From: an uncultured Emergencia sp.
GTDB taxonomy: Bacteria; Bacillota; Clostridia; Peptostreptococcales; Anaerovoracaceae
DNA length: 64,000 bases
Assembly (NCBI GenBank): GCA_904420065.1
Contig: CAJFTU010000041.1
Coordinates: 1 to 64,000 of the forward strand
Reading direction: 5' to 3'
The notes under the pieces were generated by a model that did no database searches, was not told the origin of the DNA, and worked only from the letters and a program-made list of their open reading frames with translations. Within the stretch, counting starts at the first letter, position 1, and each line of letters opens with the position of its first letter. A program made the position numbers and the translations under genes. Positions 1-64,000 of the stretch are shown in pieces.

Positions 1-770
<770 letters not shown>

Positions 771-850
771 GGAATCAACTCCTTTTAAAATTTTTCAAAA
801 CGACATACTGCCGGTAAATCTCACTTTCCGGAAAAAATTACACTTCCGGT

Positions 851-1939
851 TCATGTCTCTGCTTCCCGCAGATTCGCAAAATATCGCTTGTTTTCTAAAT
901 AATAGACGGATTTCGGTTTGAACCTGCCAGCCTCTTCATTGTAGAACTCCGCTCGCTCCTTGTCTCCCAGCCGATCGTAACAGCAGCAGAGCTGAATGCA
1001 CGGCAGAAATCCGGAACAGTCCGTCTGCGAAAAACCGGTACAGCCCCTCCCCTTTTCCGGCGCTGCAGAAAGCGCCGATTTATACCAAAACACGGCAGTT
1101 TCATACCGGCCCCTGTCGAAAAAATGCCGACCGATATCACAGCAGACTTCCGGCCGAGGCGCACCCATCGTCAGACTGTAAAGCAGGGCCTTCAGCGCGC
1201 CGCTTTCGTCCCCGGTTCTATAGCGGCAGCACGCCAGCTGGCGTACCGCATCGATGCGATCTTCAATCCAGCCGTCTTCCGCTGATAAGAATTCTGAAAA
1301 GACGGTTTCTGCCTCACTGTATCTCTCGTGGGCGTAGAGCTCCCTTCCGTAGTAATACATATGTCGGCTGTCCAGAAGCGCGCCTTCGGCAATCAGTTTT
1401 TCGTAAATCCGCAGATTTCTGTTTCGGTCGCCGCCATCTATCTTCAGGTGTTTAATCGGCGCATCCAAATGACGGATCTTTCCGTAAGGCACGATCACCT
1501 CGTGTACCGCTCCGACCCAACGGCTCAACGGTCCGTTTTTAACGATGCGCTCTCTTTCAAACTGAAAAGTCGGATTTCCCCACTGGTCAAAAGCCGTCTG
1601 ATAGGGAAGCATAATGACATCCACAGACGGATCAAAATTCTCTTTTTCTTCTATGAGACGCCGGCGAGACGGTTCCGGCAGTACATCGTCCGCATCCAGC
1701 CACATGATGTACTCTCCGGATGCCTGTGAAAAAGAAAAGTTTCTCGCCGCAGCAAAGTTGTCTTCCCACGGAAAATCGTAAACGTGAGACGTAAACCCGC
1801 CGGCTATATCCTTGCTTTTATCCGTTGAACCGGTATCGACGATCACAATCTGATCGAACAGCCCGGAAACGCTGTTCAAACAGCGCTCCAGCACCGATTC
1901 CTCGTCTTTTACAATCATACACAGACTCCATGTCACCAT
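851..1939 (-). CDS. family 2 glycosyltransferase with C-terminal TPR repeats (SgtA-like)
   Basis: A 362-residue protein. The N-terminal GT-A domain (about 1-180) starts LCMIVKDEE, has the nucleotide-binding segment DTGSTDKS and the metal-binding LDADD. The C-terminal half (about 185-350) is helical and TPR-like. This architecture matches cytoplasmic transferases that put sugar on peptide or protein Ser, Thr or Cys. I chose ATG 1939 because GGAGG sits 7 bases upstream; the longer frame to 1975 has no site. It is immediately upstream of the collagen-like gene on the same strand, as C. difficile sgtA is upstream of bclA3. From this I infer that it glycosylates the collagen-like protein. The sugar cannot be told from sequence. 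Confidence 0.85.
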   Translation of the reverse strand: MVTWSLCMIVKDEESVLERCLNSVSGLFDQIVIVDTGSTDKSKDIAGGFTSHVYDFPWEDNFAAARNFSFSQASGEYIMWLDADDVLPEPSRRRLIEEKENFDPSVDVIMLPYQTAFDQWGNPTFQFERERIVKNGPLSRWVGAVHEVIVPYGKIRHLDAPIKHLKIDGGDRNRNLRIYEKLIAEGALLDSRHMYYYGRELYAHERYSEAETVFSEFLSAEDGWIEDRIDAVRQLACCRYRTGDESGALKALLYSLTMGAPRPEVCCDIGRHFFDRGRYETAVFWYKSALSAAPEKGRGCTGFSQTDCSGFLPCIQLCCCYDRLGDKERAEFYNEEAGRFKPKSVYYLENKRYFANLREAET

Positions 1940-1990
1940 AATCAAACCTCCATAGAAAGCGTCTGCCGTCTGCACAATGCTTCCCTACAT

Positions 1991-2017
1991 TACTTTATGC
2001 TGAAATCATCAGGTGGT
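1991..2017 (-). promoter_or_regulatory. sigmaK-like sporulation promoter for the glycosyltransferase/collagen operon
   Basis: On the minus strand CATAAAGTA (1999-1991) matches the sigmaK -10 consensus CATAnnnTA, and an AC dinucleotide (2017-2016) lies 16 bases upstream as the -35. The start would be near 1983, about 45 bases before the glycosyltransferase ATG. Late mother-cell expression suits an exosporium protein. Short consensus, so moderate certainty. Confidence 0.5.
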
Positions 2018-2072
2018 GAATATAAAGGCGGATTGACTGCGGACACCCCGTAAGCATAGAATAGGCAAACAA

Positions 2073-2113
2073 AAAGAGGACTTTGTCTGCGCAGTCCAGA
2101 CGAAATCCTCTTT
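2073..2113 (-). terminator. terminator after the thioesterase gene
   Basis: 17-bp arms (2073-2089 and 2097-2113) pair with two G-U wobbles. On the minus strand the stem is followed by TTTTTGTTT. It lies 22 bases after the thioesterase stop. Confidence 0.85.
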
Positions 2114-2135
2114 GCCGATAAATTTTTTCTTTCCT

Positions 2136-2588
2136 TTAAACCTGAAGTCCCTTCGCTCTCGATTCTGTGGTAACAAAACTGGCCATAGCGGTGGCGCATA
2201 CCGCTCTGCTTTCCGCGTCGAGAGCTCTTCCCGTGCAGCGGATCATCCGCTTGCCGATATGCGTGTACTCTATAGAAAAAAGATAGGATTTACCGTTCAT
2301 CGGTTTCAAATAGCTTACCGAAAGGTCAGCAGTGGAAACCATCCTCTGTGAAACAGCGGCGGCTCCGATTCCCATTCCCGTATCGAACAGGCTGCAGATT
2401 ACGCCGCCGTGAATACCGCCGTACGGATTCAGACACCATTCTTTCACCTCAAAGGCATACGTTACCGTTTTCCTTTCCATACTGCAGCCTTGCAGCTTTA
2501 AATTGAGCCTGCTGTTAAACCGTTCCGCCTGAAGCCGGTTCTGCTCAATAATCTCTTCAATCTCGTCTGCAAATTCTCTGTCATTCAT
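2136..2588 (-). CDS. PaaI-family hotdog-fold acyl-CoA thioesterase
   Basis: 150 residues, normal for the family. The segment NPYGGIHGG (about residue 58 onward) followed by a helix with SLFDTGMG is the hotdog active-site region, where Asn/Gly/His hold the thioester and an acidic residue on the helix acts in catalysis. ATG 2588 is preferred because GGAGG lies 10 bases upstream; an upstream TTG (2594) is too close to it. Single gene with its own terminator. Substrate unknown; the family hydrolyses small or aromatic acyl-CoAs. Confidence 0.8.
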   Translation of the reverse strand: MNDREFADEIEEIIEQNRLQAERFNSRLNLKLQGCSMERKTVTYAFEVKEWCLNPYGGIHGGVICSLFDTGMGIGAAAVSQRMVSTADLSVSYLKPMNGKSYLFSIEYTHIGKRMIRCTGRALDAESRAVCATAMASFVTTESRAKGLQV

Positions 2589-2932
2589 CAGCAATCAGCC
2601 TCCATCTCATGTATGTACTTCTGTTTATTTTATCACAAAGCGTCTCCCTTTTCCACCACAGCGCACGCCACACTCCCCATGTTCAGATCGGCAGATAGGG
2701 TCCATATGCCAAGCCCTATTGCCCCGCTCAGCCTGAATTTACCCCTTTTCGGAATCTCGTTTTCCCTCTGTCCATACCGGCCGGAAAATACACGGCAGGG
2801 CCGAAAGGTTTCTTCTAAATTTTTTTATCAAACAGTGGGAACAAAAAAAGAAAATCCACATATAGATAGAGTAAACCCGCTTTCCGGCAATACAACTTAC
2901 CGCTTTACATATTCGAAAAGAGGGTGGTATGA
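2589..2932. other. intergenic region between divergent thioesterase and B-repeat genes
   Basis: 344 bases without a convincing gene. The frame open from 2613 has no ribosome-binding site and no recognisable protein. The region must hold both promoters. I see no clear sigmaA -35/-10 pair and no full sigmaE or sigmaK match on the plus strand. Confidence 0.5.
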
Positions 2933-4021
2933 ATGGCGAAGGTTTCCAACGAAACTGATTTCCGGTCAGCCTTGAATAGACTGGATCCCCTTATAGAAAT
3001 CACATCCGATTTCTCCCTTTCTTCACAAGTTCTGATTTCTTATAAAGTTACAGTGACAAGCCTCGACGAAAATCATGCGTTTACGCTTATGGGGGCGAAT
3101 CCTTTCGGCGGCTATCTGCTTCACATTGCCGGCGGCTCGCTTACACTGAAAAACATCGTCGTCAACGGAGGCGGCAGTCCTCTGCTCTTCGCGTCCGACG
3201 GCGGTCTCGTACTGGGTGAAGGCGCAGTGCTGAAAAACACTTCTGTCATCACTTCGCCGGAACGGGAAAGCATCGACGAGCTCTATATCGCTGACAGCGA
3301 CTCCATCGTCCGTATCGAGGCTCCTCTTTCTCCGGGAATGGTCCTTCAGGTAAATAATTCCGAATACGTCGCACCCAATGCCGAAGGCGCTCCGATCGTA
3401 ATCGGCGCAGCTTCACCGGATATACAGCTGTCCCAATCCGATGCAGACGTTTTTAAAAAACCGAGAACCGGATTCGACGGTTGGGAAATCCGTCTCGGCG
3501 ACGACCGCAGACAAATTCTCTTAGCGCCCGAAGTCTACAGCATATGCTACGACGATCCGCTGTACGCCTTTAATCCGAATCCGGAAACCTATACGGTCAC
3601 ATCCGGCAGCATTGAGCTTGTGGCGCCTGGACACGCCGAAGGATATCAGTTTTCCGGCTGGTACGACCAGCCCGAAGGCGGACGGCTCGTCACGGAAATT
3701 CCGTCGGGCAGCACCGGGGATATCGTTCTGTACGCCCGCTGGTTAGTCACCGACAGCTACACCGTCACCTTCGACGCCAACAGCGGTCCCTCTTTTCCGC
3801 GGGTATGCCAAATGCCCCAGCCTTTATCTGTGGTGCCGGGAGGAGGTTTCATCGTCCCTTCCCAACTGCCGAGAAGAACCTGTTATCGCTTTATCGAGTG
3901 GAATACGTGCCCGCAAGGAAACGGCTTCAGCTGTAAGCCGGGGGAAATTATCGACAATGTCGGCGGCAATCTTACCCTTTACGCTATATGGGCGCTGGGT
4001 TGGAGCTGGGATCTGGTGTGA
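2933..4021 (+). CDS. protein with InlB B-type (Listeria-Bacteroides) repeats, no signal peptide
   Basis: 362 residues. The N-terminal 110 residues read like a right-handed beta-helix start, with the ITSDFSLSSQVLISYKVTV strand pattern and GGSLTLKNIVVNGG. Two B-type repeats follow (about 195-275 and 278-355), each with a strand, Phe-x-Gly/Glu-Trp and a closing LYARW or LYAIW. Such repeats occur in adhesins and cell-surface proteins. There is no signal peptide, no LPxTG sorting signal and no membrane segment. It may therefore be a spore-surface protein, or exported another way. Ribosome-binding site GAGGGTGG precedes ATG 2933. The partner or ligand is unknown. Confidence 0.7.
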   Translation: MAKVSNETDFRSALNRLDPLIEITSDFSLSSQVLISYKVTVTSLDENHAFTLMGANPFGGYLLHIAGGSLTLKNIVVNGGGSPLLFASDGGLVLGEGAVLKNTSVITSPERESIDELYIADSDSIVRIEAPLSPGMVLQVNNSEYVAPNAEGAPIVIGAASPDIQLSQSDADVFKKPRTGFDGWEIRLGDDRRQILLAPEVYSICYDDPLYAFNPNPETYTVTSGSIELVAPGHAEGYQFSGWYDQPEGGRLVTEIPSGSTGDIVLYARWLVTDSYTVTFDANSGPSFPRVCQMPQPLSVVPGGGFIVPSQLPRRTCYRFIEWNTCPQGNGFSCKPGEIIDNVGGNLTLYAIWALGWSWDLV

Positions 4022-4090
4022 ACAGAAGCGTTGCGCAAAAAGGCGTGCTGTAAGCCGAAACCCCACAGCACGCCGCCAAAACTTCCGTAT

Positions 4091-5848
4091 CTATTTTTCC
4101 TCCTGCGTCAGGCAGCCTTTGAAACAGTTTATTCCCACAAAGCCGCACTTTTTTTCAATAGGCTCCTTCTGCAGACTGGCGCAGTTGAGAAAGCTCCGAG
4201 CCAGAGCAGTGATCTTCTCTGCCTTCAAGTCGACCTTTTGAAGAAGACTGCAGCCCTGGAAAGCGCGATCCTCTATTCGCCTCATCGATATTCCCGCCGA
4301 AAATTCCCGGAGAGATTTGCAACCGGAAAAGGCGCGGAACTCCAGACGCTGAATTTTATCGCCCAACGTTACGGTTTCGATAGAAGAACAGTTCAAAAAT
4401 GCTCTCTGCATTACCTGCGTCACATTGTTCATCGTCGTCAGACCTTTCAGCGCCGCACAGTTAGCGAACGCCGCTTCTCCGATAATCTCAAGGCCTTCCG
4501 GAAATTTCACTTCCTCCAGCGCGCTGCATCCAAAAAAGGCCAGATACTCAATCTCACGTACGGATTGGCCCAGATCGGCAGACCGTATCTTCTCGTTGCG
4601 GAAAAAAGCTCTTCCCGAAACTTTCGTCACCGGTTTTCCGTTTATTTCAGACGCGATGACCAGTTCTTCCGTTTCCGGCAGAGCTCCGCCCGCCTCAGCG
4701 TGATCGATAAATTCGCGGTAAATCACGCCGTCCTTTTCCACCTCCTTAAAAGCGGAAGAGAAGAATTCATCGAGGATTTCTCTGGTCTTTTCACCGTAAA
4801 GAGGGCCGTTGTTGTACTGGTGAAGCTGCGTGTCCCCTTTCATGTTCCACTCGATGAAAACAGGATTTTCGTCGGCGTCAATGGAAAAATCCCAGGATAT
4901 CAGTCGGAGCTGCGGAAAGTGAAGGTGCTGTTTCTTAATCACTTCGATCAGATTCTGAAAACCCGGTACGGCAAACCCGTCAGGATCAAAATCCCGATCC
5001 GGATGCTTTTCGTAGACGTTTCCCCATTTATCGTGGAACGGCCCTTTCAGCCTGCCATCCATACCGATTCCGCAGTTCAGTCCGCCCCGGTTTCCACCGT
5101 CGACAAACACGCCGCCGCGGCCGGCCCTCAGACATGCCGAAACGATCTCACACCGGTCTCCCCGCAGCATGGACAGGACGCGAATCGTGTTGACCGATTT
5201 GTCGTGGATCGATGCCAACGCGGGATGCTGCCTGATAATTTCCTGAACCTCGATATCGGGCCGCCATGTCAGCAGCATGCGTTTTACTTCGTTCTTTGTC
5301 ACTCGCCGCCCTATGGGACGCAGACCGGAACCCCTGCTGGTTCCCATGGCCGGTTTCATCACGGCAATCTTTTCTGTATCCGTAACTTTTTTTTGCGCTA
5401 TAATGATATCTACAGCCTCGTCTACGGTGATCGGATTGTAGTCTGCGTCGCGGAAAGCGCCGGCGATCTTATGTACAAGCGTTTTCGGCATCGGCAGTTC
5501 CTTCAGGAGCAATTCCGTGTAGTTCTTGTCCTTAAAGGCTTCCACGTAGTCCTGATCCATGAAATATCTGCTCATATGATACTTCTGCAGATCTTCCGGA
5601 ATGTACCGCTCGTCAAATTGGCCGGTCACATTCATATAGAAACGATGAACGTACGGATCAACCTTGTAGATAAACGCATAAGGCTTCCAGAATTCTTCAA
5701 CCTTCTTCAGCTGTTCTTCGGTAAGATCCTTAAAATCAGGCCGGTCCGCATCGCGGTAGTATCGCATTACTTTCTCACATTTGTCTCTCAGCTCCGGATC
5801 CTTTTCCGGAGCTACGGCTGTATTGAGTCTTCCCTTGATCTTGTACAT
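4091..5848 (-). CDS. sugar-transfer-associated ATP-grasp domain fused to BspA-like leucine-rich repeats
   Basis: 585 residues. Roughly 30-370 is an ATP-grasp fold of the type linked to polysaccharide and sugar-transfer genes. Visible elements are VMKPAMGTSRGSGL (nucleotide-binding Lys and glycine-rich loop), GGNRGGLNCGIGMDG, and the metal-binding end WDFSIDADENPVFIEWN. From about 400 to 575 follow six or more BspA-type leucine-rich repeats with the period IxxxAFxxCxxLxxVxL. ATP-grasp enzymes join a carboxylate to an amine or thiol; the repeat half probably binds a protein or glycan. The start is preceded by GAGGGGGC. It stands alone, convergent with the B-repeat gene. The combination is unusual and the substrate unknown. 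Confidence 0.75.
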   Translation of the reverse strand: MYKIKGRLNTAVAPEKDPELRDKCEKVMRYYRDADRPDFKDLTEEQLKKVEEFWKPYAFIYKVDPYVHRFYMNVTGQFDERYIPEDLQKYHMSRYFMDQDYVEAFKDKNYTELLLKELPMPKTLVHKIAGAFRDADYNPITVDEAVDIIIAQKKVTDTEKIAVMKPAMGTSRGSGLRPIGRRVTKNEVKRMLLTWRPDIEVQEIIRQHPALASIHDKSVNTIRVLSMLRGDRCEIVSACLRAGRGGVFVDGGNRGGLNCGIGMDGRLKGPFHDKWGNVYEKHPDRDFDPDGFAVPGFQNLIEVIKKQHLHFPQLRLISWDFSIDADENPVFIEWNMKGDTQLHQYNNGPLYGEKTREILDEFFSSAFKEVEKDGVIYREFIDHAEAGGALPETEELVIASEINGKPVTKVSGRAFFRNEKIRSADLGQSVREIEYLAFFGCSALEEVKFPEGLEIIGEAAFANCAALKGLTTMNNVTQVMQRAFLNCSSIETVTLGDKIQRLEFRAFSGCKSLREFSAGISMRRIEDRAFQGCSLLQKVDLKAEKITALARSFLNCASLQKEPIEKKCGFVGINCFKGCLTQEEK

Positions 5849-6200
5849 TGATGCCCCCTCATCACTGAAAATTTCTTTCCTGACAGCGGAAATATCCGCA
5901 GTTCCAGAATATCTTATGTTATATTAAATTATATCAGAAAAAAATGAAATTGACATGAAAAGTGGATATAATTTATAGCTTCCTTTGTTCCCTGTTTAGA
6001 AGTATAAAGATGATGGTCCAGAAGAATCACTTTCACGAATTACATCGCAAATAGAAAATCCCTCAATTTTCCGAAAATTATATAAAAAATGCCAATTTTC
6101 CTTTAAATAGTTCTAATAAAATTCACGTATATAAATTAGAATATATCTAATATGGAAATATTTTAAATTGTGGGTTTTTGCAAATTGTTAGAGGTGAATT
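5849..6200. promoter_or_regulatory. AT-rich divergent control region upstream of NhaC 1 and the ATP-grasp gene
   Basis: 352 very AT-rich bases with no gene. An inverted repeat TTAGA-N5-TCTAA (6136-6150) lies 51 bases before the antiporter ATG and could be an operator. No riboswitch core was recognised. Confidence 0.4.
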
Positions 6201-7727
6201 ATGACAGAAAAAAGACAACCACGAATGCCTAACAAACTCGAGGCATTACTCCCTATCATTACCCTCCTTGGGTTGATGATCAGCAATTATTTACTTGACT
6301 GGGGACACGATCCTCATATTCCTGTGTTGGTTGCGGCGTGTGTAGCATGCGCTGTGGGCTGGTTCTGCGGTGTCAGCATCACAGACATGATCAACGCTGC
6401 CTGTGATTCCATTCATCAGTCCATGGAGGCTCTGCTGATCCTCCTCTTCGTCGGATGCCTGGTCGGTTCCTTCGAATGGTGCGGCACCATTCCGGCGCTG
6501 GTATATTACGGACTTCAGCTGTTCACTCCGACTATTTTCCTGCCGGCGGTAGCCATTCTCTGCGTTATCGTTGGTCTTGCCCTGGGATCCGCTTACACCG
6601 TATCGGCTACCCTGGGTATCGCATTTATGACAATCGGAGCGACCATGGGACTCAATCCGGCTCTGGTAGCCGGCGCTATCTTGGCCGGCGGCTGTACAGG
6701 AGACAAGTTCTCCCCTCTGTCCGACTCCACCAACCTGTCGGCAGCCGCTTCCCAGACTGGACTGTTTGACCACATCAGAGCCATGATCATGACCACATTC
6801 CCGACCTTCCTGATCGGACTGGCCATCTTCACCGGAATCTCCGTCTTCGGCGAGCAGGGTGAATACGATCCGACTCTGGTTAACGGCCTGTCCAACGCTA
6901 TTGAAAACAACTTCCAGTACATGAGTCCTGTACTGCTTCTGCCGATTCTCGTCATCGTTGTCGTAGCCGTCATGAAGCTGCCGGCTGTACCGGGCGTACT
7001 CCTGGTATCTGCAGTAGGCTGCATTTTCGCTGTAATCTTCCAGGGCGCCAGCCTTTCCGACTGCATCAGCATGCTCCACTACGGATATGCTACAGATACC
7101 GGCGACGCACTGGCAGATCAGCTGATGACCCGCGGCGGTATGGATTCCATGCTCTGGACCATCAACATCGCCCTGATCGCCATCGGCTTCGGCGGTATCT
7201 ACAGCCGCATCGGCGCTGTAGAATCTCTGTTGGGCAGACTGATCAAGAGTGTACATACGCCGTTCCAGATGGTGCTGACCACTATCCTCACGGCCATGTT
7301 CTGCATCGCCACTATGTGCGACCAGTACCTGGGACTTATCGTACCGGCTTCCATGTACAAAGAAAAGTTCGACAATCTGGGACTTGCCAGAAACATGCTG
7401 TCCAGAGCTCAGGAAGACGGCGGTACGCTGTGGTCGCCGTTGGTTCCTTGGTCCTCCTGCGGAGCATATCACTCCAGCATGCTGGGTGTAGAAACGCTGT
7501 CCTATCTGCCGTTCTGCTTCGTCAACCTGCTGAACCCGATCGTATCCATCGCCACCGCATCCTGGGGCGGCAATATGATCTATGCTGACGGTACACACAC
7601 CGGCTTCTTCGGCGGCAAGCTGAAGAAAGGCAGTGTCCCTGCAGCTCCTGCAGAAGCACATGAAATCGCCATGCAGAGACTGGCCGAGCTGAGAGCTGAC
7701 GGCACATATAAATCTCCGGAGAAATAA
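6201..7727 (+). CDS. NhaC-family Na+/H+ (or Na+/amino acid) antiporter 1
   Basis: 508 residues with about 12 hydrophobic membrane segments, the size of the NhaC/ArsB-type fold. Typical motifs are GGCTGDKFSPLSDST in the first half and the symmetry-related GGTLWSPLVPWSSCGAY in the second; these are the broken-helix ion-binding parts. It would exchange Na+ with H+ or carry an organic substrate, since several NhaC members transport malate/lactate or amino acids. Start ATG 6201 follows AGAGGTG. The next gene begins directly after its stop codon, so the two are co-transcribed. The V-type Na+ ATPase operon lies just beyond. Confidence 0.85.
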   Translation: MTEKRQPRMPNKLEALLPIITLLGLMISNYLLDWGHDPHIPVLVAACVACAVGWFCGVSITDMINAACDSIHQSMEALLILLFVGCLVGSFEWCGTIPALVYYGLQLFTPTIFLPAVAILCVIVGLALGSAYTVSATLGIAFMTIGATMGLNPALVAGAILAGGCTGDKFSPLSDSTNLSAAASQTGLFDHIRAMIMTTFPTFLIGLAIFTGISVFGEQGEYDPTLVNGLSNAIENNFQYMSPVLLLPILVIVVVAVMKLPAVPGVLLVSAVGCIFAVIFQGASLSDCISMLHYGYATDTGDALADQLMTRGGMDSMLWTINIALIAIGFGGIYSRIGAVESLLGRLIKSVHTPFQMVLTTILTAMFCIATMCDQYLGLIVPASMYKEKFDNLGLARNMLSRAQEDGGTLWSPLVPWSSCGAYHSSMLGVETLSYLPFCFVNLLNPIVSIATASWGGNMIYADGTHTGFFGGKLKKGSVPAAPAEAHEIAMQRLAELRADGTYKSPEK

Positions 7728-8234
7728 ATGAAAACATATAAAGGTATCGTAAAAACGCATGCTCTGTATAAAAAAATCCTAGTTCTTGTCGCGTGTGTGA
7801 TACTGCTATATATTGAGTACAACCGTGAACAGTGGTTTTATATCCCGCTGACTCTGATTCTGATGATATCGGTATTCCATCACAAAGAGCACATCATTTC
7901 AGAGGAAGGCGTGGATATCCGTTATTCATTGCTGGGACTCAAATCGGTTAATCGCTGGACTTGGGATCAGATCACCGGTATCCAGCCGGACTATATCAAA
8001 GCACGTCCCAACGCTAGGCTCACCATTGAGAAAGGCTCCATGCTCAGATCCTTTCTGTTTACGCCGGAAGACTGCCGCGCATGTATAAAACTGGCGGCAA
8101 AGATGAATCCGGATATGTTCATTGACGACTATACCGCCGAAGAGCAGGAAGAGATAGAAAAGGAAAAGCAGCGGATCCAGGAAAGAATGCGAGCGCAGCG
8201 AGCTCAAGCTAAAAGAAAGAAAAAGAAAAGTTGA
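7728..8234 (+). CDS. small membrane protein with PH-like domain and basic tail
   Basis: 168 residues. Two membrane helices occur at about 13-28 and 35-50. They are followed by a beta-rich segment (about 58-115) reminiscent of bacterial PH-type domains (SEEGVDIRYSLLGLKSVNRW), then a charged coiled coil ending in a Lys/Arg-rich tail. The ATG abuts the NhaC stop codon, suggesting translational coupling and perhaps an accessory role for that transporter. No family assignment is certain. Confidence 0.6.
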   Translation: MKTYKGIVKTHALYKKILVLVACVILLYIEYNREQWFYIPLTLILMISVFHHKEHIISEEGVDIRYSLLGLKSVNRWTWDQITGIQPDYIKARPNARLTIEKGSMLRSFLFTPEDCRACIKLAAKMNPDMFIDDYTAEEQEEIEKEKQRIQERMRAQRAQAKRKKKKS

Positions 8235-8246
8235 AAATATTTCCAG

Positions 8247-8297
8247 AAAAAGAGAAGGACTGTCCGCAATACCTGTCGCAGGCAGTCCTTCTCTTTT
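8247..8297. terminator. bidirectional terminator between NhaC operon and V-ATPase operon
   Basis: Arms AAAAAGAGAAGGACTG (8247-8262) and CAGTCCTTCTCTTTT (8283-8297) give a stem of about 15 bp with A and T tracts on both sides. Confidence 0.9.
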
Positions 8298-8299
8298 AT

Positions 8300-8998
8300 T
8301 TATTTCCGTTCCACAAACGCCTCTATAGCCTCTTCATCGCGTCCGCGTTTATCCTCTATGGATTCAGCCAGCATCATATCCTTTACTTTCATGAGGCGCG
8401 TCTGATTACCTCTCTCGTTTTCATCCAGCTTCATGGTAATGTATCTGATCGTAGCCTCTATACGGGGAATCATCACGTATTCCAGCGCGTTGACCCGTCT
8501 GCGGGTCTTTTCCAGCTCTGCGGCAAGAAGGGCCGTTTCCTTTTCCTTTGCCGCCAGATCCAAAAGCATAGGAAAAAGTTCCGACAGCTGGGATATGGCA
8601 TTATCCAGTTCCCCTGAAGTTCTGGCAAAACCGTAGGGAAAAATATCCGTCGGATCTTCTGCCGTGGTTTTGAAGGAAAAAACCGGAACATCTACGCTCA
8701 TGATATTTCTGCTGCCTACCTCTATGCGCACACCCTGTTTGGGAAACATCAGAGATTCTTCCATAACCTCCTGGCTCATCATGGCGCTGGCTACCGTGAA
8801 ATTTTTGTATACCGCAGACAGACGCTGCTCCACCTCTTGACGGAGCCTGCCGTTTTCACGAGCCAGCTCGAGGAATTCTTTCATCAGCTCGTCCCGCTTA
8901 TCCTTCATCAGCTTGTGGCCGCGGGTGGCCGTCTTCAGCCGCTTCTTCAATGATGTGAGCATCATCCGGGTAGGATTCACATTCATTCTCTCTGCCAT
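8300..8998 (-). CDS. ntpD: V-type ATP synthase subunit D (central rotor stalk)
   Basis: 232 residues. The N-terminal start NVNPTRMMLTSLKKRLKTA and the two long helices at both ends (about 5-75 and 140-205) are the signature of subunit D, which forms the rotating coiled coil inside the A3B3 hexamer. It is the last gene of the operon, 10 bases after subunit B, and is followed by a strong terminator. Length is typical of bacterial D subunits. Confidence 0.93.
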   Translation of the reverse strand: MAERMNVNPTRMMLTSLKKRLKTATRGHKLMKDKRDELMKEFLELARENGRLRQEVEQRLSAVYKNFTVASAMMSQEVMEESLMFPKQGVRIEVGSRNIMSVDVPVFSFKTTAEDPTDIFPYGFARTSGELDNAISQLSELFPMLLDLAAKEKETALLAAELEKTRRRVNALEYVMIPRIEATIRYITMKLDENERGNQTRLMKVKDMMLAESIEDKRGRDEEAIEAFVERK

Positions 8999-9008
8999 GA
9001 CGTCTCAC

Positions 9009-10376
9009 CTACCCTAAATACTTCTCAAGCAGTTCGTCTTTGATTCTCTTCAGTTCACTCCTCGGCAGCAGCCGCAGCAGTTCCCAACCGATATCCAGCG
9101 TTTCCTCTATGCTTCGATCCGTTTCATATCCCTGGTTGACGTATCGCTTCTCGAATTCCTGGCTGAATCTGGCGTACAGCAGATCCACGTCAGTCAGCGC
9201 GGCTTCGCCTAAAATGGTCATCAGCTCCAGGCACTCCTTTCCCCGGGCATACGCGGCGAACAGCTGATTCATGGTGTCCGCGTGATCCTCCCGGGTCTTG
9301 CCCTTTCCTATCCCCTTATCCTTCAGACGGGACAGGGAAGGCAGAACATCGATAGGAGGCTTTATCCCCTTTCGATACAACTCTCTGGATAAGATGATCT
9401 GTCCCTCGGTGATATAACCGGTAAGGTCAGGAATCGGATGAGTCTTATCGTCTTCCGGCATGGTCAAAATCGGAATCATGGTGATCGATCCAGCCTGATC
9501 CCGCTTCCTTCCAGCTCTTTCGTACATGGTAGCCAAGTCCGTATAGAGATATCCCGGATAGCCTCTTCTGCCCGGAACCTCTTTACGGGCTGCGGACACC
9601 TCTCTGAGCGCCTCTGCATAGTTGGTGATATCGGTCAAAATGACCAGCACGTGCATCCCCAGATCAAAAGCCAGATACTCGGCAGCTGTCAGCGCCATTC
9701 GCGGCGTCGCGATACGCTCTACCGCCGGATCGTTGGCCAGATTCATGAACATGACCGTTCTGTCAATGGCCCCCGTACGGCGAAAGTCCGACGCGAAGAA
9801 ATCGGCTTCCTCGTAGGTAATGCCGATGGCCGCAAAGACTACGGCAAAATTGCTCTCTCCGCCGATAACCTTAGCCTGACGGGCAATCTGGGCCGCCAGC
9901 TCTGCATGAGGCAGTCCCGATCCGGAAAAGATAGGCAGCTTCTGCCCTCTTACCAGCGTGTTCAATCCGTCGATAGCCGATACCCCGGTCTGAATGAATT
10001 CCGCAGGATAGTCTCTGGCTGCCGGATTCATCGGAAGACCGTTGATATCCAGTCTTTTTTCCGGAATAATTTCCGGTCCGCCATCCATGGGTCTTCCCAT
10101 GCCGTCGAACACTCTGCCCAGCATTTCTGGAGAAACGCCCAGCTGCGTGCCTTTACCGAGAAATCTAACTGTACTTTCCTTCAGGTTTATACCGGCCGAG
10201 CTCTCGAACAGCTGGACCAAAACGTCGCTTCCGTTAATCTCGAGGACCTTGCAGAGCCTGGTTTCACCGCTGGGAAGAACGATCTCGCCCAGTTCGTCGT
10301 AAGTTACGTTCTCCACATTTCTGACAAGCATCAGCGGGCCTGCCACTTCCGATATGGTCTTATATTCCTTAATCAT
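9009..10376 (-). CDS. ntpB: V-type ATP synthase subunit B (non-catalytic nucleotide-binding)
   Basis: 455 residues. It shows the B-subunit signature: no Walker A P-loop, [19 protein letters not shown] at the corresponding place, and [18 protein letters not shown]. It alternates with subunit A in the A3B3 head. The start ATG overlaps the end of ntpA by 8 bases, with GGAGG just upstream, indicating translational coupling and equal stoichiometry. Confidence 0.95.
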
Positions 10377-12147
10377 CGTCCTCCGCCTCCTTACTGATCA
10401 GATCCGCGATCTCCTTCTTCAGCTCTGTCTGAATCTCGTCATATGCCTGGTCAATTTTCTCTTCCTCAATATACTTAAACCGACCGATAGATTCCCTGAC
10501 CGGCAGAGATACCAGCCGGCTGAATGAAGCATTTTTGCCTGCGGCATCTTTGGCCAGCTCGTAATAGCTGAGGATCAGCTTTAACATCTTATATTGCTTG
10601 TTCAGCGAAGAGTAAGTATCTACATCATGAAAGGCGTTCTGATGCAAATAGTCTTCTCGGATGGACTTGCTCGCCTCCAGCTTGATCCGGTCTTCGAAGG
10701 ACAGGGCATCCGCACCGACCAACTGGACGATTTCCTCCAGTTCGGCTTCTTCCTGAAGCAGCATGATCGCCTCCGCGCGCATCTTTGGAAAATCTTTGCT
10801 GACGTTCTCTTCGTACCATTTTGTCAATCTGTCGATATACAGCGAATAGCTCTGCAGCCAGTTGATCGCAGGAAAATGTCTCCTATAGGCCAGAGACGAA
10901 TCCAGGCACCAGAATACCTTTACGATCCGCAGCGTGGCTTGGGATACCGGTTCGGAAATATCTCCTCCCGGAGGGGAAACCGCGCCGATTGCCGACAACG
11001 CGCCAATCCTGCCCTCTTTTCCCAGGGATACCGTTCGTCCGGCTCTCTCGTAAAACTGGGCCAGCCGGGAAGCCAGATAAGCCGGATAACCCTCTTCACC
11101 CGGCATTTCCTCAAGACGTCCGGACATTTCCCGCAGAGCCTCCGCCCATCGGGAAGTGGAATCCGCCATCAGGGCTACAGAATAACCCATGTCCCGAAAA
11201 TACTCCGCTATGGTAATACCCGTGTAGATCGACGCTTCTCGAGCCGCCACCGGCATATCGGAGGTATTGGCAATCAGAACGGTTCTCTTCATCAGTGATT
11301 CCCCGCTGCGTGGATCCTTCAGCTCAGGGAACTCCATGAGTACGTCGGTCATCTCGTTTCCCCGCTCGCCGCATCCGATGTAAACGACGATATCGGCGTC
11401 CGCCCACTTGGCCAGCTGATGCTGAACCACGGTTTTTCCCGAACCGAACGGTCCCGGAACCGCAGCGACACCGCCCTTGGCGATGGGAAACATGGTGTCG
11501 ATGACTCTCTGGCCGGTAATCAACGGCATTTCCGGTACCAGCTTTTCCTTATACGGACGACCTCTTCTGACCGGCCATTTCTGCATCATGGTCAGCTCGG
11601 CCGTCTGTCCGTCTTCCTTCCTGATCCTGCAGATCACATCCTCTATGGTAAAAGAACCGCTTTCGATGGATTCCACGGTGCCGCTTATACCGTAAGGCAC
11701 CATGATTCTCTGCTCGACGATCACCGTCTCCTGAACGGTTCCTATGATATCGCCGCTTTCCACCTGGTCGCCGACTTCGACCCGGGGCACAAACTCCCAT
11801 TTTTTCTCCCGGTCCAGAGAAGGCACGCTGATTCCTCTGGTTATATTTGAACCGCTTTTTTCCCGCATAGCCTCAAGAGGACGCTGTATTCCGTCGTACA
11901 TGGTCTCAATCAGCCCCGGTCCCAATTCCACAGAAAGGGGCGCTCCGGTGGAAACTACAGGAGCTCCGGTGCCTATGCCTGCAGTTTCCTCATAAACCTG
12001 TATAGAAGCCTTATCGCCTCTCATCTCAATGATTTCACCGATCAGTCCCAGGTCGCCTACGCGGACTACGTCGAACATGTCTGCATCTTCCATGCCCGAT
12101 GCCACGATCAGCGGACCCGATACCTTTACGATTTTTCCCTGACTCAT
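10369..12147 (-). CDS. ntpA: V-type ATP synthase catalytic subunit A
   Basis: 592 residues, full length. The Walker A loop is GPFGSGKT (about 236-243), followed by [16 protein letters not shown] with the catalytic Glu and the [20 protein letters not shown] segment. The A-type non-homologous insert (about 115-190) is present. It hydrolyses or makes ATP in the A3B3 head. GGAGGTG lies before ATG 12147, and subunit F ends at the adjacent base. Confidence 0.97.
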
Positions 12148-12471
12148 CTAATTTTCACCTCCGAATAGTATATCCGCTCCCACGGCGCGTTCCACAGACT
12201 TTCTCAGGCTGTCCATGCCGGCTCCCGAAGGGCCTTCCTTTCCCGGGATCGGGATAATCGCCGGAAGTCTCTCGTCCTTATACTGTTCAATATCCTCCTG
12301 CAGCTGCGCCGACAGGCTTTCTGTGATGTAGATGATCGCATACTCATCCCGGGCCAGCTGATGAAGAATTTTTTTCGCTTCTTCGCTCCGGCTGCAAGGA
12401 AACACTTCAAGGCCGACGGCTTTGAAGCCCAGTACCGAATCCTTGTCGCCGATTATGCCTACTTTATACAT
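12148..12471 (-). CDS. V-type ATP synthase subunit F (rotor, ntpG in Enterococcus naming)
   Basis: 107 residues starting MYKVGIIGDKDSVLGF, the usual start of subunit F, a small alpha/beta protein that binds subunit D on the central stalk. It overlaps ntpC by 8 bases and abuts ntpA, in the standard order C-F-A-B-D. Symbol left blank because naming differs between species. Confidence 0.92.
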   Translation of the reverse strand: MYKVGIIGDKDSVLGFKAVGLEVFPCSRSEEAKKILHQLARDEYAIIYITESLSAQLQEDIEQYKDERLPAIIPIPGKEGPSGAGMDSLRKSVERAVGADILFGGEN

Positions 12472-13471
12472 ATGGTTCCCTCAATCTTTCACCGATTTGC
12501 TCCGCCGACGAACCGATCAGAATTCCGGTCAGGATGATGCGCAGATTGTCGATCTCCACCTCTTTGGCATACCAGTATCCGGCAATGGGTACGATGCCGA
12601 AGGTAAGGTACTTGGCCTTCTTGTTGAATTCCATCATACAGTTGTCGCACAGCTTTTCAAAAAGGCTGAAGTCTCCCGTCTCCTTTAATTCTGCTCCGCC
12701 TTCTTCCATAGGCTTTTTTAATCCGTAAGGAGACAGCTTATCGGCTATCTGTCCATAGGGCTCTTCATAGCCGGAAAGGAAAAACTGTTCGCTGATATTT
12801 CCGCCTTCGAGGAAAACCTTCTGGAAAAAGGTCCATGGCTTTTTTATCTGCCGCAGGCGGACAAAGGTTTTCAGGTTCAGAATATCGATCTGCAGCTTTA
12901 CGATTCCGATCAAAAAATCCTCTCCCGTTTCTTCGGCGGCCTGCAGCATATCCTTATAGCAGGCCTTATCCATGATGATGTCGATCTCCTGCGGATCTCT
13001 TCCCCTTCCGAACAGATCCGTCGCCTCCATGACCGCATGTTTCATGTTCACCGGCATAAATTCATAGCTTCTGTCCCTCACCATGGCGACCACCTGTTTC
13101 CAGTCCATATCTCCGGTGGACACCAGATAATCTTCGGAAGGCGCTATTCCCAGGAACTCTGATTTGAGACAGACCTTCACGTTGTGGTAATCGTAGGGGA
13201 ACAGGCACAGCGCCAGTTCCTTTCGTTCGGGCAGCGTGTCGTAGATCAGGTTAAACAGCTTATTCTGCTCTCTGCGAATAAACCATTCAATATCGCCCTC
13301 ATAAAGTTCTTTCGCCTCGCCGTAACCAAATTCCTGCAGGATATTCTCCGCGGCAGCCAGGTCTCTGCAGGAAGCTAAACGCATCATATCCTGCCAGTTC
13401 ATCAGATTCCTGACGAAACTCCCGATGTACGCATTTGCAAAAGTATACTCTTCTGTTTTCCGCTTTGCCAT
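12464..13471 (-). CDS. ntpC: V-type ATP synthase subunit C (stalk-to-ring connector)
   Basis: 335 residues, all helical, with the family pattern of three similar helical bundles (YTFANAYIGSFVRNLM at the start). It is the socket between the D/F shaft and the membrane K ring. ATG 13471 follows AAGGAGAGG. Low overall conservation is normal for this subunit; operon position makes the call firm. Confidence 0.9.
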   Translation of the reverse strand: MAKRKTEEYTFANAYIGSFVRNLMNWQDMMRLASCRDLAAAENILQEFGYGEAKELYEGDIEWFIRREQNKLFNLIYDTLPERKELALCLFPYDYHNVKVCLKSEFLGIAPSEDYLVSTGDMDWKQVVAMVRDRSYEFMPVNMKHAVMEATDLFGRGRDPQEIDIIMDKACYKDMLQAAEETGEDFLIGIVKLQIDILNLKTFVRLRQIKKPWTFFQKVFLEGGNISEQFFLSGYEEPYGQIADKLSPYGLKKPMEEGGAELKETGDFSLFEKLCDNCMMEFNKKAKYLTFGIVPIAGYWYAKEVEIDNLRIILTGILIGSSAEQIGERLREPYV

Positions 13472-13483
13472 AGAATCCTCTCC

Positions 13484-14065
13484 TTACTGAAACAGACACG
13501 CAGCCGCCTCAGCGGCCAACTCTTCCCGCGCTTCCTCTATCAGCGTCTCGATCGTTCCGTTTATATATACAGAACCCTGTTTCAGGAGAAAACCGCCCTT
13601 GATGTCTCGCGTTTCGCCGGAAAGTACAATCCGACTTCCCGGAATCTGTCCGGCTGCCGCGCTGACCAGCGCAGGGCCTATACTTTGCGCATCCCCGGCG
13701 TTCAGGATCAGCTCGCCGCTGTCCTGACCAGTGCTCTTGAGCAGATGTACCAAAAACTCTATATATTGCTCCCGTTCCATCGAGCAGAGTTCCGCCTCTG
13801 CTTTATCAAAGCATCCGGCAATCAGCTTCTGCTTTTCCACAAGCAAAAGTTTTCTGCCATCGATATCCGCTACGGCTTTTTTCCTAAAAATCAGCTTTTC
13901 CTTTTCTTTCTCGCCTTCCTCTTCAGCTTTTGCGATGATTTCCTCAGCTTTTGCCTGCGCCTCCGCCAGTATGGCGTCACACTGACTTTTGCTCTGCATT
14001 AAGACGGTTTCCGCCTCTTTCTCCGCGTCGCCGATGATTTTTGATGTGATTTTTTCTATGCTCAT
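13484..14065 (-). CDS. ntpE: V-type ATP synthase subunit E (peripheral stalk)
   Basis: 193 residues. The N-terminal 80 residues are an Ala/Glu/Lys-rich coiled coil, followed by a globular C-terminal half with GGFLLKQGSVYINGTIETLIEEAR, typical of subunit E. It pairs with the small coiled-coil subunit encoded first in the operon to form the stator. Confidence 0.9.
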   Translation of the reverse strand: MSIEKITSKIIGDAEKEAETVLMQSKSQCDAILAEAQAKAEEIIAKAEEEGEKEKEKLIFRKKAVADIDGRKLLLVEKQKLIAGCFDKAEAELCSMEREQYIEFLVHLLKSTGQDSGELILNAGDAQSIGPALVSAAAGQIPGSRIVLSGETRDIKGGFLLKQGSVYINGTIETLIEEAREELAAEAAACLFQ

Positions 14066-14083
14066 TTTGTCACGTCCTTATTG

Positions 14084-16536
<2,453 letters not shown>

Positions 16537-16537
16537 T

Positions 16538-16864
16538 TTAACTATTGCCACCTGATTTCACGATCCTTTCCGCAATCATTTTAATTGCCTTATTTTCGTT
16601 ACTCCTGGCTTTCTCCATCACTGCGGCGCATTCCTCCCTCTTCGCCTTTAAAAAGGACGCGTATTGTTCTTCTGCTTCCCGCTGTCCTTCCTGGATCAGA
16701 GACCTTTGGATTTCCTCCGCGCGTTTCTCGGCCTCTTCGACGATTTTTTCGCCCTGAGTTTTCGCCTGTTCCAGCGACTGTTTGGCCTCATTTTTAGCCT
16801 TTTTCTGAAGCTCTTTGGCGTAAGTTTCGCTCTGCTTAATTTTTTCCAGTTCTTCGGAAAACAT
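16538..16864 (-). CDS. V-type ATP synthase small coiled-coil subunit (G/H type peripheral stalk)
   Basis: 108 residues, almost all a charged Glu/Lys/Ala coiled coil, as in the stator partner of subunit E. It is the first gene of the operon, with a strong site GGGAGGTGA before ATG 16864. Sequence identity in this family is low, so the assignment rests on composition and position. Confidence 0.82.
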   Translation of the reverse strand: MFSEELEKIKQSETYAKELQKKAKNEAKQSLEQAKTQGEKIVEEAEKRAEEIQRSLIQEGQREAEEQYASFLKAKREECAAVMEKARSNENKAIKMIAERIVKSGGNS

Positions 16865-16921
16865 CGTGTAGTTTCACCTCCCTATATAGTAGTCAAAAAA
16901 TTCGAATTTTTCCCTATTATA

Positions 16922-16950
16922 ATTATACCCATCTTTTAGCTGATAAACAA
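16922..16950 (-). promoter_or_regulatory. sigmaA promoter of the V-ATPase operon
   Basis: Minus strand TTGTTT (16950-16945), 17-bp spacer, TATAAT (16927-16922). The 5' leader to the first ATG is about 50 bases. No other promoter of similar quality was seen inside the operon. Confidence 0.75.
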
Positions 16951-17023
16951 GTACAGTTTAAAAGTTAACAAGGATTCTGTTCTGACGATTTTTCTCCGTC
17001 AATATGACATATAGTATAAACAT

Positions 17024-17053
17024 AAAGAGGCAGGTTTACTCACCTGCCTCTTT
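17024..17053 (-). terminator. terminator after whiA
   Basis: 12-bp perfect arms AAAGAGGCAGGT and ACCTGCCTCTTT with a 6-base loop, 22 bases past the whiA stop. Confidence 0.85.
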
Positions 17054-17074
17054 GCTGCAATCGATTCGCCTCGT

Positions 17075-18016
17075 TCAAAGCTTTGCCGCTATTTCTTCAA
17101 TTTTCCTCAGCCTGTTGTTGACGCCGGACTTCTTCATCGGAGGATCGAGCATCTCTCCAAGCTGAGTGAGGCTTGCCTCCGGATATTCAAGGCGCAGCCG
17201 GGCTGCTTCCCTGAGCTTGTCCGGCAAAGATGCGAGTCCCTTTATTCTCTCGATTTTTTTGATACTTTCAATCTGTCGTTCCGACGCGTCGAGAGTCCGG
17301 TCGGTGTTGGCATTGTCGCAGTTGGTGATACGCACGGTATCGTTGACAAGACCTTTCTGTATCTTTATGTTCTCAAATTCCAGAACCCGGGTATGGGCCC
17401 CCATGATAGCCAGCGTGTCGCAGATATATTCGGACTTTTTCATGTAGACGATGAAATGGCCCTTCCTTTCCACCACTTTGGCTGATAGATCGACAAAAGT
17501 ATTGATCAGCTTTCTGAGATCATCGGCCAGGTTGCGGCTGCCACAGACGATCTCCAGATGATAGCTCTTTCCCGGATCACTGATCGTTCCGGCTCCCATA
17601 AAGATTCCCCTGAGATAGGCCTTCCGGCAACACTTGGTTTTGACCAGACTGCTGTATATGCCGTCGGATATATAGTTGTTTCCTTCTCTGACCAAAAGTA
17701 TGCCGGTCTCCCTGAGTATCTGTTCGCTCCGCATCTGGGGATCAATGGTCAGCATATAGGCGTGACCCTTCTTCGGTCCGGGAGCCTCGCCGATTTCTAA
17801 TTCGGTATCGACCTGGAAGTACTCCTTTATCAGCTTTTTATAGTGACGGGCGACAGCCGGATTTTCTGTGGTAATCACGATTTTAAACTTGCCGCCGCCG
17901 ACCAGACGCAGGCTTCCCGATACGCGGAGAAAGCCGGAGATCTCGGCCAGCTGACAGCACTTTTTTTCCGGCTCTACCCGGGATAATTCATTTTTCGTTT
18001 CTGCTGAAAAAGACAT
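17075..18016 (-). CDS. whiA: WhiA, sporulation/cell-division DNA-binding protein
   Basis: 313 residues. The N-terminal LAGLIDADG-like homing-endonuclease fold without nuclease residues (about 1-210; CCRKAYLRGIFMGAGTI, YHLEIVCGS) is followed by a C-terminal helix-turn-helix (about 225-310; NCDNANTDRT, ASLTQLGEML..PMKKSGVNNRL). WhiA influences division, chromosome segregation and sporulation genes in Firmicutes and Actinobacteria. It is normally encoded after rapZ and yvcK; here an unrelated kce gene separates it from rapZ and has its own terminator. Confidence 0.95.
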   Translation of the reverse strand: MSFSAETKNELSRVEPEKKCCQLAEISGFLRVSGSLRLVGGGKFKIVITTENPAVARHYKKLIKEYFQVDTELEIGEAPGPKKGHAYMLTIDPQMRSEQILRETGILLVREGNNYISDGIYSSLVKTKCCRKAYLRGIFMGAGTISDPGKSYHLEIVCGSRNLADDLRKLINTFVDLSAKVVERKGHFIVYMKKSEYICDTLAIMGAHTRVLEFENIKIQKGLVNDTVRITNCDNANTDRTLDASERQIESIKKIERIKGLASLPDKLREAARLRLEYPEASLTQLGEMLDPPMKKSGVNNRLRKIEEIAAKL

Positions 18017-18086
18017 CGTTTTATCTTCGTCCTTTCGCTGTAAATTTTTCCATCTTCCACCTGCCCGGGAGACGGAAGAAAAAAAA

Positions 18087-18116
18087 GGGCCGCGGCAGCA
18101 AGCGCTCCGCGGTCCC
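18087..18116 (-). terminator. terminator after kce
   Basis: Minus-strand GC-rich stem (GGGACCGCGG with CCGCGGCCC) followed by a run of seven T, 22 bases after the kce stop. It separates kce from whiA. Confidence 0.9.
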
Positions 18117-18138
18117 CGATGCTCGATATGTGTACAGT

Positions 18139-18969
18139 TTATTTTAAAGGCGCCAGACCCAGGATCTCTCTCGCTTCTGCAGGAGTAGCCACTTCTCTTC
18201 CGAGCAGTTTGGCAAGTTTAACTACCTTTTCTACCATCTGGCCGTTGCTCTCTGCCAGAACGCCCTTTTCCAGGTAAAGGTTGTCTTCAAATCCGACTCT
18301 GACATGTCCGCCCATGCTGATCGTCGCCGCAGCAATGTGCCATGCGTTCTTACCGATACCTGTAGCGGTCCAGGTGGAACCTTCAGGAATGGATTCTACC
18401 ATGTAAACCAGGTCTCTTACCGTAGCCGTCATCTGTACGCCCAGTACGAAATCCCAGTGAATCGGCTTAGGCAGGAAACCCTTTCTGTACGCAGTCTTCA
18501 TCGCGATATCGATCATACCCTTGTCGAACACTTCGCACTCAGGCTTGATGCCTCTTTCCTGCATGATCTTCGCAAAGTTGATGATGGTGTTGTCCGTGTT
18601 GGTAAACACTTCGTCTCCGCCGAAGTTGCAGGTTCCGCAGTCCAGAGTAGCCATTTCCGGAGTAGGAACGACTTCCGTCGACTGGAGTCTCTCCAGGTCA
18701 GTCATGCCTACAGCTCCACCGGTGGAAGGCTGGATAATCGCATCCGGACAAACTTTTCTGATAGCGTCGATACATTCCTGGAATCTGCCCTTGTCCTGAG
18801 TAGGCGTTCCGTCATCCCATCTTACGTGAAGGTGGATCAGGGACGCGCCGGCATCGTAGGCCGACTTAGCCTCTCTTGCGATCTCTTCTACTGTGTAAGG
18901 GACGTTAGGATTCTGTTCCTTCGTTACTTCTGCACCGCAAATGCAGGCGCTGATAATTAATTTTTCCAT
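18139..18969 (-). CDS. kce: beta-keto acid cleavage enzyme, 3-keto-5-aminohexanoate cleavage type
   Basis: 276 residues, the usual size of this TIM-barrel family. Zn-binding and catalytic parts are visible: IHLHVR (two His), a Glu in ECEVFDKG, and HVRVGFEDNLYL near the C terminus. Kce joins acetyl-CoA to 3-keto-5-aminohexanoate to yield acetoacetate and 3-aminobutyryl-CoA in lysine fermentation; relatives act on other beta-keto acids. ATG 18969 follows AAAAGGAGAG. It is monocistronic, and none of the other lysine genes (kamA, kamDE, kdd, kal) is in the window, so the exact substrate is open. Confidence 0.8.
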   Translation of the reverse strand: MEKLIISACICGAEVTKEQNPNVPYTVEEIAREAKSAYDAGASLIHLHVRWDDGTPTQDKGRFQECIDAIRKVCPDAIIQPSTGGAVGMTDLERLQSTEVVPTPEMATLDCGTCNFGGDEVFTNTDNTIINFAKIMQERGIKPECEVFDKGMIDIAMKTAYRKGFLPKPIHWDFVLGVQMTATVRDLVYMVESIPEGSTWTATGIGKNAWHIAAATISMGGHVRVGFEDNLYLEKGVLAESNGQMVEKVVKLAKLLGREVATPAEAREILGLAPLK

Positions 18970-19129
18970 CGATTGCTCTCCTTTTATAAAAACTACTAAA
19001 AATGTTGACTTTTGCGCAGCGGCTGCGCCCTTCGCCGAGGCGTTTATCCCGCTGTCATTACTCTATATTGTAACACAAATCCCTGTTGATGTGTAGAGCA
19101 AAATTGAAGTTCTGCCTGTTCTGCGCAGT

Positions 19130-19990
19130 TTAAAGATCCCGATGTCCCAGAGTCACCCGATATCCGTCTTCCCGGAAAATCTCCGCCATCCTGTTGGCCA
19201 TGGCAACTGAACGATGCTGTCCCCCGGTACAGCCAAAGGCGATGTTCAGATGGTATTTCCCTTCTCTGACATAGCAGGGAACAATAGTGTTGATCAGCTC
19301 GCGCAGCTGCGAGATAAACTTCTGCGAGATCTCCTGCCGCATCACGTACTGGGACACCTTCTTGTTGTTCCCCGTCAGCTTCTTCAGACTGGGAACATAA
19401 TACGGATTGGGGATAAAGCGCATATCGAACACCAGATCAGCCTCCATCGGTATGCCGTGCTTATATCCGAAAGACGTTATGTTGACGGCAAAAGAGCTTT
19501 CCATCTCCATTCCAACAAAGAGCTTCTCCATCTCCAGTTTAAAACCGGCAACTTTCATGTTGGTGGTATCGATGATAAAATCCGCCCTCTGCCGCAGTTC
19601 TGCAAGCTTTTCCCGTTCCTTCTCGATTACCTCTCTCGTCGTGGATCCTGCCGACAGAGGATGATTGCGCCTCGTCTCATTGTACCGTTTGATCAGCGTC
19701 TCATCGGAAGCTTCAATGAAAAGCACCTTGCAGTCTATGGTGTCGCTTTTTTCCAGATCGTCCAGACACTGGCTGAGATCGGTAAAAAATTCTCCGCCGC
19801 GGACGTCTACCACAAAAGCCGCCTTCTTTATCTGCTTGTTGGAGAAAACGGTAAGCTCGATAAAGTTTTTGATCAGCGCAGGCGGCATGTTGTCCACACA
19901 GTAGTAACCCTGATCTTCAAACCAATCGGCGGCGTTGGTCTTTCCCGCCCCCGACATGCCGGTAATGATAACAACATTCATCTTTTCCAT
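19130..19990 (-). CDS. rapZ: RapZ/YvcJ nucleotide-binding RNase adapter protein
   Basis: 286 residues. The P-loop GMSGAGKT (about 10-17), the Walker B-like segment and the C-terminal AFGCTGGQHRSVAMANRMAE are family signatures. In Gammaproteobacteria RapZ controls GlmS through small RNAs; in Firmicutes YvcJ is a nucleotide-binding protein linked to cell-wall metabolism. It begins 5 bases after the PHP gene's stop and is the last gene of the murB-containing operon. Confidence 0.93.
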   Translation of the reverse strand: MEKMNVVIITGMSGAGKTNAADWFEDQGYYCVDNMPPALIKNFIELTVFSNKQIKKAAFVVDVRGGEFFTDLSQCLDDLEKSDTIDCKVLFIEASDETLIKRYNETRRNHPLSAGSTTREVIEKEREKLAELRQRADFIIDTTNMKVAGFKLEMEKLFVGMEMESSFAVNITSFGYKHGIPMEADLVFDMRFIPNPYYVPSLKKLTGNNKKVSQYVMRQEISQKFISQLRELINTIVPCYVREGKYHLNIAFGCTGGQHRSVAMANRMAEIFREDGYRVTLGHRDL

Positions 19991-19995
19991 AATCT

Positions 19996-20739
19996 CTAAA
20001 GCTCCTCGACATTTACGATTCTTTCCGGATCCAGACCGGCTCTCAGCGCCCGCTCCACACCGCTCTTAAAGTCTCCCACCCGATTGGGCGAATGGGCGTC
20101 GCTGCTGACGACAAACTTAACGTCAGCCTTTGCCGCGATACGAATTTCCTCTTCCGTCAGATGACAGTGCCTGGTATTGATCTCCATCAGCGTATCAGTC
20201 TCTTCACAGGCTTTTGCAATTTCTCTTATATCGAATCGGCCTTTGTCTCCCGGATGGGTCAAAATCTTCAAATCGTTTTCATAGAGAGCGCGAACCGTCA
20301 TCTCCGTATTCAGACGCAGGAGCGCCCTGCCCCGGCTGTCCGAAAACAGGCCGTGAGCATCTAACCAGTTTCCCACGCAGTACCCGTGAGGAATCCCGTA
20401 GTGATAACCGGCGATAAGAAAATCAAAGTAAGGCAGCTCTTCCTCCCGTACGTCCAGATGATTCCCGACGCTGATGATGTTAGCCTCTACGCCGAGAAAT
20501 ATCTCTATTTCCGGGTACAGAGCCTTCAGCCTGTCCACTTCCTTTCGCATGACCGGAAAATCCTTTCGCTTTACGCCATAAGTCAGATGGCCCGGACCGT
20601 GGTCGGTGATGGCAATCCCTTTCAGCCCTCTGCCGGCTGCAGCTCTGACGTTATCCTCGATAGAGCCTTTGCCGTGGGAAAAGGTCGTATGGGTATGATA
20701 ATCGAAGATCATCCTGAATTTTTTTCCGTTAATCTCCAA
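19996..20739 (-). CDS. PHP-domain phosphoesterase (YcdX-like)
   Basis: 247 residues. Metal ligands expected for a PHP fold are present: DYHTHTTFSHGKG, ITDHGPGH, a Glu in GVEANI, HPGD and SSDAHSPNRVG. The protein would hydrolyse a phosphate ester with a trinuclear metal centre; substrate unknown. The start is TTG 20739, chosen because GGAGGTG lies 7 bases upstream and the only nearby ATG has no site. It overlaps the end of murB by 11 bases. Confidence 0.85.
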   Translation of the reverse strand: MEINGKKFRMIFDYHTHTTFSHGKGSIEDNVRAAAGRGLKGIAITDHGPGHLTYGVKRKDFPVMRKEVDRLKALYPEIEIFLGVEANIISVGNHLDVREEELPYFDFLIAGYHYGIPHGYCVGNWLDAHGLFSDSRGRALLRLNTEMTVRALYENDLKILTHPGDKGRFDIREIAKACEETDTLMEINTRHCHLTEEEIRIAAKADVKFVVSSDAHSPNRVGDFKSGVERALRAGLDPERIVNVEEL

Positions 20740-21595
20740 TGATCCTCACCTCCGGTTCCAGTTTAACGCCGAATTTATCGTATACGATGTTCTGCACCAG
20801 GTGCATCAGATCTATGATATCCGAAGCGCTGGCTCCGCCTCTGTTGATGATAAAGCCGCTGTGCAGTTCCGATACCTGAGCTCCGCCTACAGTCAGGCCT
20901 TTAAGCCCGGCATCCTGTATCAATTTTCCGGCAAAATAGCCCTCCGGCCGCTTGAAAAAGCTTCCGCAGCTGGGATACTGCACCGGCTGTTTTTCGTTTC
21001 TCCGCCGGGTAAGCTCGGACATCTTCAGGGCGATCTGTTCGTGATCTCCCGATTCCAGTTTTAATACGGCGGAAACTGCGATATCGCCGGTTTTCTCCAG
21101 AATGCTGTGCCGGTAGGAAAAGTCCATATCTTCCGCGGACAAGACGGAAACGCCGCTCCCGTCCTTCTTTACCACCGTGACCTCTTCCACAATATCCTTC
21201 ATCTCTCCGCCATAGGCGCCGGCGTTCATGAATACGGCGCCGCCGATGCTTCCCGGTATACCGCTGGCAAATTCAAAACCGGTCAGGTTCTCGCCCAGGG
21301 CCGCTTTTGCCACCGAAGACATCAGCGCTCCGCTTCCGCAGATCAGCCGGTTTCCATCCCTTCTGATGTCAGAAAAGGCTTTTCCCAAACGGACCACAAC
21401 GCCGTCGAATCCGGAATCACAGATCAGCGTATTGGAGCCGTTTCCCAGCACAATATACTTCCTGCCGCTTTCCCGGATTTCTTTCATCAGCTCGATCAGC
21501 TCGTCAGTGTTCTCCGGCATTACCAACTCTTTGGCCTTCCCCCCGGCTCTAAAGGAAGTGTACCTTCCCATATCCACATTCTCTAATCTCTCCAT
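20729..21595 (-). CDS. murB: UDP-N-acetylenolpyruvoylglucosamine reductase
   Basis: 288 residues, the shorter (type II) form. FAD-binding and active-site parts are visible: NTDELIELM.., GNGSNTLICDSGFDG, SGIPGSIGGAVFMNAGAYGG, YPSCGSFFKRPEG with the Ser proton donor, and a final Glu in EPEVRIIG. It makes UDP-MurNAc from the MurA product using NADPH. murA itself lies about 41 kb away in this window. It starts directly after the AI-2E-type permease. Confidence 0.96.
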   Translation of the reverse strand: MERLENVDMGRYTSFRAGGKAKELVMPENTDELIELMKEIRESGRKYIVLGNGSNTLICDSGFDGVVVRLGKAFSDIRRDGNRLICGSGALMSSVAKAALGENLTGFEFASGIPGSIGGAVFMNAGAYGGEMKDIVEEVTVVKKDGSGVSVLSAEDMDFSYRHSILEKTGDIAVSAVLKLESGDHEQIALKMSELTRRRNEKQPVQYPSCGSFFKRPEGYFAGKLIQDAGLKGLTVGGAQVSELHSGFIINRGGASASDIIDLMHLVQNIVYDKFGVKLEPEVRIIGD

Positions 21596-22831
21596 TTACA
21601 GTATATCCTTTCTGTCGATATCATATTGGTTGTATTCCTGATATGCTTCCGTTTCTACAGGTAATTTCTTTTTCTTCAGTCGATTTTCAATATAACGGCT
21701 TCCATAATAATAGATCATGGCAAACACCGGAACGCCGAGAACCATGCCCAAAAATCCGAACAGACCTCCGCCGACGATAATCGCAAACATCACCCAAAAG
21801 CTGGCCAGTCCCGTCGTTTCCCCCAAAATCTTCGGTCCCAGGATGTTCCCGTCAAACTGCTGTAATCCGAGGATCATAATCAGGAAGTAAACCGCCTGAA
21901 TCGGACTGGAAAAACAGATGATGATGGCCGAAGGGATGGCCCCGATAAACGGTCCGAAAAACGGAATAAAGTTGGTGACGCCTACGATTGTGCTGACCAG
22001 CACGGTATACGGCAGCTTTAAGATGCTCATCAGAATAAAGCACAGTATACCGATGATCAGCGAATCGATCAGCTTTCCGTTGATAAATCCGCCGAATGTT
22101 CTGTTGGCAAAATAAGCAAATTCCATAAAGGAGTCGGATCTCTTCTTACTCATAGTGGCCAAAATCGTCTTTCTGGCCTGAGCCTTAAAGGTTTCCTTGC
22201 TGTTGAGAAAATATACGCAGACGATAACGCCGATCAGGATATTCAGCAGAGTTCGCAGGGTAACGATAACGCCTTGAGAGATCTGGGACATATACACGCC
22301 AATGAGCGGAAGCAGATCGTTTTCCGACCATTCCATAAAAGCGTCCCTGACTCTGCCTACGACGGACTCAAAAGCGCCTGCAATCTCCGGATTTCGCTCA
22401 GCCGTAAAGGTTCTCTCCAACCAGTCGATCAGATCGTTAAATCTGTCCGGCATGACCTGTATGAGCCCTATGATACTCCGCAGAGTCTCTGGAAGAACTA
22501 ACGCGAAAAGACCTCCTATCACCCCAAAGAGAACAATCAGGGAGACAACGGTTCCGATAACTCTGGCAAAACGCAGAGCAGTCTTCTTTGTCCTGAAGGC
22601 TTTCTGGGCCGGCCTGTACATCCGCCTGACCGTCACATTGTACACGGGACAAAGCAGGTAGGCCATCACCAACCCAAAGATAAACGGAGACAGTATCGTA
22701 CTCAGAACCGACCAGGCCTCCTGCACCCGATTGAAGTGGATAATCACCTCGTACAGTACAATCAGTGCCGCTCCGGCTGCAAAGACGGTAATCCCCATCT
22801 TAACATAGCCGCTCTTTAACCGTTCTTTCAA
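21596..22831 (-). CDS. AI-2E-family transporter (PerM/YtvI-like) permease
   Basis: 411 residues with about eight membrane helices and a soluble loop (about 115-190). The conserved region VGVTNFIPFFGPFIGAIPSA and ILGPKILGETTGL is typical. The family includes autoinducer-2 exporters and Na+/H+ antiporters, so the substrate is not clear. Start is TTG 22831 with AGAGGTG upstream; no better ATG exists nearby. First gene of the operon with murB, the PHP gene and rapZ. Confidence 0.85.
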   Translation of the reverse strand: MKERLKSGYVKMGITVFAAGAALIVLYEVIIHFNRVQEAWSVLSTILSPFIFGLVMAYLLCPVYNVTVRRMYRPAQKAFRTKKTALRFARVIGTVVSLIVLFGVIGGLFALVLPETLRSIIGLIQVMPDRFNDLIDWLERTFTAERNPEIAGAFESVVGRVRDAFMEWSENDLLPLIGVYMSQISQGVIVTLRTLLNILIGVIVCVYFLNSKETFKAQARKTILATMSKKRSDSFMEFAYFANRTFGGFINGKLIDSLIIGILCFILMSILKLPYTVLVSTIVGVTNFIPFFGPFIGAIPSAIIICFSSPIQAVYFLIMILGLQQFDGNILGPKILGETTGLASFWVMFAIIVGGGLFGFLGMVLGVPVFAMIYYYGSRYIENRLKKKKLPVETEAYQEYNQYDIDRKDIL

Positions 22832-22960
22832 AACAAAAACACCTCTGTCCTCAACACAGTCAGGAAAACCCTCTTAATGTTATACTACCACAAAGGATTA
22901 TTTTTTACCATAATATTTCTTGCGGAAGCAGACGGGCAGCGGGCAGTCGCATAAACCTTA

Positions 22961-22995
22961 CAGGAGACCGCCTGCATAAAGCAGGCGGTCTCCTG
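22961..22995. terminator. strong GC-rich hairpin between operons
   Basis: Perfect 15-bp arms CAGGAGACCGCCTGC and GCAGGCGGTCTCCTG with a 5-base loop. It lies 39 bases past the stop at 23035 and serves the minus-strand symporter remnant operon. Confidence 0.8.
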
Positions 22996-23034
22996 ACTTT
23001 CCGTTTCTTTCTGCCCGGCCTGCTGTTCGCCCTT

Positions 23035-23583
23035 TTACCGGGCCCGATGGCTTTGGCCGCCGTCCGCAGGAATGGTGATATACCTCACCTTGTTCCCTTC
23101 GCTCATATCGCCGTAAAAAGCTACATAAAAAGGTCGATAGACCGATTTGAAATTGACGATTTCCGCCTCGTGCATACCTCCCATGGAACGATGGGTAATC
23201 TTATGCGCCAGCATCTTGGCCCTTTTGATCGCTTCGTCCTGATCGAAGCCGGCGCTTTGTAAGTTGATATTGTCGGTGATTTCGATTCTCTCAAACTGCA
23301 GATTCTGATCGGCAATCAATGCTACGCCGCCGGTAGTCCCGTTGACCAGGATATCCATCCGCTTGCATATCGGCTTTGATCTTCCCCGAATGCGGGACAG
23401 CAGCGCAGGTCTGCCTACGGTCTTTATACTGATAATCTCGTATTCTATGTACATCAGCTGCAGCCGGGTAAGCGGCAGGTTTCTGAATACAAGGTTCCAC
23501 AGCCAATCCCCTTTTTTCTCCGCAATTTTCCATGCCTCTTCACTGTTCATCTTCAATTTCAACGTATTAATGTATTCGCTCAT
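23035..23583 (-). CDS. hypothetical soluble protein, last gene of a symporter operon
   Basis: 182 residues, no signal peptide or membrane segment, no family recognised. The first 30 residues form a helix with MNSEEAWKIAEKKGDWL. A Gly-rich central strand NGTTGGVALI and a basic loop RIRGRSKPICKRMD are notable. It overlaps the small membrane gene upstream by 17 bases, so it was made together with that protein and the now truncated symporter. Confidence 0.55.
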   Translation of the reverse strand: MSEYINTLKLKMNSEEAWKIAEKKGDWLWNLVFRNLPLTRLQLMYIEYEIISIKTVGRPALLSRIRGRSKPICKRMDILVNGTTGGVALIADQNLQFERIEITDNINLQSAGFDQDEAIKRAKMLAHKITHRSMGGMHEAEIVNFKSVYRPFYVAFYGDMSEGNKVRYITIPADGGQSHRAR

Positions 23584-23827
23584 TTTTCCCCTCTTTTATC
23601 TTTTGATTCTGCATCTTGATAAAACCGCCCAAGGTTTTCGCGTAATTGATCGTAACGATCAGAACGATAGACAGCAAGACCATAGGGAAAACCCAACCGG
23701 TCAAAAAATCTATCTGATATTTGAACGAACAGAAGATAATCACGACCAGCAGGAAATATCCGACAACCAAAAGGCCATCCATTCCCAGCCATTCGATTCG
23801 ATTGGAATCCTTTTTCTTATCTTTCAT
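23567..23827 (-). CDS. small two-helix membrane protein next to the symporter remnant
   Basis: 86 residues with two membrane helices (about 16-34 and 45-63) and charged ends. AAGGAGG precedes two adjacent ATGs; 23827 has the better spacing. It lies 14 bases after the symporter stop and may have been its accessory subunit. No named family seen. Confidence 0.6.
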   Translation of the reverse strand: MKDKKKDSNRIEWLGMDGLLVVGYFLLVVIIFCSFKYQIDFLTGWVFPMVLLSIVLIVTINYAKTLGGFIKMQNQKIKEGKNERIH

Positions 23828-23841
23828 CATCTTCCTCCTTT

Positions 23842-24460
23842 TCAGACAGACAGGGCTTCACCCTGATCTAAAGGCTTGCCGATTCGATTTCCGATAATGT
23901 AGAAAATCAGAGAAGCGAGAAAACAAAGCGGCAAAGGGTCATCTACAAAGGACACCGGCCAGATCAGCGTACAAATATAGGAAATACTTCCTCCCAGCAT
24001 GCTCAAAAGTCCGCCGGCAGGCGTCTTTCTTCCCTTATAAATCAGGGCGCCCGCTACAGGAATTACGCCTCCCGCAGCCCAGATTGCCGAGACGAGTCCG
24101 AAGAGATCCATAGCTACGGTGAACTTTGAAGCGACCAATAATCCGACGATACCCAAAACCACAATGGAAATTCTGGTGAGAATGAGCAATTCTCTTTCGG
24201 AAGGATTTTTTCTCAGCTTTCCGTAAATATCGTATGCGAAAAGTGTACCGCCGCAGAGCAGATAGCTGTCCAGAGCGGAAATCGCCGAGCCGATCAGCGC
24301 TACGACAAACAGGGCCCTCAATCCCACCGGAAGCGTCTCTAATACCATGGTCACATAACCTGTGCCCGGATCCAATTCCGGATGAGTAACATTGACCATC
24401 ATTCCGGTAGAAGCCAAAACGGCATCCATTACTACCCAGATCAACAGAACAGATAAAAGA
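23842..24460 (-). pseudogene. 5'-truncated Na+:solute symporter (SSS family), C-terminal third only
   Basis: About 200 residues homologous to the end of sodium:solute symporters: VALIGSAISALDSYLLCGGTL (the conserved SSS motif with the Na+-site Ser), then four to five membrane helices. Intact members have about 480-520 residues. Going upstream the frame meets TGA at about 24465, with no start or ribosome-binding site. The missing 300 residues are nowhere in the window. The break coincides with the start of a truncated regulator on the other strand, which suggests a single deletion. Confidence 0.8.
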
Positions 24461-24854
24461 GATCAAATTTATTCTTTCCGCCTTTACCTATCCGCACTTA
24501 ATGATCAATATTTACAATGACAAGCTGACGATCTACCGCAACATGCTGATGCCGGTCATGTCTTCAAGTCTGGAGGATATCGCCGATAACATAAAGGTAT
24601 TCAGCGATCCGACCAGGCTGAAAATGGTTAAACTGCTGATGAACGGAGAATTGAGCAACAAGGCTCTATCCCTGCTCCTGAGCATCACTCCCGCTTCTGT
24701 TTCTCAGCACCTGAAGATTTTAAAGGACACCGGCCTGGTCTCAGCGGTCAAACACAAGAACAATATATTCTACCGCATCAATCAGAATCAGATCGATCAT
24801 ATTCTATCTGAAGTGACGAGATTTCTGCAGGAGGGCAGCGGAACGTCTTTTTGA
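24450..24854 (+). pseudogene. ArsR-type winged-helix regulator, probably 5'-truncated
   Basis: From ATG 24501 there are 117 residues holding a complete ArsR winged helix: IADNIKVFSDPTRLKMVKLL, then the recognition helix ITPASVSQHLKILKDTGLV and the wing. However the reading frame continues upstream without a stop through protein-like sequence (IKFILSAFTYPHL), and no ribosome-binding site lies before 24501 or the inner ATGs. I infer that a longer regulator with an N-terminal domain lost its front. It might still be translated weakly. No target can be named. Confidence 0.6.
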
Positions 24855-24914
24855 ACCTCCACACCGGTCAAAAGGGTTTTTTATTTACTTTTTTTAATTT
24901 TTATAAATTCTCTA

Positions 24915-24942
24915 TTGACTTTTGCATACAAAGTCGTATAAT
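24915..24942 (+). promoter_or_regulatory. sigmaA promoter for the 79-residue orphan gene
   Basis: TTGACT (24915-24920), 16-bp spacer, TATAAT (24937-24942); start near 24949, then AAGGAGG at 24969. Confidence 0.75.
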
Positions 24943-24981
24943 TATTTCATGAATCAAATAATTATTCCAAGGAGGTTTCCC

Positions 24982-25221
24982 ATGCAAAAGTCTATTGCAA
25001 CAGATTGCCCGACCTATCTCGAATTAGGATTAAAAAACGGTGAAGTATATACAGTTAACGGCAAAGAACTGAACGACGAAGGCATCAAACACGTGATCGG
25101 CTATCTCTGTGAAGAGGTAAACGTAAAGGTTGAAGACGTCCTGTCCAAGGTTCGCGCGATGGAAAAAAACGACGGAGCGGTGACGCTGAAACTGCATAAC
25201 GGCGCGGTCAGCACATTTTAG
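24982..25221 (+). CDS. small orphan protein of 79 residues
   Basis: Soluble, starting MQKSIATDCPTYLELGLKNG. No family recognised. The start is set by AAGGAGG 8 bases upstream; the longer frame to 24922 begins inside the promoter. It has its own good promoter and a strong terminator, so it is likely well expressed. Predicted strand-helix-strand pattern (EVYTVNGKEL, EGIKHVIGYL, AVTLKLHNGAV). Confidence 0.7.
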   Translation: MQKSIATDCPTYLELGLKNGEVYTVNGKELNDEGIKHVIGYLCEEVNVKVEDVLSKVRAMEKNDGAVTLKLHNGAVSTF

Positions 25222-25254
25222 AAAAATGCAACAAGTATGAATAATTTTAAATGC

Positions 25255-25301
25255 AAAAGAGACTGTTTCAGCGGATAACCGCTGAGAAAACAGTCTCTTT
25301 T
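25255..25301. terminator. bidirectional terminator between the orphan gene and the Fic-like gene
   Basis: Outer arms AAAAGAGACTGTTT and AAACAGTCTCTTTT enclose an inner stem CAGCGG-ATAA-CCGCTG; the T run exists in both directions. Confidence 0.9.
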
Positions 25302-25314
25302 CTGTCTGTTTTTT

Positions 25315-25950
25315 CTATTCCCGGGCGCTGAGCATCAGACGATTCAACTCCAGGTTTCTGTCGATAACGCTCTCCCGGCCGCTGCGCAGAAACTCGGCAA
25401 GGGCGCCGTTGTATTCCTGCTCCGATAGGGTCAAAGGACAAAACCCCTGCCCGCTGTACATCAGCTCGTATTCCAGCGCTGTCCGGGCGATAAACTCGCT
25501 GTACCGGTCATAGGGATATATCCGGATAAGATGATTGTGAACCGCCACGGCTCTCTGTACCGGATCCGATCCTTTGCCGCGGTGCAAACCGGCAAACAGA
25601 CGGCGCAGCTCTTCTTCTATCTCAGAAGGCAGCACCGGATTATAACTGAGATGGAACAGAATCGGCGTGCTCTTTCTGTAGCAGGGGGATTCTCCTCCCG
25701 ACAGCTTTCGATAAAACTTATCCAGTGTCGGCGCAGACAGTTCTTCGTCCATGTTGAGAAGAGTATCCATAAGCGGCAGAACGGACACCAGGTTGGTAAT
25801 CAGAAGATGCTCTTCCAACGTCGCTTCCAGAACATATTCTCCCTTTGCAATTCTGATCGCGCGCTCTTCGCTGATCGGATTTCCCGAAAGGCGCATATTC
25901 ATGTTGATCCAGTCGATCTTCATTTCTTCCCTGTCAAATGATCTCTTCAT
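25315..25950 (-). CDS. Fic-fold protein with degenerate catalytic motif
   Basis: 211 residues with the Fic helical layout: N-terminal segment RLSGNPISEERA (compare S-x-I-EGN), mid helix EEHLLITNLVSVLPLM, core QRAVAVHNHLIRIYPY, and EQEYNGALAEF near the end. Where active Fic enzymes have HPFx(D/E)GNGRxxR this protein has YPYDRYSEFIAR (145-156), losing the catalytic His and the Gly/Asn phosphate loop. It is probably not an AMP-transferase; it may bind a protein or nucleotide. ATG 25950 lacks a clear site; ATG 25923 has AGGGA nearby and is an alternative. Confidence 0.6.
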   Translation of the reverse strand: MKRSFDREEMKIDWINMNMRLSGNPISEERAIRIAKGEYVLEATLEEHLLITNLVSVLPLMDTLLNMDEELSAPTLDKFYRKLSGGESPCYRKSTPILFHLSYNPVLPSEIEEELRRLFAGLHRGKGSDPVQRAVAVHNHLIRIYPYDRYSEFIARTALEYELMYSGQGFCPLTLSEQEYNGALAEFLRSGRESVIDRNLELNRLMLSARE

Positions 25951-25981
25951 AGTTGAATTCTACCACAAAAAGGAGAAACTG

Positions 25982-25990
25982 TGCTATAAT
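25982..25990 (+). promoter_or_regulatory. extended -10 promoter of the phosphodiesterase gene
   Basis: TGTGCTATAAT carries the TGn extended element before TATAAT (25985-25990); transcription would start near 25997, close to the ribosome-binding site at 26005. Confidence 0.6.
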
Positions 25991-26015
25991 TAGTAAAATA
26001 TACTTGGAGGATTTT

Positions 26016-26570
26016 ATGAAAATACTGGTGCTCAGCGACACGCACGGAGACCTGCGCAAGGTCTTTCAAATTTACGAGAAACTCAACAACATAGATCTGA
26101 TCCTTCACTGCGGAGACCATCAAAAAGACGCCGATACGCTGGAAAAAGCCCTCGGTACGCCTACAGTCTCCGTAAAGGGAAACTGTGACGGCGCGCAGAC
26201 AGCCGACAGAAAAACCGTACAGACGCCTGCAGGAAAAATTCTGCTGACCCACGGTCATCTCGATGGAGCAGGCTGCGATCCTCTCCGACTGAAATACCTT
26301 GCAGAAGAGAACCAGTGTATTGCCGTATGCTTCGGTCATACTCACGTTCCCGTGTGTGAAAAGGAGGACGGCATCTACCTGATCAATCCGGGCAGTCTCT
26401 CACGCCCCAGGGACGGCAGTAACGGTTCCTACGCCGTTATTCACAGCAACGAACAGGAATTCTACGCCAATATTGTATTTTACGATACCGTATGCGGCGG
26501 AAATGGTAAGAAAGGCAAAACCCAAGGCGGATTCTTACGCGGTCTCCTCAATTACAGCGATCGTTTCTGA
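26016..26570 (+). CDS. YfcE/MJ0936-family metallophosphodiesterase
   Basis: 184 residues from ATG 26016 (TTGGAGG 6 bases upstream). Di-metal ligands of a calcineurin-like phosphoesterase are present: LSDTHGD, HCGDH, a GNCD block, LTHGH and CFGHTHVPV. Members hydrolyse phosphodiesters such as bis-pNPP in vitro with Mn2+; the cellular substrate is not known. The C-terminal 15 residues (GGNGKKGKTQGG) are a basic extension. Monocistronic. Confidence 0.88.
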   Translation: MKILVLSDTHGDLRKVFQIYEKLNNIDLILHCGDHQKDADTLEKALGTPTVSVKGNCDGAQTADRKTVQTPAGKILLTHGHLDGAGCDPLRLKYLAEENQCIAVCFGHTHVPVCEKEDGIYLINPGSLSRPRDGSNGSYAVIHSNEQEFYANIVFYDTVCGGNGKKGKTQGGFLRGLLNYSDRF

Positions 26571-26606
26571 TATTTTTCACAACAAGAGCAACCCGATAGC
26601 CCATGC

Positions 26607-26657
26607 AAAAAGACCGCGGCGTCAGTATTTTCCAATCACTGACACTGCGGTCTCTTT
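26607..26657. terminator. bidirectional terminator between phosphodiesterase and dsdA
   Basis: AGACCGC(GG) and TCAGT pair with ACTGA and (CT)GCGGTCT around a 10-base loop, with A and T tracts outside. Confidence 0.85.
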
Positions 26658-26685
26658 TTCATTGCCTTTCATGTTCCTCCGGCAT

Positions 26686-27990
26686 TTATTTTCCCATACT
26701 GTAATAGGCTTTCATCTCTTCCTCAGGAACCATGCTTCCGCCGGTCGCCCATAAAATGTGCGACGCGTTTTTCAGTTTATCTTTCAGGTTGTTCTTGATC
26801 AGATAGCCTTCAGCAGAAAGTACATGCCGCGGACCGGTAAAGCTGGCGCAGGCCGAAGGTTCAATAAACAGATCCTCCGTATCCGCCAGAGAAGACAGGA
26901 ATCCGTAAAGCTTTTCATCGTTAATGGTGAAACAGCCGTCCAACAGGGTCTCCATTATGCTGCCCACCAACTTGGAAGGACGGGATACCGCGAGACCGTC
27001 GGCTGCGGTTTTGCCATCCAGGCCCACATCGTTTACCGAAATCTGATCGTGAAGACCAGTCAGCATGCCCAGAGTCATACACGGAGCGTGGGTCGGCTCT
27101 GCAAAGAAAATGTGAACGTTCTCCCCAAAGATCTGCTTCAGTCCGAAAGCAACGCCACCCGGGGCTCCGCCTACGCCGCAAGGGATATAGACGAACACCG
27201 GATTATCCTCGTCACAGGCGATCATCTGCCGCTTAAACTGATCGGCCAGCCTCTTCGCCGCCACAGAATAACCTAAGAACAGATCGGCCGAAGCTTCGTC
27301 GTCTACGAAATGACACATGGGATCCGCCGCAGCTTCCCTGCGCCCTTCTTGTACCGCTCTCTGATAGTCATCCTGATATTCGATGACTTTTACGCCTTTC
27401 TGACGGAGCAGATCTTTCTTCCACTGCCTGGCGTCAGCCGACATATGCACGGTCACCTTGAAACCCAGCTTAGCGCTGATTATTCCAATGGACAGACCCA
27501 GATTACCGGTAGATCCGACAGCGACGCTGTACTCGCTGAATACCTGTTTAAATCTCTCCTCGTTAAGCACGGAATAATCGTCGGTCTCGGCCAGCATTCC
27601 CCGCTCAAAGGCGATCTTTTCCGCCAGCTTGAGCACTTCGTAGATGCCGCCCCGCGCCTTGATTGAGCCTGACACGGCGAGATGGCTGTCGCATTTGAGA
27701 AACAATCTGCCCGGAATTTCTCTCTCATAGTCCGATTCCAGTTTCTTTTTCATCTTGCTGATCTCTATCAGCGGAGATTCGATAATGCCGCCGCTCTCCT
27801 CCGTCTCCGGAAAAGCGGTTCTAATGTACGGCGCAAATCGAGCAAGGCGAGCCCCGGCATCGTCTATGTCCTGCATAGTAAACGGCAGTTCGGCCTCCTG
27901 ACCCACTTTTTCGTTGAGCCAGAAAACTTCATCACAGTTTATCATATCCTGTATCATAGGGTATTCTACGATGAGTTTATCGATATCCAT
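26686..27990 (-). CDS. dsdA: D-serine ammonia-lyase (D-serine dehydratase)
   Basis: About 434 residues. The PLP-binding Lys lies in [14 protein letters not shown], the phosphate-binding glycine loop is [12 protein letters not shown], and [18 protein letters not shown] and the end [13 protein letters not shown] are family segments. It converts D-serine to pyruvate and ammonia, feeding PFOR and removing a toxic D-amino acid. The start is uncertain: AAGGGAG suits ATG 27990 best, with 27996 and a TTG at 28029 as alternatives. No dsdC-type regulator is adjacent. Confidence 0.93.
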
Positions 27991-28029
27991 ACGCATTCTC
28001 CCTTCCATATCGCTGAAAATCTTTATCAA

Positions 28030-28370
28030 AAGTGGGAGGCAGGCGCCGCATCTGCGCCCATTCCGCCCTCTGTCCGCCGCTTCAGCCTATTCGGCCCCTA
28101 CGCGGTGAACGCTCACTGTGGTTTTCAAATTTTACTTTCTTATTATACACTATCTTCCTCTAAAAAAAAAGTTTCATTTCCCGTGCAGCTGCGACAAACC
28201 TGTTGGCATTCAAAAGGAAATCATGGAAAATCATCGGATAGAGCCGAAGCGCCGGTACAAATTGCTCCCGTTGCAGAAGTCGCCGGAAGAAAACACTTTT
28301 CCTTTATCGGAATTTATGCAATAATATTACTTAATTAAAACTGCGGTTCACATTCGGGGAGATTGCGCTG
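28030..28370. other. intergenic region upstream of dsdA and the 78-residue gene
   Basis: 341 bases. It includes a possible 33-codon gene (28223-28324, listed separately), an A9 tract at 28158, and otherwise nothing recognisable. Confidence 0.4.
28223..28324 (+). CDS. possible 33-residue small protein
   Basis: ATG 28223 has AAAGGAAA 3 bases upstream. The peptide is basic in the middle (IEPKRRYKLLPL) and has no known relative. It precedes the 78-residue orphan by 46 bases. Weak evidence. Confidence 0.25.
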   Translation: MENHRIEPKRRYKLLPLQKSPEENTFPLSEFMQ

Positions 28371-28607
28371 ATGAATAAAGAATCGATGCTGAAGAGAGCT
28401 TTTAATCAGGCTATGGTCAACGACGCTGTCCGTCATGTCGACGAGAAGGCGGATTTTCTGGTTATTAAAAACTATATGACGCGCTATGCAAAAAAACACG
28501 GTGTGGATGTAAGCGAGGAAGAGATCGAAAAGTACATCGTGCAGCAGAAACGCCGCTACAATGAAGCGCTGAGGGGGTTTTCCTTCCACCGCCGGATGAT
28601 GAAATAG
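28371..28607 (+). CDS. small basic helical orphan protein
   Basis: 78 residues, helical and charged throughout (MLKRAFNQAMVNDAVRHVD, EEEIEKYIVQQKRRYNEAL). ATG 28371 follows GGGGAG at 9 bases. No family recognised; size and charge suggest a nucleic-acid or protein-binding role, but this is a guess. Confidence 0.55.
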   Translation: MNKESMLKRAFNQAMVNDAVRHVDEKADFLVIKNYMTRYAKKHGVDVSEEEIEKYIVQQKRRYNEALRGFSFHRRMMK

Positions 28608-28660
28608 CCCGCTTTTCTGCGCGGGCAGGCCGCCGCCTATACTGGAAAACAGCCTACCAT

Positions 28661-28688
28661 CAGACCCAATTCCGCGGTCTGTTTTTTT
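28661..28688 (+). terminator. terminator after the 78-residue gene
   Basis: CAGACC...GGTCTG (6-bp stem, 9-base loop) followed by seven T. Confidence 0.6.
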
Positions 28689-29736
28689 ATCCCCGAATCC
28701 TGTCCGCAAAAGCCGCGGCTTTTTCTTCAAGGCCGTCTATCTCAAGGATGCTTCCCGGATCGTTGGCGGTTTCCACCAGCGCGAATCGGCCGGGCAGGAT
28801 AAAATTCTTGTTCAGATTCATCGCCCCAAGGATCTGCTCCGCCACGATGTCGCCTCCGCTGTAGCCGGAAATCACTATGGCAAAAATCCGCTTCTTCGAA
28901 AAATCATTGGTGCGGAAAATCGCAGTCAGACGATTGATAAACGCGGTGATATTGGCGCTGACGGCATCGTTATAGTTTGGGCAGATCATGACCAGAGTAT
29001 CGCACTTTACGATAGCCGGATAGACCTTTTCCACCATGACGCCTCCGTAAAAGCATGTTCCGTTTTCGCCAAAATGCAGGCATTCCTCATAACTACACCC
29101 CCTGCAGTCCTGCAGGCTGCCGTTGCGCAGCGATACTTCTGTAATCTCTGCCTGGTTCTCAATCCGACTGCGGATAAGCTCCCAGAGCAGCAAGCTGTTA
29201 GACGTTTTTCTGCTGCTGGCGTGGACAGCCAGAATGTTAGGCCGTCTCGCCCCGGGCATTTTGAAATACAAGAGTTTCTTTATCAGCTCCTCCGTCTGTT
29301 TTTCGTAAGCGCCCAGGTTGTCCGTGCCCAACACCTTACCCATGACGTTAAAGTTATACAGAGAGCCGGTAGCTTCTATCAGCGGTTTTCCCGGAAAATC
29401 GCACCCGGCCATATTGGCCGAAAAAACCAGCCGTCTTGCCATACTCTTCGTGAAAAGTTCGCTGCTTCCATCCACAACTACGCCGGCGCAGCATCCGGCA
29501 AGACAGTCCGGATGGCTCAAAATGCACTCCAGCATGCGCCAGCACTCCATATTGTTCCCCGCTTCGGTAAGGCATACGGCGAACAGCAGCCTTTCTCCCC
29601 GTAAATCGATACTCTCCAGCTCTTCGGCCTTCAGAATATATCGAACCGGTACATTTTCCAGCGCCTTGGCCAACACCCGATCCATGCGTCCTTCCCGATG
29701 GAATTCACTGCAAAAAGGTTTGATTACCGTGAGCAT
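28687..29736 (-). CDS. flavodoxin-fold NAD(P)H-dependent FMN reductase-like protein with extra N-terminal domain
   Basis: 349 residues. The C-terminal half (about 165-349) is a flavodoxin-like NAD(P)H:FMN oxidoreductase domain with the FMN phosphate loop HASSRKTSNSLLLWEL and CPNYNDAVSANITAFINRL. It also has a Cys-rich insert DCRGCSYEECLHF, as in iron-sulfur flavoproteins, though it lacks the full cluster spacing. The N-terminal half (1-160) is an unassigned alpha/beta domain. Fourth and last gene of the operon starting with the sigma54 activator; GAGAGGTG lies before ATG 29736. Likely redox role, substrate unknown. Confidence 0.65.
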   Translation of the reverse strand: MLTVIKPFCSEFHREGRMDRVLAKALENVPVRYILKAEELESIDLRGERLLFAVCLTEAGNNMECWRMLECILSHPDCLAGCCAGVVVDGSSELFTKSMARRLVFSANMAGCDFPGKPLIEATGSLYNFNVMGKVLGTDNLGAYEKQTEELIKKLLYFKMPGARRPNILAVHASSRKTSNSLLLWELIRSRIENQAEITEVSLRNGSLQDCRGCSYEECLHFGENGTCFYGGVMVEKVYPAIVKCDTLVMICPNYNDAVSANITAFINRLTAIFRTNDFSKKRIFAIVISGYSGGDIVAEQILGAMNLNKNFILPGRFALVETANDPGSILEIDGLEEKAAAFADRIRG

Positions 29737-29742
29737 GTCCTG

Positions 29743-30717
29743 TCACCTCTCCATACCGCACAAGTTCAGATAAGCGTTTTTAATTCTCCGGTACAGAGAA
29801 TCGCACAGAGGCAGATCCTCATATCTGGACCCTTCTTCCGTCATACGATTTTTAATTCCAAGAAAAGCTCCCTTTTCCCGATCGCCCAGATACAGCGAAC
29901 TGTAGTGCCACTGCCCCCGCATAGTGAGAATAATGGAAATCGCCGCCGAGGACAGCGCCGGCGCGATGTACGGCTTATAGCCCAATTCCCTGACCTGCAT
30001 ATTGGCATTCACCGTCAGTTTTGTCAGCTCGCGGGAAACGGCGTCGTCATAGTCCTCGATGCTGTCTGCAATGACCAAATCCTCTCCGTGAGGTCCGAAA
30101 GCCCGGCCTTCTCTGACATACCGGGCGAAGCGTGGATTTTTCTTTCCGTAATAGAGCGCTCTGGCGTTCATAACCCCAAGACCGTAACCCTGAACCTGCC
30201 ATGCCTGGCAGCCGGCGCTGTCCAGAAATGCCCTGCACAGAGGATCTACAGGATCGGAAACAACAGCGACCAGCCCTCTGTAGCCGGATTGGGCCGCCAA
30301 ACGGCCGTACTCCCTGATCAGCTCGCTGTTGGCCGAGAGCTGTGCCATACGTACGTCGCCCTCCGCGCCCAGAGCCGGCACGCCCTTCGAAGCGCAGAAG
30401 ACGAACACATCACAGCTGAACAGCTCTTCTCTGGTAATTAACCGTATTTCCGGAAGCTCTGCCTGGCCAAAGGGGTAGCAGATCTGGTTCATCTCCTGCT
30501 CCAGCCTCCTCATATTTGCCTCCGACAGATCCCAGATGCCGATGGACGAAATACAGTCTCCGCCCAGAAGCCGAAGTCCCATCAGCACTGTAGTCCCCAC
30601 GTCGCCCAGTGCAACGATGTTCACTCTGTTTTTCCCGTTGAGTCTGACAGGACAGCCGTCCAGCGAAAGCGGCTGCTCGATTCCGGCTTCCTGCCAAAGA
30701 TTTTCGATTTTCTTCAT
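29743..30717 (-). CDS. malate/lactate dehydrogenase-like NAD-dependent protein (divergent)
   Basis: 324 residues. A Rossmann segment (VNIVALGDVGTTVLMGL, about 32-48), DVFVFCASKGVP, VVSDPVDPLC in place of NPVD, and AFGPHGEDLVIADS with the catalytic-type His resemble the lactate/malate dehydrogenase family. Substrate-specifying residues differ, so it may act on another 2-hydroxy acid or be regulatory. The Gly motif GDVGTT keeps two glycines. It lies 5 bases after the 1590-residue gene and 6 bases before the flavodoxin-fold gene. Confidence 0.65.
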   Translation of the reverse strand: MKKIENLWQEAGIEQPLSLDGCPVRLNGKNRVNIVALGDVGTTVLMGLRLLGGDCISSIGIWDLSEANMRRLEQEMNQICYPFGQAELPEIRLITREELFSCDVFVFCASKGVPALGAEGDVRMAQLSANSELIREYGRLAAQSGYRGLVAVVSDPVDPLCRAFLDSAGCQAWQVQGYGLGVMNARALYYGKKNPRFARYVREGRAFGPHGEDLVIADSIEDYDDAVSRELTKLTVNANMQVRELGYKPYIAPALSSAAISIILTMRGQWHYSSLYLGDREKGAFLGIKNRMTEEGSRYEDLPLCDSLYRRIKNAYLNLCGMER

Positions 30718-30722
30718 GCTCT

Positions 30723-33700
30723 CTATCCTTTCATTCTGAGTCGGATCAGTCTTTCGATATCGTTCTCCACATATACCGAAGGGGCGAGGTTTTCATCGTA
30801 GCTGATTCCCTCGCCCACATCCGGCCGGCGGGGATAGGAGATCACCTCGCCCAGCCTCTTCAGGGTCAGCTTCTTCTCGAAGGTCGCCTGATACTCCCGT
30901 TCCAGCACCTTCAGAATATCCCTGGCATTTTCCAGGCAGGTCATCGAATAGTTGAAGACCGCTTCCCGCTCGCCGCCCCGAATAAAGGTCGGAGAGGTGT
31001 ACGGCAGAATCAGGTTTATCGAAACGTCGCTGTCCTTGTCTATGCTGTCGCCTCCGATAAACGGATAGCTGTCCTTCTCGTTGATCCACACCTTCAGCGT
31101 CGGCAGGAAGTACGCGCTCTCCACGCTCCGATTCCGCACTGTCATCAGATCGCGGGCATTGCCGGTGAGAACGCCTACGATGATTTCCTTTACTTCCACC
31201 TGATTTCGCTTCAGTATCGGATCGATGATGTTCATCCGATATCCCTTGTGCAGCAGATCGTCGATGAGAATAATCGGACGGTTAAAGGACTTTATAGTCT
31301 TGGCCTGATTGTCGAGGGCCGAATAGTTTTTCGATTCCGCTATGGTAAAGTGATCCAGGCTGCTGTTGAAATATTTTTCCGTGTGAAGGGCTTTGGTCAC
31401 GGTGTTGGGAACCACCACATCGGCCAGCGCTTTACCGAAAGGCACCGACATGTACGGTCCCCTTTTGCCGTTTTTGGACGGCTGCGTGGATACGTTGTTC
31501 AGTTCCGCCACCTTGTTGATGATCTTGTTGTGCACCGCACTGGTATTGAAAGAAAGAACCAGCTGTCCCGGATAAATCTCCGTAAGTACGCGTAGAAGCC
31601 GGCTGTGAGCTTCATCGATGGCTTTCAGCACTTCAGCGTTTTTATTCAGCGGATTTTTGATCACTGTTTCCACATCCCTGAAAATGATGATCGGCGATTT
31701 CATATCCACTGCATAAATCGGATGTTCGCTTCCCGGATCGGCAATGTTTACAAATCCCTGTTTTCTCAGCGCTTCTATGACGCGGTGATTGAGTCCGGCC
31801 CTGTCCACCGGATTGTAGATTACATAGGCGAAATCCCGGGCTACCAGCTCGGTCAGAATCTCCGTGATCACGATCTGACTCATATTGGATATATTTCTTC
31901 CCTTTCCAGAAAAGAAAGCGCCGATCACGGCAATTCCTCCTGCCGCCCTTTCCCGAATCCGCGCCGCGATGGCCGGATCGCTAAATTCTTCCAACAGGTC
32001 ACTGGTCTCCACTCGGTGCGCTGCGGCAAAAGCGGCCATCCGCTTTTGCCGCACGCCGCTTTCAATATACAGCGTCCGAACTCCCGGATCCGCTAAATAC
32101 CGCTCAAGATTGGACATATCATAGCCCCGGTGAATCATCTCGTCCCTTATACTGTCCAGGCAGTCTGCCTCTCGGTGCACGTATGGGCTGATTCGTATCT
32201 CCTTGGCCTGGAGCACATGCTTATACGCCGGTTCCCGGAGATAGAGGTTGTAATCGTAGATGTAATTCTGCGCCACCGTATCGATCAGATTTGAGATATC
32301 CCTATTTAAATCAATATTTTCTCTTATCCTGGTCGAACTGATGTCTTCGTAATACTTCTGCAGCGTCAGACTGACCACCTTTCCCGTAATCGGATAAGGC
32401 TTCTCTTCCCCGCTCTCTCTCCTCTGCTCGCTGGATTCTCTGGCAAAAGCGATGTGATTGAGCGAGTGAATCGAATACTCCTGCGGCGGAGCTTTATAGC
32501 AGGATGCATTCTTGATCACGTCGGTTCCCACGGCGATATAGAGCTCCTTGCCTGCAAATATGTCCCGCAGCCGTTTGAGATCTCCGGGATTTGCAATATT
32601 CACCGGTATATCCTCCGGAAAAACAAATATGTCGTCCTCGTCGGCCACAGTCATGGTCATAATTCTCCGCCGCTGCAGACGGGGCTGTGTATTCTTTGAC
32701 CAGGAAAATTCATCCAAAGCAAGATACACCTCGAATCCCATATCTCTTATGGTCGTAGCCACGGCCTTGTGCCCCAGACTGAACGGATCGAAAGTTCCCG
32801 GAAAGAATGCTACCTTTTTCTTCTCTTCAAAGGAAAATGCTCCGGCTTCCGCCTGATACTGGCCGATATACCGATAAATATGATTGAGAACTGCCGCGTT
32901 GTTGTAGAAATCCAACTCGTTTTCTTCTTTTTCATCGAGCAGGGTCATCAACTTTTTGTAACAGTGACCAAACAGTTCCGTCTTTGCCGCAAGGGACATA
33001 CCGTTGCTGCCAAAAACGTGAATACCCAGAGTCCAGAAGGCTTCCTGCGAACTCAGCCTGTTGTAGCCCGCAAAAGCTTTGATGATCAGATTCAGCAGCC
33101 GGAAGCGTCTTGCCTCGTGTGCCTGAGCGCTCTCGACAAATCTGCCTTTGTAGATCGAGTAGTTCTCCACCATCACGCCCAGTGTGTTAATCACGGAAGA
33201 CACCGACTTTTCGTTTCCCGTTTCAAGGATTTTCTGCAGTTCATATATAGACTCATCCAGCTCTTTTGGAGGAAGATAAAGCATGATCACTCCGAGATAA
33301 TCGGGTATATACTTGGAAAACTGATAGTCGCCCAGTTCCAGTCCGTTAAACAGCTCTACAGTCAGTTCGTTTCTCTGCTCCAGCGGCATCTTCCCGATTA
33401 TGGTCAGAAGGCCCTCGCCGGCCGCTCTTCTCACCGTAACGGTTTCGCTGACCTTGATCAGATTGGACAGGTGAGTGGCGACGTGAAGCATGGTGCCCCG
33501 ATCCTGTCCATCCTCTATGTGTTTCAGCATAAAGGAGATATTGGCCACTTTCTGAATCCACGGCGTTCCCGTCTTCAGATCATCCAAAAACATCACAGCC
33601 AATTCTTCCTCAAAGGATTTTTCATCTTCGGGAATATCCATGATCTTTCGAAGATCCCTCTCATATCGATCATAGCCGTATTGTTCAAAGAAATGCAGTC

Positions 33701-35495
33701 CGGCCTTGAGTACGGCGATATCCACACTTTTCCCGTGTTTTCCATATATGGCGGAAAGAAAGTCCTTGATTCGCTGCAGAAAGCTTTCCGTACAGATTTG
33801 GGGATTGATGACCATAGCCGTATCGAGGAGAATCATCATCTCTGCATCCGTTCTTTTTTCGGCATCATAGTAGGTTTCCAGAATATCGAAATAGTTATAT
33901 CGACAGGAGACCTTGCAATTGTTCAATACGGCTTTTGCAAAGCTGTCCAGAGTGTTGGAAATCCACTTCTTGTGCTGCTCCGTCAGTTTGTAGTCCGGAT
34001 GAATGATCTTATCCAGATATTCTCTCCAAAGAGACAGATTGTTGATTAGACGATCCGGCAAAACGATGTCCGTAGGCACTTCTTTCTTATATTCATCGCT
34101 GAAGCCGGCCACGATGCGGCCCATAATTATGGCTGACTGGCTCCGGATATCACTCTCTTTGTGGGCGAGCAGCTCATAGAGAAACTTCAGCGTCATCAGC
34201 TTCTGCTTTTCCGTCATATAGGTGGAATATTCGCCGAATATGCTCACATAGGTCCGCAGGTTTTTCCACTGCCTCTCGCTCCGCGCCGCTTCGATCAGGC
34301 TTCCGAATTCGCTGTCGGCGTGAAAGCGGCTCATCAGGCGTATGTTGTGGCCAATGGCGCTGAACTTGAGCTGATCCACAACCTCCTGACCGCTGAGCAG
34401 AACCTTTTCCCTTCTGCGAGGTCTGGGCGCTTCTTTCGGTTCCCGGGCAAAATCAGCCGGCAGTGCCGTCGTCACGCCTTTTTCCTCCATATATCGCTCA
34501 AAGTCCTTCAGCTTCCCGTATACTTTCTGATATCTCAGCTCTTTGGCCTCGTCCACATCGTCCAGTTTACCGAGAATCACATCGAAAGCCTCATCCAGAC
34601 TGTAAAAATGAACGATCTCTTCGCCCTGTTCATTTCTGCTGCTCTTCACGCGAAAATCGGCATAGATCAGCAGCAGTGATTCTACGGACAGATTTTCCAG
34701 CTCCAGATCCCAAGTGGAATGGTTGGCCGCAATGTGGCCGATGGTCGGCATATCGAATCGGTTGTAGCACAGATCCGTATAGTAATAGTGGAGATAAGGA
34801 ATTCGCATCTCTTCACTTTTGCGGCATCCGTATTTACCGATGTCATGGCCTGCAGCAGCACCGGAAACTATCCCCAGATCCACGGGAACGCCTACTTTCT
34901 CCAGCTGTCTGGCCGCAAACATAGCTACATAGTGTACGCCGCTGATATGACCGAGAGTATTGAACGGCGTAATATCGATGCCGATGCGCATGAACTCGTA
35001 GACGTACCTGCTTTTGACCATACGGTGCAGTCTGCAGTATTCCTCAGAATAACCCTTCTCCTCAATTTCGCTGTCTGAGAGGAAAATCATATCCTTTGTC
35101 GGGTCAAAAGGAAGATATTTCTTTTCGTAGCTGAATACGCCTCTGAAAAGTTGAAGAATGCAGATTCTTCCCATCCTGTACCGCTCGCTGCCCTCGGGCT
35201 GCCCCATATGCGGAAAAAGCTGCCAAAGCACATACGCGTAGCAATGCTTCAGCCAGCCCATTTTTGGTTCATCCGCTAACTCATCCATATACCTGCGGGC
35301 GCAGTCCAGAAGATCCGCCGAGTGAAATCTTCCATCCGGACCGGCGCAGGCTCCGATTTCATCGGCCAGATTTTGAAGTCCTCCCTTTCGCAGCTTCTCC
35401 TCCATCGCCTTTCGGTTGAGTCCGATTTCCTTTAAAAAGCCTTTTTCAAGAAAGGCCCGATGCATTTCGTCATAGATCAATAATTCTTTTTTCAT
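30723..35495 (-). CDS. 1590-residue multidomain protein: HD domain, helical repeats, NadD-like nucleotidyltransferase, phosphoribosyltransferase-like domain
   Basis: Visible parts in order. An HD phosphohydrolase-like domain (about 178-285) with His183, GHD at 216-218 and HIAANH at 254-259. A long helical, HEAT-like region (about 370-880). A nicotinate-nucleotide-adenylyltransferase-like domain (about 890-1080) with FFPGTFDPFSLGHKA and ISSTRIR. A possible GNAT-like segment (about 1110-1250). A phosphoribosyltransferase-like domain (about 1290-1490) with the PRPP-loop-like PIILIDDLLHKGYRM. It is the second gene of the operon, 3 bases after the sigma54 activator. The combination suggests making or recycling of a nucleotide or dinucleotide cofactor, but no reaction can be assigned. 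It is a single uninterrupted frame. Confidence 0.7.
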   Translation of the reverse strand: MKKELLIYDEMHRAFLEKGFLKEIGLNRKAMEEKLRKGGLQNLADEIGACAGPDGRFHSADLLDCARRYMDELADEPKMGWLKHCYAYVLWQLFPHMGQPEGSERYRMGRICILQLFRGVFSYEKKYLPFDPTKDMIFLSDSEIEEKGYSEEYCRLHRMVKSRYVYEFMRIGIDITPFNTLGHISGVHYVAMFAARQLEKVGVPVDLGIVSGAAAGHDIGKYGCRKSEEMRIPYLHYYYTDLCYNRFDMPTIGHIAANHSTWDLELENLSVESLLLIYADFRVKSSRNEQGEEIVHFYSLDEAFDVILGKLDDVDEAKELRYQKVYGKLKDFERYMEEKGVTTALPADFAREPKEAPRPRRREKVLLSGQEVVDQLKFSAIGHNIRLMSRFHADSEFGSLIEAARSERQWKNLRTYVSIFGEYSTYMTEKQKLMTLKFLYELLAHKESDIRSQSAIIMGRIVAGFSDEYKKEVPTDIVLPDRLINNLSLWREYLDKIIHPDYKLTEQHKKWISNTLDSFAKAVLNNCKVSCRYNYFDILETYYDAEKRTDAEMMILLDTAMVINPQICTESFLQRIKDFLSAIYGKHGKSVDIAVLKAGLHFFEQYGYDRYERDLRKIMDIPEDEKSFEEELAVMFLDDLKTGTPWIQKVANISFMLKHIEDGQDRGTMLHVATHLSNLIKVSETVTVRRAAGEGLLTIIGKMPLEQRNELTVELFNGLELGDYQFSKYIPDYLGVIMLYLPPKELDESIYELQKILETGNEKSVSSVINTLGVMVENYSIYKGRFVESAQAHEARRFRLLNLIIKAFAGYNRLSSQEAFWTLGIHVFGSNGMSLAAKTELFGHCYKKLMTLLDEKEENELDFYNNAAVLNHIYRYIGQYQAEAGAFSFEEKKKVAFFPGTFDPFSLGHKAVATTIRDMGFEVYLALDEFSWSKNTQPRLQRRRIMTMTVADEDDIFVFPEDIPVNIANPGDLKRLRDIFAGKELYIAVGTDVIKNASCYKAPPQEYSIHSLNHIAFARESSEQRRESGEEKPYPITGKVVSLTLQKYYEDISSTRIRENIDLNRDISNLIDTVAQNYIYDYNLYLREPAYKHVLQAKEIRISPYVHREADCLDSIRDEMIHRGYDMSNLERYLADPGVRTLYIESGVRQKRMAAFAAAHRVETSDLLEEFSDPAIAARIRERAAGGIAVIGAFFSGKGRNISNMSQIVITEILTELVARDFAYVIYNPVDRAGLNHRVIEALRKQGFVNIADPGSEHPIYAVDMKSPIIIFRDVETVIKNPLNKNAEVLKAIDEAHSRLLRVLTEIYPGQLVLSFNTSAVHNKIINKVAELNNVSTQPSKNGKRGPYMSVPFGKALADVVVPNTVTKALHTEKYFNSSLDHFTIAESKNYSALDNQAKTIKSFNRPIILIDDLLHKGYRMNIIDPILKRNQVEVKEIIVGVLTGNARDLMTVRNRSVESAYFLPTLKVWINEKDSYPFIGGDSIDKDSDVSINLILPYTSPTFIRGGEREAVFNYSMTCLENARDILKVLEREYQATFEKKLTLKRLGEVISYPRRPDVGEGISYDENLAPSVYVENDIERLIRLRMKG

Positions 35496-35498
35496 CTT

Positions 35499-37589
35499 TT
35501 ATAACCCGTGTTTCAATTTCTTTCTCGCGAAAGTGGTCTGTGGCAGTTCCAGGAACTCCGCGGCCTTTCGCGTGGTCTTTTCCCGCTTAAGCGCGTATTC
35601 GATAATCTGTTTTTCCTGACGATCCATCAGCTGATGAAAATCCACTTTGCTGCTGCCGTCAAGCTGTTTCTTTATATTGATGACCATGTCGCCGAAGGTG
35701 TTTTCGCTGAGGATGTCCTCCACCTCGGAACCGGTAATGACGTTCCCCCGGCTGCTGATCACCAGTCGGTGCACAATATTCTCCAGTTCTCTGACGTTGC
35801 CCGGCCAGCTGTATTCGTACAGACAGTTCAGCGCCTCCGGGGAGAGTTCTTTGCTGATCTTGTACTTCTGCGCCCAGTTTTGAACAAAAGACTCAGCCAG
35901 GCACAGTATATCTTCCCGGCGCTCTCTCAGCGGCGGAACTTCGATCTTGCAGATGTTCAGCCGATAATACAGGTCTTCTCTGAATTTTCCCTGATCGACC
36001 AGTTCCTTCAGCGACACGTTATTGGCTGCAATCACTCTGACATTTACCGATACCTGTCTGGTGCCTCCTACCCGATAGAACTGATTCTCCTGCAGAACGC
36101 GAAGAAGTTTGGACTGCATATTCATGGACAGTGTCCCGATTTCGTCTAAAAAAAGAATTCCGTTGTCTGCCATTTCAAAGTAACCCGGCTTTCCGCCTGA
36201 ACTTGCGCCGGTAAACGCCCCGGACTCGTATCCGAAGAATTCGGATTCGGCAAGGGATTCGGCTATGGTAGCGCAGTTGATCTTTATGCACGGACAACCG
36301 TGTCTCTCACTGTTCTGGTGGATCAGCGAAAGGACCTTTTCTTTTCCGACACCGGTTTCACCCTGGATGATCACATTGCAGTCGTATCGGGCTACATTGA
36401 GAACCTCTTCAACCATCTGTCTGGTCACCGGGCTCTGATAGATGAATCCGTCCTCTCTGCCCGCCGCTCCAAGAGCTATACTCCTGGCTCTGCCCGCCGA
36501 AACCTTCGTTTTCTTTTTGGCCCGGGCATAAGCCTGATCCACAGCTTCCAACCTGTCCCGTATATCTCTGACGATCTTCAGCGCAAACTCCGGACAATCG
36601 CGTATGTACTGGTCGGAAGCGTGCATGGAAACGATCTTGCCTATGGATTCGGCCACAATTTGGGCCTGAAGGTAGTGATTCAGCACGGAACTGAAGAAAA
36701 TATCCCCAAACGGTCTGACCATCATAACGGCCAGCGTCTCCGCTCCAAAGATATCGTCGGCGACAATCACCTGATCCACGTCAGTCAGATGAGAAGCCTC
36801 GCGCTGAAATTGCTCATAGGTCTCAACCGGCAGAGTCAAATCTACAAAGCAGACCGATTCGATCAGCGGTTTCATGACGTTTTCTATTTCATCTCGTTTA
36901 AGCAGTTCTTTGGCGTCCTTGTCTATAACCGCAGTGATCGAACATCTGTATCCCATCCCCTCTCTGACTGCCGCCGCATAGAGCAGGACAGTAAATGCGT
37001 TTCTGCCGATTACAACGATGTTTTTGTTCTCATGTTCTGCCGCCAACTGATACGCACCAAACAGACTGCCGACTTCGTCTATCGCTGCCAAAGCTCCCGC
37101 GGACGGCAGAATGCGGTCAAAAGGGCAGATTGACGACGTCTCAAACAGGATTGCATACCCCTCGCAGACGATCTGTCCGTAATTGTAGTCAATCTCCTTA
37201 ATGCTGCTGATATAAATGGGAATACAAGTCAGGGAGGTGACGCAGCAGATGCGCTCGCCCGGATAAACCTCCGTCTCTGTCTCCATCTGCAGCTTCCGGC
37301 CCATTGCCTCCACTGTACCTGCCAGTATTCCCCCGCTTCCCGTAAAAGGATTGTGAAGCTTTCCTCTCTTTTCTATTATATCTGCTATCTTCAGCCTTAC
37401 TCTCTCTTCGTCGTAGCTGCAGCTGCTGCAGATCTGCTGAAAACTGTCCCATTCCAGCTGTATGCGTTCCAATTCAACCCGAAGTTCTCTTTCCCCAAGT
37501 TCTCTGCCGTTGTCGATTTTCCAGGCTGCCGCCGGTACCATCCCTTTAGGCTCCAACACCCGGCCCAATCCGTAGTTTTTTTCTGTCAT
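35499..37589 (-). CDS. sigma54-dependent activator with a 3,5-diaminohexanoate-dehydrogenase-like sensor domain
   Basis: 696 residues. Residues 6-340 align by eye with L-erythro-3,5-diaminohexanoate dehydrogenase (Kdd) of lysine fermenters: YGLGRVLEPKG, RGKLHNPFTGSGG (76-88) and EGYAILFE. The nucleotide loop is degenerate (VIGRNAFT at 193-200 instead of a GxxGxxG pattern), suggesting a sensor, not an enzyme. The AAA+ domain follows with Walker A GETGVGKE (410-417), the sigma54-contact GAFTGA (457-462) and Walker B ILFLDE (478-483). A Fis-type helix-turn-helix ends the protein (about 668-692). No clear ribosome-binding site lies near ATG 37589. First gene of a four-gene operon; divergent from an antiporter with a sigma54 promoter. 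Confidence 0.88.
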   Translation of the reverse strand: MTEKNYGLGRVLEPKGMVPAAAWKIDNGRELGERELRVELERIQLEWDSFQQICSSCSYDEERVRLKIADIIEKRGKLHNPFTGSGGILAGTVEAMGRKLQMETETEVYPGERICCVTSLTCIPIYISSIKEIDYNYGQIVCEGYAILFETSSICPFDRILPSAGALAAIDEVGSLFGAYQLAAEHENKNIVVIGRNAFTVLLYAAAVREGMGYRCSITAVIDKDAKELLKRDEIENVMKPLIESVCFVDLTLPVETYEQFQREASHLTDVDQVIVADDIFGAETLAVMMVRPFGDIFFSSVLNHYLQAQIVAESIGKIVSMHASDQYIRDCPEFALKIVRDIRDRLEAVDQAYARAKKKTKVSAGRARSIALGAAGREDGFIYQSPVTRQMVEEVLNVARYDCNVIIQGETGVGKEKVLSLIHQNSERHGCPCIKINCATIAESLAESEFFGYESGAFTGASSGGKPGYFEMADNGILFLDEIGTLSMNMQSKLLRVLQENQFYRVGGTRQVSVNVRVIAANNVSLKELVDQGKFREDLYYRLNICKIEVPPLRERREDILCLAESFVQNWAQKYKISKELSPEALNCLYEYSWPGNVRELENIVHRLVISSRGNVITGSEVEDILSENTFGDMVINIKKQLDGSSKVDFHQLMDRQEKQIIEYALKREKTTRKAAEFLELPQTTFARKKLKHGL

Positions 37590-37693
37590 AACTGTACCGT
37601 ATAACCGTCAGTTTCCCTTTTCCTTTATCTCTTCTACTATATTTCATCTGTTTTTTTCATCCTATTATACTCCATAACTAAAGTCAACCGTAT

Positions 37694-37742
37694 TGACCCA
37701 TTTTTGGTGTATTTTCGACGGAACTTTTCCATATTCGGGTCA
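37694..37742. promoter_or_regulatory. candidate upstream activator site (TGACCC / GGGTCA)
   Basis: Inverted hexamers TGACCC (37694-37699) and GGGTCA (37737-37742) are 43 bp apart, about four helical turns. They lie 63-116 bp upstream of the -24 element, where enhancer-binding proteins usually sit. Confidence 0.35.
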
Positions 37743-37804
37743 TTTTTCTCCCATCTCGTCTCTCTCTGTCCCTGTTTTACGGCGTCGAGCCGTTTCTGCA
37801 TCCT

Positions 37805-37820
37805 TGGCACAGTGTTTGCT
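37805..37820 (+). promoter_or_regulatory. sigma54 (-24/-12) promoter of NhaC antiporter 2
   Basis: TGGCAC-N5-TTGCT at 37805-37820 matches the sigma54 consensus TGGCAC-N5-TTGCW exactly, with the GG and GC pairs at the required spacing. The start would be about 37832, 75 bases before the antiporter ATG. The sigma54 activator gene is divergent and next door. Confidence 0.88.
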
Positions 37821-37906
37821 ATAACTAAAACTAAAGTATTATTTACTGCAATGATCAAATATTCTTCTGTTCTTTGAGCAGAAGAGGTAAAAGGAGAAAA
37901 GAAAGA

Positions 37907-39412
37907 ATGAACTTTATCAAATCCGCAGTTAAATTTCTGCCGGTAATCGTCCTCGCCGGTCTGATGATATCCGGACAGGATGCACTGATCGCCGCGCCGA
38001 TTGCCGCGATTGCTGCTGTCATCGTCGCAAGGATTACAGAAAAACTCACCTTTAAGGACTGTATTGATGCGTCTATTTCCAGCGTAAGCAACATTATTGT
38101 GGCGCTCTTTATCCTGATGTTCGCCTATGCCATGGCAAGCGCTTTTATGTCCACAGGCGTAGGCGCGTCAGTCGTCAATATGGCGCTGTCACTGGGTATC
38201 ACAGCCAGGACAACAGCAGTCATTGGTCTGCTGGTTACCGCTATACTTTCCGTGGCTACCGGCACATCCTGGGGAACCTTCGCCGCATGCGCGCCGATCT
38301 TCCTCTGGTTGGTTCACATCGTTGACCCTAACAGCGCCGAAACAGGAAGTCTGCTTTTGACCACCTGCGCTATCGCAGGAGGAGCCTGCTTCGGAGACAA
38401 CATCGGACTGATCTCCGACACGACGATCGTTTCTTCCGGTATTCAGGGCGTAGAAGTTATAGATCGTATCCGTTCTCAGGGCGTATGGTCGGTAATGTGT
38501 CTGATTCTGGCCGCTATCTGCTTCTTTATCGCCGGTATTGCGATGGATCTCCCAAGCGAATCCGTCGTTGCCACAGGTGTAATGGATTCCGTACCGCAGA
38601 GCGCACTGGACTACCTGGCCAAAGAGAGGCCGGAGGCCATCGATCTTCTGAACCAGGTGCAGAACGGTGTAGCCTATTATATGATAGTCCCTCTGCTTCT
38701 GGTTATCGGTCTTGCTGTGGCAGGAGTAAACACTTTCGCCTGCATCGGATCCGGCATTGTCTCCGCTTATCTGCTCGGCATTCCGGCCGGTACCACTTCC
38801 TTTGCCGGAGGCGGCCTGCAGGAGTATCTGGACATGTGTATGGCAGGCTTTGCAGACGCCGGTTCCTGGGTTATCGTTATGATGATGTGGGTAGCTGCCT
38901 TCGGCGGCATCATGGGCAAAATGAAAGCCTTCGAACCGCTTTCCAGACTGATCGTAAAGATCTCTCACAACGTAAGACAACTGATGTTCTGCAACGGTTT
39001 GCTCTGCTGTGCCGGTAACGCCATTCTGTCCGACGAAATGGCTCAGATCGTAACCGTAGGACCGATCATCAAGGAGATAGCCGAGGAAAATATCGAGGGT
39101 TCCGAAGAGGATATGTACAAGATCAAGCTGAGAAACGCCACTTTTGGCGACGCCATGGGTGTATTCGGCTCCCAGCTGATTCCTTGGCATGTTTACCTGG
39201 GATTCTATGTCGGTATCGCGGCCAATGTCTACCCATTATTCGCTTTCAAAAATACACACTTTATTATGTTCAACTTCATGGCTATGATTGCTGTGGCATC
39301 ACTTCTGCTTCTGACTCTGACCGGCGCGGACAAATTTATCCCACTGTTCAGACTGCCGAGAGAACCGGAAGTAAGATTGAAAAAGAATGTACAGAAAAAC
39401 GAGGCTGCTTAA
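37907..39412 (+). CDS. NhaC-family antiporter 2, under sigma54 control
   Basis: 501 residues with about 12 membrane helices. Family segments include SVATGTSWGTFAACAPIF, GGACFGDNIGLISDTTI and, in the second half, FGDAMGVFGSQLIPWHVYL. It differs clearly from NhaC 1 and from the second-half motif of classical Na+/H+ exchangers, resembling members that carry amino acids. ATG 37907 follows AAAGGAGA; the frame extension to 37874 has no site. Given the Kdd-like sensor of its presumed activator, a Na+-coupled lysine or related amino-acid carrier is my inference. Confidence 0.8.
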   Translation: MNFIKSAVKFLPVIVLAGLMISGQDALIAAPIAAIAAVIVARITEKLTFKDCIDASISSVSNIIVALFILMFAYAMASAFMSTGVGASVVNMALSLGITARTTAVIGLLVTAILSVATGTSWGTFAACAPIFLWLVHIVDPNSAETGSLLLTTCAIAGGACFGDNIGLISDTTIVSSGIQGVEVIDRIRSQGVWSVMCLILAAICFFIAGIAMDLPSESVVATGVMDSVPQSALDYLAKERPEAIDLLNQVQNGVAYYMIVPLLLVIGLAVAGVNTFACIGSGIVSAYLLGIPAGTTSFAGGGLQEYLDMCMAGFADAGSWVIVMMMWVAAFGGIMGKMKAFEPLSRLIVKISHNVRQLMFCNGLLCCAGNAILSDEMAQIVTVGPIIKEIAEENIEGSEEDMYKIKLRNATFGDAMGVFGSQLIPWHVYLGFYVGIAANVYPLFAFKNTHFIMFNFMAMIAVASLLLLTLTGADKFIPLFRLPREPEVRLKKNVQKNEAA

Positions 39413-39448
39413 TTCTCAGGTCTTCCTTACATTCACATAAATATACAC

Positions 39449-39492
39449 AAAGCGGCGGACAAAGTATCTTTTCTAACTTTGTCCGCCGCTTT
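39449..39492. terminator. bidirectional terminator between NhaC 2 and phoU
   Basis: Perfect 17-bp arms AAAGCGGCGGACAAAGT / ACTTTGTCCGCCGCTTT with a 10-base loop. Confidence 0.92.
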
Positions 39493-39513
39493 ATTTCTCT
39501 CTGCTGTTTCTTC

Positions 39514-40173
39514 CTATTTGTTTCGCAGCTCTTCGCTCAGGTGTTCGCCCGTTATGGAGAACTCCACCCATTCGGCAACATTCACTGCATGATCGCCTAT
39601 ACGCTCCAGATATTTTGCGATCATCAGCAGATCCAAGCAGAATTCCGCACCGACCTCTCCTTTTCGAATCAACTCAATGATATCTTTTTTCACTTCATCA
39701 AAATGAGCGTCGACGATATCGTCATCTTTCATTACTTTGTGAGCCAGATCCAGATCCCTGTTGACAAAAGATTTTATGGATTCCACAACCATCTCTGTAG
39801 CCGCCTCGGCCATTGCTTTCAGATGAGTATGATCGACTACGCTGTTATTCTGAACGTAACCCGCAATTTCGGCGATATCTGAAGCCTGATCTCCGATACG
39901 TTCCATATCGCTGATCATCTTCAGCGCCGAGGAAATCGTCCGAAGATCCCTCGCAACCGGCTGCTGCTGCAGAAGCAGCTTCAGGCACATGGATTCAATT
40001 TCTCTTTCTTTTTCGTCTATCTCGCTGTCGGCATCTCGTACCAGTTTAAGCAGCTCGCTGTTTCCGTCGAGCAGGCCTTTGATGACGTTGGAGATTGCCA
40101 GTTCGCATAGACTTCCCATCTTTATCAGCTCTACATTGAGCAGCGCGAGCTGCTCGTCGAATCGGTTTCTCAT
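39514..40173 (-). CDS. phoU: PhoU, phosphate transport regulator
   Basis: 219 residues made of two three-helix bundles, each with the metal-binding pattern ExxxD: DADSEIDEKEREIE in the first and MKDDDIVDAHFDEV in the second. DMERIGDQASDIAE and YLERIGDHAVNVAEW are the paired signatures. PhoU links the Pst transporter to PhoR signalling and limits phosphate uptake. Its start overlaps the pstB stop by one base (TGATG). Confidence 0.95.
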   Translation of the reverse strand: MRNRFDEQLALLNVELIKMGSLCELAISNVIKGLLDGNSELLKLVRDADSEIDEKEREIESMCLKLLLQQQPVARDLRTISSALKMISDMERIGDQASDIAEIAGYVQNNSVVDHTHLKAMAEAATEMVVESIKSFVNRDLDLAHKVMKDDDIVDAHFDEVKKDIIELIRKGEVGAEFCLDLLMIAKYLERIGDHAVNVAEWVEFSITGEHLSEELRNK

Positions 40174-40922
40174 CAGCCAAACCTCCCTGTAATATATTCC
40201 TCTGTTTTCTTATTGGATGGAACGGAAAACAGCTTTTCGGTCTTATCGTACTCGATTACCTCGCCAAGAAGGAAGAAGGCCGTATTATCGGATACACGAA
40301 GCGCCTGCTGCATGTTGTGGGTTACCATGATAATGGTATATCTGTCCTTTAACTCCAAGGCAAGATCCTCTATCTTCGCTGTAGATATCGGATCCAGAGC
40401 GCTGGTTGGTTCGTCCATCAGCAATACCTCCGGTTCTACTGCCAAAGCCCGGGCAATGCACAATCTCTGCTGCTGACCTCCTGACAGGCCCAACGCGCTT
40501 TTCTTCAGTCTGTCCTTCAGTTCATCCCAAATAGCGGCATTTTTCAACGAGGTTTCTACGATCTCGTCCAGTTCGGCTTTACTCTTTACTCCATGAGTTC
40601 TCGGGCCGTACGCGATATTATCGTATACGCTCATCGGGAAAGGATTGGGTTTCTGAAACACCATACCTACCCGCTTACGCAAATTGTTCACGTCAATGTC
40701 ACCGTAAATATCCACGCCATCCAGACAAACCTCGCCCTCGATTCTGCATCCCTCAACCAGATCGTTCATCCTGTTCAACGTCTTGATCAGGGTAGACTTT
40801 CCACATCCGGAAGGTCCGATAAAGGCGGTAATTTCGTTGGCCGGAAGGTTAAGATTGATTTCTTTCAGTCCGTGAAACTCTCCGTAATACAGATTCAAAT
40901 CCTTTATTGTAAACTTATCCAT
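40173..40922 (-). CDS. pstB: phosphate ABC transporter ATPase
   Basis: 249 residues. Walker A is GPSGCGKST, the ABC signature [14 protein letters not shown] and Walker [13 protein letters not shown]. PstB-specific text [15 protein letters not shown] is present. ATG 40922 (AGAAGG upstream) is preferred to the TTG one codon earlier. It drives high-affinity phosphate uptake with PstSCA. Confidence 0.97.
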
Positions 40923-40937
40923 CAAATATTACCTTCT

Positions 40938-41777
40938 CTAATTCTTTGTTACTTTTCTTGCTATCAAGCTGGATACAGCGTTGATAATGATCACTACGAT
41001 CAGCAGGACTACAGCCGTCGCGTAAGCCTGATTTGTATAGAGCCCTTCAGAGAGAAGTGCGTACATGTGCACAGAAAGGGTTCTGCCTGAGGAGAAGAGG
41101 CTCGACGCGACACCTGTAACCGTACCTGCCGTATATATTAAAGCTGCTGTCTCACCGACAATTCTGCCTATTCCCAGTATGATTCCGGAGAGAATCCCAG
41201 GAACGGCTGAAGGCAGAACAATCTTAAAAACAGTTCTCAGCTTTCCCGCTCCAAGGCCGAAGCTGCCTTCCCGATACGAATCGGGAACTGCTTTCAGCGC
41301 TTCTTCTGTAGTCCGCATAATCAGCGGCAGAATCATAATCGCCAGAGTCAACGTACCGGCCAGAAGGGAATAACTCCACTCCAGCGCAACGACAAACATC
41401 AGATAGCCGAAGAGGCCATAGACGATAGAAGGAATACCGGAAAGGGTTTCTGTGGTCAGTCTGACCAGTTCCACCAGTTTGCTTCCCCTCTTCGCATATT
41501 CCACTAAGTAAATAGCGGAGAAAATTCCAAACGGCACTGCAATCAGCAGCGCGATAGCTGTTATGGACAGCGTATTGATGATGGCCGGCATCATCGAGGC
41601 GTTTTCTGTGGTATATGTCCACTCAAACAGCGACAGATTCAGATTCGGTATGCCCTTGATCAGGATATATCCTACCACCGACAGCAATACCAAAACCGTG
41701 ATCAGGGCGGAAAGATCTACGATAATCCGCAGAAACAGAGACAGAGGCTGTCCCTTATATCTGTTTTTCAGCTTCAT
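40938..41777 (-). CDS. pstA: phosphate ABC transporter permease PstA
   Basis: 279 residues with six membrane helices and the permease coupling loop EALKAVPDSYREGSFGLGAG. IPSIVYGLFGYLMFV is typical of PstA/PstC. It overlaps the end of pstC by one base. Confidence 0.95.
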   Translation of the reverse strand: MKLKNRYKGQPLSLFLRIIVDLSALITVLVLLSVVGYILIKGIPNLNLSLFEWTYTTENASMMPAIINTLSITAIALLIAVPFGIFSAIYLVEYAKRGSKLVELVRLTTETLSGIPSIVYGLFGYLMFVVALEWSYSLLAGTLTLAIMILPLIMRTTEEALKAVPDSYREGSFGLGAGKLRTVFKIVLPSAVPGILSGIILGIGRIVGETAALIYTAGTVTGVASSLFSSGRTLSVHMYALLSEGLYTNQAYATAVVLLIVVIIINAVSSLIARKVTKN

Positions 41778-42637
41778 CAGTACTCTTTCGCCCCTTTCTT
41801 TTTAATAATGGAAAACAGCAGGTTGATAATCAGTATGAATACAAACAGCACTACCGCTGTAGCGATCAGCGCCTCGCGGTGCAGTCCTGTAGCGTATCCC
41901 ATTTCCAATACGATATTCGTCGTCATGGTTCTGGCGCCGCTGATCAGACTGTCCGGGATGATCGGCTGATTTCCTACGATCATCGATACAGCCAGCGTTT
42001 CTCCGATAGCTCTGCCGACACCGAGGATAACTGCCGCTGTAATGCCGGATTTAGCTGCCGGTAAGATCGTAAAGAAGATGCTCCGTTCATGGGTAGCGCC
42101 CAAGGCAAGAGATCCTTCATAGTAGCTCTCCGGTACAGCCCGTATAGAACTTTCTGAAACACTGATAATCGTCGGCAGAATCATAATGCCCAACATCACT
42201 GACGCTGTCAAAACCCCTTTTCCGCTTCCGCCGAACATATCCTGCATGATCGGAACGATAACCACAAGTCCAAAGAAACCGTAGACGATAGACGGAATAC
42301 CCGCCAGAAGGTCTACTGCAGGTTTCATGATTTTATACAGCTTCGGCGGACAGAACTTTGCCATATATGTGGCGCACAGGATTCCGATAGGCACGCCGAT
42401 GATAATGGCGCCCGCCGTCACATAGATACTGCCGATAATCATCGGCAGAATTCCATAGATGTCGTTTAACGGTTTCCATTCCGTACCGGTCAGAAATTCG
42501 ACAAAACCGATCTTCTGCATGGCCGGAATACCGTTTCCGAACATGAAAACGCAGATCAGAATTACTGCGATTATAGAAGCACATGCAGCCAGTAAAAATA
42601 CCAGCTGCATTGCTTTTTCTTTAAGACTTCCGCTCAT
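41777..42637 (-). CDS. pstC: phosphate ABC transporter permease PstC
   Basis: 286 residues, six membrane helices, coupling loop SSIRAVPESYYEGSLALGAT and IPSIVYGFFGLVVIV. It forms the membrane channel with PstA. It starts 2 bases after pstS. Confidence 0.95.
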   Translation of the reverse strand: MSGSLKEKAMQLVFLLAACASIIAVILICVFMFGNGIPAMQKIGFVEFLTGTEWKPLNDIYGILPMIIGSIYVTAGAIIIGVPIGILCATYMAKFCPPKLYKIMKPAVDLLAGIPSIVYGFFGLVVIVPIMQDMFGGSGKGVLTASVMLGIMILPTIISVSESSIRAVPESYYEGSLALGATHERSIFFTILPAAKSGITAAVILGVGRAIGETLAVSMIVGNQPIIPDSLISGARTMTTNIVLEMGYATGLHREALIATAVVLFVFILIINLLFSIIKKKGAKEY

Positions 42638-42639
42638 TA

Positions 42640-43521
42640 TTATTCAACTTCTGACCACGAAGTGATCTCTCCAGTGTAGATTTTGAGTACGGAATCCGAA
42701 GTAATTTCATCGATAGCATTGTTTGTATTTACGATAACTGCTATACCGTCAAGAGCGATAGCCTGTGCAGTGATTCCCTGGCTCAGCTCGTCTTCGGTAA
42801 CTTCTCTCGAAGCCATTCCGATATCGCTTACACCGTTGATTGCGTCAGTAACGCCTGTAGTGGAGTCGGACTGCTGTACCTCGATCGTTACGTTGCTGTT
42901 CAGCTTCTGATATTCTTCAGCCAGCTTCTGCATTACCGGAGTTACAGAGGAAGAACCGCTTACAGTAACTGTTCCTTCTACATCTGCGCCTTCAAACGCG
43001 CCTTCGCTGCCCTGGCTGATGTAGCCTTCTTCTTCGATAACTGCCTGTCCTTCGTCACTCATGATATAGTTGATGAAGTCCTGCGCAGCTTCGCTTACGT
43101 CTTCACCGGTTACGATGTTGAATGGTCTGGACACTTTGTAGTCGCCGCTCTTTACGTTATCAACTGTAGCTTCTACGCCGTCAACTTTCAGTGCTTTTAC
43201 AGAATCGTCCAGCGAACCCAGAGAAATGTATCCGATTGCCGCTTCGTTTCCGGCTACGGTCTGCATCATTACCGATGTGCTGTTTGTAACCTCAGCGGAA
43301 CTGATGGTCTTGTCCTCGTCATCCTGCTCGATGCCGAACAGCTCGATAAACGCTCCTCTTGTACCGGAGCCTTCTTCTCTGGTAAGTACGCTGATGGCGT
43401 CATCCCCCGAACCAGATCCGGAAGCATCGCCGCTGTTATCATTGCTGCCACATGCGGTGAACGCACTTCCGACCATTACCATTGCTAAACAAATCGCTAA
43501 AATTTTCTTCAACTTTTTCAT
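42640..43521 (-). CDS. pstS: phosphate-binding lipoprotein PstS with swapped halves
   Basis: 293 residues from ATG 43521 (AAAGGAG upstream). A lipoprotein signal peptide ends in the lipobox FTAC followed by a Ser/Gly-rich linker. The order of the two halves is reversed against classical PstS. First comes the usual C-terminal part (TREEGSGTRGAF, AIGYISLGSLDDSVKALKVDG, FINYIMSDEGQ, EEEGYIS), then the usual N-terminal part (GTVTVSGSSSVTPVMQKLAEE, DIGMASRE, ALDGIAVIVN), ending ITSWSEVE. All phosphate-contacting segments (SGSSSVTP, the DIGMASRE Ser/Arg, GSGTR) are kept, so it should bind phosphate. First gene of the pst operon. Confidence 0.93.
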   Translation of the reverse strand: MKKLKKILAICLAMVMVGSAFTACGSNDNSGDASGSGSGDDAISVLTREEGSGTRGAFIELFGIEQDDEDKTISSAEVTNSTSVMMQTVAGNEAAIGYISLGSLDDSVKALKVDGVEATVDNVKSGDYKVSRPFNIVTGEDVSEAAQDFINYIMSDEGQAVIEEEGYISQGSEGAFEGADVEGTVTVSGSSSVTPVMQKLAEEYQKLNSNVTIEVQQSDSTTGVTDAINGVSDIGMASREVTEDELSQGITAQAIALDGIAVIVNTNNAIDEITSDSVLKIYTGEITSWSEVE

Positions 43522-43590
43522 GCCTTTCTTCTCCTTTTGATTTATTTTATTTATTTTTCTCTTGATTACGGGAATAATATACCGAAATTT

Positions 43591-43630
43591 TGTAAAGAGT
43601 GTAATCACGTTTATGTAAAAGGTATGTAAA
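43591..43630 (-). promoter_or_regulatory. Pho-box-like repeats upstream of pstS
   Basis: On the minus strand TTTACA occurs at 43630-43625, 43619-43614 and 43596-43591, with ATTACA at 43605-43600. The first two are 11 bp apart, as PhoP sites (TT(A/T/C)ACA with about 11-bp period) are. A TATATTAT -10-like element follows. Suggests phosphate-starvation control by a PhoP-type regulator. Confidence 0.6.
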
Positions 43631-43642
43631 GTAAAAGAAAAA

Positions 43643-43662
43643 GGCCGTCACGAAAGACGGCC
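43643..43662 (-). terminator. terminator after the macrodomain gene
   Basis: GGCCGTC / GACGGCC 7-bp stem, 6-base loop, then TTTTTCTTTT on the minus strand. Confidence 0.8.
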
Positions 43663-43710
43663 CAAGAATGAGACAAAAGAATATGCAAAAAGATTGAAAT
43701 TTCAATATTT

Positions 43711-44235
43711 TTAAATCTGATTTCCGCTCTTTCCGATCAGCTTTTGGTAAAGTTTCTCCGTCGTTTCGTCAAAGCATACGAGATAAACTTCCCCGATGCA
43801 GCTGTCCTTTTTTTCATTAAAATAGCGATTGATCCCGGCTACGGCAATAGTCGCAGCCTGTTCTTTCGGATAGCCGTAAACGCCGGTACTTATGGCCGGA
43901 AAAGCTATGCTTCGGCAGCCCGCCTCTTCGGCCACTTCGAGAGATCGCCGGTAGCAGCTGGCCAAAAGAGAAGCTTCATTGCAGCCGCCTCCTTTCCAGA
44001 CAGGCCCCACCGTATGGATGACGTGGGCGGCGGGCAGATCGTAGCCGGCCGTTATTTTCGCATCTCCGGTTTCACAGCCGTGAAGCGTCCGGCATTCCGC
44101 CAACAGTTTCGGTCCGGCAGCCCGATGTATGGCCCCGTCCACGCCGCCTCCGCCGAGCAGTGCATTGTTGGCCGCATTGACAATGGCATCCACATTCATT
44201 TTGGTAATATCGCCGCTGTAGATTCGTATTTTCAC
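43711..44235 (-). CDS. macrodomain protein (O-acetyl-ADP-ribose deacetylase type)
   Basis: 174 residues. The macrodomain pattern is complete: [51 protein letters not shown] and [13 protein letters not shown]. It binds ADP-ribose and probably removes acetyl or ADP-ribosyl groups. The start is GTG 44235 because AAAGGAG is 8 bases upstream; the GTG at 44256 precedes that site. Own terminator, so monocistronic or the end of a unit. Confidence 0.9.
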
Positions 44236-44336
44236 AGGGATTCTCCTTTCTCTCACAATCAGATCGATCGGGCGGCCTTCTCACGGATTCGCTTCCGTTT
44301 ATCATTATCCGAAAACCGCCCCGTACTTTCCGTCAA

Positions 44337-45008
44337 CTATTCGTGCATCTGCTTCATGAAGAAGCGCAGGAGCATTTCCGCCGTTTCTTTCTGCTTTTCA
44401 TTGCCGTAAAGATACATTCTCTCCGGATGCCACTGCAGACCGAAAATCGGAAGTTCCTCGTGACGAATCGTCTCGGTTACGCGGTAACCGTCTTCCCCGA
44501 GCCAAAACGCCGTTTCGAGGAGTCCATCTCCTATGCGGTTTACACTCTGATGATGTCTGCTGTTTACTTGGCAGGTTTCCCCGTAAAGTTCCCACATGAA
44601 TCCATCTTTTACATTGTGCAGAAGATGAAAATTTTCCGGATCAGAAGCCTTGTGCTTTTCTCCGCACGGAAGATCCTGCACCAGGGTACCTCCAAAATAG
44701 ACGTTGATAAACTGGATACCGCGGCAGATTCCCAGAATCGGTTTCTTTTTGGGGATTGCCAGTTTCATGATATCCCACTGAATCTGATCCAGCTCATTGC
44801 TAACATCGTTAGCATGCTGATTTTCTTCGCCCCACAATACAGGATTCATATCGTGCAGGCTTCCGGGCAAAACCACACTGTCGGCGTCTTTCATATCCAG
44901 AAAGGACAGAGAAAGAAACGGATCAGCTCCAAGACTGCGAAACGCCTGTAAATAGTTTTTATACTCTTCTTCCTCGGCTTTCGAGCCGACGATCATAATT
45001 CTTTTCAT
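44337..45008 (-). CDS. gamma-glutamyl-gamma-aminobutyrate hydrolase-like peptidase (C26, class I glutamine amidotransferase)
   Basis: 223 residues. The nucleophile Cys lies in PILGICRGIQFINV, the catalytic His and Glu in FGLQWHPERMY, and VNSRHHQSV is the typical substrate-side motif of PuuD-type enzymes. It would hydrolyse gamma-glutamyl amides. Its ATG overlaps the stop of the membrane-protein gene upstream (ATGA), so the two are translated together. Confidence 0.85.
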   Translation of the reverse strand: MKRIMIVGSKAEEEEYKNYLQAFRSLGADPFLSLSFLDMKDADSVVLPGSLHDMNPVLWGEENQHANDVSNELDQIQWDIMKLAIPKKKPILGICRGIQFINVYFGGTLVQDLPCGEKHKASDPENFHLLHNVKDGFMWELYGETCQVNSRHHQSVNRIGDGLLETAFWLGEDGYRVTETIRHEELPIFGLQWHPERMYLYGNEKQKETAEMLLRFFMKQMHE

Positions 45009-45574
45009 TTTTCTCCTTTTTTAGTAATCCTCTCTTTGCAGTATCGGTCAGGAGCCGCCGCGTTTTTCCGGTCTCTTATAAACAGCAGATAGATTAAAAG
45101 CAGAAAAAACAAGATGTCGTAGCCTTTGAGAAATGCGCCCAGAAGCAGGTTCAATCCAATATATCCGGCAAAAATTCCGACTTTAAGAACAAGAGAAAGA
45201 ACGCCCCTCCTCCTCGTCAGCGCAACCAGGTAGGCCATGACCGGCGAGAAACAGGCGAAAACAATCCACAGCCTGATATAGGCCCAACTGTAGACAGAGT
45301 CCGTCAGTTCGGCGGTCAGATAATAGGTGATCAGCATTCCCACGCAATAGAAAAAAACGTTCAGCATGGCGTACCGCTTGTTTCTGCTGTACAGACTTAT
45401 CGCCACGCCGATCACGATCCATATCCCCGCTTCCGAAAAGACATTGCTCAGAGAAATTCCCCAATGCTGAGCGTAGAAATGGATATCGATTTCTTTTACC
45501 GCAAAACCGATGAACAGACCGAGAATCAGCATACCGGCAGGACTTAATACCGCGTATTGAATTTTCTTCTTCAC
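45005..45574 (-). CDS. six-helix integral membrane protein of unknown function
   Basis: 189 residues with six membrane helices and a basic cytoplasmic tail. Conserved-looking polar residues in helices are few. No family was recognised. The coupling to a gamma-glutamyl hydrolase may mean it helps move or sense the substrate, but nothing in the sequence shows this. Confidence 0.55.
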   Translation of the reverse strand: MKKKIQYAVLSPAGMLILGLFIGFAVKEIDIHFYAQHWGISLSNVFSEAGIWIVIGVAISLYSRNKRYAMLNVFFYCVGMLITYYLTAELTDSVYSWAYIRLWIVFACFSPVMAYLVALTRRRGVLSLVLKVGIFAGYIGLNLLLGAFLKGYDILFFLLLIYLLFIRDRKNAAAPDRYCKERITKKGEK

Positions 45575-45636
45575 TGTGAGACTCCTTTTGTCTCTATTGT
45601 ATCACACCCTTTGTCCCCGGTCATCACACAAAAAAG

Positions 45637-45677
45637 GAAAACGACCGCAACTCCTGACGGTTCGTGCGATCGTTTTT
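45637..45677 (-). terminator. terminator of the polyferredoxin-PFOR-Nfn operon
   Basis: GAAAACGA-(C)CGCA pairs with TGCGA-TCGTTTT around a 14-base loop, followed on the minus strand by TTTTCCTTTTTT. Confidence 0.75.
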
Positions 45678-45708
45678 CTTTCTCTATCGTATTTTTGCGG
45701 AAAATGAA

Positions 45709-47097
45709 TTACTTGCTTAAATACTCATCGATTCCGGCCGCCGCAGTTTTTCCCGCGCCCATAGCCTTGATAACCGTTGCTGCTCCGGTTACCGCGTCAC
45801 CTCCGGCGAAGATTCCCGGACGATTTGTAGCCGCCGTGCTGTCGGTTCCGATTCCGCCCCGTTCGTTGGCTTTCAAATCCTCCGTAGTTTCCAGAATCAG
45901 CTTGTTCAGCTTTGTTCCGATAGCCATGATTACGCAGTCCACATCCAGAACAAAGTTGGATCCTTCTACAGCTACAGGTCTTCTTCTTCCGGAAGCATCC
46001 GGTTCACCCAGTTCCATTCTCACACACTCGATTCCCTGCACGTGTCCTTTTTCGTCGCCCAAAATGGCCACCGGATTAGTCAGATAACGGAAATCGATTC
46101 CCTCTTCAACCGCGTGGTGGATTTCCTCGGCTCTGGCCGGAATTTCTTCTGCGGAACGGCGATAGATGATGTATACGTCGTCGGCTCCCATACGTTTAGC
46201 GCATCTTGCCGCATCCATAGCCACGTTTCCGCCGCCTACGACAGCGATTTTTTTCGCTTTGATGATCGGCGTGTCATATTCCGGCAGATAAGCCTTCATC
46301 AGATTGATACGGGTCAGATATTCGTTGGCGGAGCATACGCCGAGCAGATTTTCTCCCGGAATATTCATAAAGGATGGAAGGCCTGCTCCGGTTCCGATAA
46401 ACACCGATTCGAATCCCTCTTCTTTCATCAGCTCATCTACGGTATAGGACTTGCCGATAATGGCGTCGGTCACAAACTTGACGCCTTTGGCTTCCAGCTT
46501 GGAAACCTCCGCGGCCACAATTTCCTTCGGTAAACGGAACTGAGGAATACCGTAAACCAATACGCCGCCGGTCTTATGCAGACTTTCGTAAACCGTGACC
46601 TCGTATCCTTTATTGATCAGATCTCCGGCGCAGGCAAGACCTGCAGGGCCCGCACCGATAACGGCAACCCTATGCCCGTTGCTTTCCGCCGGTTTGATCT
46701 CTTCATCGCCGTAATTTGCCGCGTGCCAGTCTGCGGCAAACCGCTCCAGACGGCCAATGGCTACAGGTTCTCCCTTTATGCCGTGAACACATTTTCCCTC
46801 GCACTGGGTCTCCTGCGGACATACGCGGCCGCAGATAGCCGGAAGGGAGCTGGTTTCACTGATGATCTGATACGCCTCTTCAAATTCGCCTTCGGCAATT
46901 TTGGCGATAAAATCAGGAATCTTAACCATTACCGGACAGCCGGACATGCACGGTTTTTTCCGACATTTAAGGCAGCGCATAGCCTCGTTTACCGCCATCT
47001 CTTCCGTATATCCCTCTGCCACTTCGAGAAAATTCTTATTGCGGACGTTTGGATCCTGCTCCGGCATCGGATTCTTTTCTCTTACTAAATTAATCAT
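45709..47097 (-). CDS. nfnB: NfnB / GltD-like flavoprotein, NADPH-side subunit of electron-bifurcating transhydrogenase
   Basis: 462 residues. N-terminal Cys motifs for two [4Fe-4S] clusters (CLKCRKKPCMSGCP and CGRVCPQETQCEGKC) are followed by FAD-binding VAVIGAGPAGLACAG and NADPH-binding IAVVGGGNVAMDAARC. Alone it could be called a glutamate synthase small subunit, but the partner just upstream is NfnA-like and there is no gltB, so NfnAB (NADH-dependent reduced ferredoxin:NADP+ oxidoreductase) is the better call. ATG 47097 follows AGGAGGTG; it overlaps nfnA by 8 bases. Confidence 0.88.
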   Translation of the reverse strand: MINLVREKNPMPEQDPNVRNKNFLEVAEGYTEEMAVNEAMRCLKCRKKPCMSGCPVMVKIPDFIAKIAEGEFEEAYQIISETSSLPAICGRVCPQETQCEGKCVHGIKGEPVAIGRLERFAADWHAANYGDEEIKPAESNGHRVAVIGAGPAGLACAGDLINKGYEVTVYESLHKTGGVLVYGIPQFRLPKEIVAAEVSKLEAKGVKFVTDAIIGKSYTVDELMKEEGFESVFIGTGAGLPSFMNIPGENLLGVCSANEYLTRINLMKAYLPEYDTPIIKAKKIAVVGGGNVAMDAARCAKRMGADDVYIIYRRSAEEIPARAEEIHHAVEEGIDFRYLTNPVAILGDEKGHVQGIECVRMELGEPDASGRRRPVAVEGSNFVLDVDCVIMAIGTKLNKLILETTEDLKANERGGIGTDSTAATNRPGIFAGGDAVTGAATVIKAMGAGKTAAAGIDEYLSK

Positions 47098-47944
47098 GGT
47101 AACGAACACCTCCTGTCAGTCGGCAAACATGAGCCCTGTCTTCGGCTTCCTGTTCCGCATAATATGCGTTTCTCTGAATCAGTTCATCCCAATCGACCAA
47201 CGATCCGTCAAACTCAGGCCCGTCGACGCAGACAAACTTATCCTCGCCGCCGATGTTGCACCGGCAGCCGCCGCACATACCGGTTCCGTCGATCATATAA
47301 GCGGTCAGCGATGCCACCGAAGGAATGTTATATTCCGCGGCCAGCTGGCAGACGAACTTCATCATGATCGGCGGCCCTACGGCGACGATTTCATCGTATT
47401 CTTTTCCTTCCTCCAGAAGCGCCTTCAGCTTATCTGTCGTAAAGGCCTTTTCTCCGTAAGATCCGTCGTCGGTAACCATGTACAGGTGATCTGTGCCTGC
47501 GCGGAACTCTTCTTCAAGGATGATCAGATCTTTGTTTTTAAATCCGGCGATCATATCCACTTCGATGCCGTGGTCGTGCATACCGGTGGCAAGAGGATAG
47601 GCAAGAGCATTTCCCGTTCCGCCGCCGACAACACATACCTTTTTCAGTCCTTCCATATGGGTCGGTTTTCCCAAAGGCCCTACGATATCCGCAAAGCAGT
47701 CGCCTACTTCAAGCTGATCCATCAGCATGGTTGTTCTGCCCACAGCAGCGTAGATCAGATCGATGGTGCCGTCCTCCGCATTGTGGCCGGCCATGGTGAG
47801 AGGAATTCTCTCACCGTATTCATCAGTCCGAAGGATGATAAACTGTCCCGGTTTTGCCTTCCTCGCAACGAGAGGGGCGTAAACCACCAGCCAGGTAATA
47901 TTGTCATTGAGTTTTCTTTTCTTCGTGATCTCAAATCTTTTCAT
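47090..47944 (-). CDS. nfnA: NfnA, FAD/[2Fe-2S] NADH-side subunit
   Basis: 284 residues. A ferredoxin-reductase-type FAD domain (about 1-100), an NAD-binding domain (VCVVGGGTGNALAYPL) and a C-terminal [2Fe-2S] motif (GMCGGCRCNIGG...FVCVDGPEF) match NfnA and the dihydroorotate dehydrogenase electron-transfer subunit. With NfnB it couples NADPH oxidation to reduction of NAD+ and ferredoxin, or the reverse. ATG 47944 is chosen, because the earlier ATG lies directly on the GGAGG. Confidence 0.88.
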   Translation of the reverse strand: MKRFEITKKRKLNDNITWLVVYAPLVARKAKPGQFIILRTDEYGERIPLTMAGHNAEDGTIDLIYAAVGRTTMLMDQLEVGDCFADIVGPLGKPTHMEGLKKVCVVGGGTGNALAYPLATGMHDHGIEVDMIAGFKNKDLIILEEEFRAGTDHLYMVTDDGSYGEKAFTTDKLKALLEEGKEYDEIVAVGPPIMMKFVCQLAAEYNIPSVASLTAYMIDGTGMCGGCRCNIGGEDKFVCVDGPEFDGSLVDWDELIQRNAYYAEQEAEDRAHVCRLTGGVRYHD

Positions 47945-47965
47945 GATACTCTCCATCCTCCTTTC

Positions 47966-50900
47966 TTACTGTTCCAGACTTTCTTTCTGCGCAAGAAGAC
48001 GTTCGTAACGTTCATCAGCCATCTCTTCCGCCTCTTCAAACAGCTTTTCTGCTCTGTCCGGGAACTTCAGCTTCAAGGAGTTGTAACGGACTTCGCCCAT
48101 GATGAAGTCTCTGTAGCTTTCTGTCGGTGCGGCGCTGTCGATGGAAAGCGGATTCTTTCCTTCTTTCTGCAGGGCCGGATTGTAGCGAAGCAAATTCCAG
48201 TAACCGGAACGCACGGCTTTCTTCATCTCCAGCATAGCCTTATCCATGCCGGCTTTTACTCCGTGGTTGATGCAAGGCGCATAAGCGATAATCAGCGACG
48301 GTCCGTCGTACTTCTCCGCCTCTCTGATGGCCTTCAGGGTCTGCTGCGGATCGGCGCCCATGGCGATCTGAGCAACATAAACGTAGCCGTAAGCCATGGC
48401 GATCTGGGCCAGATCCTTTTTCTTAACCGCTTTGCCGGAAGCCGCAAACTTGGCTACAGCGCCGATCGGCGTCGCCTTTGAGGACTGTCCTCCCGTGTTG
48501 GAGTAAACTTCCGTATCGAATACCATAACGTTGACGTTTTCACCGGAAGCCAACACGTGATCCAGTCCGCCGTAACCGATATCATAAGCCCAGCCGTCGC
48601 CGCCGAAAATCCACATGGATGGCTTGATCAGCATATCTCTGTTGTCCAAAACATACTTAGCGTCTTCATTGGAAGCAGCAATCTTCTCACATTCCGCAGC
48701 CAGGATTTCTCCGGTTTCTTCCGCTGCTTCCGCATCATCCATCGACGCTATCCACGCTTTCGCCGGAATGCCCACAGTGTCGACCAGACGCTCAACAGCT
48801 GATTTCAACTCGTTGCGGCGAGCGTGAACCGACATGGCCATGCCCAGACCGAACTCTGCGTTATCTTCAAACAGGGAATTCGCCCATGCCGGACCTCTTC
48901 CTTCTTTATTGACCGTATACGGCGTGCTCGGCGCGCTGCAGCCCCAGATGGACGAGCAGCCTGTAGCGTTGGCGATGTACATCCTGTCTCCGAAAAGCTG
49001 TGTAACCAGTTTTGCATAAGGGGATTCTCCGCATCCCGGGCATGCGCCGGAGAACTCGAGCAGCGGCTGACGGAACTGGGAACCCTTTACGGTGTCCGGT
49101 TTAAACGGAACTTCTTTTTCTCTTATATCGTTAAACAGGTAATCAAATTTTTTCTGTGACGCGTTGACTACGCTGTCTTCCGCAGGAACCAGCTCCAGAG
49201 CTTTCTTTCTCGCCGGACATACCTGAGCGCAGGAGCCGCAGCCGGTACAGTCCAGAGCAGAAATACCGATAGTGAAGAACTTGCCCTTTGCCCCTTTCAT
49301 CGCCGTGTAATCGCTGTTTACCGGTTCGACTTCATCGCCGTCCAATACGAACGGACGAATTACGCCGTGTGGGCAAACATAGGAGCACCAGTTGCACTGC
49401 ATGCAGTTTTCTTTCTTCCAGACCGGGATATCCGTAGCGATTCCTCTCTTTTCATAAGCTGCCGTGCCGGCAGGAATCATGCCGTTTGCCGTGTTCAGGA
49501 AGGTGGAAACCGGAACGTTGTCGCCGGTAAGCGTATTGGTCGGAACCAGAACGTCGTTGAGATAATCCGTATGGATCTGATCCCGTCCTACCAGCTTGGC
49601 AGCCGGTTCGTCGTCCGGAGCCTCAGCCCACGCTTCCGGTACGTCAACTTTGTGAACATTGGCTATTCCGGCATCTACTGCCGCCATGTTCATGCTGACA
49701 ACCTTTTCGCCTTTCCTGCCATAAGTCTTTTGGATGGCATCTTTCATGTATTTTACCGCGTCATCGATCGGAATGATGTCGGCCAGTTTAAAGAATGCCG
49801 CCTGAAGTACGGAGTTGGTTCTCCGCGCGCCCAGACCGATTTCTTTTGCGATGGAAACCGCGTCACAGGTGTAGAACTGGATGTTGTTTCTGGCGATATA
49901 TCTCTTTACCTTTGCCGGCAGATGTTTTTCCAGTTCTTCGTCGCTCCAAACACAGTTGAGCAGGAAGAAGCCGCCCGGTTTTACATCCTCTACCATCTCG
50001 TATCTGTACAGATACGCCGAATTGTGGCAGGCGACAAAATCAGCCTGTTTTACGTAATACGTCGATTTGATCGGTTTATCTCCAAAACGGAGGTGGGAAA
50101 TGGTCACGCCGCCGGATTTCTTCGAATCGTACTGAAAATACGCCTGAACCTTTTTGTCGGTGTGATCGCCGATGATCTTTACGCTGTTCTTGTTGGCCCC
50201 AACGGTTCCGTCGGCGCCCAGTCCCCAGAATTTGCAGGCCTTGGTTCCCTCCGGCGCTACATCCGGATTTTCTGTAACCGGCAAGGACAGTCCCGTAACG
50301 TCGTCGTTGATGGAAATAGTGAATTCCTTCTTCGGCGCGCCGCTCCAGAGGTTTTCGTACACGGCCAGAATGTCGCCCGGCTGCGTATCCTTTGAGCCGA
50401 GGCCGTAGCGTCCGCCGACGATCAGGCAGTTTTCGAATTCGGTTCCTCTGAGCGCAGAAACGATATCCAGGTAGAGAGGTTCTCCTACGCCGCCCGGTTC
50501 TTTTGTACGGTCGAGAACGGCGATCTTCTTCACCGTCTTCGGCATCACGTTCAGCAGATATTTAGCGGAGAACGGCCGATAGAGGTGAACTTCTATGATG
50601 CCCACTTTCTTGCCTTTTTTGCTGTCCAGGTAGTCGATCAGTTCTTCTGCCGCCTCGCAGACAGAACCCATGGCTACGATAATCTCCTCGGCGTCAGGAG
50701 CGCCGTAATAGTTGAACGGTTTGTAATCGGTACCGATCTTGGCGTTGACCTTTTCCATATACGCATTTACAATATCCGCCGTTTCCAGATAAGCCGTATT
50801 GCACGCTTCACGGTGCTGGAAGAATGTCTCCGGCTGCTCGGCAGAACCCATGCTGTGAGGATGCGCCGGATGAAGAGCGTTGGCCTTAAAGGCCTTTACT

Positions 50901-51493
50901 GCGTCCCAATCTACCATTTCTTTCAGGTCGTCATAATCCCATACTTCGATTTTCTGATTTTCGTGTGATGTCCGGAAACCGTCGAAGAAGTGGAGCATCG
51001 GCAGTTTCCCGGCGATAGTCGAAAGATGCGCTACAGCTGCCAGGTCCATAGCCTGCTGCACACTGTTTGAAGCCAGCATAGCGAATCCGGTCTGACGGCA
51101 TCCCATGACGTCGGAGTGATCGCCGAAGATGGACAGCGCGTGAGTCGCCAACGCTCTGGCAGCTACATGAAATACGGTAGGAGTCTGCTCACCGGCCAGT
51201 TTGTACATATTCGGAATCATCAGCAGAAGACCCTGAGACGCGGTAAAGGTTGACGTATAGGAACCTGCTGAAATCGCACCGTGTACGGCTCCCGCAGCGC
51301 CGCCTTCAGATTCCATCTCCACGATCTTCACTTTCTCTCCGAAGATATTCTTCCTGTCCTGGGAAACCCATTCGTCCATACTCTCTGCCATCGGCGAAGA
51401 TGGGGTTATCGGGTAAATCGCTGCGACTTCGGAGAAGGCGTATGCTACGTGCGCCGCAGCAGTATTTCCATCCATTGTCTTTAATTTTCTCAT
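47966..51493 (-). CDS. nifJ: pyruvate:ferredoxin (flavodoxin) oxidoreductase, single-chain
   Basis: 1175 residues, all domains in one chain: TPP-pyrimidine domain at the N terminus (AYAFSEVAAIYPITPSSPMAE), gamma domain, two ferredoxin clusters (CMQCNWCSYVCPHG and CTGCGSCAQVCPAR), a further Cys motif CPGCGESPYAK, and the TPP/Mg domain (FGGDGWAYDIGYGG...EVYSNTGGQ). It oxidises pyruvate with CoA to acetyl-CoA and CO2, reducing ferredoxin. ATG 51493 is preferred to GTG 51502, since GGAGAG inside the end of the preceding gene is 8 bases upstream. Confidence 0.97.
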   Translation of the reverse strand: MRKLKTMDGNTAAAHVAYAFSEVAAIYPITPSSPMAESMDEWVSQDRKNIFGEKVKIVEMESEGGAAGAVHGAISAGSYTSTFTASQGLLLMIPNMYKLAGEQTPTVFHVAARALATHALSIFGDHSDVMGCRQTGFAMLASNSVQQAMDLAAVAHLSTIAGKLPMLHFFDGFRTSHENQKIEVWDYDDLKEMVDWDAVKAFKANALHPAHPHSMGSAEQPETFFQHREACNTAYLETADIVNAYMEKVNAKIGTDYKPFNYYGAPDAEEIIVAMGSVCEAAEELIDYLDSKKGKKVGIIEVHLYRPFSAKYLLNVMPKTVKKIAVLDRTKEPGGVGEPLYLDIVSALRGTEFENCLIVGGRYGLGSKDTQPGDILAVYENLWSGAPKKEFTISINDDVTGLSLPVTENPDVAPEGTKACKFWGLGADGTVGANKNSVKIIGDHTDKKVQAYFQYDSKKSGGVTISHLRFGDKPIKSTYYVKQADFVACHNSAYLYRYEMVEDVKPGGFFLLNCVWSDEELEKHLPAKVKRYIARNNIQFYTCDAVSIAKEIGLGARRTNSVLQAAFFKLADIIPIDDAVKYMKDAIQKTYGRKGEKVVSMNMAAVDAGIANVHKVDVPEAWAEAPDDEPAAKLVGRDQIHTDYLNDVLVPTNTLTGDNVPVSTFLNTANGMIPAGTAAYEKRGIATDIPVWKKENCMQCNWCSYVCPHGVIRPFVLDGDEVEPVNSDYTAMKGAKGKFFTIGISALDCTGCGSCAQVCPARKKALELVPAEDSVVNASQKKFDYLFNDIREKEVPFKPDTVKGSQFRQPLLEFSGACPGCGESPYAKLVTQLFGDRMYIANATGCSSIWGCSAPSTPYTVNKEGRGPAWANSLFEDNAEFGLGMAMSVHARRNELKSAVERLVDTVGIPAKAWIASMDDAEAAEETGEILAAECEKIAASNEDAKYVLDNRDMLIKPSMWIFGGDGWAYDIGYGGLDHVLASGENVNVMVFDTEVYSNTGGQSSKATPIGAVAKFAASGKAVKKKDLAQIAMAYGYVYVAQIAMGADPQQTLKAIREAEKYDGPSLIIAYAPCINHGVKAGMDKAMLEMKKAVRSGYWNLLRYNPALQKEGKNPLSIDSAAPTESYRDFIMGEVRYNSLKLKFPDRAEKLFEEAEEMADERYERLLAQKESLEQ

Positions 51494-51498
51494 TTCAC

Positions 51499-52785
51499 TC
51501 ACTCTCCTTCCCCAAGGCCCAACGCTGCTCTCTGCAGATAATTGTACTCAGGTACCGCTCTCTCTGCGATCACATTTCTCGGGCACATATATTGACAGAC
51601 GTTGCAGTTCTCACAAAGCTCAGGATCTACCACGGCGTGGGCTTCTTCCATATGGATAGCTCCGTTCGGGCAGTTGGAGACGCAGGCCTCGCACGCGATA
51701 CATCCTGAATCACAGACTTCGGCCTTCGACGCGTAATCGTCTGTGGAAGCACACGGAACCATCTTTGCGCCTCTGTAAGGAACCATTACGATCAGATGTT
51801 TCGGACAGGCATATGTACAGTCTTTGCAGCCGACGCATTTATCCGGATCGACCTGGGCCGTGCCGTCGACCACCTGAATAGCGCCGTAACGACAGACTGC
51901 CGTGCAGTTGCCCTGGCCGGTACAGCCGGTGGTGCAAAGGTTATAATCCTTCGGATCCACTTTTTTCACCGCTTCTCTGCAATCCTGGATACCCAGATCT
52001 TTGTAAACCTGGGACGCTTTTTTCCCGCCGCTGCATCTGACAAAGGCCACTTTATCCTTCAGTTTGGTTAAGTCATGTACGGTATCTACGATGATCTTTT
52101 TTTTGCACTTCACCGTGCAGGCAACGCAGCCGACACATTTATCGTAGTTGATCACCGCGTGATTATCGATGATGTCTATAGCGCCTTCCGGACAGGCTCT
52201 TGCGCAGTCTCCGCAGCCGATACAGCCAAATCCACAGATTTCCCTGACCAAATCGTCATCTTCTTCCCTCGATGAACACGGAATAAAGTTGGTTGCATCT
52301 CTCGGAATCATCCTGATAACGCCCTGTACGCAGGCTTCTGCATCTGCGCAGGCGCCGCAGCCGGTGCACTTGTCCGTATCGATGATTATGTCGCCGTTAT
52401 CGACTTTCATCGCGCCGAACTTGCAGTATTCTATACAGGAGCCGCAGCCGACGCAGCCACTCTTGCACTCGCCTCTGACAAAGCCTTTTTCTACCGCTTC
52501 TCTGCAGGATGCGCAGTCTGCGAATCTCGCCTTTCCGGCAGCATCACCACTGCAGGCGACAAAAGCGATCTCATCTTTTGCTTGTGGCGCTTCAACGCCC
52601 ATCAACTCGGCAATTTTATCGACCTCGGTCTGTGTGCAGGCCGGACACAATGCGGGGCTTTCACCGGCGGCGATAGCTTCAGCGCACTCACTGCAGCTGC
52701 TCTTTCCGCATCCGCCATGACCATTGCAGTCCACGCCCGGCAAGACGGACAGTATCTGTTCTGCCTTATCATGACCCATAATCAT
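51499..52785 (-). CDS. RnfB-like polyferredoxin with up to nine Fe-S clusters
   Basis: 428 residues. The first 60 residues carry an Rnf/Fe-S type Cys motif (CNGHGGCGKSSCSECAEAI...CPAC). Four tandem 2[4Fe-4S] ferredoxin modules follow, near residues 105-165, 180-235, 280-345 and 355-415, giving eight CxxC motifs. One of them reads CTGQGNC: Gln replaces a ligand Cys in the third module. No RnfCDGEA genes are near, so this is a stand-alone electron carrier, probably for the PFOR and Nfn encoded after it. AAAGGAGG precedes ATG 52785. Confidence 0.85.
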   Translation of the reverse strand: MIMGHDKAEQILSVLPGVDCNGHGGCGKSSCSECAEAIAAGESPALCPACTQTEVDKIAELMGVEAPQAKDEIAFVACSGDAAGKARFADCASCREAVEKGFVRGECKSGCVGCGSCIEYCKFGAMKVDNGDIIIDTDKCTGCGACADAEACVQGVIRMIPRDATNFIPCSSREEDDDLVREICGFGCIGCGDCARACPEGAIDIIDNHAVINYDKCVGCVACTVKCKKKIIVDTVHDLTKLKDKVAFVRCSGGKKASQVYKDLGIQDCREAVKKVDPKDYNLCTTGCTGQGNCTAVCRYGAIQVVDGTAQVDPDKCVGCKDCTYACPKHLIVMVPYRGAKMVPCASTDDYASKAEVCDSGCIACEACVSNCPNGAIHMEEAHAVVDPELCENCNVCQYMCPRNVIAERAVPEYNYLQRAALGLGEGE

Positions 52786-52798
52786 AACTAATTCCTCC

Positions 52799-53085
52799 TT
52801 TACCGTATTATATGATTTTGTTGGATTATTCTGTATACAACTTTAATTTCATCTTACCCCTGCACTTTTCCAAAGTCAACGAAAAAAAGCTGTAGACGTT
52901 GAAAATTCAATGTTTTTTTAGCTGTACAATGTTTTTTCTTTTTTGAAAAAATGCCTTTTTTCAACGCTTTCAGACTGTTAGGTGCTAAAGCGATTTAACG
53001 CGTGAAAATCTGGCTTTTAATTGTATGGAATTTATTATATGTAACTAAAGTTATTATGTTATAAATGGTATTAATCCATAAAAAA
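52799..53085. promoter_or_regulatory. AT-rich control region upstream of the polyferredoxin operon
   Basis: Apart from the promoter listed separately it contains the palindromes TTGAAAATTCAA (52899-52910) and TGTATACA (about 52832-52839), and a direct repeat of AGCTGTA with AATGTTTTTT (about 52888-52937). These may be operators. No gene. Confidence 0.4.
52851..52879 (-). promoter_or_regulatory. sigmaA promoter of the polyferredoxin-PFOR-Nfn operon
   Basis: Minus strand TTGACT (52879-52874), 17-bp spacer, TAAGAT (52856-52851); leader about 60 bases. The TGTATACA palindrome lies just downstream in the leader. Confidence 0.65.
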
Positions 53086-53111
53086 CACAGGGCGATCACT
53101 TTCACCCTGTG
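53086..53111 (-). terminator. terminator after the LCP gene
   Basis: CACAGGG / CCCTGTG stem extended by G-U pairs; minus strand continues with TTTTTTA. Confidence 0.8.
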
Positions 53112-53171
53112 CAGTTAAGTACGAATATTTTATATCCTTATGTTTTATATGCAATGCCTGCGGCTGCATGG

Positions 53172-54395
53172 TTATTGTATTCCCGTATTGGCGATGATAT
53201 CCTGACTGATCTGCAGGCAGGTAGCCGATACGTTGTAGTCCGTCTGGCCAAAAGCCTTTTCGTGAAGCTTCTTCACGTTGGATTCCAGGGTCGTCGGCAC
53301 TACATAGGACAGTCCGTCGGACAAAAGCCCGGAATAATAGTCTTCCGGCCAGCTTATGCTGTTTTTCAACTCATATCCCGGAAAGCCAAGACAAGCGGTG
53401 TACATCTCCAACTGACTCATATTGGTACGGATATTCGGGAATACCGTCTCCGACAGTTCCTTGAGCTTCCACGGCTGAGTAATCGCTTTCTTCATCACTG
53501 CTGCCACCACCTTCTTGTATCGCTGGCTTCTTCCTTCGTCGCCGCCGCTGGTCTTTCTGATTCGACAGTATGTAGTCGCCTGAACGCCGTCGAGAGTCTG
53601 CTCTCCCGCCTGAGTAATCGCCGTATACGTTCCGCCGACATTTCTTGCCGTCTCGTTTCCGTAGGTGTTCATATCGTCGATTTCGTTCTGCTTTACGTTG
53701 ATTTGCACGCCGCCCAGACAGTCAACGGCATCGGAGACTGCTTTCCAGTTAAAGATAATGAATTCCTCTATATTCAAATCCAGACTCCGGTTCAGCGCCG
53801 CACAGGTATTTACCCCTCCGGCGTAGTGATGAGCGTGCGTGATCTTGTCCAATATCAGGGATCCGTCGAAGTACCCCATGCGCAGATAGGAGTCTCTCAT
53901 CACCGAGATCAAACGGATGTCTCCGTTGGATTTGTCTATACTCATGACGATAATTGCATCGGTTCTGCTGCCGTCATAGCCCTCGTCAGCTCTGGCATCT
54001 ACGCCAAGTATGGCGATATTCCTATAACCGCTCAGATCTTCGGCCACCTGCGGATCTATGGCAAAGCTGGCCTTATCCGTATCCACTTTGTCAAAGTTTC
54101 TCGTCAAATAGAAAAACGCACCTGACGCAAAAACGGCCAAGAGCAGCACGAAAATCAAGATATTACGAAAAAGTTTCAGCTTATTCAGGCGATATTTTTT
54201 CTTTCCCCGCCTGCCCCCGGAAACGGCGCGGCCGGCAGAGGACGTATTGCTCCCTCTCTTTCTTCGACGGGCCTCTCGTTCATATTGATCAGCAGCTTTT
54301 GCGTATTCCGGATCCTCGTATTTGCGGATCAGTTCCGGACTGTACTTCTGTCCGCTGAAGTCGTATGTTTTCTTGTTGTATCGATTGCTTCTCAT
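53172..54395 (-). CDS. LytR-CpsA-Psr (LCP) family cell-wall polymer ligase
   Basis: 407 residues. A basic cytoplasmic N-terminal region of about 75 residues is followed by one membrane helix (about 80-100). Outside lies the LCP domain with NIAILGVDARADEGYDGSRTDAIIV, LISVMRDSYLRM, DKITHAHHYAGG and YCRIRKTSGGDEGRSQRYKKVV. The Asp and Arg residues bind the lipid pyrophosphate. It would attach a secondary polymer (teichoic acid-like or capsule) to peptidoglycan. ATG 54395 is chosen by GGGGAAGAGG just upstream. Confidence 0.9.
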   Translation of the reverse strand: MRSNRYNKKTYDFSGQKYSPELIRKYEDPEYAKAADQYEREARRRKRGSNTSSAGRAVSGGRRGKKKYRLNKLKLFRNILIFVLLLAVFASGAFFYLTRNFDKVDTDKASFAIDPQVAEDLSGYRNIAILGVDARADEGYDGSRTDAIIVMSIDKSNGDIRLISVMRDSYLRMGYFDGSLILDKITHAHHYAGGVNTCAALNRSLDLNIEEFIIFNWKAVSDAVDCLGGVQINVKQNEIDDMNTYGNETARNVGGTYTAITQAGEQTLDGVQATTYCRIRKTSGGDEGRSQRYKKVVAAVMKKAITQPWKLKELSETVFPNIRTNMSQLEMYTACLGFPGYELKNSISWPEDYYSGLLSDGLSYVVPTTLESNVKKLHEKAFGQTDYNVSATCLQISQDIIANTGIQ

Positions 54396-54510
54396 TTCCT
54401 CTTCCCCTTTTTCAACTTCCATCATTATACTGTCTTTTACGACAAATAGCAATAAAAGTAAAAGGAAAAAAGCCTTTTTCGCCAGTCAAATTCTGGAATT
54501 CTCCGCAGCT

Positions 54511-54951
54511 CTACCGCGCCAGCCACTGTACGAACGCCGTCTTATCTCCGCTGCTGTATCCGGCATTTTTGTAAAACTGCAGTGTTTTCTCCTCTTTCGA
54601 CCCGGTCATCAGCATAATTTTATAACATCCGCTCTGCTCCGCCACTTTTCGGGCCGATGCGAGACACTCCGTCGCGTAACCCCGCCCTCGGCATTCCGAT
54701 CGGGTGACCACGTTTTCCACCAGGGCGTACGGGCGAAGATCTCTGGTCAAATTGGGAACAACAACGCAGGTACAGGACGCAACGATTCTTCCTTCGACTT
54801 CATTAACCAGCAAATGATACCGATCGTCCCTTAAAATTTCTTCCCACACGGCTGTCAGCTGTTCAGACTGATCCGGCACGCCGGTTTCGTGCAGGTGCAG
54901 GTATAACTCCAATATCTCCCGCAAATCGTTTTTTCTCGCCTCGCGAACCAT
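54511..54951 (-). CDS. GNAT-family N-acetyltransferase
   Basis: 146 residues. The acetyl-CoA loop is RSECRGRGYATECL (motif A, Q/RxxGxG/A) preceded by the strand YALVENVVT; the C-terminal FYKNAGYSSGDKTAF is also typical. ATG 54951 fits GGAGAG best. Substrate unknown; single gene. Confidence 0.82.
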   Translation of the reverse strand: MVREARKNDLREILELYLHLHETGVPDQSEQLTAVWEEILRDDRYHLLVNEVEGRIVASCTCVVVPNLTRDLRPYALVENVVTRSECRGRGYATECLASARKVAEQSGCYKIMLMTGSKEEKTLQFYKNAGYSSGDKTAFVQWLAR

Positions 54952-55057
54952 CTTCTCTCTCCTCACTGTATAAATACTCACATATTGTTGAAATCCATTA
55001 TATCATAAAAGGTGCGGCTTTCTTCTCCAAAATCCTGCTATCATGCTAAAAATTCCT

Positions 55058-55086
55058 TTGACAAAATCGACTATATTATATATAAT
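55058..55086 (+). promoter_or_regulatory. consensus sigmaA promoter of tRNA-Arg
   Basis: TTGACA (55058-55063), 17-bp spacer, TATAAT (55081-55086): a perfect match, as often seen for tRNA genes. Confidence 0.92.
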
Positions 55087-55112
55087 AATGAGGTACGATC
55101 AATTAGGCGTAT

Positions 55113-55189
55113 GCGCCATTAGCTCAATTGGATAGAGTCGCGCACTACGAATGCGAAGGTTGGGGGTTCGAGTCCCTCATGGCGCACCA
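55113..55189 (+). tRNA. tRNA-Arg (anticodon ACG), CCA encoded
   Basis: 77 bases. Acceptor stem GCGCCAT pairs with ATGGCGC (55179-55185); the anticodon ACG is at 55147-55149 inside the loop CTACGAA; the T arm is GGGGG-TTCGAGT-CCCTC. Discriminator A and CCA follow in the DNA. It reads CGU/CGC/CGA after A-to-I editing. The 3' end is part of a 50-bp repeat that occurs again at 56567. Confidence 0.96.
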
Positions 55190-55221
55190 GAAAACCGCTG
55201 TTCTTTGAACAGCGGTTTTTG
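55172..55221 (+). repeat. attL-like copy: tRNA-Arg 3' end plus terminator
   Basis: From GTCCCTCATGGCGCACCA through the terminator hairpin to the T tract and G. Matches 56567-56616 at 47 of 50 bases. Confidence 0.8.
55191..55220 (+). terminator. tRNA-Arg terminator
   Basis: AAAACCGCTGTTC-TTTG-AACAGCGGTTTTT hairpin directly after the CCA end. Confidence 0.9.
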
Positions 55222-55252
55222 TTTTCTCGTTTTTGAGTGTTTTTTATTAAAC

Positions 55253-55483
55253 TCACGCTGCTGTTGTATAGTCCAGAATAAAAATTTTACTGGCGATATT
55301 CTCAATACTATCCAGGATATCATCTATTTTTTCCGCTACAGTGATATTTAAAAATTCTTCCCCGCATTGCTCACACTTTAAGCACGGTACATTTTCAATG
55401 ATTACATAACAGTTATTTAATTGTGCGAAATACGTTGTTTTCGCCTCTTTCATTTCTCCGCTCTTGCAACTCATACACGTCAT
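55253..55483 (-). CDS. YgiT-type zinc-finger protein (MqsA-like N-terminal domain, antitoxin candidate)
   Basis: 76 residues. Two CxxC pairs (CMSC near residue 3 and CLKCEQCGEEF near 34) form the zinc finger of YgiT/MqsA-type antitoxins, followed by a short helix (VAEKIDDILDSIENIA). Start ATG 55483 follows AAAGGAG. It is encoded right after a DUF4258 gene, the usual toxin-like partner in such pairs. Longer MqsA proteins add a helix-turn-helix domain, missing here; the Xre protein at the operon start may fill that role. Confidence 0.75.
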   Translation of the reverse strand: MTCMSCKSGEMKEAKTTYFAQLNNCYVIIENVPCLKCEQCGEEFLNITVAEKIDDILDSIENIASKIFILDYTTAA

Positions 55484-55487
55484 CGTG

Positions 55488-55799
55488 TTACTCCTTTCTA
55501 TGCCTATAATCACTTTCGAATTTGCTATGATCTGGAAAGTATGCCGTTATTATACGGCTCTCTGTACCATTATCACTCATTACTACGTGTAAAGGTTTTC
55601 CTTCCACAGAATTACCCAAAATCAGGCAGCTTGGAAATGGAAAGTCATCGGGATACTGCTCAATAATTTCCCCCGTCATTATACAGCTTTTCACATCTTT
55701 TGTTTTTATTTTCCGCTGTCTTAATCTTTCTTGCGCATGAATTGTTATAACAACTCTTCCTTGTTCATAGTGTGTACGTAAATCACTAATATCAATCAT
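55488..55799 (-). CDS. DUF4258-domain protein (toxin candidate)
   Basis: 103 residues from ATG 55799 (AAGGAAG upstream). The DUF4258 pattern is seen: VVITIHAQERLRQRKI (His near the start), DVKSCIMTGEIIEQYP, SCLILGNSVEGKPLHVV and RIITAYFPD. The fold resembles small mRNA-cleaving toxins of the RelE/BrnT sort, and the gene is commonly paired with a YgiT-type zinc-finger gene, as here. Activity is not proven. It overlaps the Xre gene by 8 bases. Confidence 0.75.
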   Translation of the reverse strand: MIDISDLRTHYEQGRVVITIHAQERLRQRKIKTKDVKSCIMTGEIIEQYPDDFPFPSCLILGNSVEGKPLHVVMSDNGTESRIITAYFPDHSKFESDYRHRKE

Positions 55800-56040
55800 T
55801 TCTATTTTCTTCCTTAATTTCTTCCGATTTTTCAAACTCAATAATTAAAGCATATCCCATCACGTTCAATATTTTTTTTGCGTCTTCAAAACCGAAATTT
55901 TTTTTATTCAAAAGTTTTGTTAATCCTTGCGGCGTGATATTGAGCTTTTCTGCAATACACCGCTGAGAGATATCAGAATCAAGCATTAATTTTTTTATTT
56001 CTTTGACGATTTGCGTATTATTTATATATCGAATTGGCAT
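55792..56040 (-). CDS. Xre-type helix-turn-helix regulator
   Basis: 82 residues. The HTH is MLDSDISQRCIAEKLNIT, then PQGLTKLLNKKNFGFED. A charged tail (EFEKSEEIKEENR) follows. ATG 56040 is preceded by GGAG at about 8 bases. First gene of the three-gene unit; probably an autorepressor. Confidence 0.8.
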   Translation of the reverse strand: MPIRYINNTQIVKEIKKLMLDSDISQRCIAEKLNITPQGLTKLLNKKNFGFEDAKKILNVMGYALIIEFEKSEEIKEENRND

Positions 56041-56062
56041 GGGGAAATCTCCTTTCATCTAT

Positions 56063-56091
56063 AGTATAATACGAAAAAAGTTGTAAACCAA
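56063..56091 (-). promoter_or_regulatory. promoter of the Xre/DUF4258/YgiT unit
   Basis: Minus strand TTGGTT (56091-56086), 17-bp spacer, TATACT (56068-56063), about 20 bases before the Xre start. Confidence 0.55.
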
Positions 56092-56212
56092 CCAAAAAGA
56101 TTAATAAATAATAAAAAAAATACTAAAAACGGTTAACTTATAACCTGAAAAGAGTTATACCATAAACATGAAAGAGATGCGCACCTCTTCATAGAGGAAA
56201 AGGAGAGAAAAA

Positions 56213-56587
56213 ATGAGTATCAAGGATATAAGTAAATTGGTGGAAAATCTAAAGGCGTTAGAAATAATGAAAGAAGAACTAACGGGGGAAATCGACAGCA
56301 TAAAGGACGAATTAAAACAAGAACTAAAACGAAGAGAAACCGAAGAAATGCTGGCCGGTATCTATAAAATCAGATACAAAACCGTTACTTCAAGTCGATT
56401 TGATACCACGGCATTTAAAAAGGCACAGCCGGAGATTTACGCAACTTATTATAGAAAAGTGGAAAGTAAACGCTTTACCGTTGCATACCCTCTTCCGCTA
56501 TCATTATCATCGTGCATTTTGGTTTTGGGAAGAGCAGAACGGCGAACTTTCCGGAAAGTTCGCTATGTCCCTCATAGCGCACCATAA
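56213..56587 (+). CDS. phage-type small coiled-coil protein with a foreign C terminus
   Basis: 124 residues. The first 91 (a Glu/Lys coiled coil, then GIYKIRYKTVTSSRFDTTAFKK and KRFTVA) match a type of ~90-residue phage protein that normally ends at RFTVA. Here there is no stop and translation runs on for 33 residues through the palindrome and into the right tRNA-derived repeat. I infer that the original 3' end was lost at the element boundary. Site AAAAGGAG precedes ATG 56213. Confidence 0.6.
   Translation: MSIKDISKLVENLKALEIMKEELTGEIDSIKDELKQELKRRETEEMLAGIYKIRYKTVTSSRFDTTAFKKAQPEIYATYYRKVESKRFTVAYPLPLSLSSCILVLGRAERRTFRKVRYVPHSAP
56542..56563. repeat. 22-bp perfect palindrome at the right end of the islet
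   Basis: GCGAACTTTCC joined directly to GGAAAGTTCGC, 3 bases before the right 50-bp repeat. Could be a recombinase or operator site. Confidence 0.8.
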
Positions 56588-56616
56588 AACCGCTGTTCTT
56601 TGAACGGCGGTTTTTG
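56567..56616 (+). repeat. attR-like copy of the tRNA-Arg 3' end plus terminator
   Basis: Differs from 55172-55221 at three bases (G to A in the acceptor stem, G to T after CCA, A to G in the hairpin). Its left edge pairs as CGCTATG-TCCCT-CATAGCG. Confidence 0.8.
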
Positions 56617-56625
56617 CTTTTGTAT

Positions 56626-57132
56626 TTAAATATGCTTTTCATATGCCTGCCAATATCGCTCCAGACACATACAATAGTCTAAAAAAATATCATCTTCGGC
56701 GTCTTTGTGCACTGGATCAATTCCCAGGAATATCTTTGACTCAAGAAACAAGCGGTTGGATGCTGACATTACATATCGTGTTTTTTCTTCACAAAGAACA
56801 GATAAGACCAAGTTGCCTTTAAGCTGAAGTTCCCGGTAATACGATTCGCTGCGGTGATCACGAAAGATTTCCACTATATATCCCGTTAGGTCCGCGTCGG
56901 CATTGCTCGCCCTTTTTTCGCAGCCTTTTGCATTGGCCATGAGTATCCGGTAATATATCGACTCCGATTCCTCAATCCGGCGAATATTGATCGTGAATCT
57001 TCTGTTTAAATAGCCGAACAAATCCTTTATTTCTTTTCTCCCCTGTAAATTTTGTCCTTTATTTTGCATCAGCCATCGATTATGGGCCCGCATTACTTCA
57101 CTGATCTTGTTCTCGTATTGGATCATCATCAT
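56626..57132 (-). CDS. hypothetical soluble protein
   Basis: 168 residues, starting with up to three Met codons, no signal peptide or membrane helix, and no family recognised. Helical N terminus (NKISEVMRAHNRWLMQNKGQ), a central beta-rich part and a Trp/Tyr/Cys-rich end (DYCMCLERYWQAYEKHI). It lies just outside the islet's right repeat; its AT content is closer to the islet than to housekeeping genes, so it may be part of the same accessory region. Confidence 0.5.
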   Translation of the reverse strand: MMMIQYENKISEVMRAHNRWLMQNKGQNLQGRKEIKDLFGYLNRRFTINIRRIEESESIYYRILMANAKGCEKRASNADADLTGYIVEIFRDHRSESYYRELQLKGNLVLSVLCEEKTRYVMSASNRLFLESKIFLGIDPVHKDAEDDIFLDYCMCLERYWQAYEKHI

Positions 57133-57583
57133 TTTCCTGATTTTTCCTTCGCTTCCATTGAGCTAAAAGTTATATTGAAATTAGTCCGATTTCATTATAC
57201 CACCCAAGTATAGAAATAAATCGGCAATGGAAGAGGGACCCTTACGATCTTTTAATGTCTAACATATTGAGACTTGTCTTTTCGTAAATAATTAAGTATA
57301 ATTACAAATAATAAAAGCGATATAAACCCTCAAATTTCAACAACTATTTGATATTGAGCGGCGAAACGTAAATATAGCGAAAAGTCGTCCGGTTATTTTG
57401 AAACCAATCCGACATGGCTTCAGAGAGGGCTGTGTGTAATACGAGGGATAACGCAGGAAGAATACGATCGTAATTCCGATAAATTGTCCGATTTGATTGC
57501 TGCCCGTTACAGTAAATTATATGAAGATACGCCCATCGATGTGTAGCATTCTATTTATCACTTTTTTATTTTGAGGTCGACTT
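57133..57583. other. accessory intergenic region with gene remnants
   Basis: 451 AT-rich bases without an intact gene. The plus-strand frame 57358-57546 is listed separately as a possible fragment. Confidence 0.5.
57358..57546 (+). pseudogene. possible C-terminal fragment of an unknown protein
   Basis: A stop-free run of about 62 codons ends with GITQEEYDRNSDKLSDLIAA...TPIDV and a TAG. It has protein-like composition but no start or ribosome-binding site. Not recognised. Confidence 0.35.
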
Positions 57584-57690
57584 ATGAATAAAAATCTATT
57601 CACTATTGGAGAAATGGTTGCTGCCTGCCGCACTAACAAGGATACTCTTTAATTCTATGAAAAAACTTTTATACTTGGAGGTGATAAAAA
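57584..57690 (+). pseudogene. MerR-family regulator remnant with a nonsense codon
   Basis: ATG 57584 opens the MerR helix-turn-helix start NLFTIGEMVAACRTNKDTL, then TAA, then FYEK in the same frame. MerR proteins normally read DTL-R-FYEK here, so one Arg codon has become TAA. The frame then merges into the ribosome-binding site of the next gene; the rest of the regulator is gone. Confidence 0.7.
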
Positions 57691-58560
57691 ATGCTTGGAT
57701 TAAAACGCGGCGCGGTAAGATTATGCCAACATGAATCAGAGTGGGAAGCCGAGGCAAAAAATACGATTTCCCAACTCCGGGAAATACTCGGACCTGCCAT
57801 TACAGACATCCAACACATCGGAAGCACGGCCATTCCTTCGATCAAAGCAATACCGATCATCGATATAGCTATAGCGGCAGATCGTTTAGAAGATATCCTT
57901 GAATTCCAGGAAAAACTTGAGAACAACGGATTTTACTATCGCCCAAAAGCGCCTCAATCCGGACAGCTTCTGTTCGCCTGCGGCAGCTATTACGATGGAA
58001 GCGGCAATCTGCAGACACACTTTATCCATGTCGTTCCCACAGGCAGTCCGGCATGGAGAGACTATATAAACTTCAGGGATTACCTCAACGAACGTCCGGA
58101 AGCTGCCAGAGAATACGAAAAGCGGAAAATTGATCTTGCCGAAACCGTACCTGCCGAAGGCGGGAGGGAGAAATACCTTCAGGGAAAACAGGATCTGATT
58201 CGCCGCATCCTTCGCAGCGCTCTGGTCAGTTCCTATCTGGGCAAGACAGTACAGATCAAAATCGACCGTCCCTTGGGCAGCGCCCATCCGCGGCACGCCG
58301 ATCTGCTCTATCCCGTCAACTACGGCTATATTCCCGATACGGTCAGTGGCGACGGTGAAGAACTTGACGTATATCTTCTGGGCATAGAAATCCCGGTCGA
58401 GGCGTATACCGGAAAAATCATCGGTATCATACACCGTCTCGACGATGTGGAAGATAAACTGGTCGCTGCACCGGAAGGATTGACGTTCAACCGGGAAGAG
58501 ATCACAAACGCCGTCCGTTTTCAGGAGCAGTATTACCAAACAGGAGTAGAAACACTTTAG
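57691..58560 (+). CDS. GrpB (UPF0157) domain fused to an inorganic-pyrophosphatase-like domain
   Basis: 289 residues. About 8-170 is the GrpB/UPF0157 nucleotidyltransferase-like fold (ITDIQHIGSTAIPSIKAIPIIDIAIA; THFIHVVP). About 178-289 is a short type I pyrophosphatase-like domain (KIDRPLGSAHP, LLYPVNYGYIPDTVSGDGEELDV, DVEDKLVAAPEG). The usual metal signature DGDPLD reads DGEELD. The two domains are separate proteins in most bacteria. Together they suggest nucleotidyl transfer with pyrophosphate removal, but no substrate is known. GGAGGTG precedes ATG 57691. Confidence 0.8.
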   Translation: MLGLKRGAVRLCQHESEWEAEAKNTISQLREILGPAITDIQHIGSTAIPSIKAIPIIDIAIAADRLEDILEFQEKLENNGFYYRPKAPQSGQLLFACGSYYDGSGNLQTHFIHVVPTGSPAWRDYINFRDYLNERPEAAREYEKRKIDLAETVPAEGGREKYLQGKQDLIRRILRSALVSSYLGKTVQIKIDRPLGSAHPRHADLLYPVNYGYIPDTVSGDGEELDVYLLGIEIPVEAYTGKIIGIIHRLDDVEDKLVAAPEGLTFNREEITNAVRFQEQYYQTGVETL

Positions 58561-58574
58561 ACCAAAAACGATGC

Positions 58575-58604
58575 AAGCCCGAAAAGCAATCGCTTTCCGG
58601 GCTT
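58575..58604 (+). terminator. terminator after the GrpB fusion gene
   Basis: AAGCCCGAAAAG / CTTTCCGGGCTT stem with one mismatch; may also serve the convergent fbp gene. Confidence 0.75.
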
Positions 58605-58636
58605 AAATTATCTTTAACTATCTTTTTAAGAACAGT

Positions 58637-60586
58637 TTAATACTTTTCCTTCAGCTGACCTTTTCTGTAGGCTTCCACCAGCTGTTTCATATTGTTGACC
58701 TGTTCGGTCAGTTCCGCTCCCTGATCCGTATCGATGACCATCATCCTCTCCGGCAGCACGGCTACTGTTTTTACCACAGGAGACTGGAACTCCTGCGTAC
58801 CGTCTGCCTGAAGCGGTTTGTACGGCTTGTGCTCCGCCAGAGCCATAAATCTGGAATTGAAGATGAACGTATAGCCTGCAATTCCGGTCTGCTTCTGATA
58901 GGCTTTGGAAATACCGCCGTCGATAACATAAAGCAGTCCTCCGCCTTTCACCGGACTTTCTCCATCCTTGATCTTGACCGGCACATGACCGTTGAGAATC
59001 TTCGACCGGCTCGGATCCAGACCGAACTCGTGAAGAATTTTTTCGCATGGTCCCCGTTCCTTAATCAGCCGATAATACGGTCTTACCGGCTCCTTATGAG
59101 AGGATTTATCCGCAATAAACAGACGCTCAAAGGTGGTCATCTTTTCCTTGCCGAACAGAGGAGAATTTCCGCCAAGCCAGAGATACCACATCAGATCGCC
59201 TCTCCGGCCGCTCTCGTCCGATTCATTTGGTGAGAAATAGGCTTTTCTTACCTCACTGTCCAGGTAGTCCATCAGCGCTTTTCCTTTAAAGCTTTCACCG
59301 TTGAATTCCACAGCCTCGAACTCTCCGTCCTCTGTCATAGGAATGCATCCGTGATAGAGAAGGTTTCCGTTTACTTTTTTATACAGCGCTCCGTGGCTGT
59401 ACAGGAATCGAATGTGCGCCTGAAGTTTCTCCGAATTCAAAATAGAGGCCTCGAGAGAGTTCATGACCTCCCGCTCTTCGTCCGTAAACTCGTAAGGATT
59501 GTTCGGATCTACGGTAGGGAAATTGGTATCTCTCAGCGTATAGGTTTTTCCCTCTATCTCAATCGTTCCGTCAGCCCAGTTTATCTTATCGAGGAGCAGC
59601 CTGTTCTCCAGCTGGTACTCCGGATGGGCCATAATTCTCTGCCCCTCCGCTTTGAACTGGCAAATGGCAATCGCCTTGTGCATCTTGGCTGCCAGCTTTT
59701 CGTCCACGGGATCGAACTTGTTTCGGTCCAAAATATGCGGCGCAAAAAACTCGCACGGATCGTTGCCGTACACCTTCTCTGCAAAAGTAGCCAACGGCCG
59801 CAGATTGATGCTGTATCCTATCTCCATCATATCAAAATTGTTGTAACTGATGTTCATCCTGAGGATATTCGCAATGCAGGCCCAGTGGCCCGTAGCTGCG
59901 CCCATCCACACGATATCGTGATTTCCCCATTGAAAATCCACATCGTGATAGTTCATCAGAAAATCCATGATCGTATCCGGATGAGCGCCCCTGTCGAAAA
60001 TATCACCGATAATGTGCAGATGATCGACCGCCAGGTTGCTGATGGCATCGGCCATTTCTATGATAAAATCCTCAGCGATGCCGCATTCCACTACCGTATT
60101 GATAATGGCGCTGTAGTAATGGCTGCGGTTTTCCTCGTCGTCCGCGTGCAGAAGTTCATCCATTGCATAATCCAGGTATTTGGGAAGCCGTCTTCTTACC
60201 TTGGACCGCGTGTATTTGGTGGAAACCGACTTGCATATGGTAACCAGACGATAGATGACCGTTACGCACCATTTGTCAAAATCCCGCTCAGACTTTTTTC
60301 TTCGGTTGATCTCCGCCTGAGGATTGTAGATCAAAGCTGCCAGATCGTCCCGGTCTCCCTCGCTCAGCACCCCTCCGTAATGCTCGTCGATCTTGCTCTT
60401 GACGGTGCCGGATGCGCTCTTCAGCATATGGATGAACGCTTCGTGCTCTCCATGCAGATCGCTTAAAAAGTATTCCGTCCCCTTGGGCAGCGCGAGAATT
60501 GCGCTTAAATTTATGATTTCTGCCGTAGCCGCCTTAACGTTGGGATAGTCCTTGGACAGCAGTTCCAGAAATTTTATATCCGCCAT
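58637..60586 (-). CDS. fbp: fructose-1,6-bisphosphatase, class III
   Basis: 649 residues, the typical long Firmicute form. Metallophosphatase motifs: FLSDLHGEHEAF, GDIFDRGAHPD, WGNHDIVWMGAATGHWA, and a late HVPV in the active-site lid. It makes fructose 6-phosphate for gluconeogenesis and cell-wall precursors. ATG 60586 follows GGAAGGATGT. Monocistronic, divergent from spoIID. Confidence 0.96.
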   Translation of the reverse strand: MADIKFLELLSKDYPNVKAATAEIINLSAILALPKGTEYFLSDLHGEHEAFIHMLKSASGTVKSKIDEHYGGVLSEGDRDDLAALIYNPQAEINRRKKSERDFDKWCVTVIYRLVTICKSVSTKYTRSKVRRRLPKYLDYAMDELLHADDEENRSHYYSAIINTVVECGIAEDFIIEMADAISNLAVDHLHIIGDIFDRGAHPDTIMDFLMNYHDVDFQWGNHDIVWMGAATGHWACIANILRMNISYNNFDMMEIGYSINLRPLATFAEKVYGNDPCEFFAPHILDRNKFDPVDEKLAAKMHKAIAICQFKAEGQRIMAHPEYQLENRLLLDKINWADGTIEIEGKTYTLRDTNFPTVDPNNPYEFTDEEREVMNSLEASILNSEKLQAHIRFLYSHGALYKKVNGNLLYHGCIPMTEDGEFEAVEFNGESFKGKALMDYLDSEVRKAYFSPNESDESGRRGDLMWYLWLGGNSPLFGKEKMTTFERLFIADKSSHKEPVRPYYRLIKERGPCEKILHEFGLDPSRSKILNGHVPVKIKDGESPVKGGGLLYVIDGGISKAYQKQTGIAGYTFIFNSRFMALAEHKPYKPLQADGTQEFQSPVVKTVAVLPERMMVIDTDQGAELTEQVNNMKQLVEAYRKGQLKEKY

Positions 60587-60689
60587 ACATCCTTCCTCTC
60601 ACTTTGCATTATTGTTGTCCTCTAATTATATACTTTTACGTCTATTTTGTCCACATCGGCATAGACTGAAAGCAGGAGGACAATGATAC

Positions 60690-61619
60690 ATGTTTCACCG
60701 AAGAAAAATCGATCCCCGTCACATCGCCGTTTATGTGATCTGTATGCTCGTGCTGATCGTACTGCTCCCCTATGCCAGCATAAAACTCTTTCCGCGCATC
60801 CTGGAAAAGGAAGCCACTCCCTACGGCGGAAAAATTCCCGAAACAGTGGAGATCTACATCACGAAGCAGGACAAATCCGTCACCATTCCGTTCGAAGAGT
60901 ACATACAAGGCGTAGTCGCCTCAGAAATGCCCGATTCCTTTGAAGAAGAAGCGCTGAAAGCGCAGGCGGTAGCCAGCCGCACCTATGCTCTGGGCCGCAT
61001 CAATGCCGGCACGGACCTCTGCGATACCGTGCACTGCCAGGTCTACCGAAGCGACAATATTTCAAAAAAGGTGAAAGACGCCGTCAACGACACGAAAGGT
61101 CAGGTACTCCTGTACGACGGCAATCTTGCCGCCCACGCCCTGTTCTTCTCCTCCAGCGCAGGCAAAACAGAAAACTCTCAGGATGTTTTCTCCGGCACCT
61201 TTCCTTATCTGGTAAGCGTTTCCAGTTCCTACGAACCGGGAGCTACCCACAAGAAGGAAACTCAGACCATGACCATTTCCCAATTCGCAGAGAAAATCAG
61301 AACAGCCTTTCCCAAGCTGAACTTCGGAGAGATCAACAGTTCAAATATAGAGATAAAGTCTCGTTCGGAAGGCGGCCGGGTATCGGAAATCCAGATAGGC
61401 AGTCAGACCATATCCGGAACCGACCTTCGCAGCGCCCTTGACCTGTATTCTGCCCGCATCAAAATTTCCGTCAACAGAAAGGAAATTACTCTGACCACCA
61501 GCGGTTCCGGTCACGGTGTGGGAATGAGTCAGTACGGAGCCAACGGCATGGCGAAAAAGGGAAAAAGTTACCGGGAGATCCTTTCCCACTACTATCAGGG
61601 AACTGAGGTCAGCAGGTGA
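60690..61619 (+). CDS. spoIID: SpoIID, stage II sporulation lytic transglycosylase
   Basis: 309 residues. One N-terminal membrane helix (about 10-30) and the SpoIID/LytB domain: VTIPFEEYIQGVVASEMPDSFEEEALKAQAVASRTYAL with the catalytic Glu, CDTVHCQVYR, and the end GSGHGVGMSQYGANGMA. In engulfment it cleaves denuded glycan in the septal wall with SpoIIM and SpoIIP. GGAGG is 10 bases before ATG. A CATAGACT box (60660) might be a sigmaE -10, but the -35 is poor. Confidence 0.94.
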   Translation: MFHRRKIDPRHIAVYVICMLVLIVLLPYASIKLFPRILEKEATPYGGKIPETVEIYITKQDKSVTIPFEEYIQGVVASEMPDSFEEEALKAQAVASRTYALGRINAGTDLCDTVHCQVYRSDNISKKVKDAVNDTKGQVLLYDGNLAAHALFFSSSAGKTENSQDVFSGTFPYLVSVSSSYEPGATHKKETQTMTISQFAEKIRTAFPKLNFGEINSSNIEIKSRSEGGRVSEIQIGSQTISGTDLRSALDLYSARIKISVNRKEITLTTSGSGHGVGMSQYGANGMAKKGKSYREILSHYYQGTEVSR

Positions 61620-61675
61620 ATGAGATTCCCATTTCCAAAAGCAGCCGTCAGGCGGTATTTTTCCACTGTAAAAAC

Positions 61676-61715
61676 AAACCCCGAAACAGAATGAGAACAT
61701 TCCGTCTCAGGGTTT
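61676..61715. terminator. bidirectional terminator between spoIID and murA
   Basis: AAACCCCGAAACAGAATG pairs with CATTCCGTCTCAGGGTTT using G-U wobbles; 4-base loop. Confidence 0.85.
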
Positions 61716-61728
61716 CCTCCATTGTAGA

Positions 61729-62994
61729 TTAATCTTCGATTCTGAAGATGTTGGCGCCGAGAGAGTTGAATTTTTCCGTAAACTTCTCATATCCTCGCTC
61801 GATATGATAGATCTCCGAAATCTCCGTGGTGCCCTGAGCCACAAGGCCTGCAAGAACCAGTGCCGCTCCTGCTCTGAGGTCTGTTGCGATAACCTGCGCG
61901 CCTTCCAGCTGTTTACCGCCTTGGATCATCGCGCGGTTTCCCTCGGTCTTGATATTGGCTCCCATACGATTGAGCTCCGCAACATGCATGAATCTGTTTT
62001 CAAAAACAGTCTCGATTACCGTGCTGGCTCCTTTCACGGTAGTCAGGAAAGCCATAAATGGCGATTGGATATCTGTAGGGAATCCCGGATATGGCAGAGT
62101 CTTTATGTCGGTTGCAATCAGCTCGGACTGATCTGCGACTACATACATGCCCTCGTCGGACATCTCCACAACTACTCCGCACTCTCTGAGTTTTGCCGTA
62201 ATCGGCTTGACGTGATCGGGAACTACGTTGCGGATCAGCACCTGGCCGTGGGTAATCGCCGAAGCCAGCATAAAGGTTCCGGTCTCAATTCTGTCGGGAA
62301 TCACCGTATGTTCCACGCCGCCCAGACTGCTGACGCCTTCGATTTTGATGGTATCGGTTCCGGCCCCCTTGACTCTGGCCCCCATCTTGTTTAAAAAGTT
62401 GGCCAGATCCACGATTTCCGGTTCTTCTGCTGCATTTTCGATATAGGTTGTTCCCTTGGCCAGAACGGCTGCCGTCATGATGTTCTCCGTAGCTCCCACG
62501 CTCGGAAAGTCCAGGTAAATACTGGCTCCTCTGAGTCCGTCCTTGCCCGCAACAGCTTCTACGTAATTATCCTTTACAATAATCTCTGCACCGAGCGCTT
62601 CAAAACCCTTCAGATGCAGGTCGATGGGCCGCGCACCAATGGTACATCCTCCGGGAGAATGTACTTTGGCCCTGCCGATTCTGGCAAGAAGCGGTCCCAT
62701 AACCAGAAAGGACGCCCTCATCTTGCTGACCAGATCAAAATCCGCCTCATTGCTGATAATTTTTTCTGTTCTGATTTCTAAAACTGATTCTTCTATCTCT
62801 TTTATCTCTGAACCCAGAGAAGCTAAAATTTCTTTCATGACCTCCACGTCGCGAAGATCTGGTACATCCCTGATTATACATTTATCCTCTGCCAATATAG
62901 CAGCTGCCATCAGCGGCAGCACTGCATTTTTCGCACCGCTGATAACGACCTCCCCATTTAATGGCTTGCTCTTTTGAACTAAAAATTTCGCCAC
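61729..62994 (-). CDS. murA: UDP-N-acetylglucosamine 1-carboxyvinyltransferase
   Basis: 421 residues. The catalytic Cys is in HSPGGCTIGARPIDLH (about 115), Lys22 in SGAKNAVLPL binds substrate, and the end shows the paired alpha/beta repeats of the EPSP-synthase fold. It adds enolpyruvate to UDP-GlcNAc, the first committed step of peptidoglycan. The start is GTG 62994, set by GGAGGAG. Firmicutes often carry two copies; this may be either. Confidence 0.96.
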   Translation of the reverse strand: MAKFLVQKSKPLNGEVVISGAKNAVLPLMAAAILAEDKCIIRDVPDLRDVEVMKEILASLGSEIKEIEESVLEIRTEKIISNEADFDLVSKMRASFLVMGPLLARIGRAKVHSPGGCTIGARPIDLHLKGFEALGAEIIVKDNYVEAVAGKDGLRGASIYLDFPSVGATENIMTAAVLAKGTTYIENAAEEPEIVDLANFLNKMGARVKGAGTDTIKIEGVSSLGGVEHTVIPDRIETGTFMLASAITHGQVLIRNVVPDHVKPITAKLRECGVVVEMSDEGMYVVADQSELIATDIKTLPYPGFPTDIQSPFMAFLTTVKGASTVIETVFENRFMHVAELNRMGANIKTEGNRAMIQGGKQLEGAQVIATDLRAGAALVLAGLVAQGTTEISEIYHIERGYEKFTEKFNSLGANIFRIED

Positions 62995-63116
62995 TTCTCT
63001 CCTCCATTAGCTATTATATTAACAGTATACTAATTATTTCCCTTTTTTTCAACAATAGAAGTAAAAAACCCCTTTTCTCTCAGCGGCAGGCTGTCTCCCT
63101 TTGCGTCAAAAAAAGA

Positions 63117-63141
63117 AAAGCAGAAAGTCACCTTCTGCTTT
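63117..63141 (-). terminator. terminator after the AbrB-type gene
   Basis: AAAGCAGAA / TTCTGCTTT stem; minus strand continues TTCTTTTTTT. Between it and the gene the 9-base unit AAACTGTA(A/G) is repeated three to four times, giving three in-frame stops. Confidence 0.8.
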
Positions 63142-63189
63142 GAACAAATTCTATCCGGTATACTGCCTGTTTTACAGTTTTTACAGTTT

Positions 63190-63432
63190 CTACAGTTTTT
63201 TCATCTCTTCAATGCACTTCGCGCATACCGTTTTTCCATGAATCAGTCTTATATCGTTCACTTCTCCACAGAACACGCACGAAGGCTCGTATTTCTTCAG
63301 CATGATATACTGACCGTCCACAAAGATTTCCAGTGAATCCTCTGTCTTAATGCCCAAATTCCTTCTGAGTTCAACCGGAATGACAACTCTTCCCAGAGCA
63401 TCCACCGGTCTCACGATTCCTGTCGCCTTCAT
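63190..63432 (-). CDS. AbrB/SpoVT-family regulator with C-terminal zinc ribbon
   Basis: 80 residues. The N-terminal swapped-hairpin DNA-binding domain (ATGIVRPVDALGRVVIPVEL) is like AbrB, Abh and SpoVT. The second half has CVFCGEV...CAKC, a two-CxxC zinc site, instead of the GAF domain of SpoVT. ATG 63432 follows AAAGGAG at 8 bases. Probably a transition-state or sporulation-time regulator; targets unknown. Confidence 0.85.
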   Translation of the reverse strand: MKATGIVRPVDALGRVVIPVELRRNLGIKTEDSLEIFVDGQYIMLKKYEPSCVFCGEVNDIRLIHGKTVCAKCIEEMKKL

Positions 63433-63467
63433 AATTAAACTCCTTTCACCAGAACACAGCAATTGCC

Positions 63468-63821
63468 CTATTTGCACTTTTTCGCCGACGCCGTTTTCTC
63501 ATCGTCGTCCTTTCGCAAAAAAGCGATCATTGGCCCCAGGGCCTTAATAATATTGGAAAGGGTACTGACCAGATTCTGCTCCCCTCTCACCGCCTTTGAC
63601 AGATCCGAAACCGCCGCCTGAACGTCGTCGACGATCGACTCCACCTGCACTGTCTTCTCTGCAGCTATCTTGGATATTACTGCGGCATCTGTCAGGATCT
63701 TATTTGTCTCCTTAATGGTCTTTACCAGATTCTTTGCAATGATAATCAGATAAATGACCAGAACGATCACTGCGATGAACAACACACAAATTAATGCGGA
63801 TTTCACATTAATCGTAATCAA
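63468..63821 (-). CDS. DUF948-like membrane-anchored coiled-coil protein
   Basis: 117 residues: one membrane helix (about 8-29), then a long amphipathic coiled coil (AVISKIAAEKTVQVESIVDDV) and a Lys/Asp-rich tail. It resembles the small YtxG/DUF948 proteins of Firmicutes. The start is TTG 63821 with AAGGAGG 7-8 bases upstream. It has its own promoter; the AbrB-type gene 35 bases downstream may be co-transcribed. Confidence 0.65.
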   Translation of the reverse strand: MITINVKSALICVLFIAVIVLVIYLIIIAKNLVKTIKETNKILTDAAVISKIAAEKTVQVESIVDDVQAAVSDLSKAVRGEQNLVSTLSNIIKALGPMIAFLRKDDDEKTASAKKCK

Positions 63822-63851
63822 AATAACCCCTCCTTTTCCTGCCTGTGGATC

Positions 63852-63880
63852 ATTATACCGTTTTTACCATAAAATAGCAA
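63852..63880 (-). promoter_or_regulatory. sigmaA promoter of the DUF948-like gene
   Basis: Minus strand TTGCTA (63880-63875), 17-bp spacer, TATAAT (63857-63852), about 30 bases before the start codon. Confidence 0.75.
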
Positions 63881-63885
63881 CCACT

Positions 63886-64000
63886 TTACATGGTTTTTTC
63901 GTATATTTTTAGTATTCTCTTAGAATAGCTTCCGTCTTCATTATGGACATACATCGGCTTTGCTATACGCAATTCCCGTTTTCCGTTTTTTACACAGCGA
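63886..64000 (-). CDS. C-terminal end of a TrmN6-like tRNA1(Val) methyltransferase (partial)
   Basis: 37 residues of a frame entering from the right edge, ending AKPMYVHNEDGSYSKRILKIY and stop TAA. The pattern P-hydrophobic-Y-x-N-x-DGSY-x-(3)-hydrophobic-x-x-IY is how TrmN6/YfiC-type adenine-N6 methyltransferases end in Clostridia. The catalytic domain is outside the window, so this is a likely call and no more. Confidence 0.5.
   Translation of the reverse strand, partial: RCVKNGKRELRIAKPMYVHNEDGSYSKRILKIYEKTM

Follow-up and report, generated by a model that had tools for sequence, protein, structure and literature searches.

A six-segment fusion protein with HD, HEAT and NMNAT domains and two co-encoded redox partners in anaerobic Firmicutes: a possible make-and-break nucleotide multi-enzyme

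Results

The window (the whole 64,000-nucleotide stretch of DNA analysed here) encodes a fusion protein of 1590 residues, in which HD, HEAT-repeat, NMNAT (NadD-like), GNAT-fold and phosphoribosyltransferase (PRTase)-like segments are joined in one chain, and whose gene opens an operon shared with two redox partners. The explanation put forward here, tentatively, is that of a multi-enzyme which would make and break a nucleotide on a HEAT scaffold and would serve both partners, its gene being the leading one in a module of three. As a whole, three apparently active nucleotide-handling sites are found together with two invariant redox partners, in a combination that is common in anaerobic Firmicutes and is carried by many gut and sediment anaerobes. 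Should the fusion control a nucleotide cofactor or signal, it would open up a branch of the NAD-type metabolism of gut anaerobes that has yet to be mapped; through the partners, the operon offers a direct handle on its function.

Architecture and conservation of the fusion protein

The fusion gene (30723..35495, minus strand) is a single open reading frame (ORF) of 1590 codons plus a stop. From the N-terminus, the chain is made up of a helical region, an HD domain, HEAT repeats, an NMNAT domain, a GNAT fold and a PRTase-like domain, and it is spanned by two AlphaFold2 models taken together, which were obtained with alignments of 61 and 62 homologues and have a mean pLDDT of 84 and 90, respectively. 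The motifs listed in the original prediction were all located, namely GHD at residues 216-218, GTFDPFSLGH at 900-909, ISSTRIR at 1052-1058 and ILIDDLLHKG at 1409-1418. Concerning the four domains which that prediction described, profile and structure comparisons bear out the assignments as HD, helical repeat and NadD-like, and the PRTase-like one is likely; six segments are nevertheless counted here rather than four, because the chain also holds a GNAT-fold domain (about residues 1099-1272), which had been overlooked, and an N-terminal helical region (residues 1-140). The prediction did not mention the two operon partners either.

When the window protein alone was searched against Pfam, the sole match over the cut-off was PF01467 (3.8e-11, residues 897-1060). 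The HpaB_N and AP205_coat matches seen in the GNAT/PRTase part lie below the cut-off, occur in few members and were attributed to chance. At the whole-protein level, no named family was matched by the fusion in the profile libraries searched (Pfam and NCBIfam).

A random or spurious ORF is ruled out by 102 full-length homologues, which were aligned end to end and form the basis of the residue counts given below. An assembly fusion of separate genes was likewise rejected, because the same single-chain architecture recurs in many genera and in independent assemblies. Conservation along the chain is highest in the HD and NMNAT domains, and the active-site residues are still nearly invariant in homologues with identities as low as about 36%. 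In the HD, NMNAT and PRTase-like domains, the catalytic residues are almost perfectly kept among the 102 aligned homologues; the loss of these residues in most homologues, named beforehand as the refutation of an enzymatic role, is therefore not what the family displays.

Individual domains

The N-terminal helical region (residues 1-140; 35076..35495, minus strand) consists of helices in the AlphaFold2 model and is the least conserved of the structured parts, with zero columns at ≥98%. The HEAT-type helical repeat array (residues 370-888; 32832..34388, minus strand) was modelled by AlphaFold2 with a pLDDT of 90, and its closest structures are TOG, PP2A-A and the karyopherins (Z up to 16).

Between these two parts lies the HD domain (residues 141-345; 34461..35075, minus strand), in which each of the six ligands H183, H217, D218, H236, H259 and D280 is present in 102 of the 102 aligned homologues. 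Pfam HD was matched in 27 of 30 homologues, with a best value of 5.3e-6. According to a review of HD proteins (PMC8177086), such an extended six-residue set, which is also that of the diphosphatase YqeK, is diagnostic of a dinuclear site, and, judging from its residues, the domain is of the dinuclear type and a predicted hydrolase. The H..HD..H..H..D dinuclear pattern is shared with the YqeK Ap4A hydrolase (TIGR00488), but YqeK possesses an Arg at position -3 relative to its first His, a residue conserved in most HD phosphatases (PMC8177086), whereas the fusion has T180 at this place. The TIGR00488 model gave no match to the fusion at E up to 1 in the NCBIfam search, and the comparison of the HD domain with the YqeK profile was weak. 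The best profile match, with 89% probability and over the first half of the domain only, was to the HD-GYP phosphodiesterases, whose T..H and HDIGKxG stretches are shared by the fusion, but whose signature HHExxDGxGYP is absent and is replaced by NHSTWD at the aligned place. In the fold search made with the HEAT-containing model, the listed matches were filled by the HEAT part and have no bearing on the HD fold.

The NMNAT (NadD-like) adenylyltransferase domain (residues 891-1090; 32226..32825, minus strand) matched PF01467 in 61 of 61 homologues, and its AlphaFold2 model reached a Z of 16 against solved NadD structures. Within the ATP-site motif GTFDPFSLGH (32769..32798, minus strand), both H909 and S/T906 are found in 102/102 homologues: the first His of the HxGH motif is a Ser or Thr throughout, giving S/T-x-G/S-H, and only the second His is retained. 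The site may be of the T-x-G-H kind known from PPAT. GxD is present in about 101 of 102 homologues, as are (101/102 each) S1053, S1054 and R1058 of the ISSTRIR motif (32322..32342, minus strand). NadD (TIGR00482) thus shares with the fusion its fold, GTFDPF...H, GxD and ISSTxxR, but differs from it at the first His of HxGH and on the acceptor side, where the SYT and W of the genome's own NadD are replaced and a near-invariant DEFSWSK block (DEFSW being invariant) is found instead. Since this acceptor site is unlike that of NadD, NaMN cannot be assumed as the substrate. Among NCBIfam models, NadD is the nearest to the fusion, but the score is 41.6 bits vs. an equivalog cut-off of 112.45 for TIGR00482. 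The same genome encodes a canonical NadD (GTFDPFHVGH) adjoining YqeK and separate from the fusion; these ordinary genes rule out a housekeeping NadD, or housekeeping NAD synthesis, and the function of the fusion is therefore additional.

The GNAT-fold domain (residues 1099-1272; 31680..32201, minus strand) resembles RimI and NAA60 (Z 13.6 over 137-151 residues) as well as SbzI (Z 13.8). No acetyl-CoA loop of the form (R/Q)xxGx(G/A) was found between the fourth strand and the third helix in the aligned homologues, and just five of the 174 columns of the region reach ≥98%. An acetyltransferase role is unlikely for these two reasons, and binding of a ligand or a partner, rather than of acetyl-CoA, is the more probable function.

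As for the PRTase-like domain (residues 1285-1510; 30966..31643, minus strand), 31 of 35 homologues matched Pfam Pribosyltran (PF00156) with E values not above 1, the best being 6e-5, while the window's own segment gave an E of 0.042 and 13.6 bits vs. a cut-off of 26.3. Strands and helices alternate in the AlphaFold2 model of this part; the matches listed in the fold search with the C-terminal model were filled by NadD and GNAT structures and have no bearing on the PRTase fold. The PRPP-type motif ILIDDLLHKG (31242..31271, minus strand) is well kept, with D1412 in 101, D1413 in 97 and R1420 in 101 of 102 homologues. Compared with the motif hhhhDDxxxTGxT, the hydrophobic strand and the DD are present, whereas TGxT is replaced by KGYR (as HKGYR), i.e. 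by a non-canonical phosphate loop. Type I phosphoribosyltransferases (PF00156) share with the fusion the hydrophobic strand, the DD of the PRPP motif and the order of strands and helices, but they differ by this loop and by a long conserved loop of the fusion's own, VPFG..VPNTVTK.LHTEK. From these motifs and profile matches, the PRTase-like assignment is considered likely.

The three-gene operon

The fusion gene comes first, followed by a gene for a protein resembling lactate and malate dehydrogenases (LDH/MDH; partner 1) and one for an FMN-reductase-like flavoprotein (partner 2). Only 5 bases separate the stop of the fusion gene from partner 1; in the operon, genes start just behind the preceding stops, and a purine-rich stretch resembling a ribosome-binding site precedes each partner. 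Partner 1 (29743..30717, minus strand) is an LDH/MDH-like Rossmann dehydrogenase of the predicted NAD type, with profile matches to MDH and LDH down to 3.7e-10. In its alignment, the LDH catalytic His and both Arg are kept, and the Asp has become an invariant Met; since the catalytic Asp is missing, the use of a nicotinamide cofactor by this partner is itself presumed. In many lineages, partner 1 is extended at its N-terminus by about 90 residues, giving a length of about 400-420 aa (e.g. loci L113, L126 and L040), and it has 324 aa, without this extension, in the window's own clade. Partner 2 (28687..29736, minus strand) matches PF03358 at 3.8e-17, a family also matched by 21 of 21 homologues, and contains four invariant Cys, which suggest an Fe-S or redox cysteine site.

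Among 105 homologous loci, the three genes are complete in 94; eight of the other 11 stop at a contig edge, so that 94 of the 97 loci with enough flanking DNA are complete and three are true solo copies. Seeming absences of the partners were mostly due to contig ends or to partner ORFs masked by longer antisense ORFs. At the genome level, 24 of the 25 genomes with the fusion have partner 1 and 23 have partner 2, vs. none of the 266 others for either partner; the cases with a missing partner (G178 and G240) correspond to contig ends. Outside the three genes, the surroundings differ between lineages.

Broken NMNAT motifs were found in only two of the 102 homologues, namely in L039 (7197-12113), which reads TDIFDPFTTVH, NEQ and ILSCETK, and in L053 (7327-12222), which reads DASPAQIR. 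Both are partnerless extra copies with intact HD and PRTase motifs, and their genomes also hold a copy with intact motifs, which is partnered in G155 and apparently so across a contig break in G199. The two may be sub-functionalised paralogues. That NMNAT decay is confined to partnerless extra copies (n = 2) suggests a tie between NMNAT chemistry and the partners, although the third solo copy (L114) has an intact NMNAT motif.

Distribution and genomic surroundings

Homologues of the full-length type were found in 25 of the 291 genomes of the class, two of which hold a second copy, and the fusion is also present in members of the phylum that do not belong to this class. A contig scan with a single sequence as query gave no match, and the alignment as query recovered the relatives, which are encoded in at least 577 stretches of the public genome collection. 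Named hosts are Emergencia, Hornefia, Mogibacterium, Anaerovorax, Anaerotignum, Sedimentibacter, Megasphaera, Anaeroglobus and Eubacterium pyruvativorans, which are largely amino-acid or lactate fermenters.

Directly upstream, the gene at 35499-37589 (minus strand) encodes a sigma-54 activator with an N-terminal region resembling L-erythro-3,5-diaminohexanoate dehydrogenase (KDD; NF052381, 1.7e-42, below cut-off), an enzyme-like domain that may have been recruited as the regulator's sensor. A lysine-fermentation role for the fusion was rejected as a general link, because this regulator adjoins it only in the Emergencia clade (four loci). An NhaC-like antiporter ORF (37874-39412) is divergent from the activator gene, and 54 bases ahead of it lies a sigma-54-type promoter match, TGGCACAGTGTTTGCT (37805-37820, plus strand), a possible target of the adjacent activator; about one such match per window is expected by chance. 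Just downstream of the operon, a D-serine ammonia-lyase gene (26686-28029, minus strand) scores over its family cut-off, and a homologue is found close by in no more than a few close relatives. In 11 of 106 loci (e.g. L048, 14451-15797), belonging to two lineages, the operon has a gene for an ELFV-type (glutamate) dehydrogenase in its vicinity: in one lineage this gene is upstream and on the opposite strand, in the other downstream and on the same strand. Strong matches to HGD-D (E below 1e-110) show an enrichment among the fusion genomes, with 13 of 25 vs. 19 of the 266 others, kinship being ignored, and an obligate link to 2-hydroxyacyl-CoA dehydratase is ruled out because the congener G097 possesses the fusion without HGD-D. 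Finally, neither the fusion nor either partner matched a PADLOC defence model (E 0.01), on which ground a defence system was discarded.

Discussion

Catalysis, the substrate, the order of the steps and the cofactor role are what we infer from the domains, and they could be arranged as follows. The NMNAT domain would use ATP to adenylylate a mononucleotide-like acceptor, which would not simply be NaMN, and the PRTase-like domain might supply or recognise the ribose-phosphate end. The diphosphate link formed in this way would be hydrolysed by the HD domain, either for turnover or, following the example of NadD-YqeK, for proofreading. The dinucleotide under such control might be the redox cofactor on which the two partners depend, or else a modified NAD. 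Near-invariant HD ligands and NMNAT motifs, the strict three-gene linkage and the occurrence of decay in partnerless copies only argue for such a make-and-break enzyme; T180 in place of the HD-phosphatase Arg, the loss of the catalytic Asp in partner 1 and the solo copy with an intact NMNAT motif count against it. With the NadD acceptor residues lost and the PRTase loop atypical, either site may bind its ligand without turnover. The closed cycle of the original prediction, in which one nucleotide passes through all three enzyme-like domains, is a possible version of this scheme. Quite unlikely is its most far-reaching form, namely that the module makes, installs and recycles a new NAD-like dinucleotide cofactor, joined from a base and PRPP by the PRTase-like domain, adenylylated by NMNAT, hydrolysed by HD, and put to use in anaerobic fermenters by both partners, the LDH-like protein and the flavoprotein.

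Other readings share part of this evidence. A large HEAT array, a weakly conserved GNAT fold devoid of a CoA loop and an atypical PRTase loop could also belong to a scaffold with little or no catalysis, whose NMNAT, GNAT and PRTase-like folds would sense nucleotides (e.g. NAD, ATP or PRPP) and which would dock or regulate the dehydrogenase and the flavoprotein; the retention of HD and PRTase motifs in the two partnerless copies with a broken NMNAT fits this idea too. We regard it as doubtful, as near-invariant metal ligands and ATP-site residues in 102 divergent homologues suit catalysis better. The opposition of a synthase-like and a hydrolase-like site in one chain would equally be expected if NMNAT made, and HD broke, a dinucleotide signal tuning fermentation or the redox state, with the partners as read-outs. 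The six-ligand set of the Ap4A hydrolase YqeK and the half-domain match to HD-GYP phosphodiesterases point in that direction, but the search for known types of receptor or sensory domain was negative, the partners are redox proteins rather than regulators, and the genome already has YqeK, all of which leave signalling unlikely.

The scaffold architecture and the divergent small-molecule acceptor site are also what might be seen if NMNAT AMPylated a target protein, for instance partner 1 or the glutamate dehydrogenase encoded near some of the operons (the 11 loci mentioned above), and HD removed the group. This is very unlikely: the glutamate dehydrogenase link is restricted to few lineages, and we know of no case in which a protein AMPylator of the NMNAT fold is paired with an HD eraser. 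There is also little probability that the fusion is a specialised or backup NaMN/NMN adenylyltransferase with built-in proofreading, i.e. a long analogue of NadD-YqeK. In fold and profile, the NMNAT part is indeed closest to NadD, and the precedent exists (PMC9426524), but ordinary NadD and YqeK occur in the same genome, the NadD acceptor residues are altered, and the score is far beneath the equivalog cut-off.

Comparison with known systems

Each single domain is already known, as is the pairing of NMNAT and HD in one chain. No description of the fusion protein was found in the open-access papers searched; as far as these papers and the libraries show, the architecture of six parts, the divergence of the acceptor site and the nearly obligate partnership with two genes have not been described before. 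The closest precedent is the mycoplasma NadD-YqeK protein (JCVISYN3A_0380), the HD domain of which was reported to hydrolyse NaAD as well as wrong NaAD analogues (PMC9426524), and it is this precedent of NMNAT and HD in one chain that favours a make-and-break enzyme for the fusion. Both proteins combine an NMNAT adenylyltransferase with a six-ligand HD hydrolase domain in a single chain. NadD-YqeK, however, is of the 361-aa type, with NadD followed by HD and without HEAT, GNAT or PRTase parts, whereas the fusion has 1590 aa, places HD first, carries a different NMNAT acceptor site and is found alongside separately encoded NadD and YqeK.
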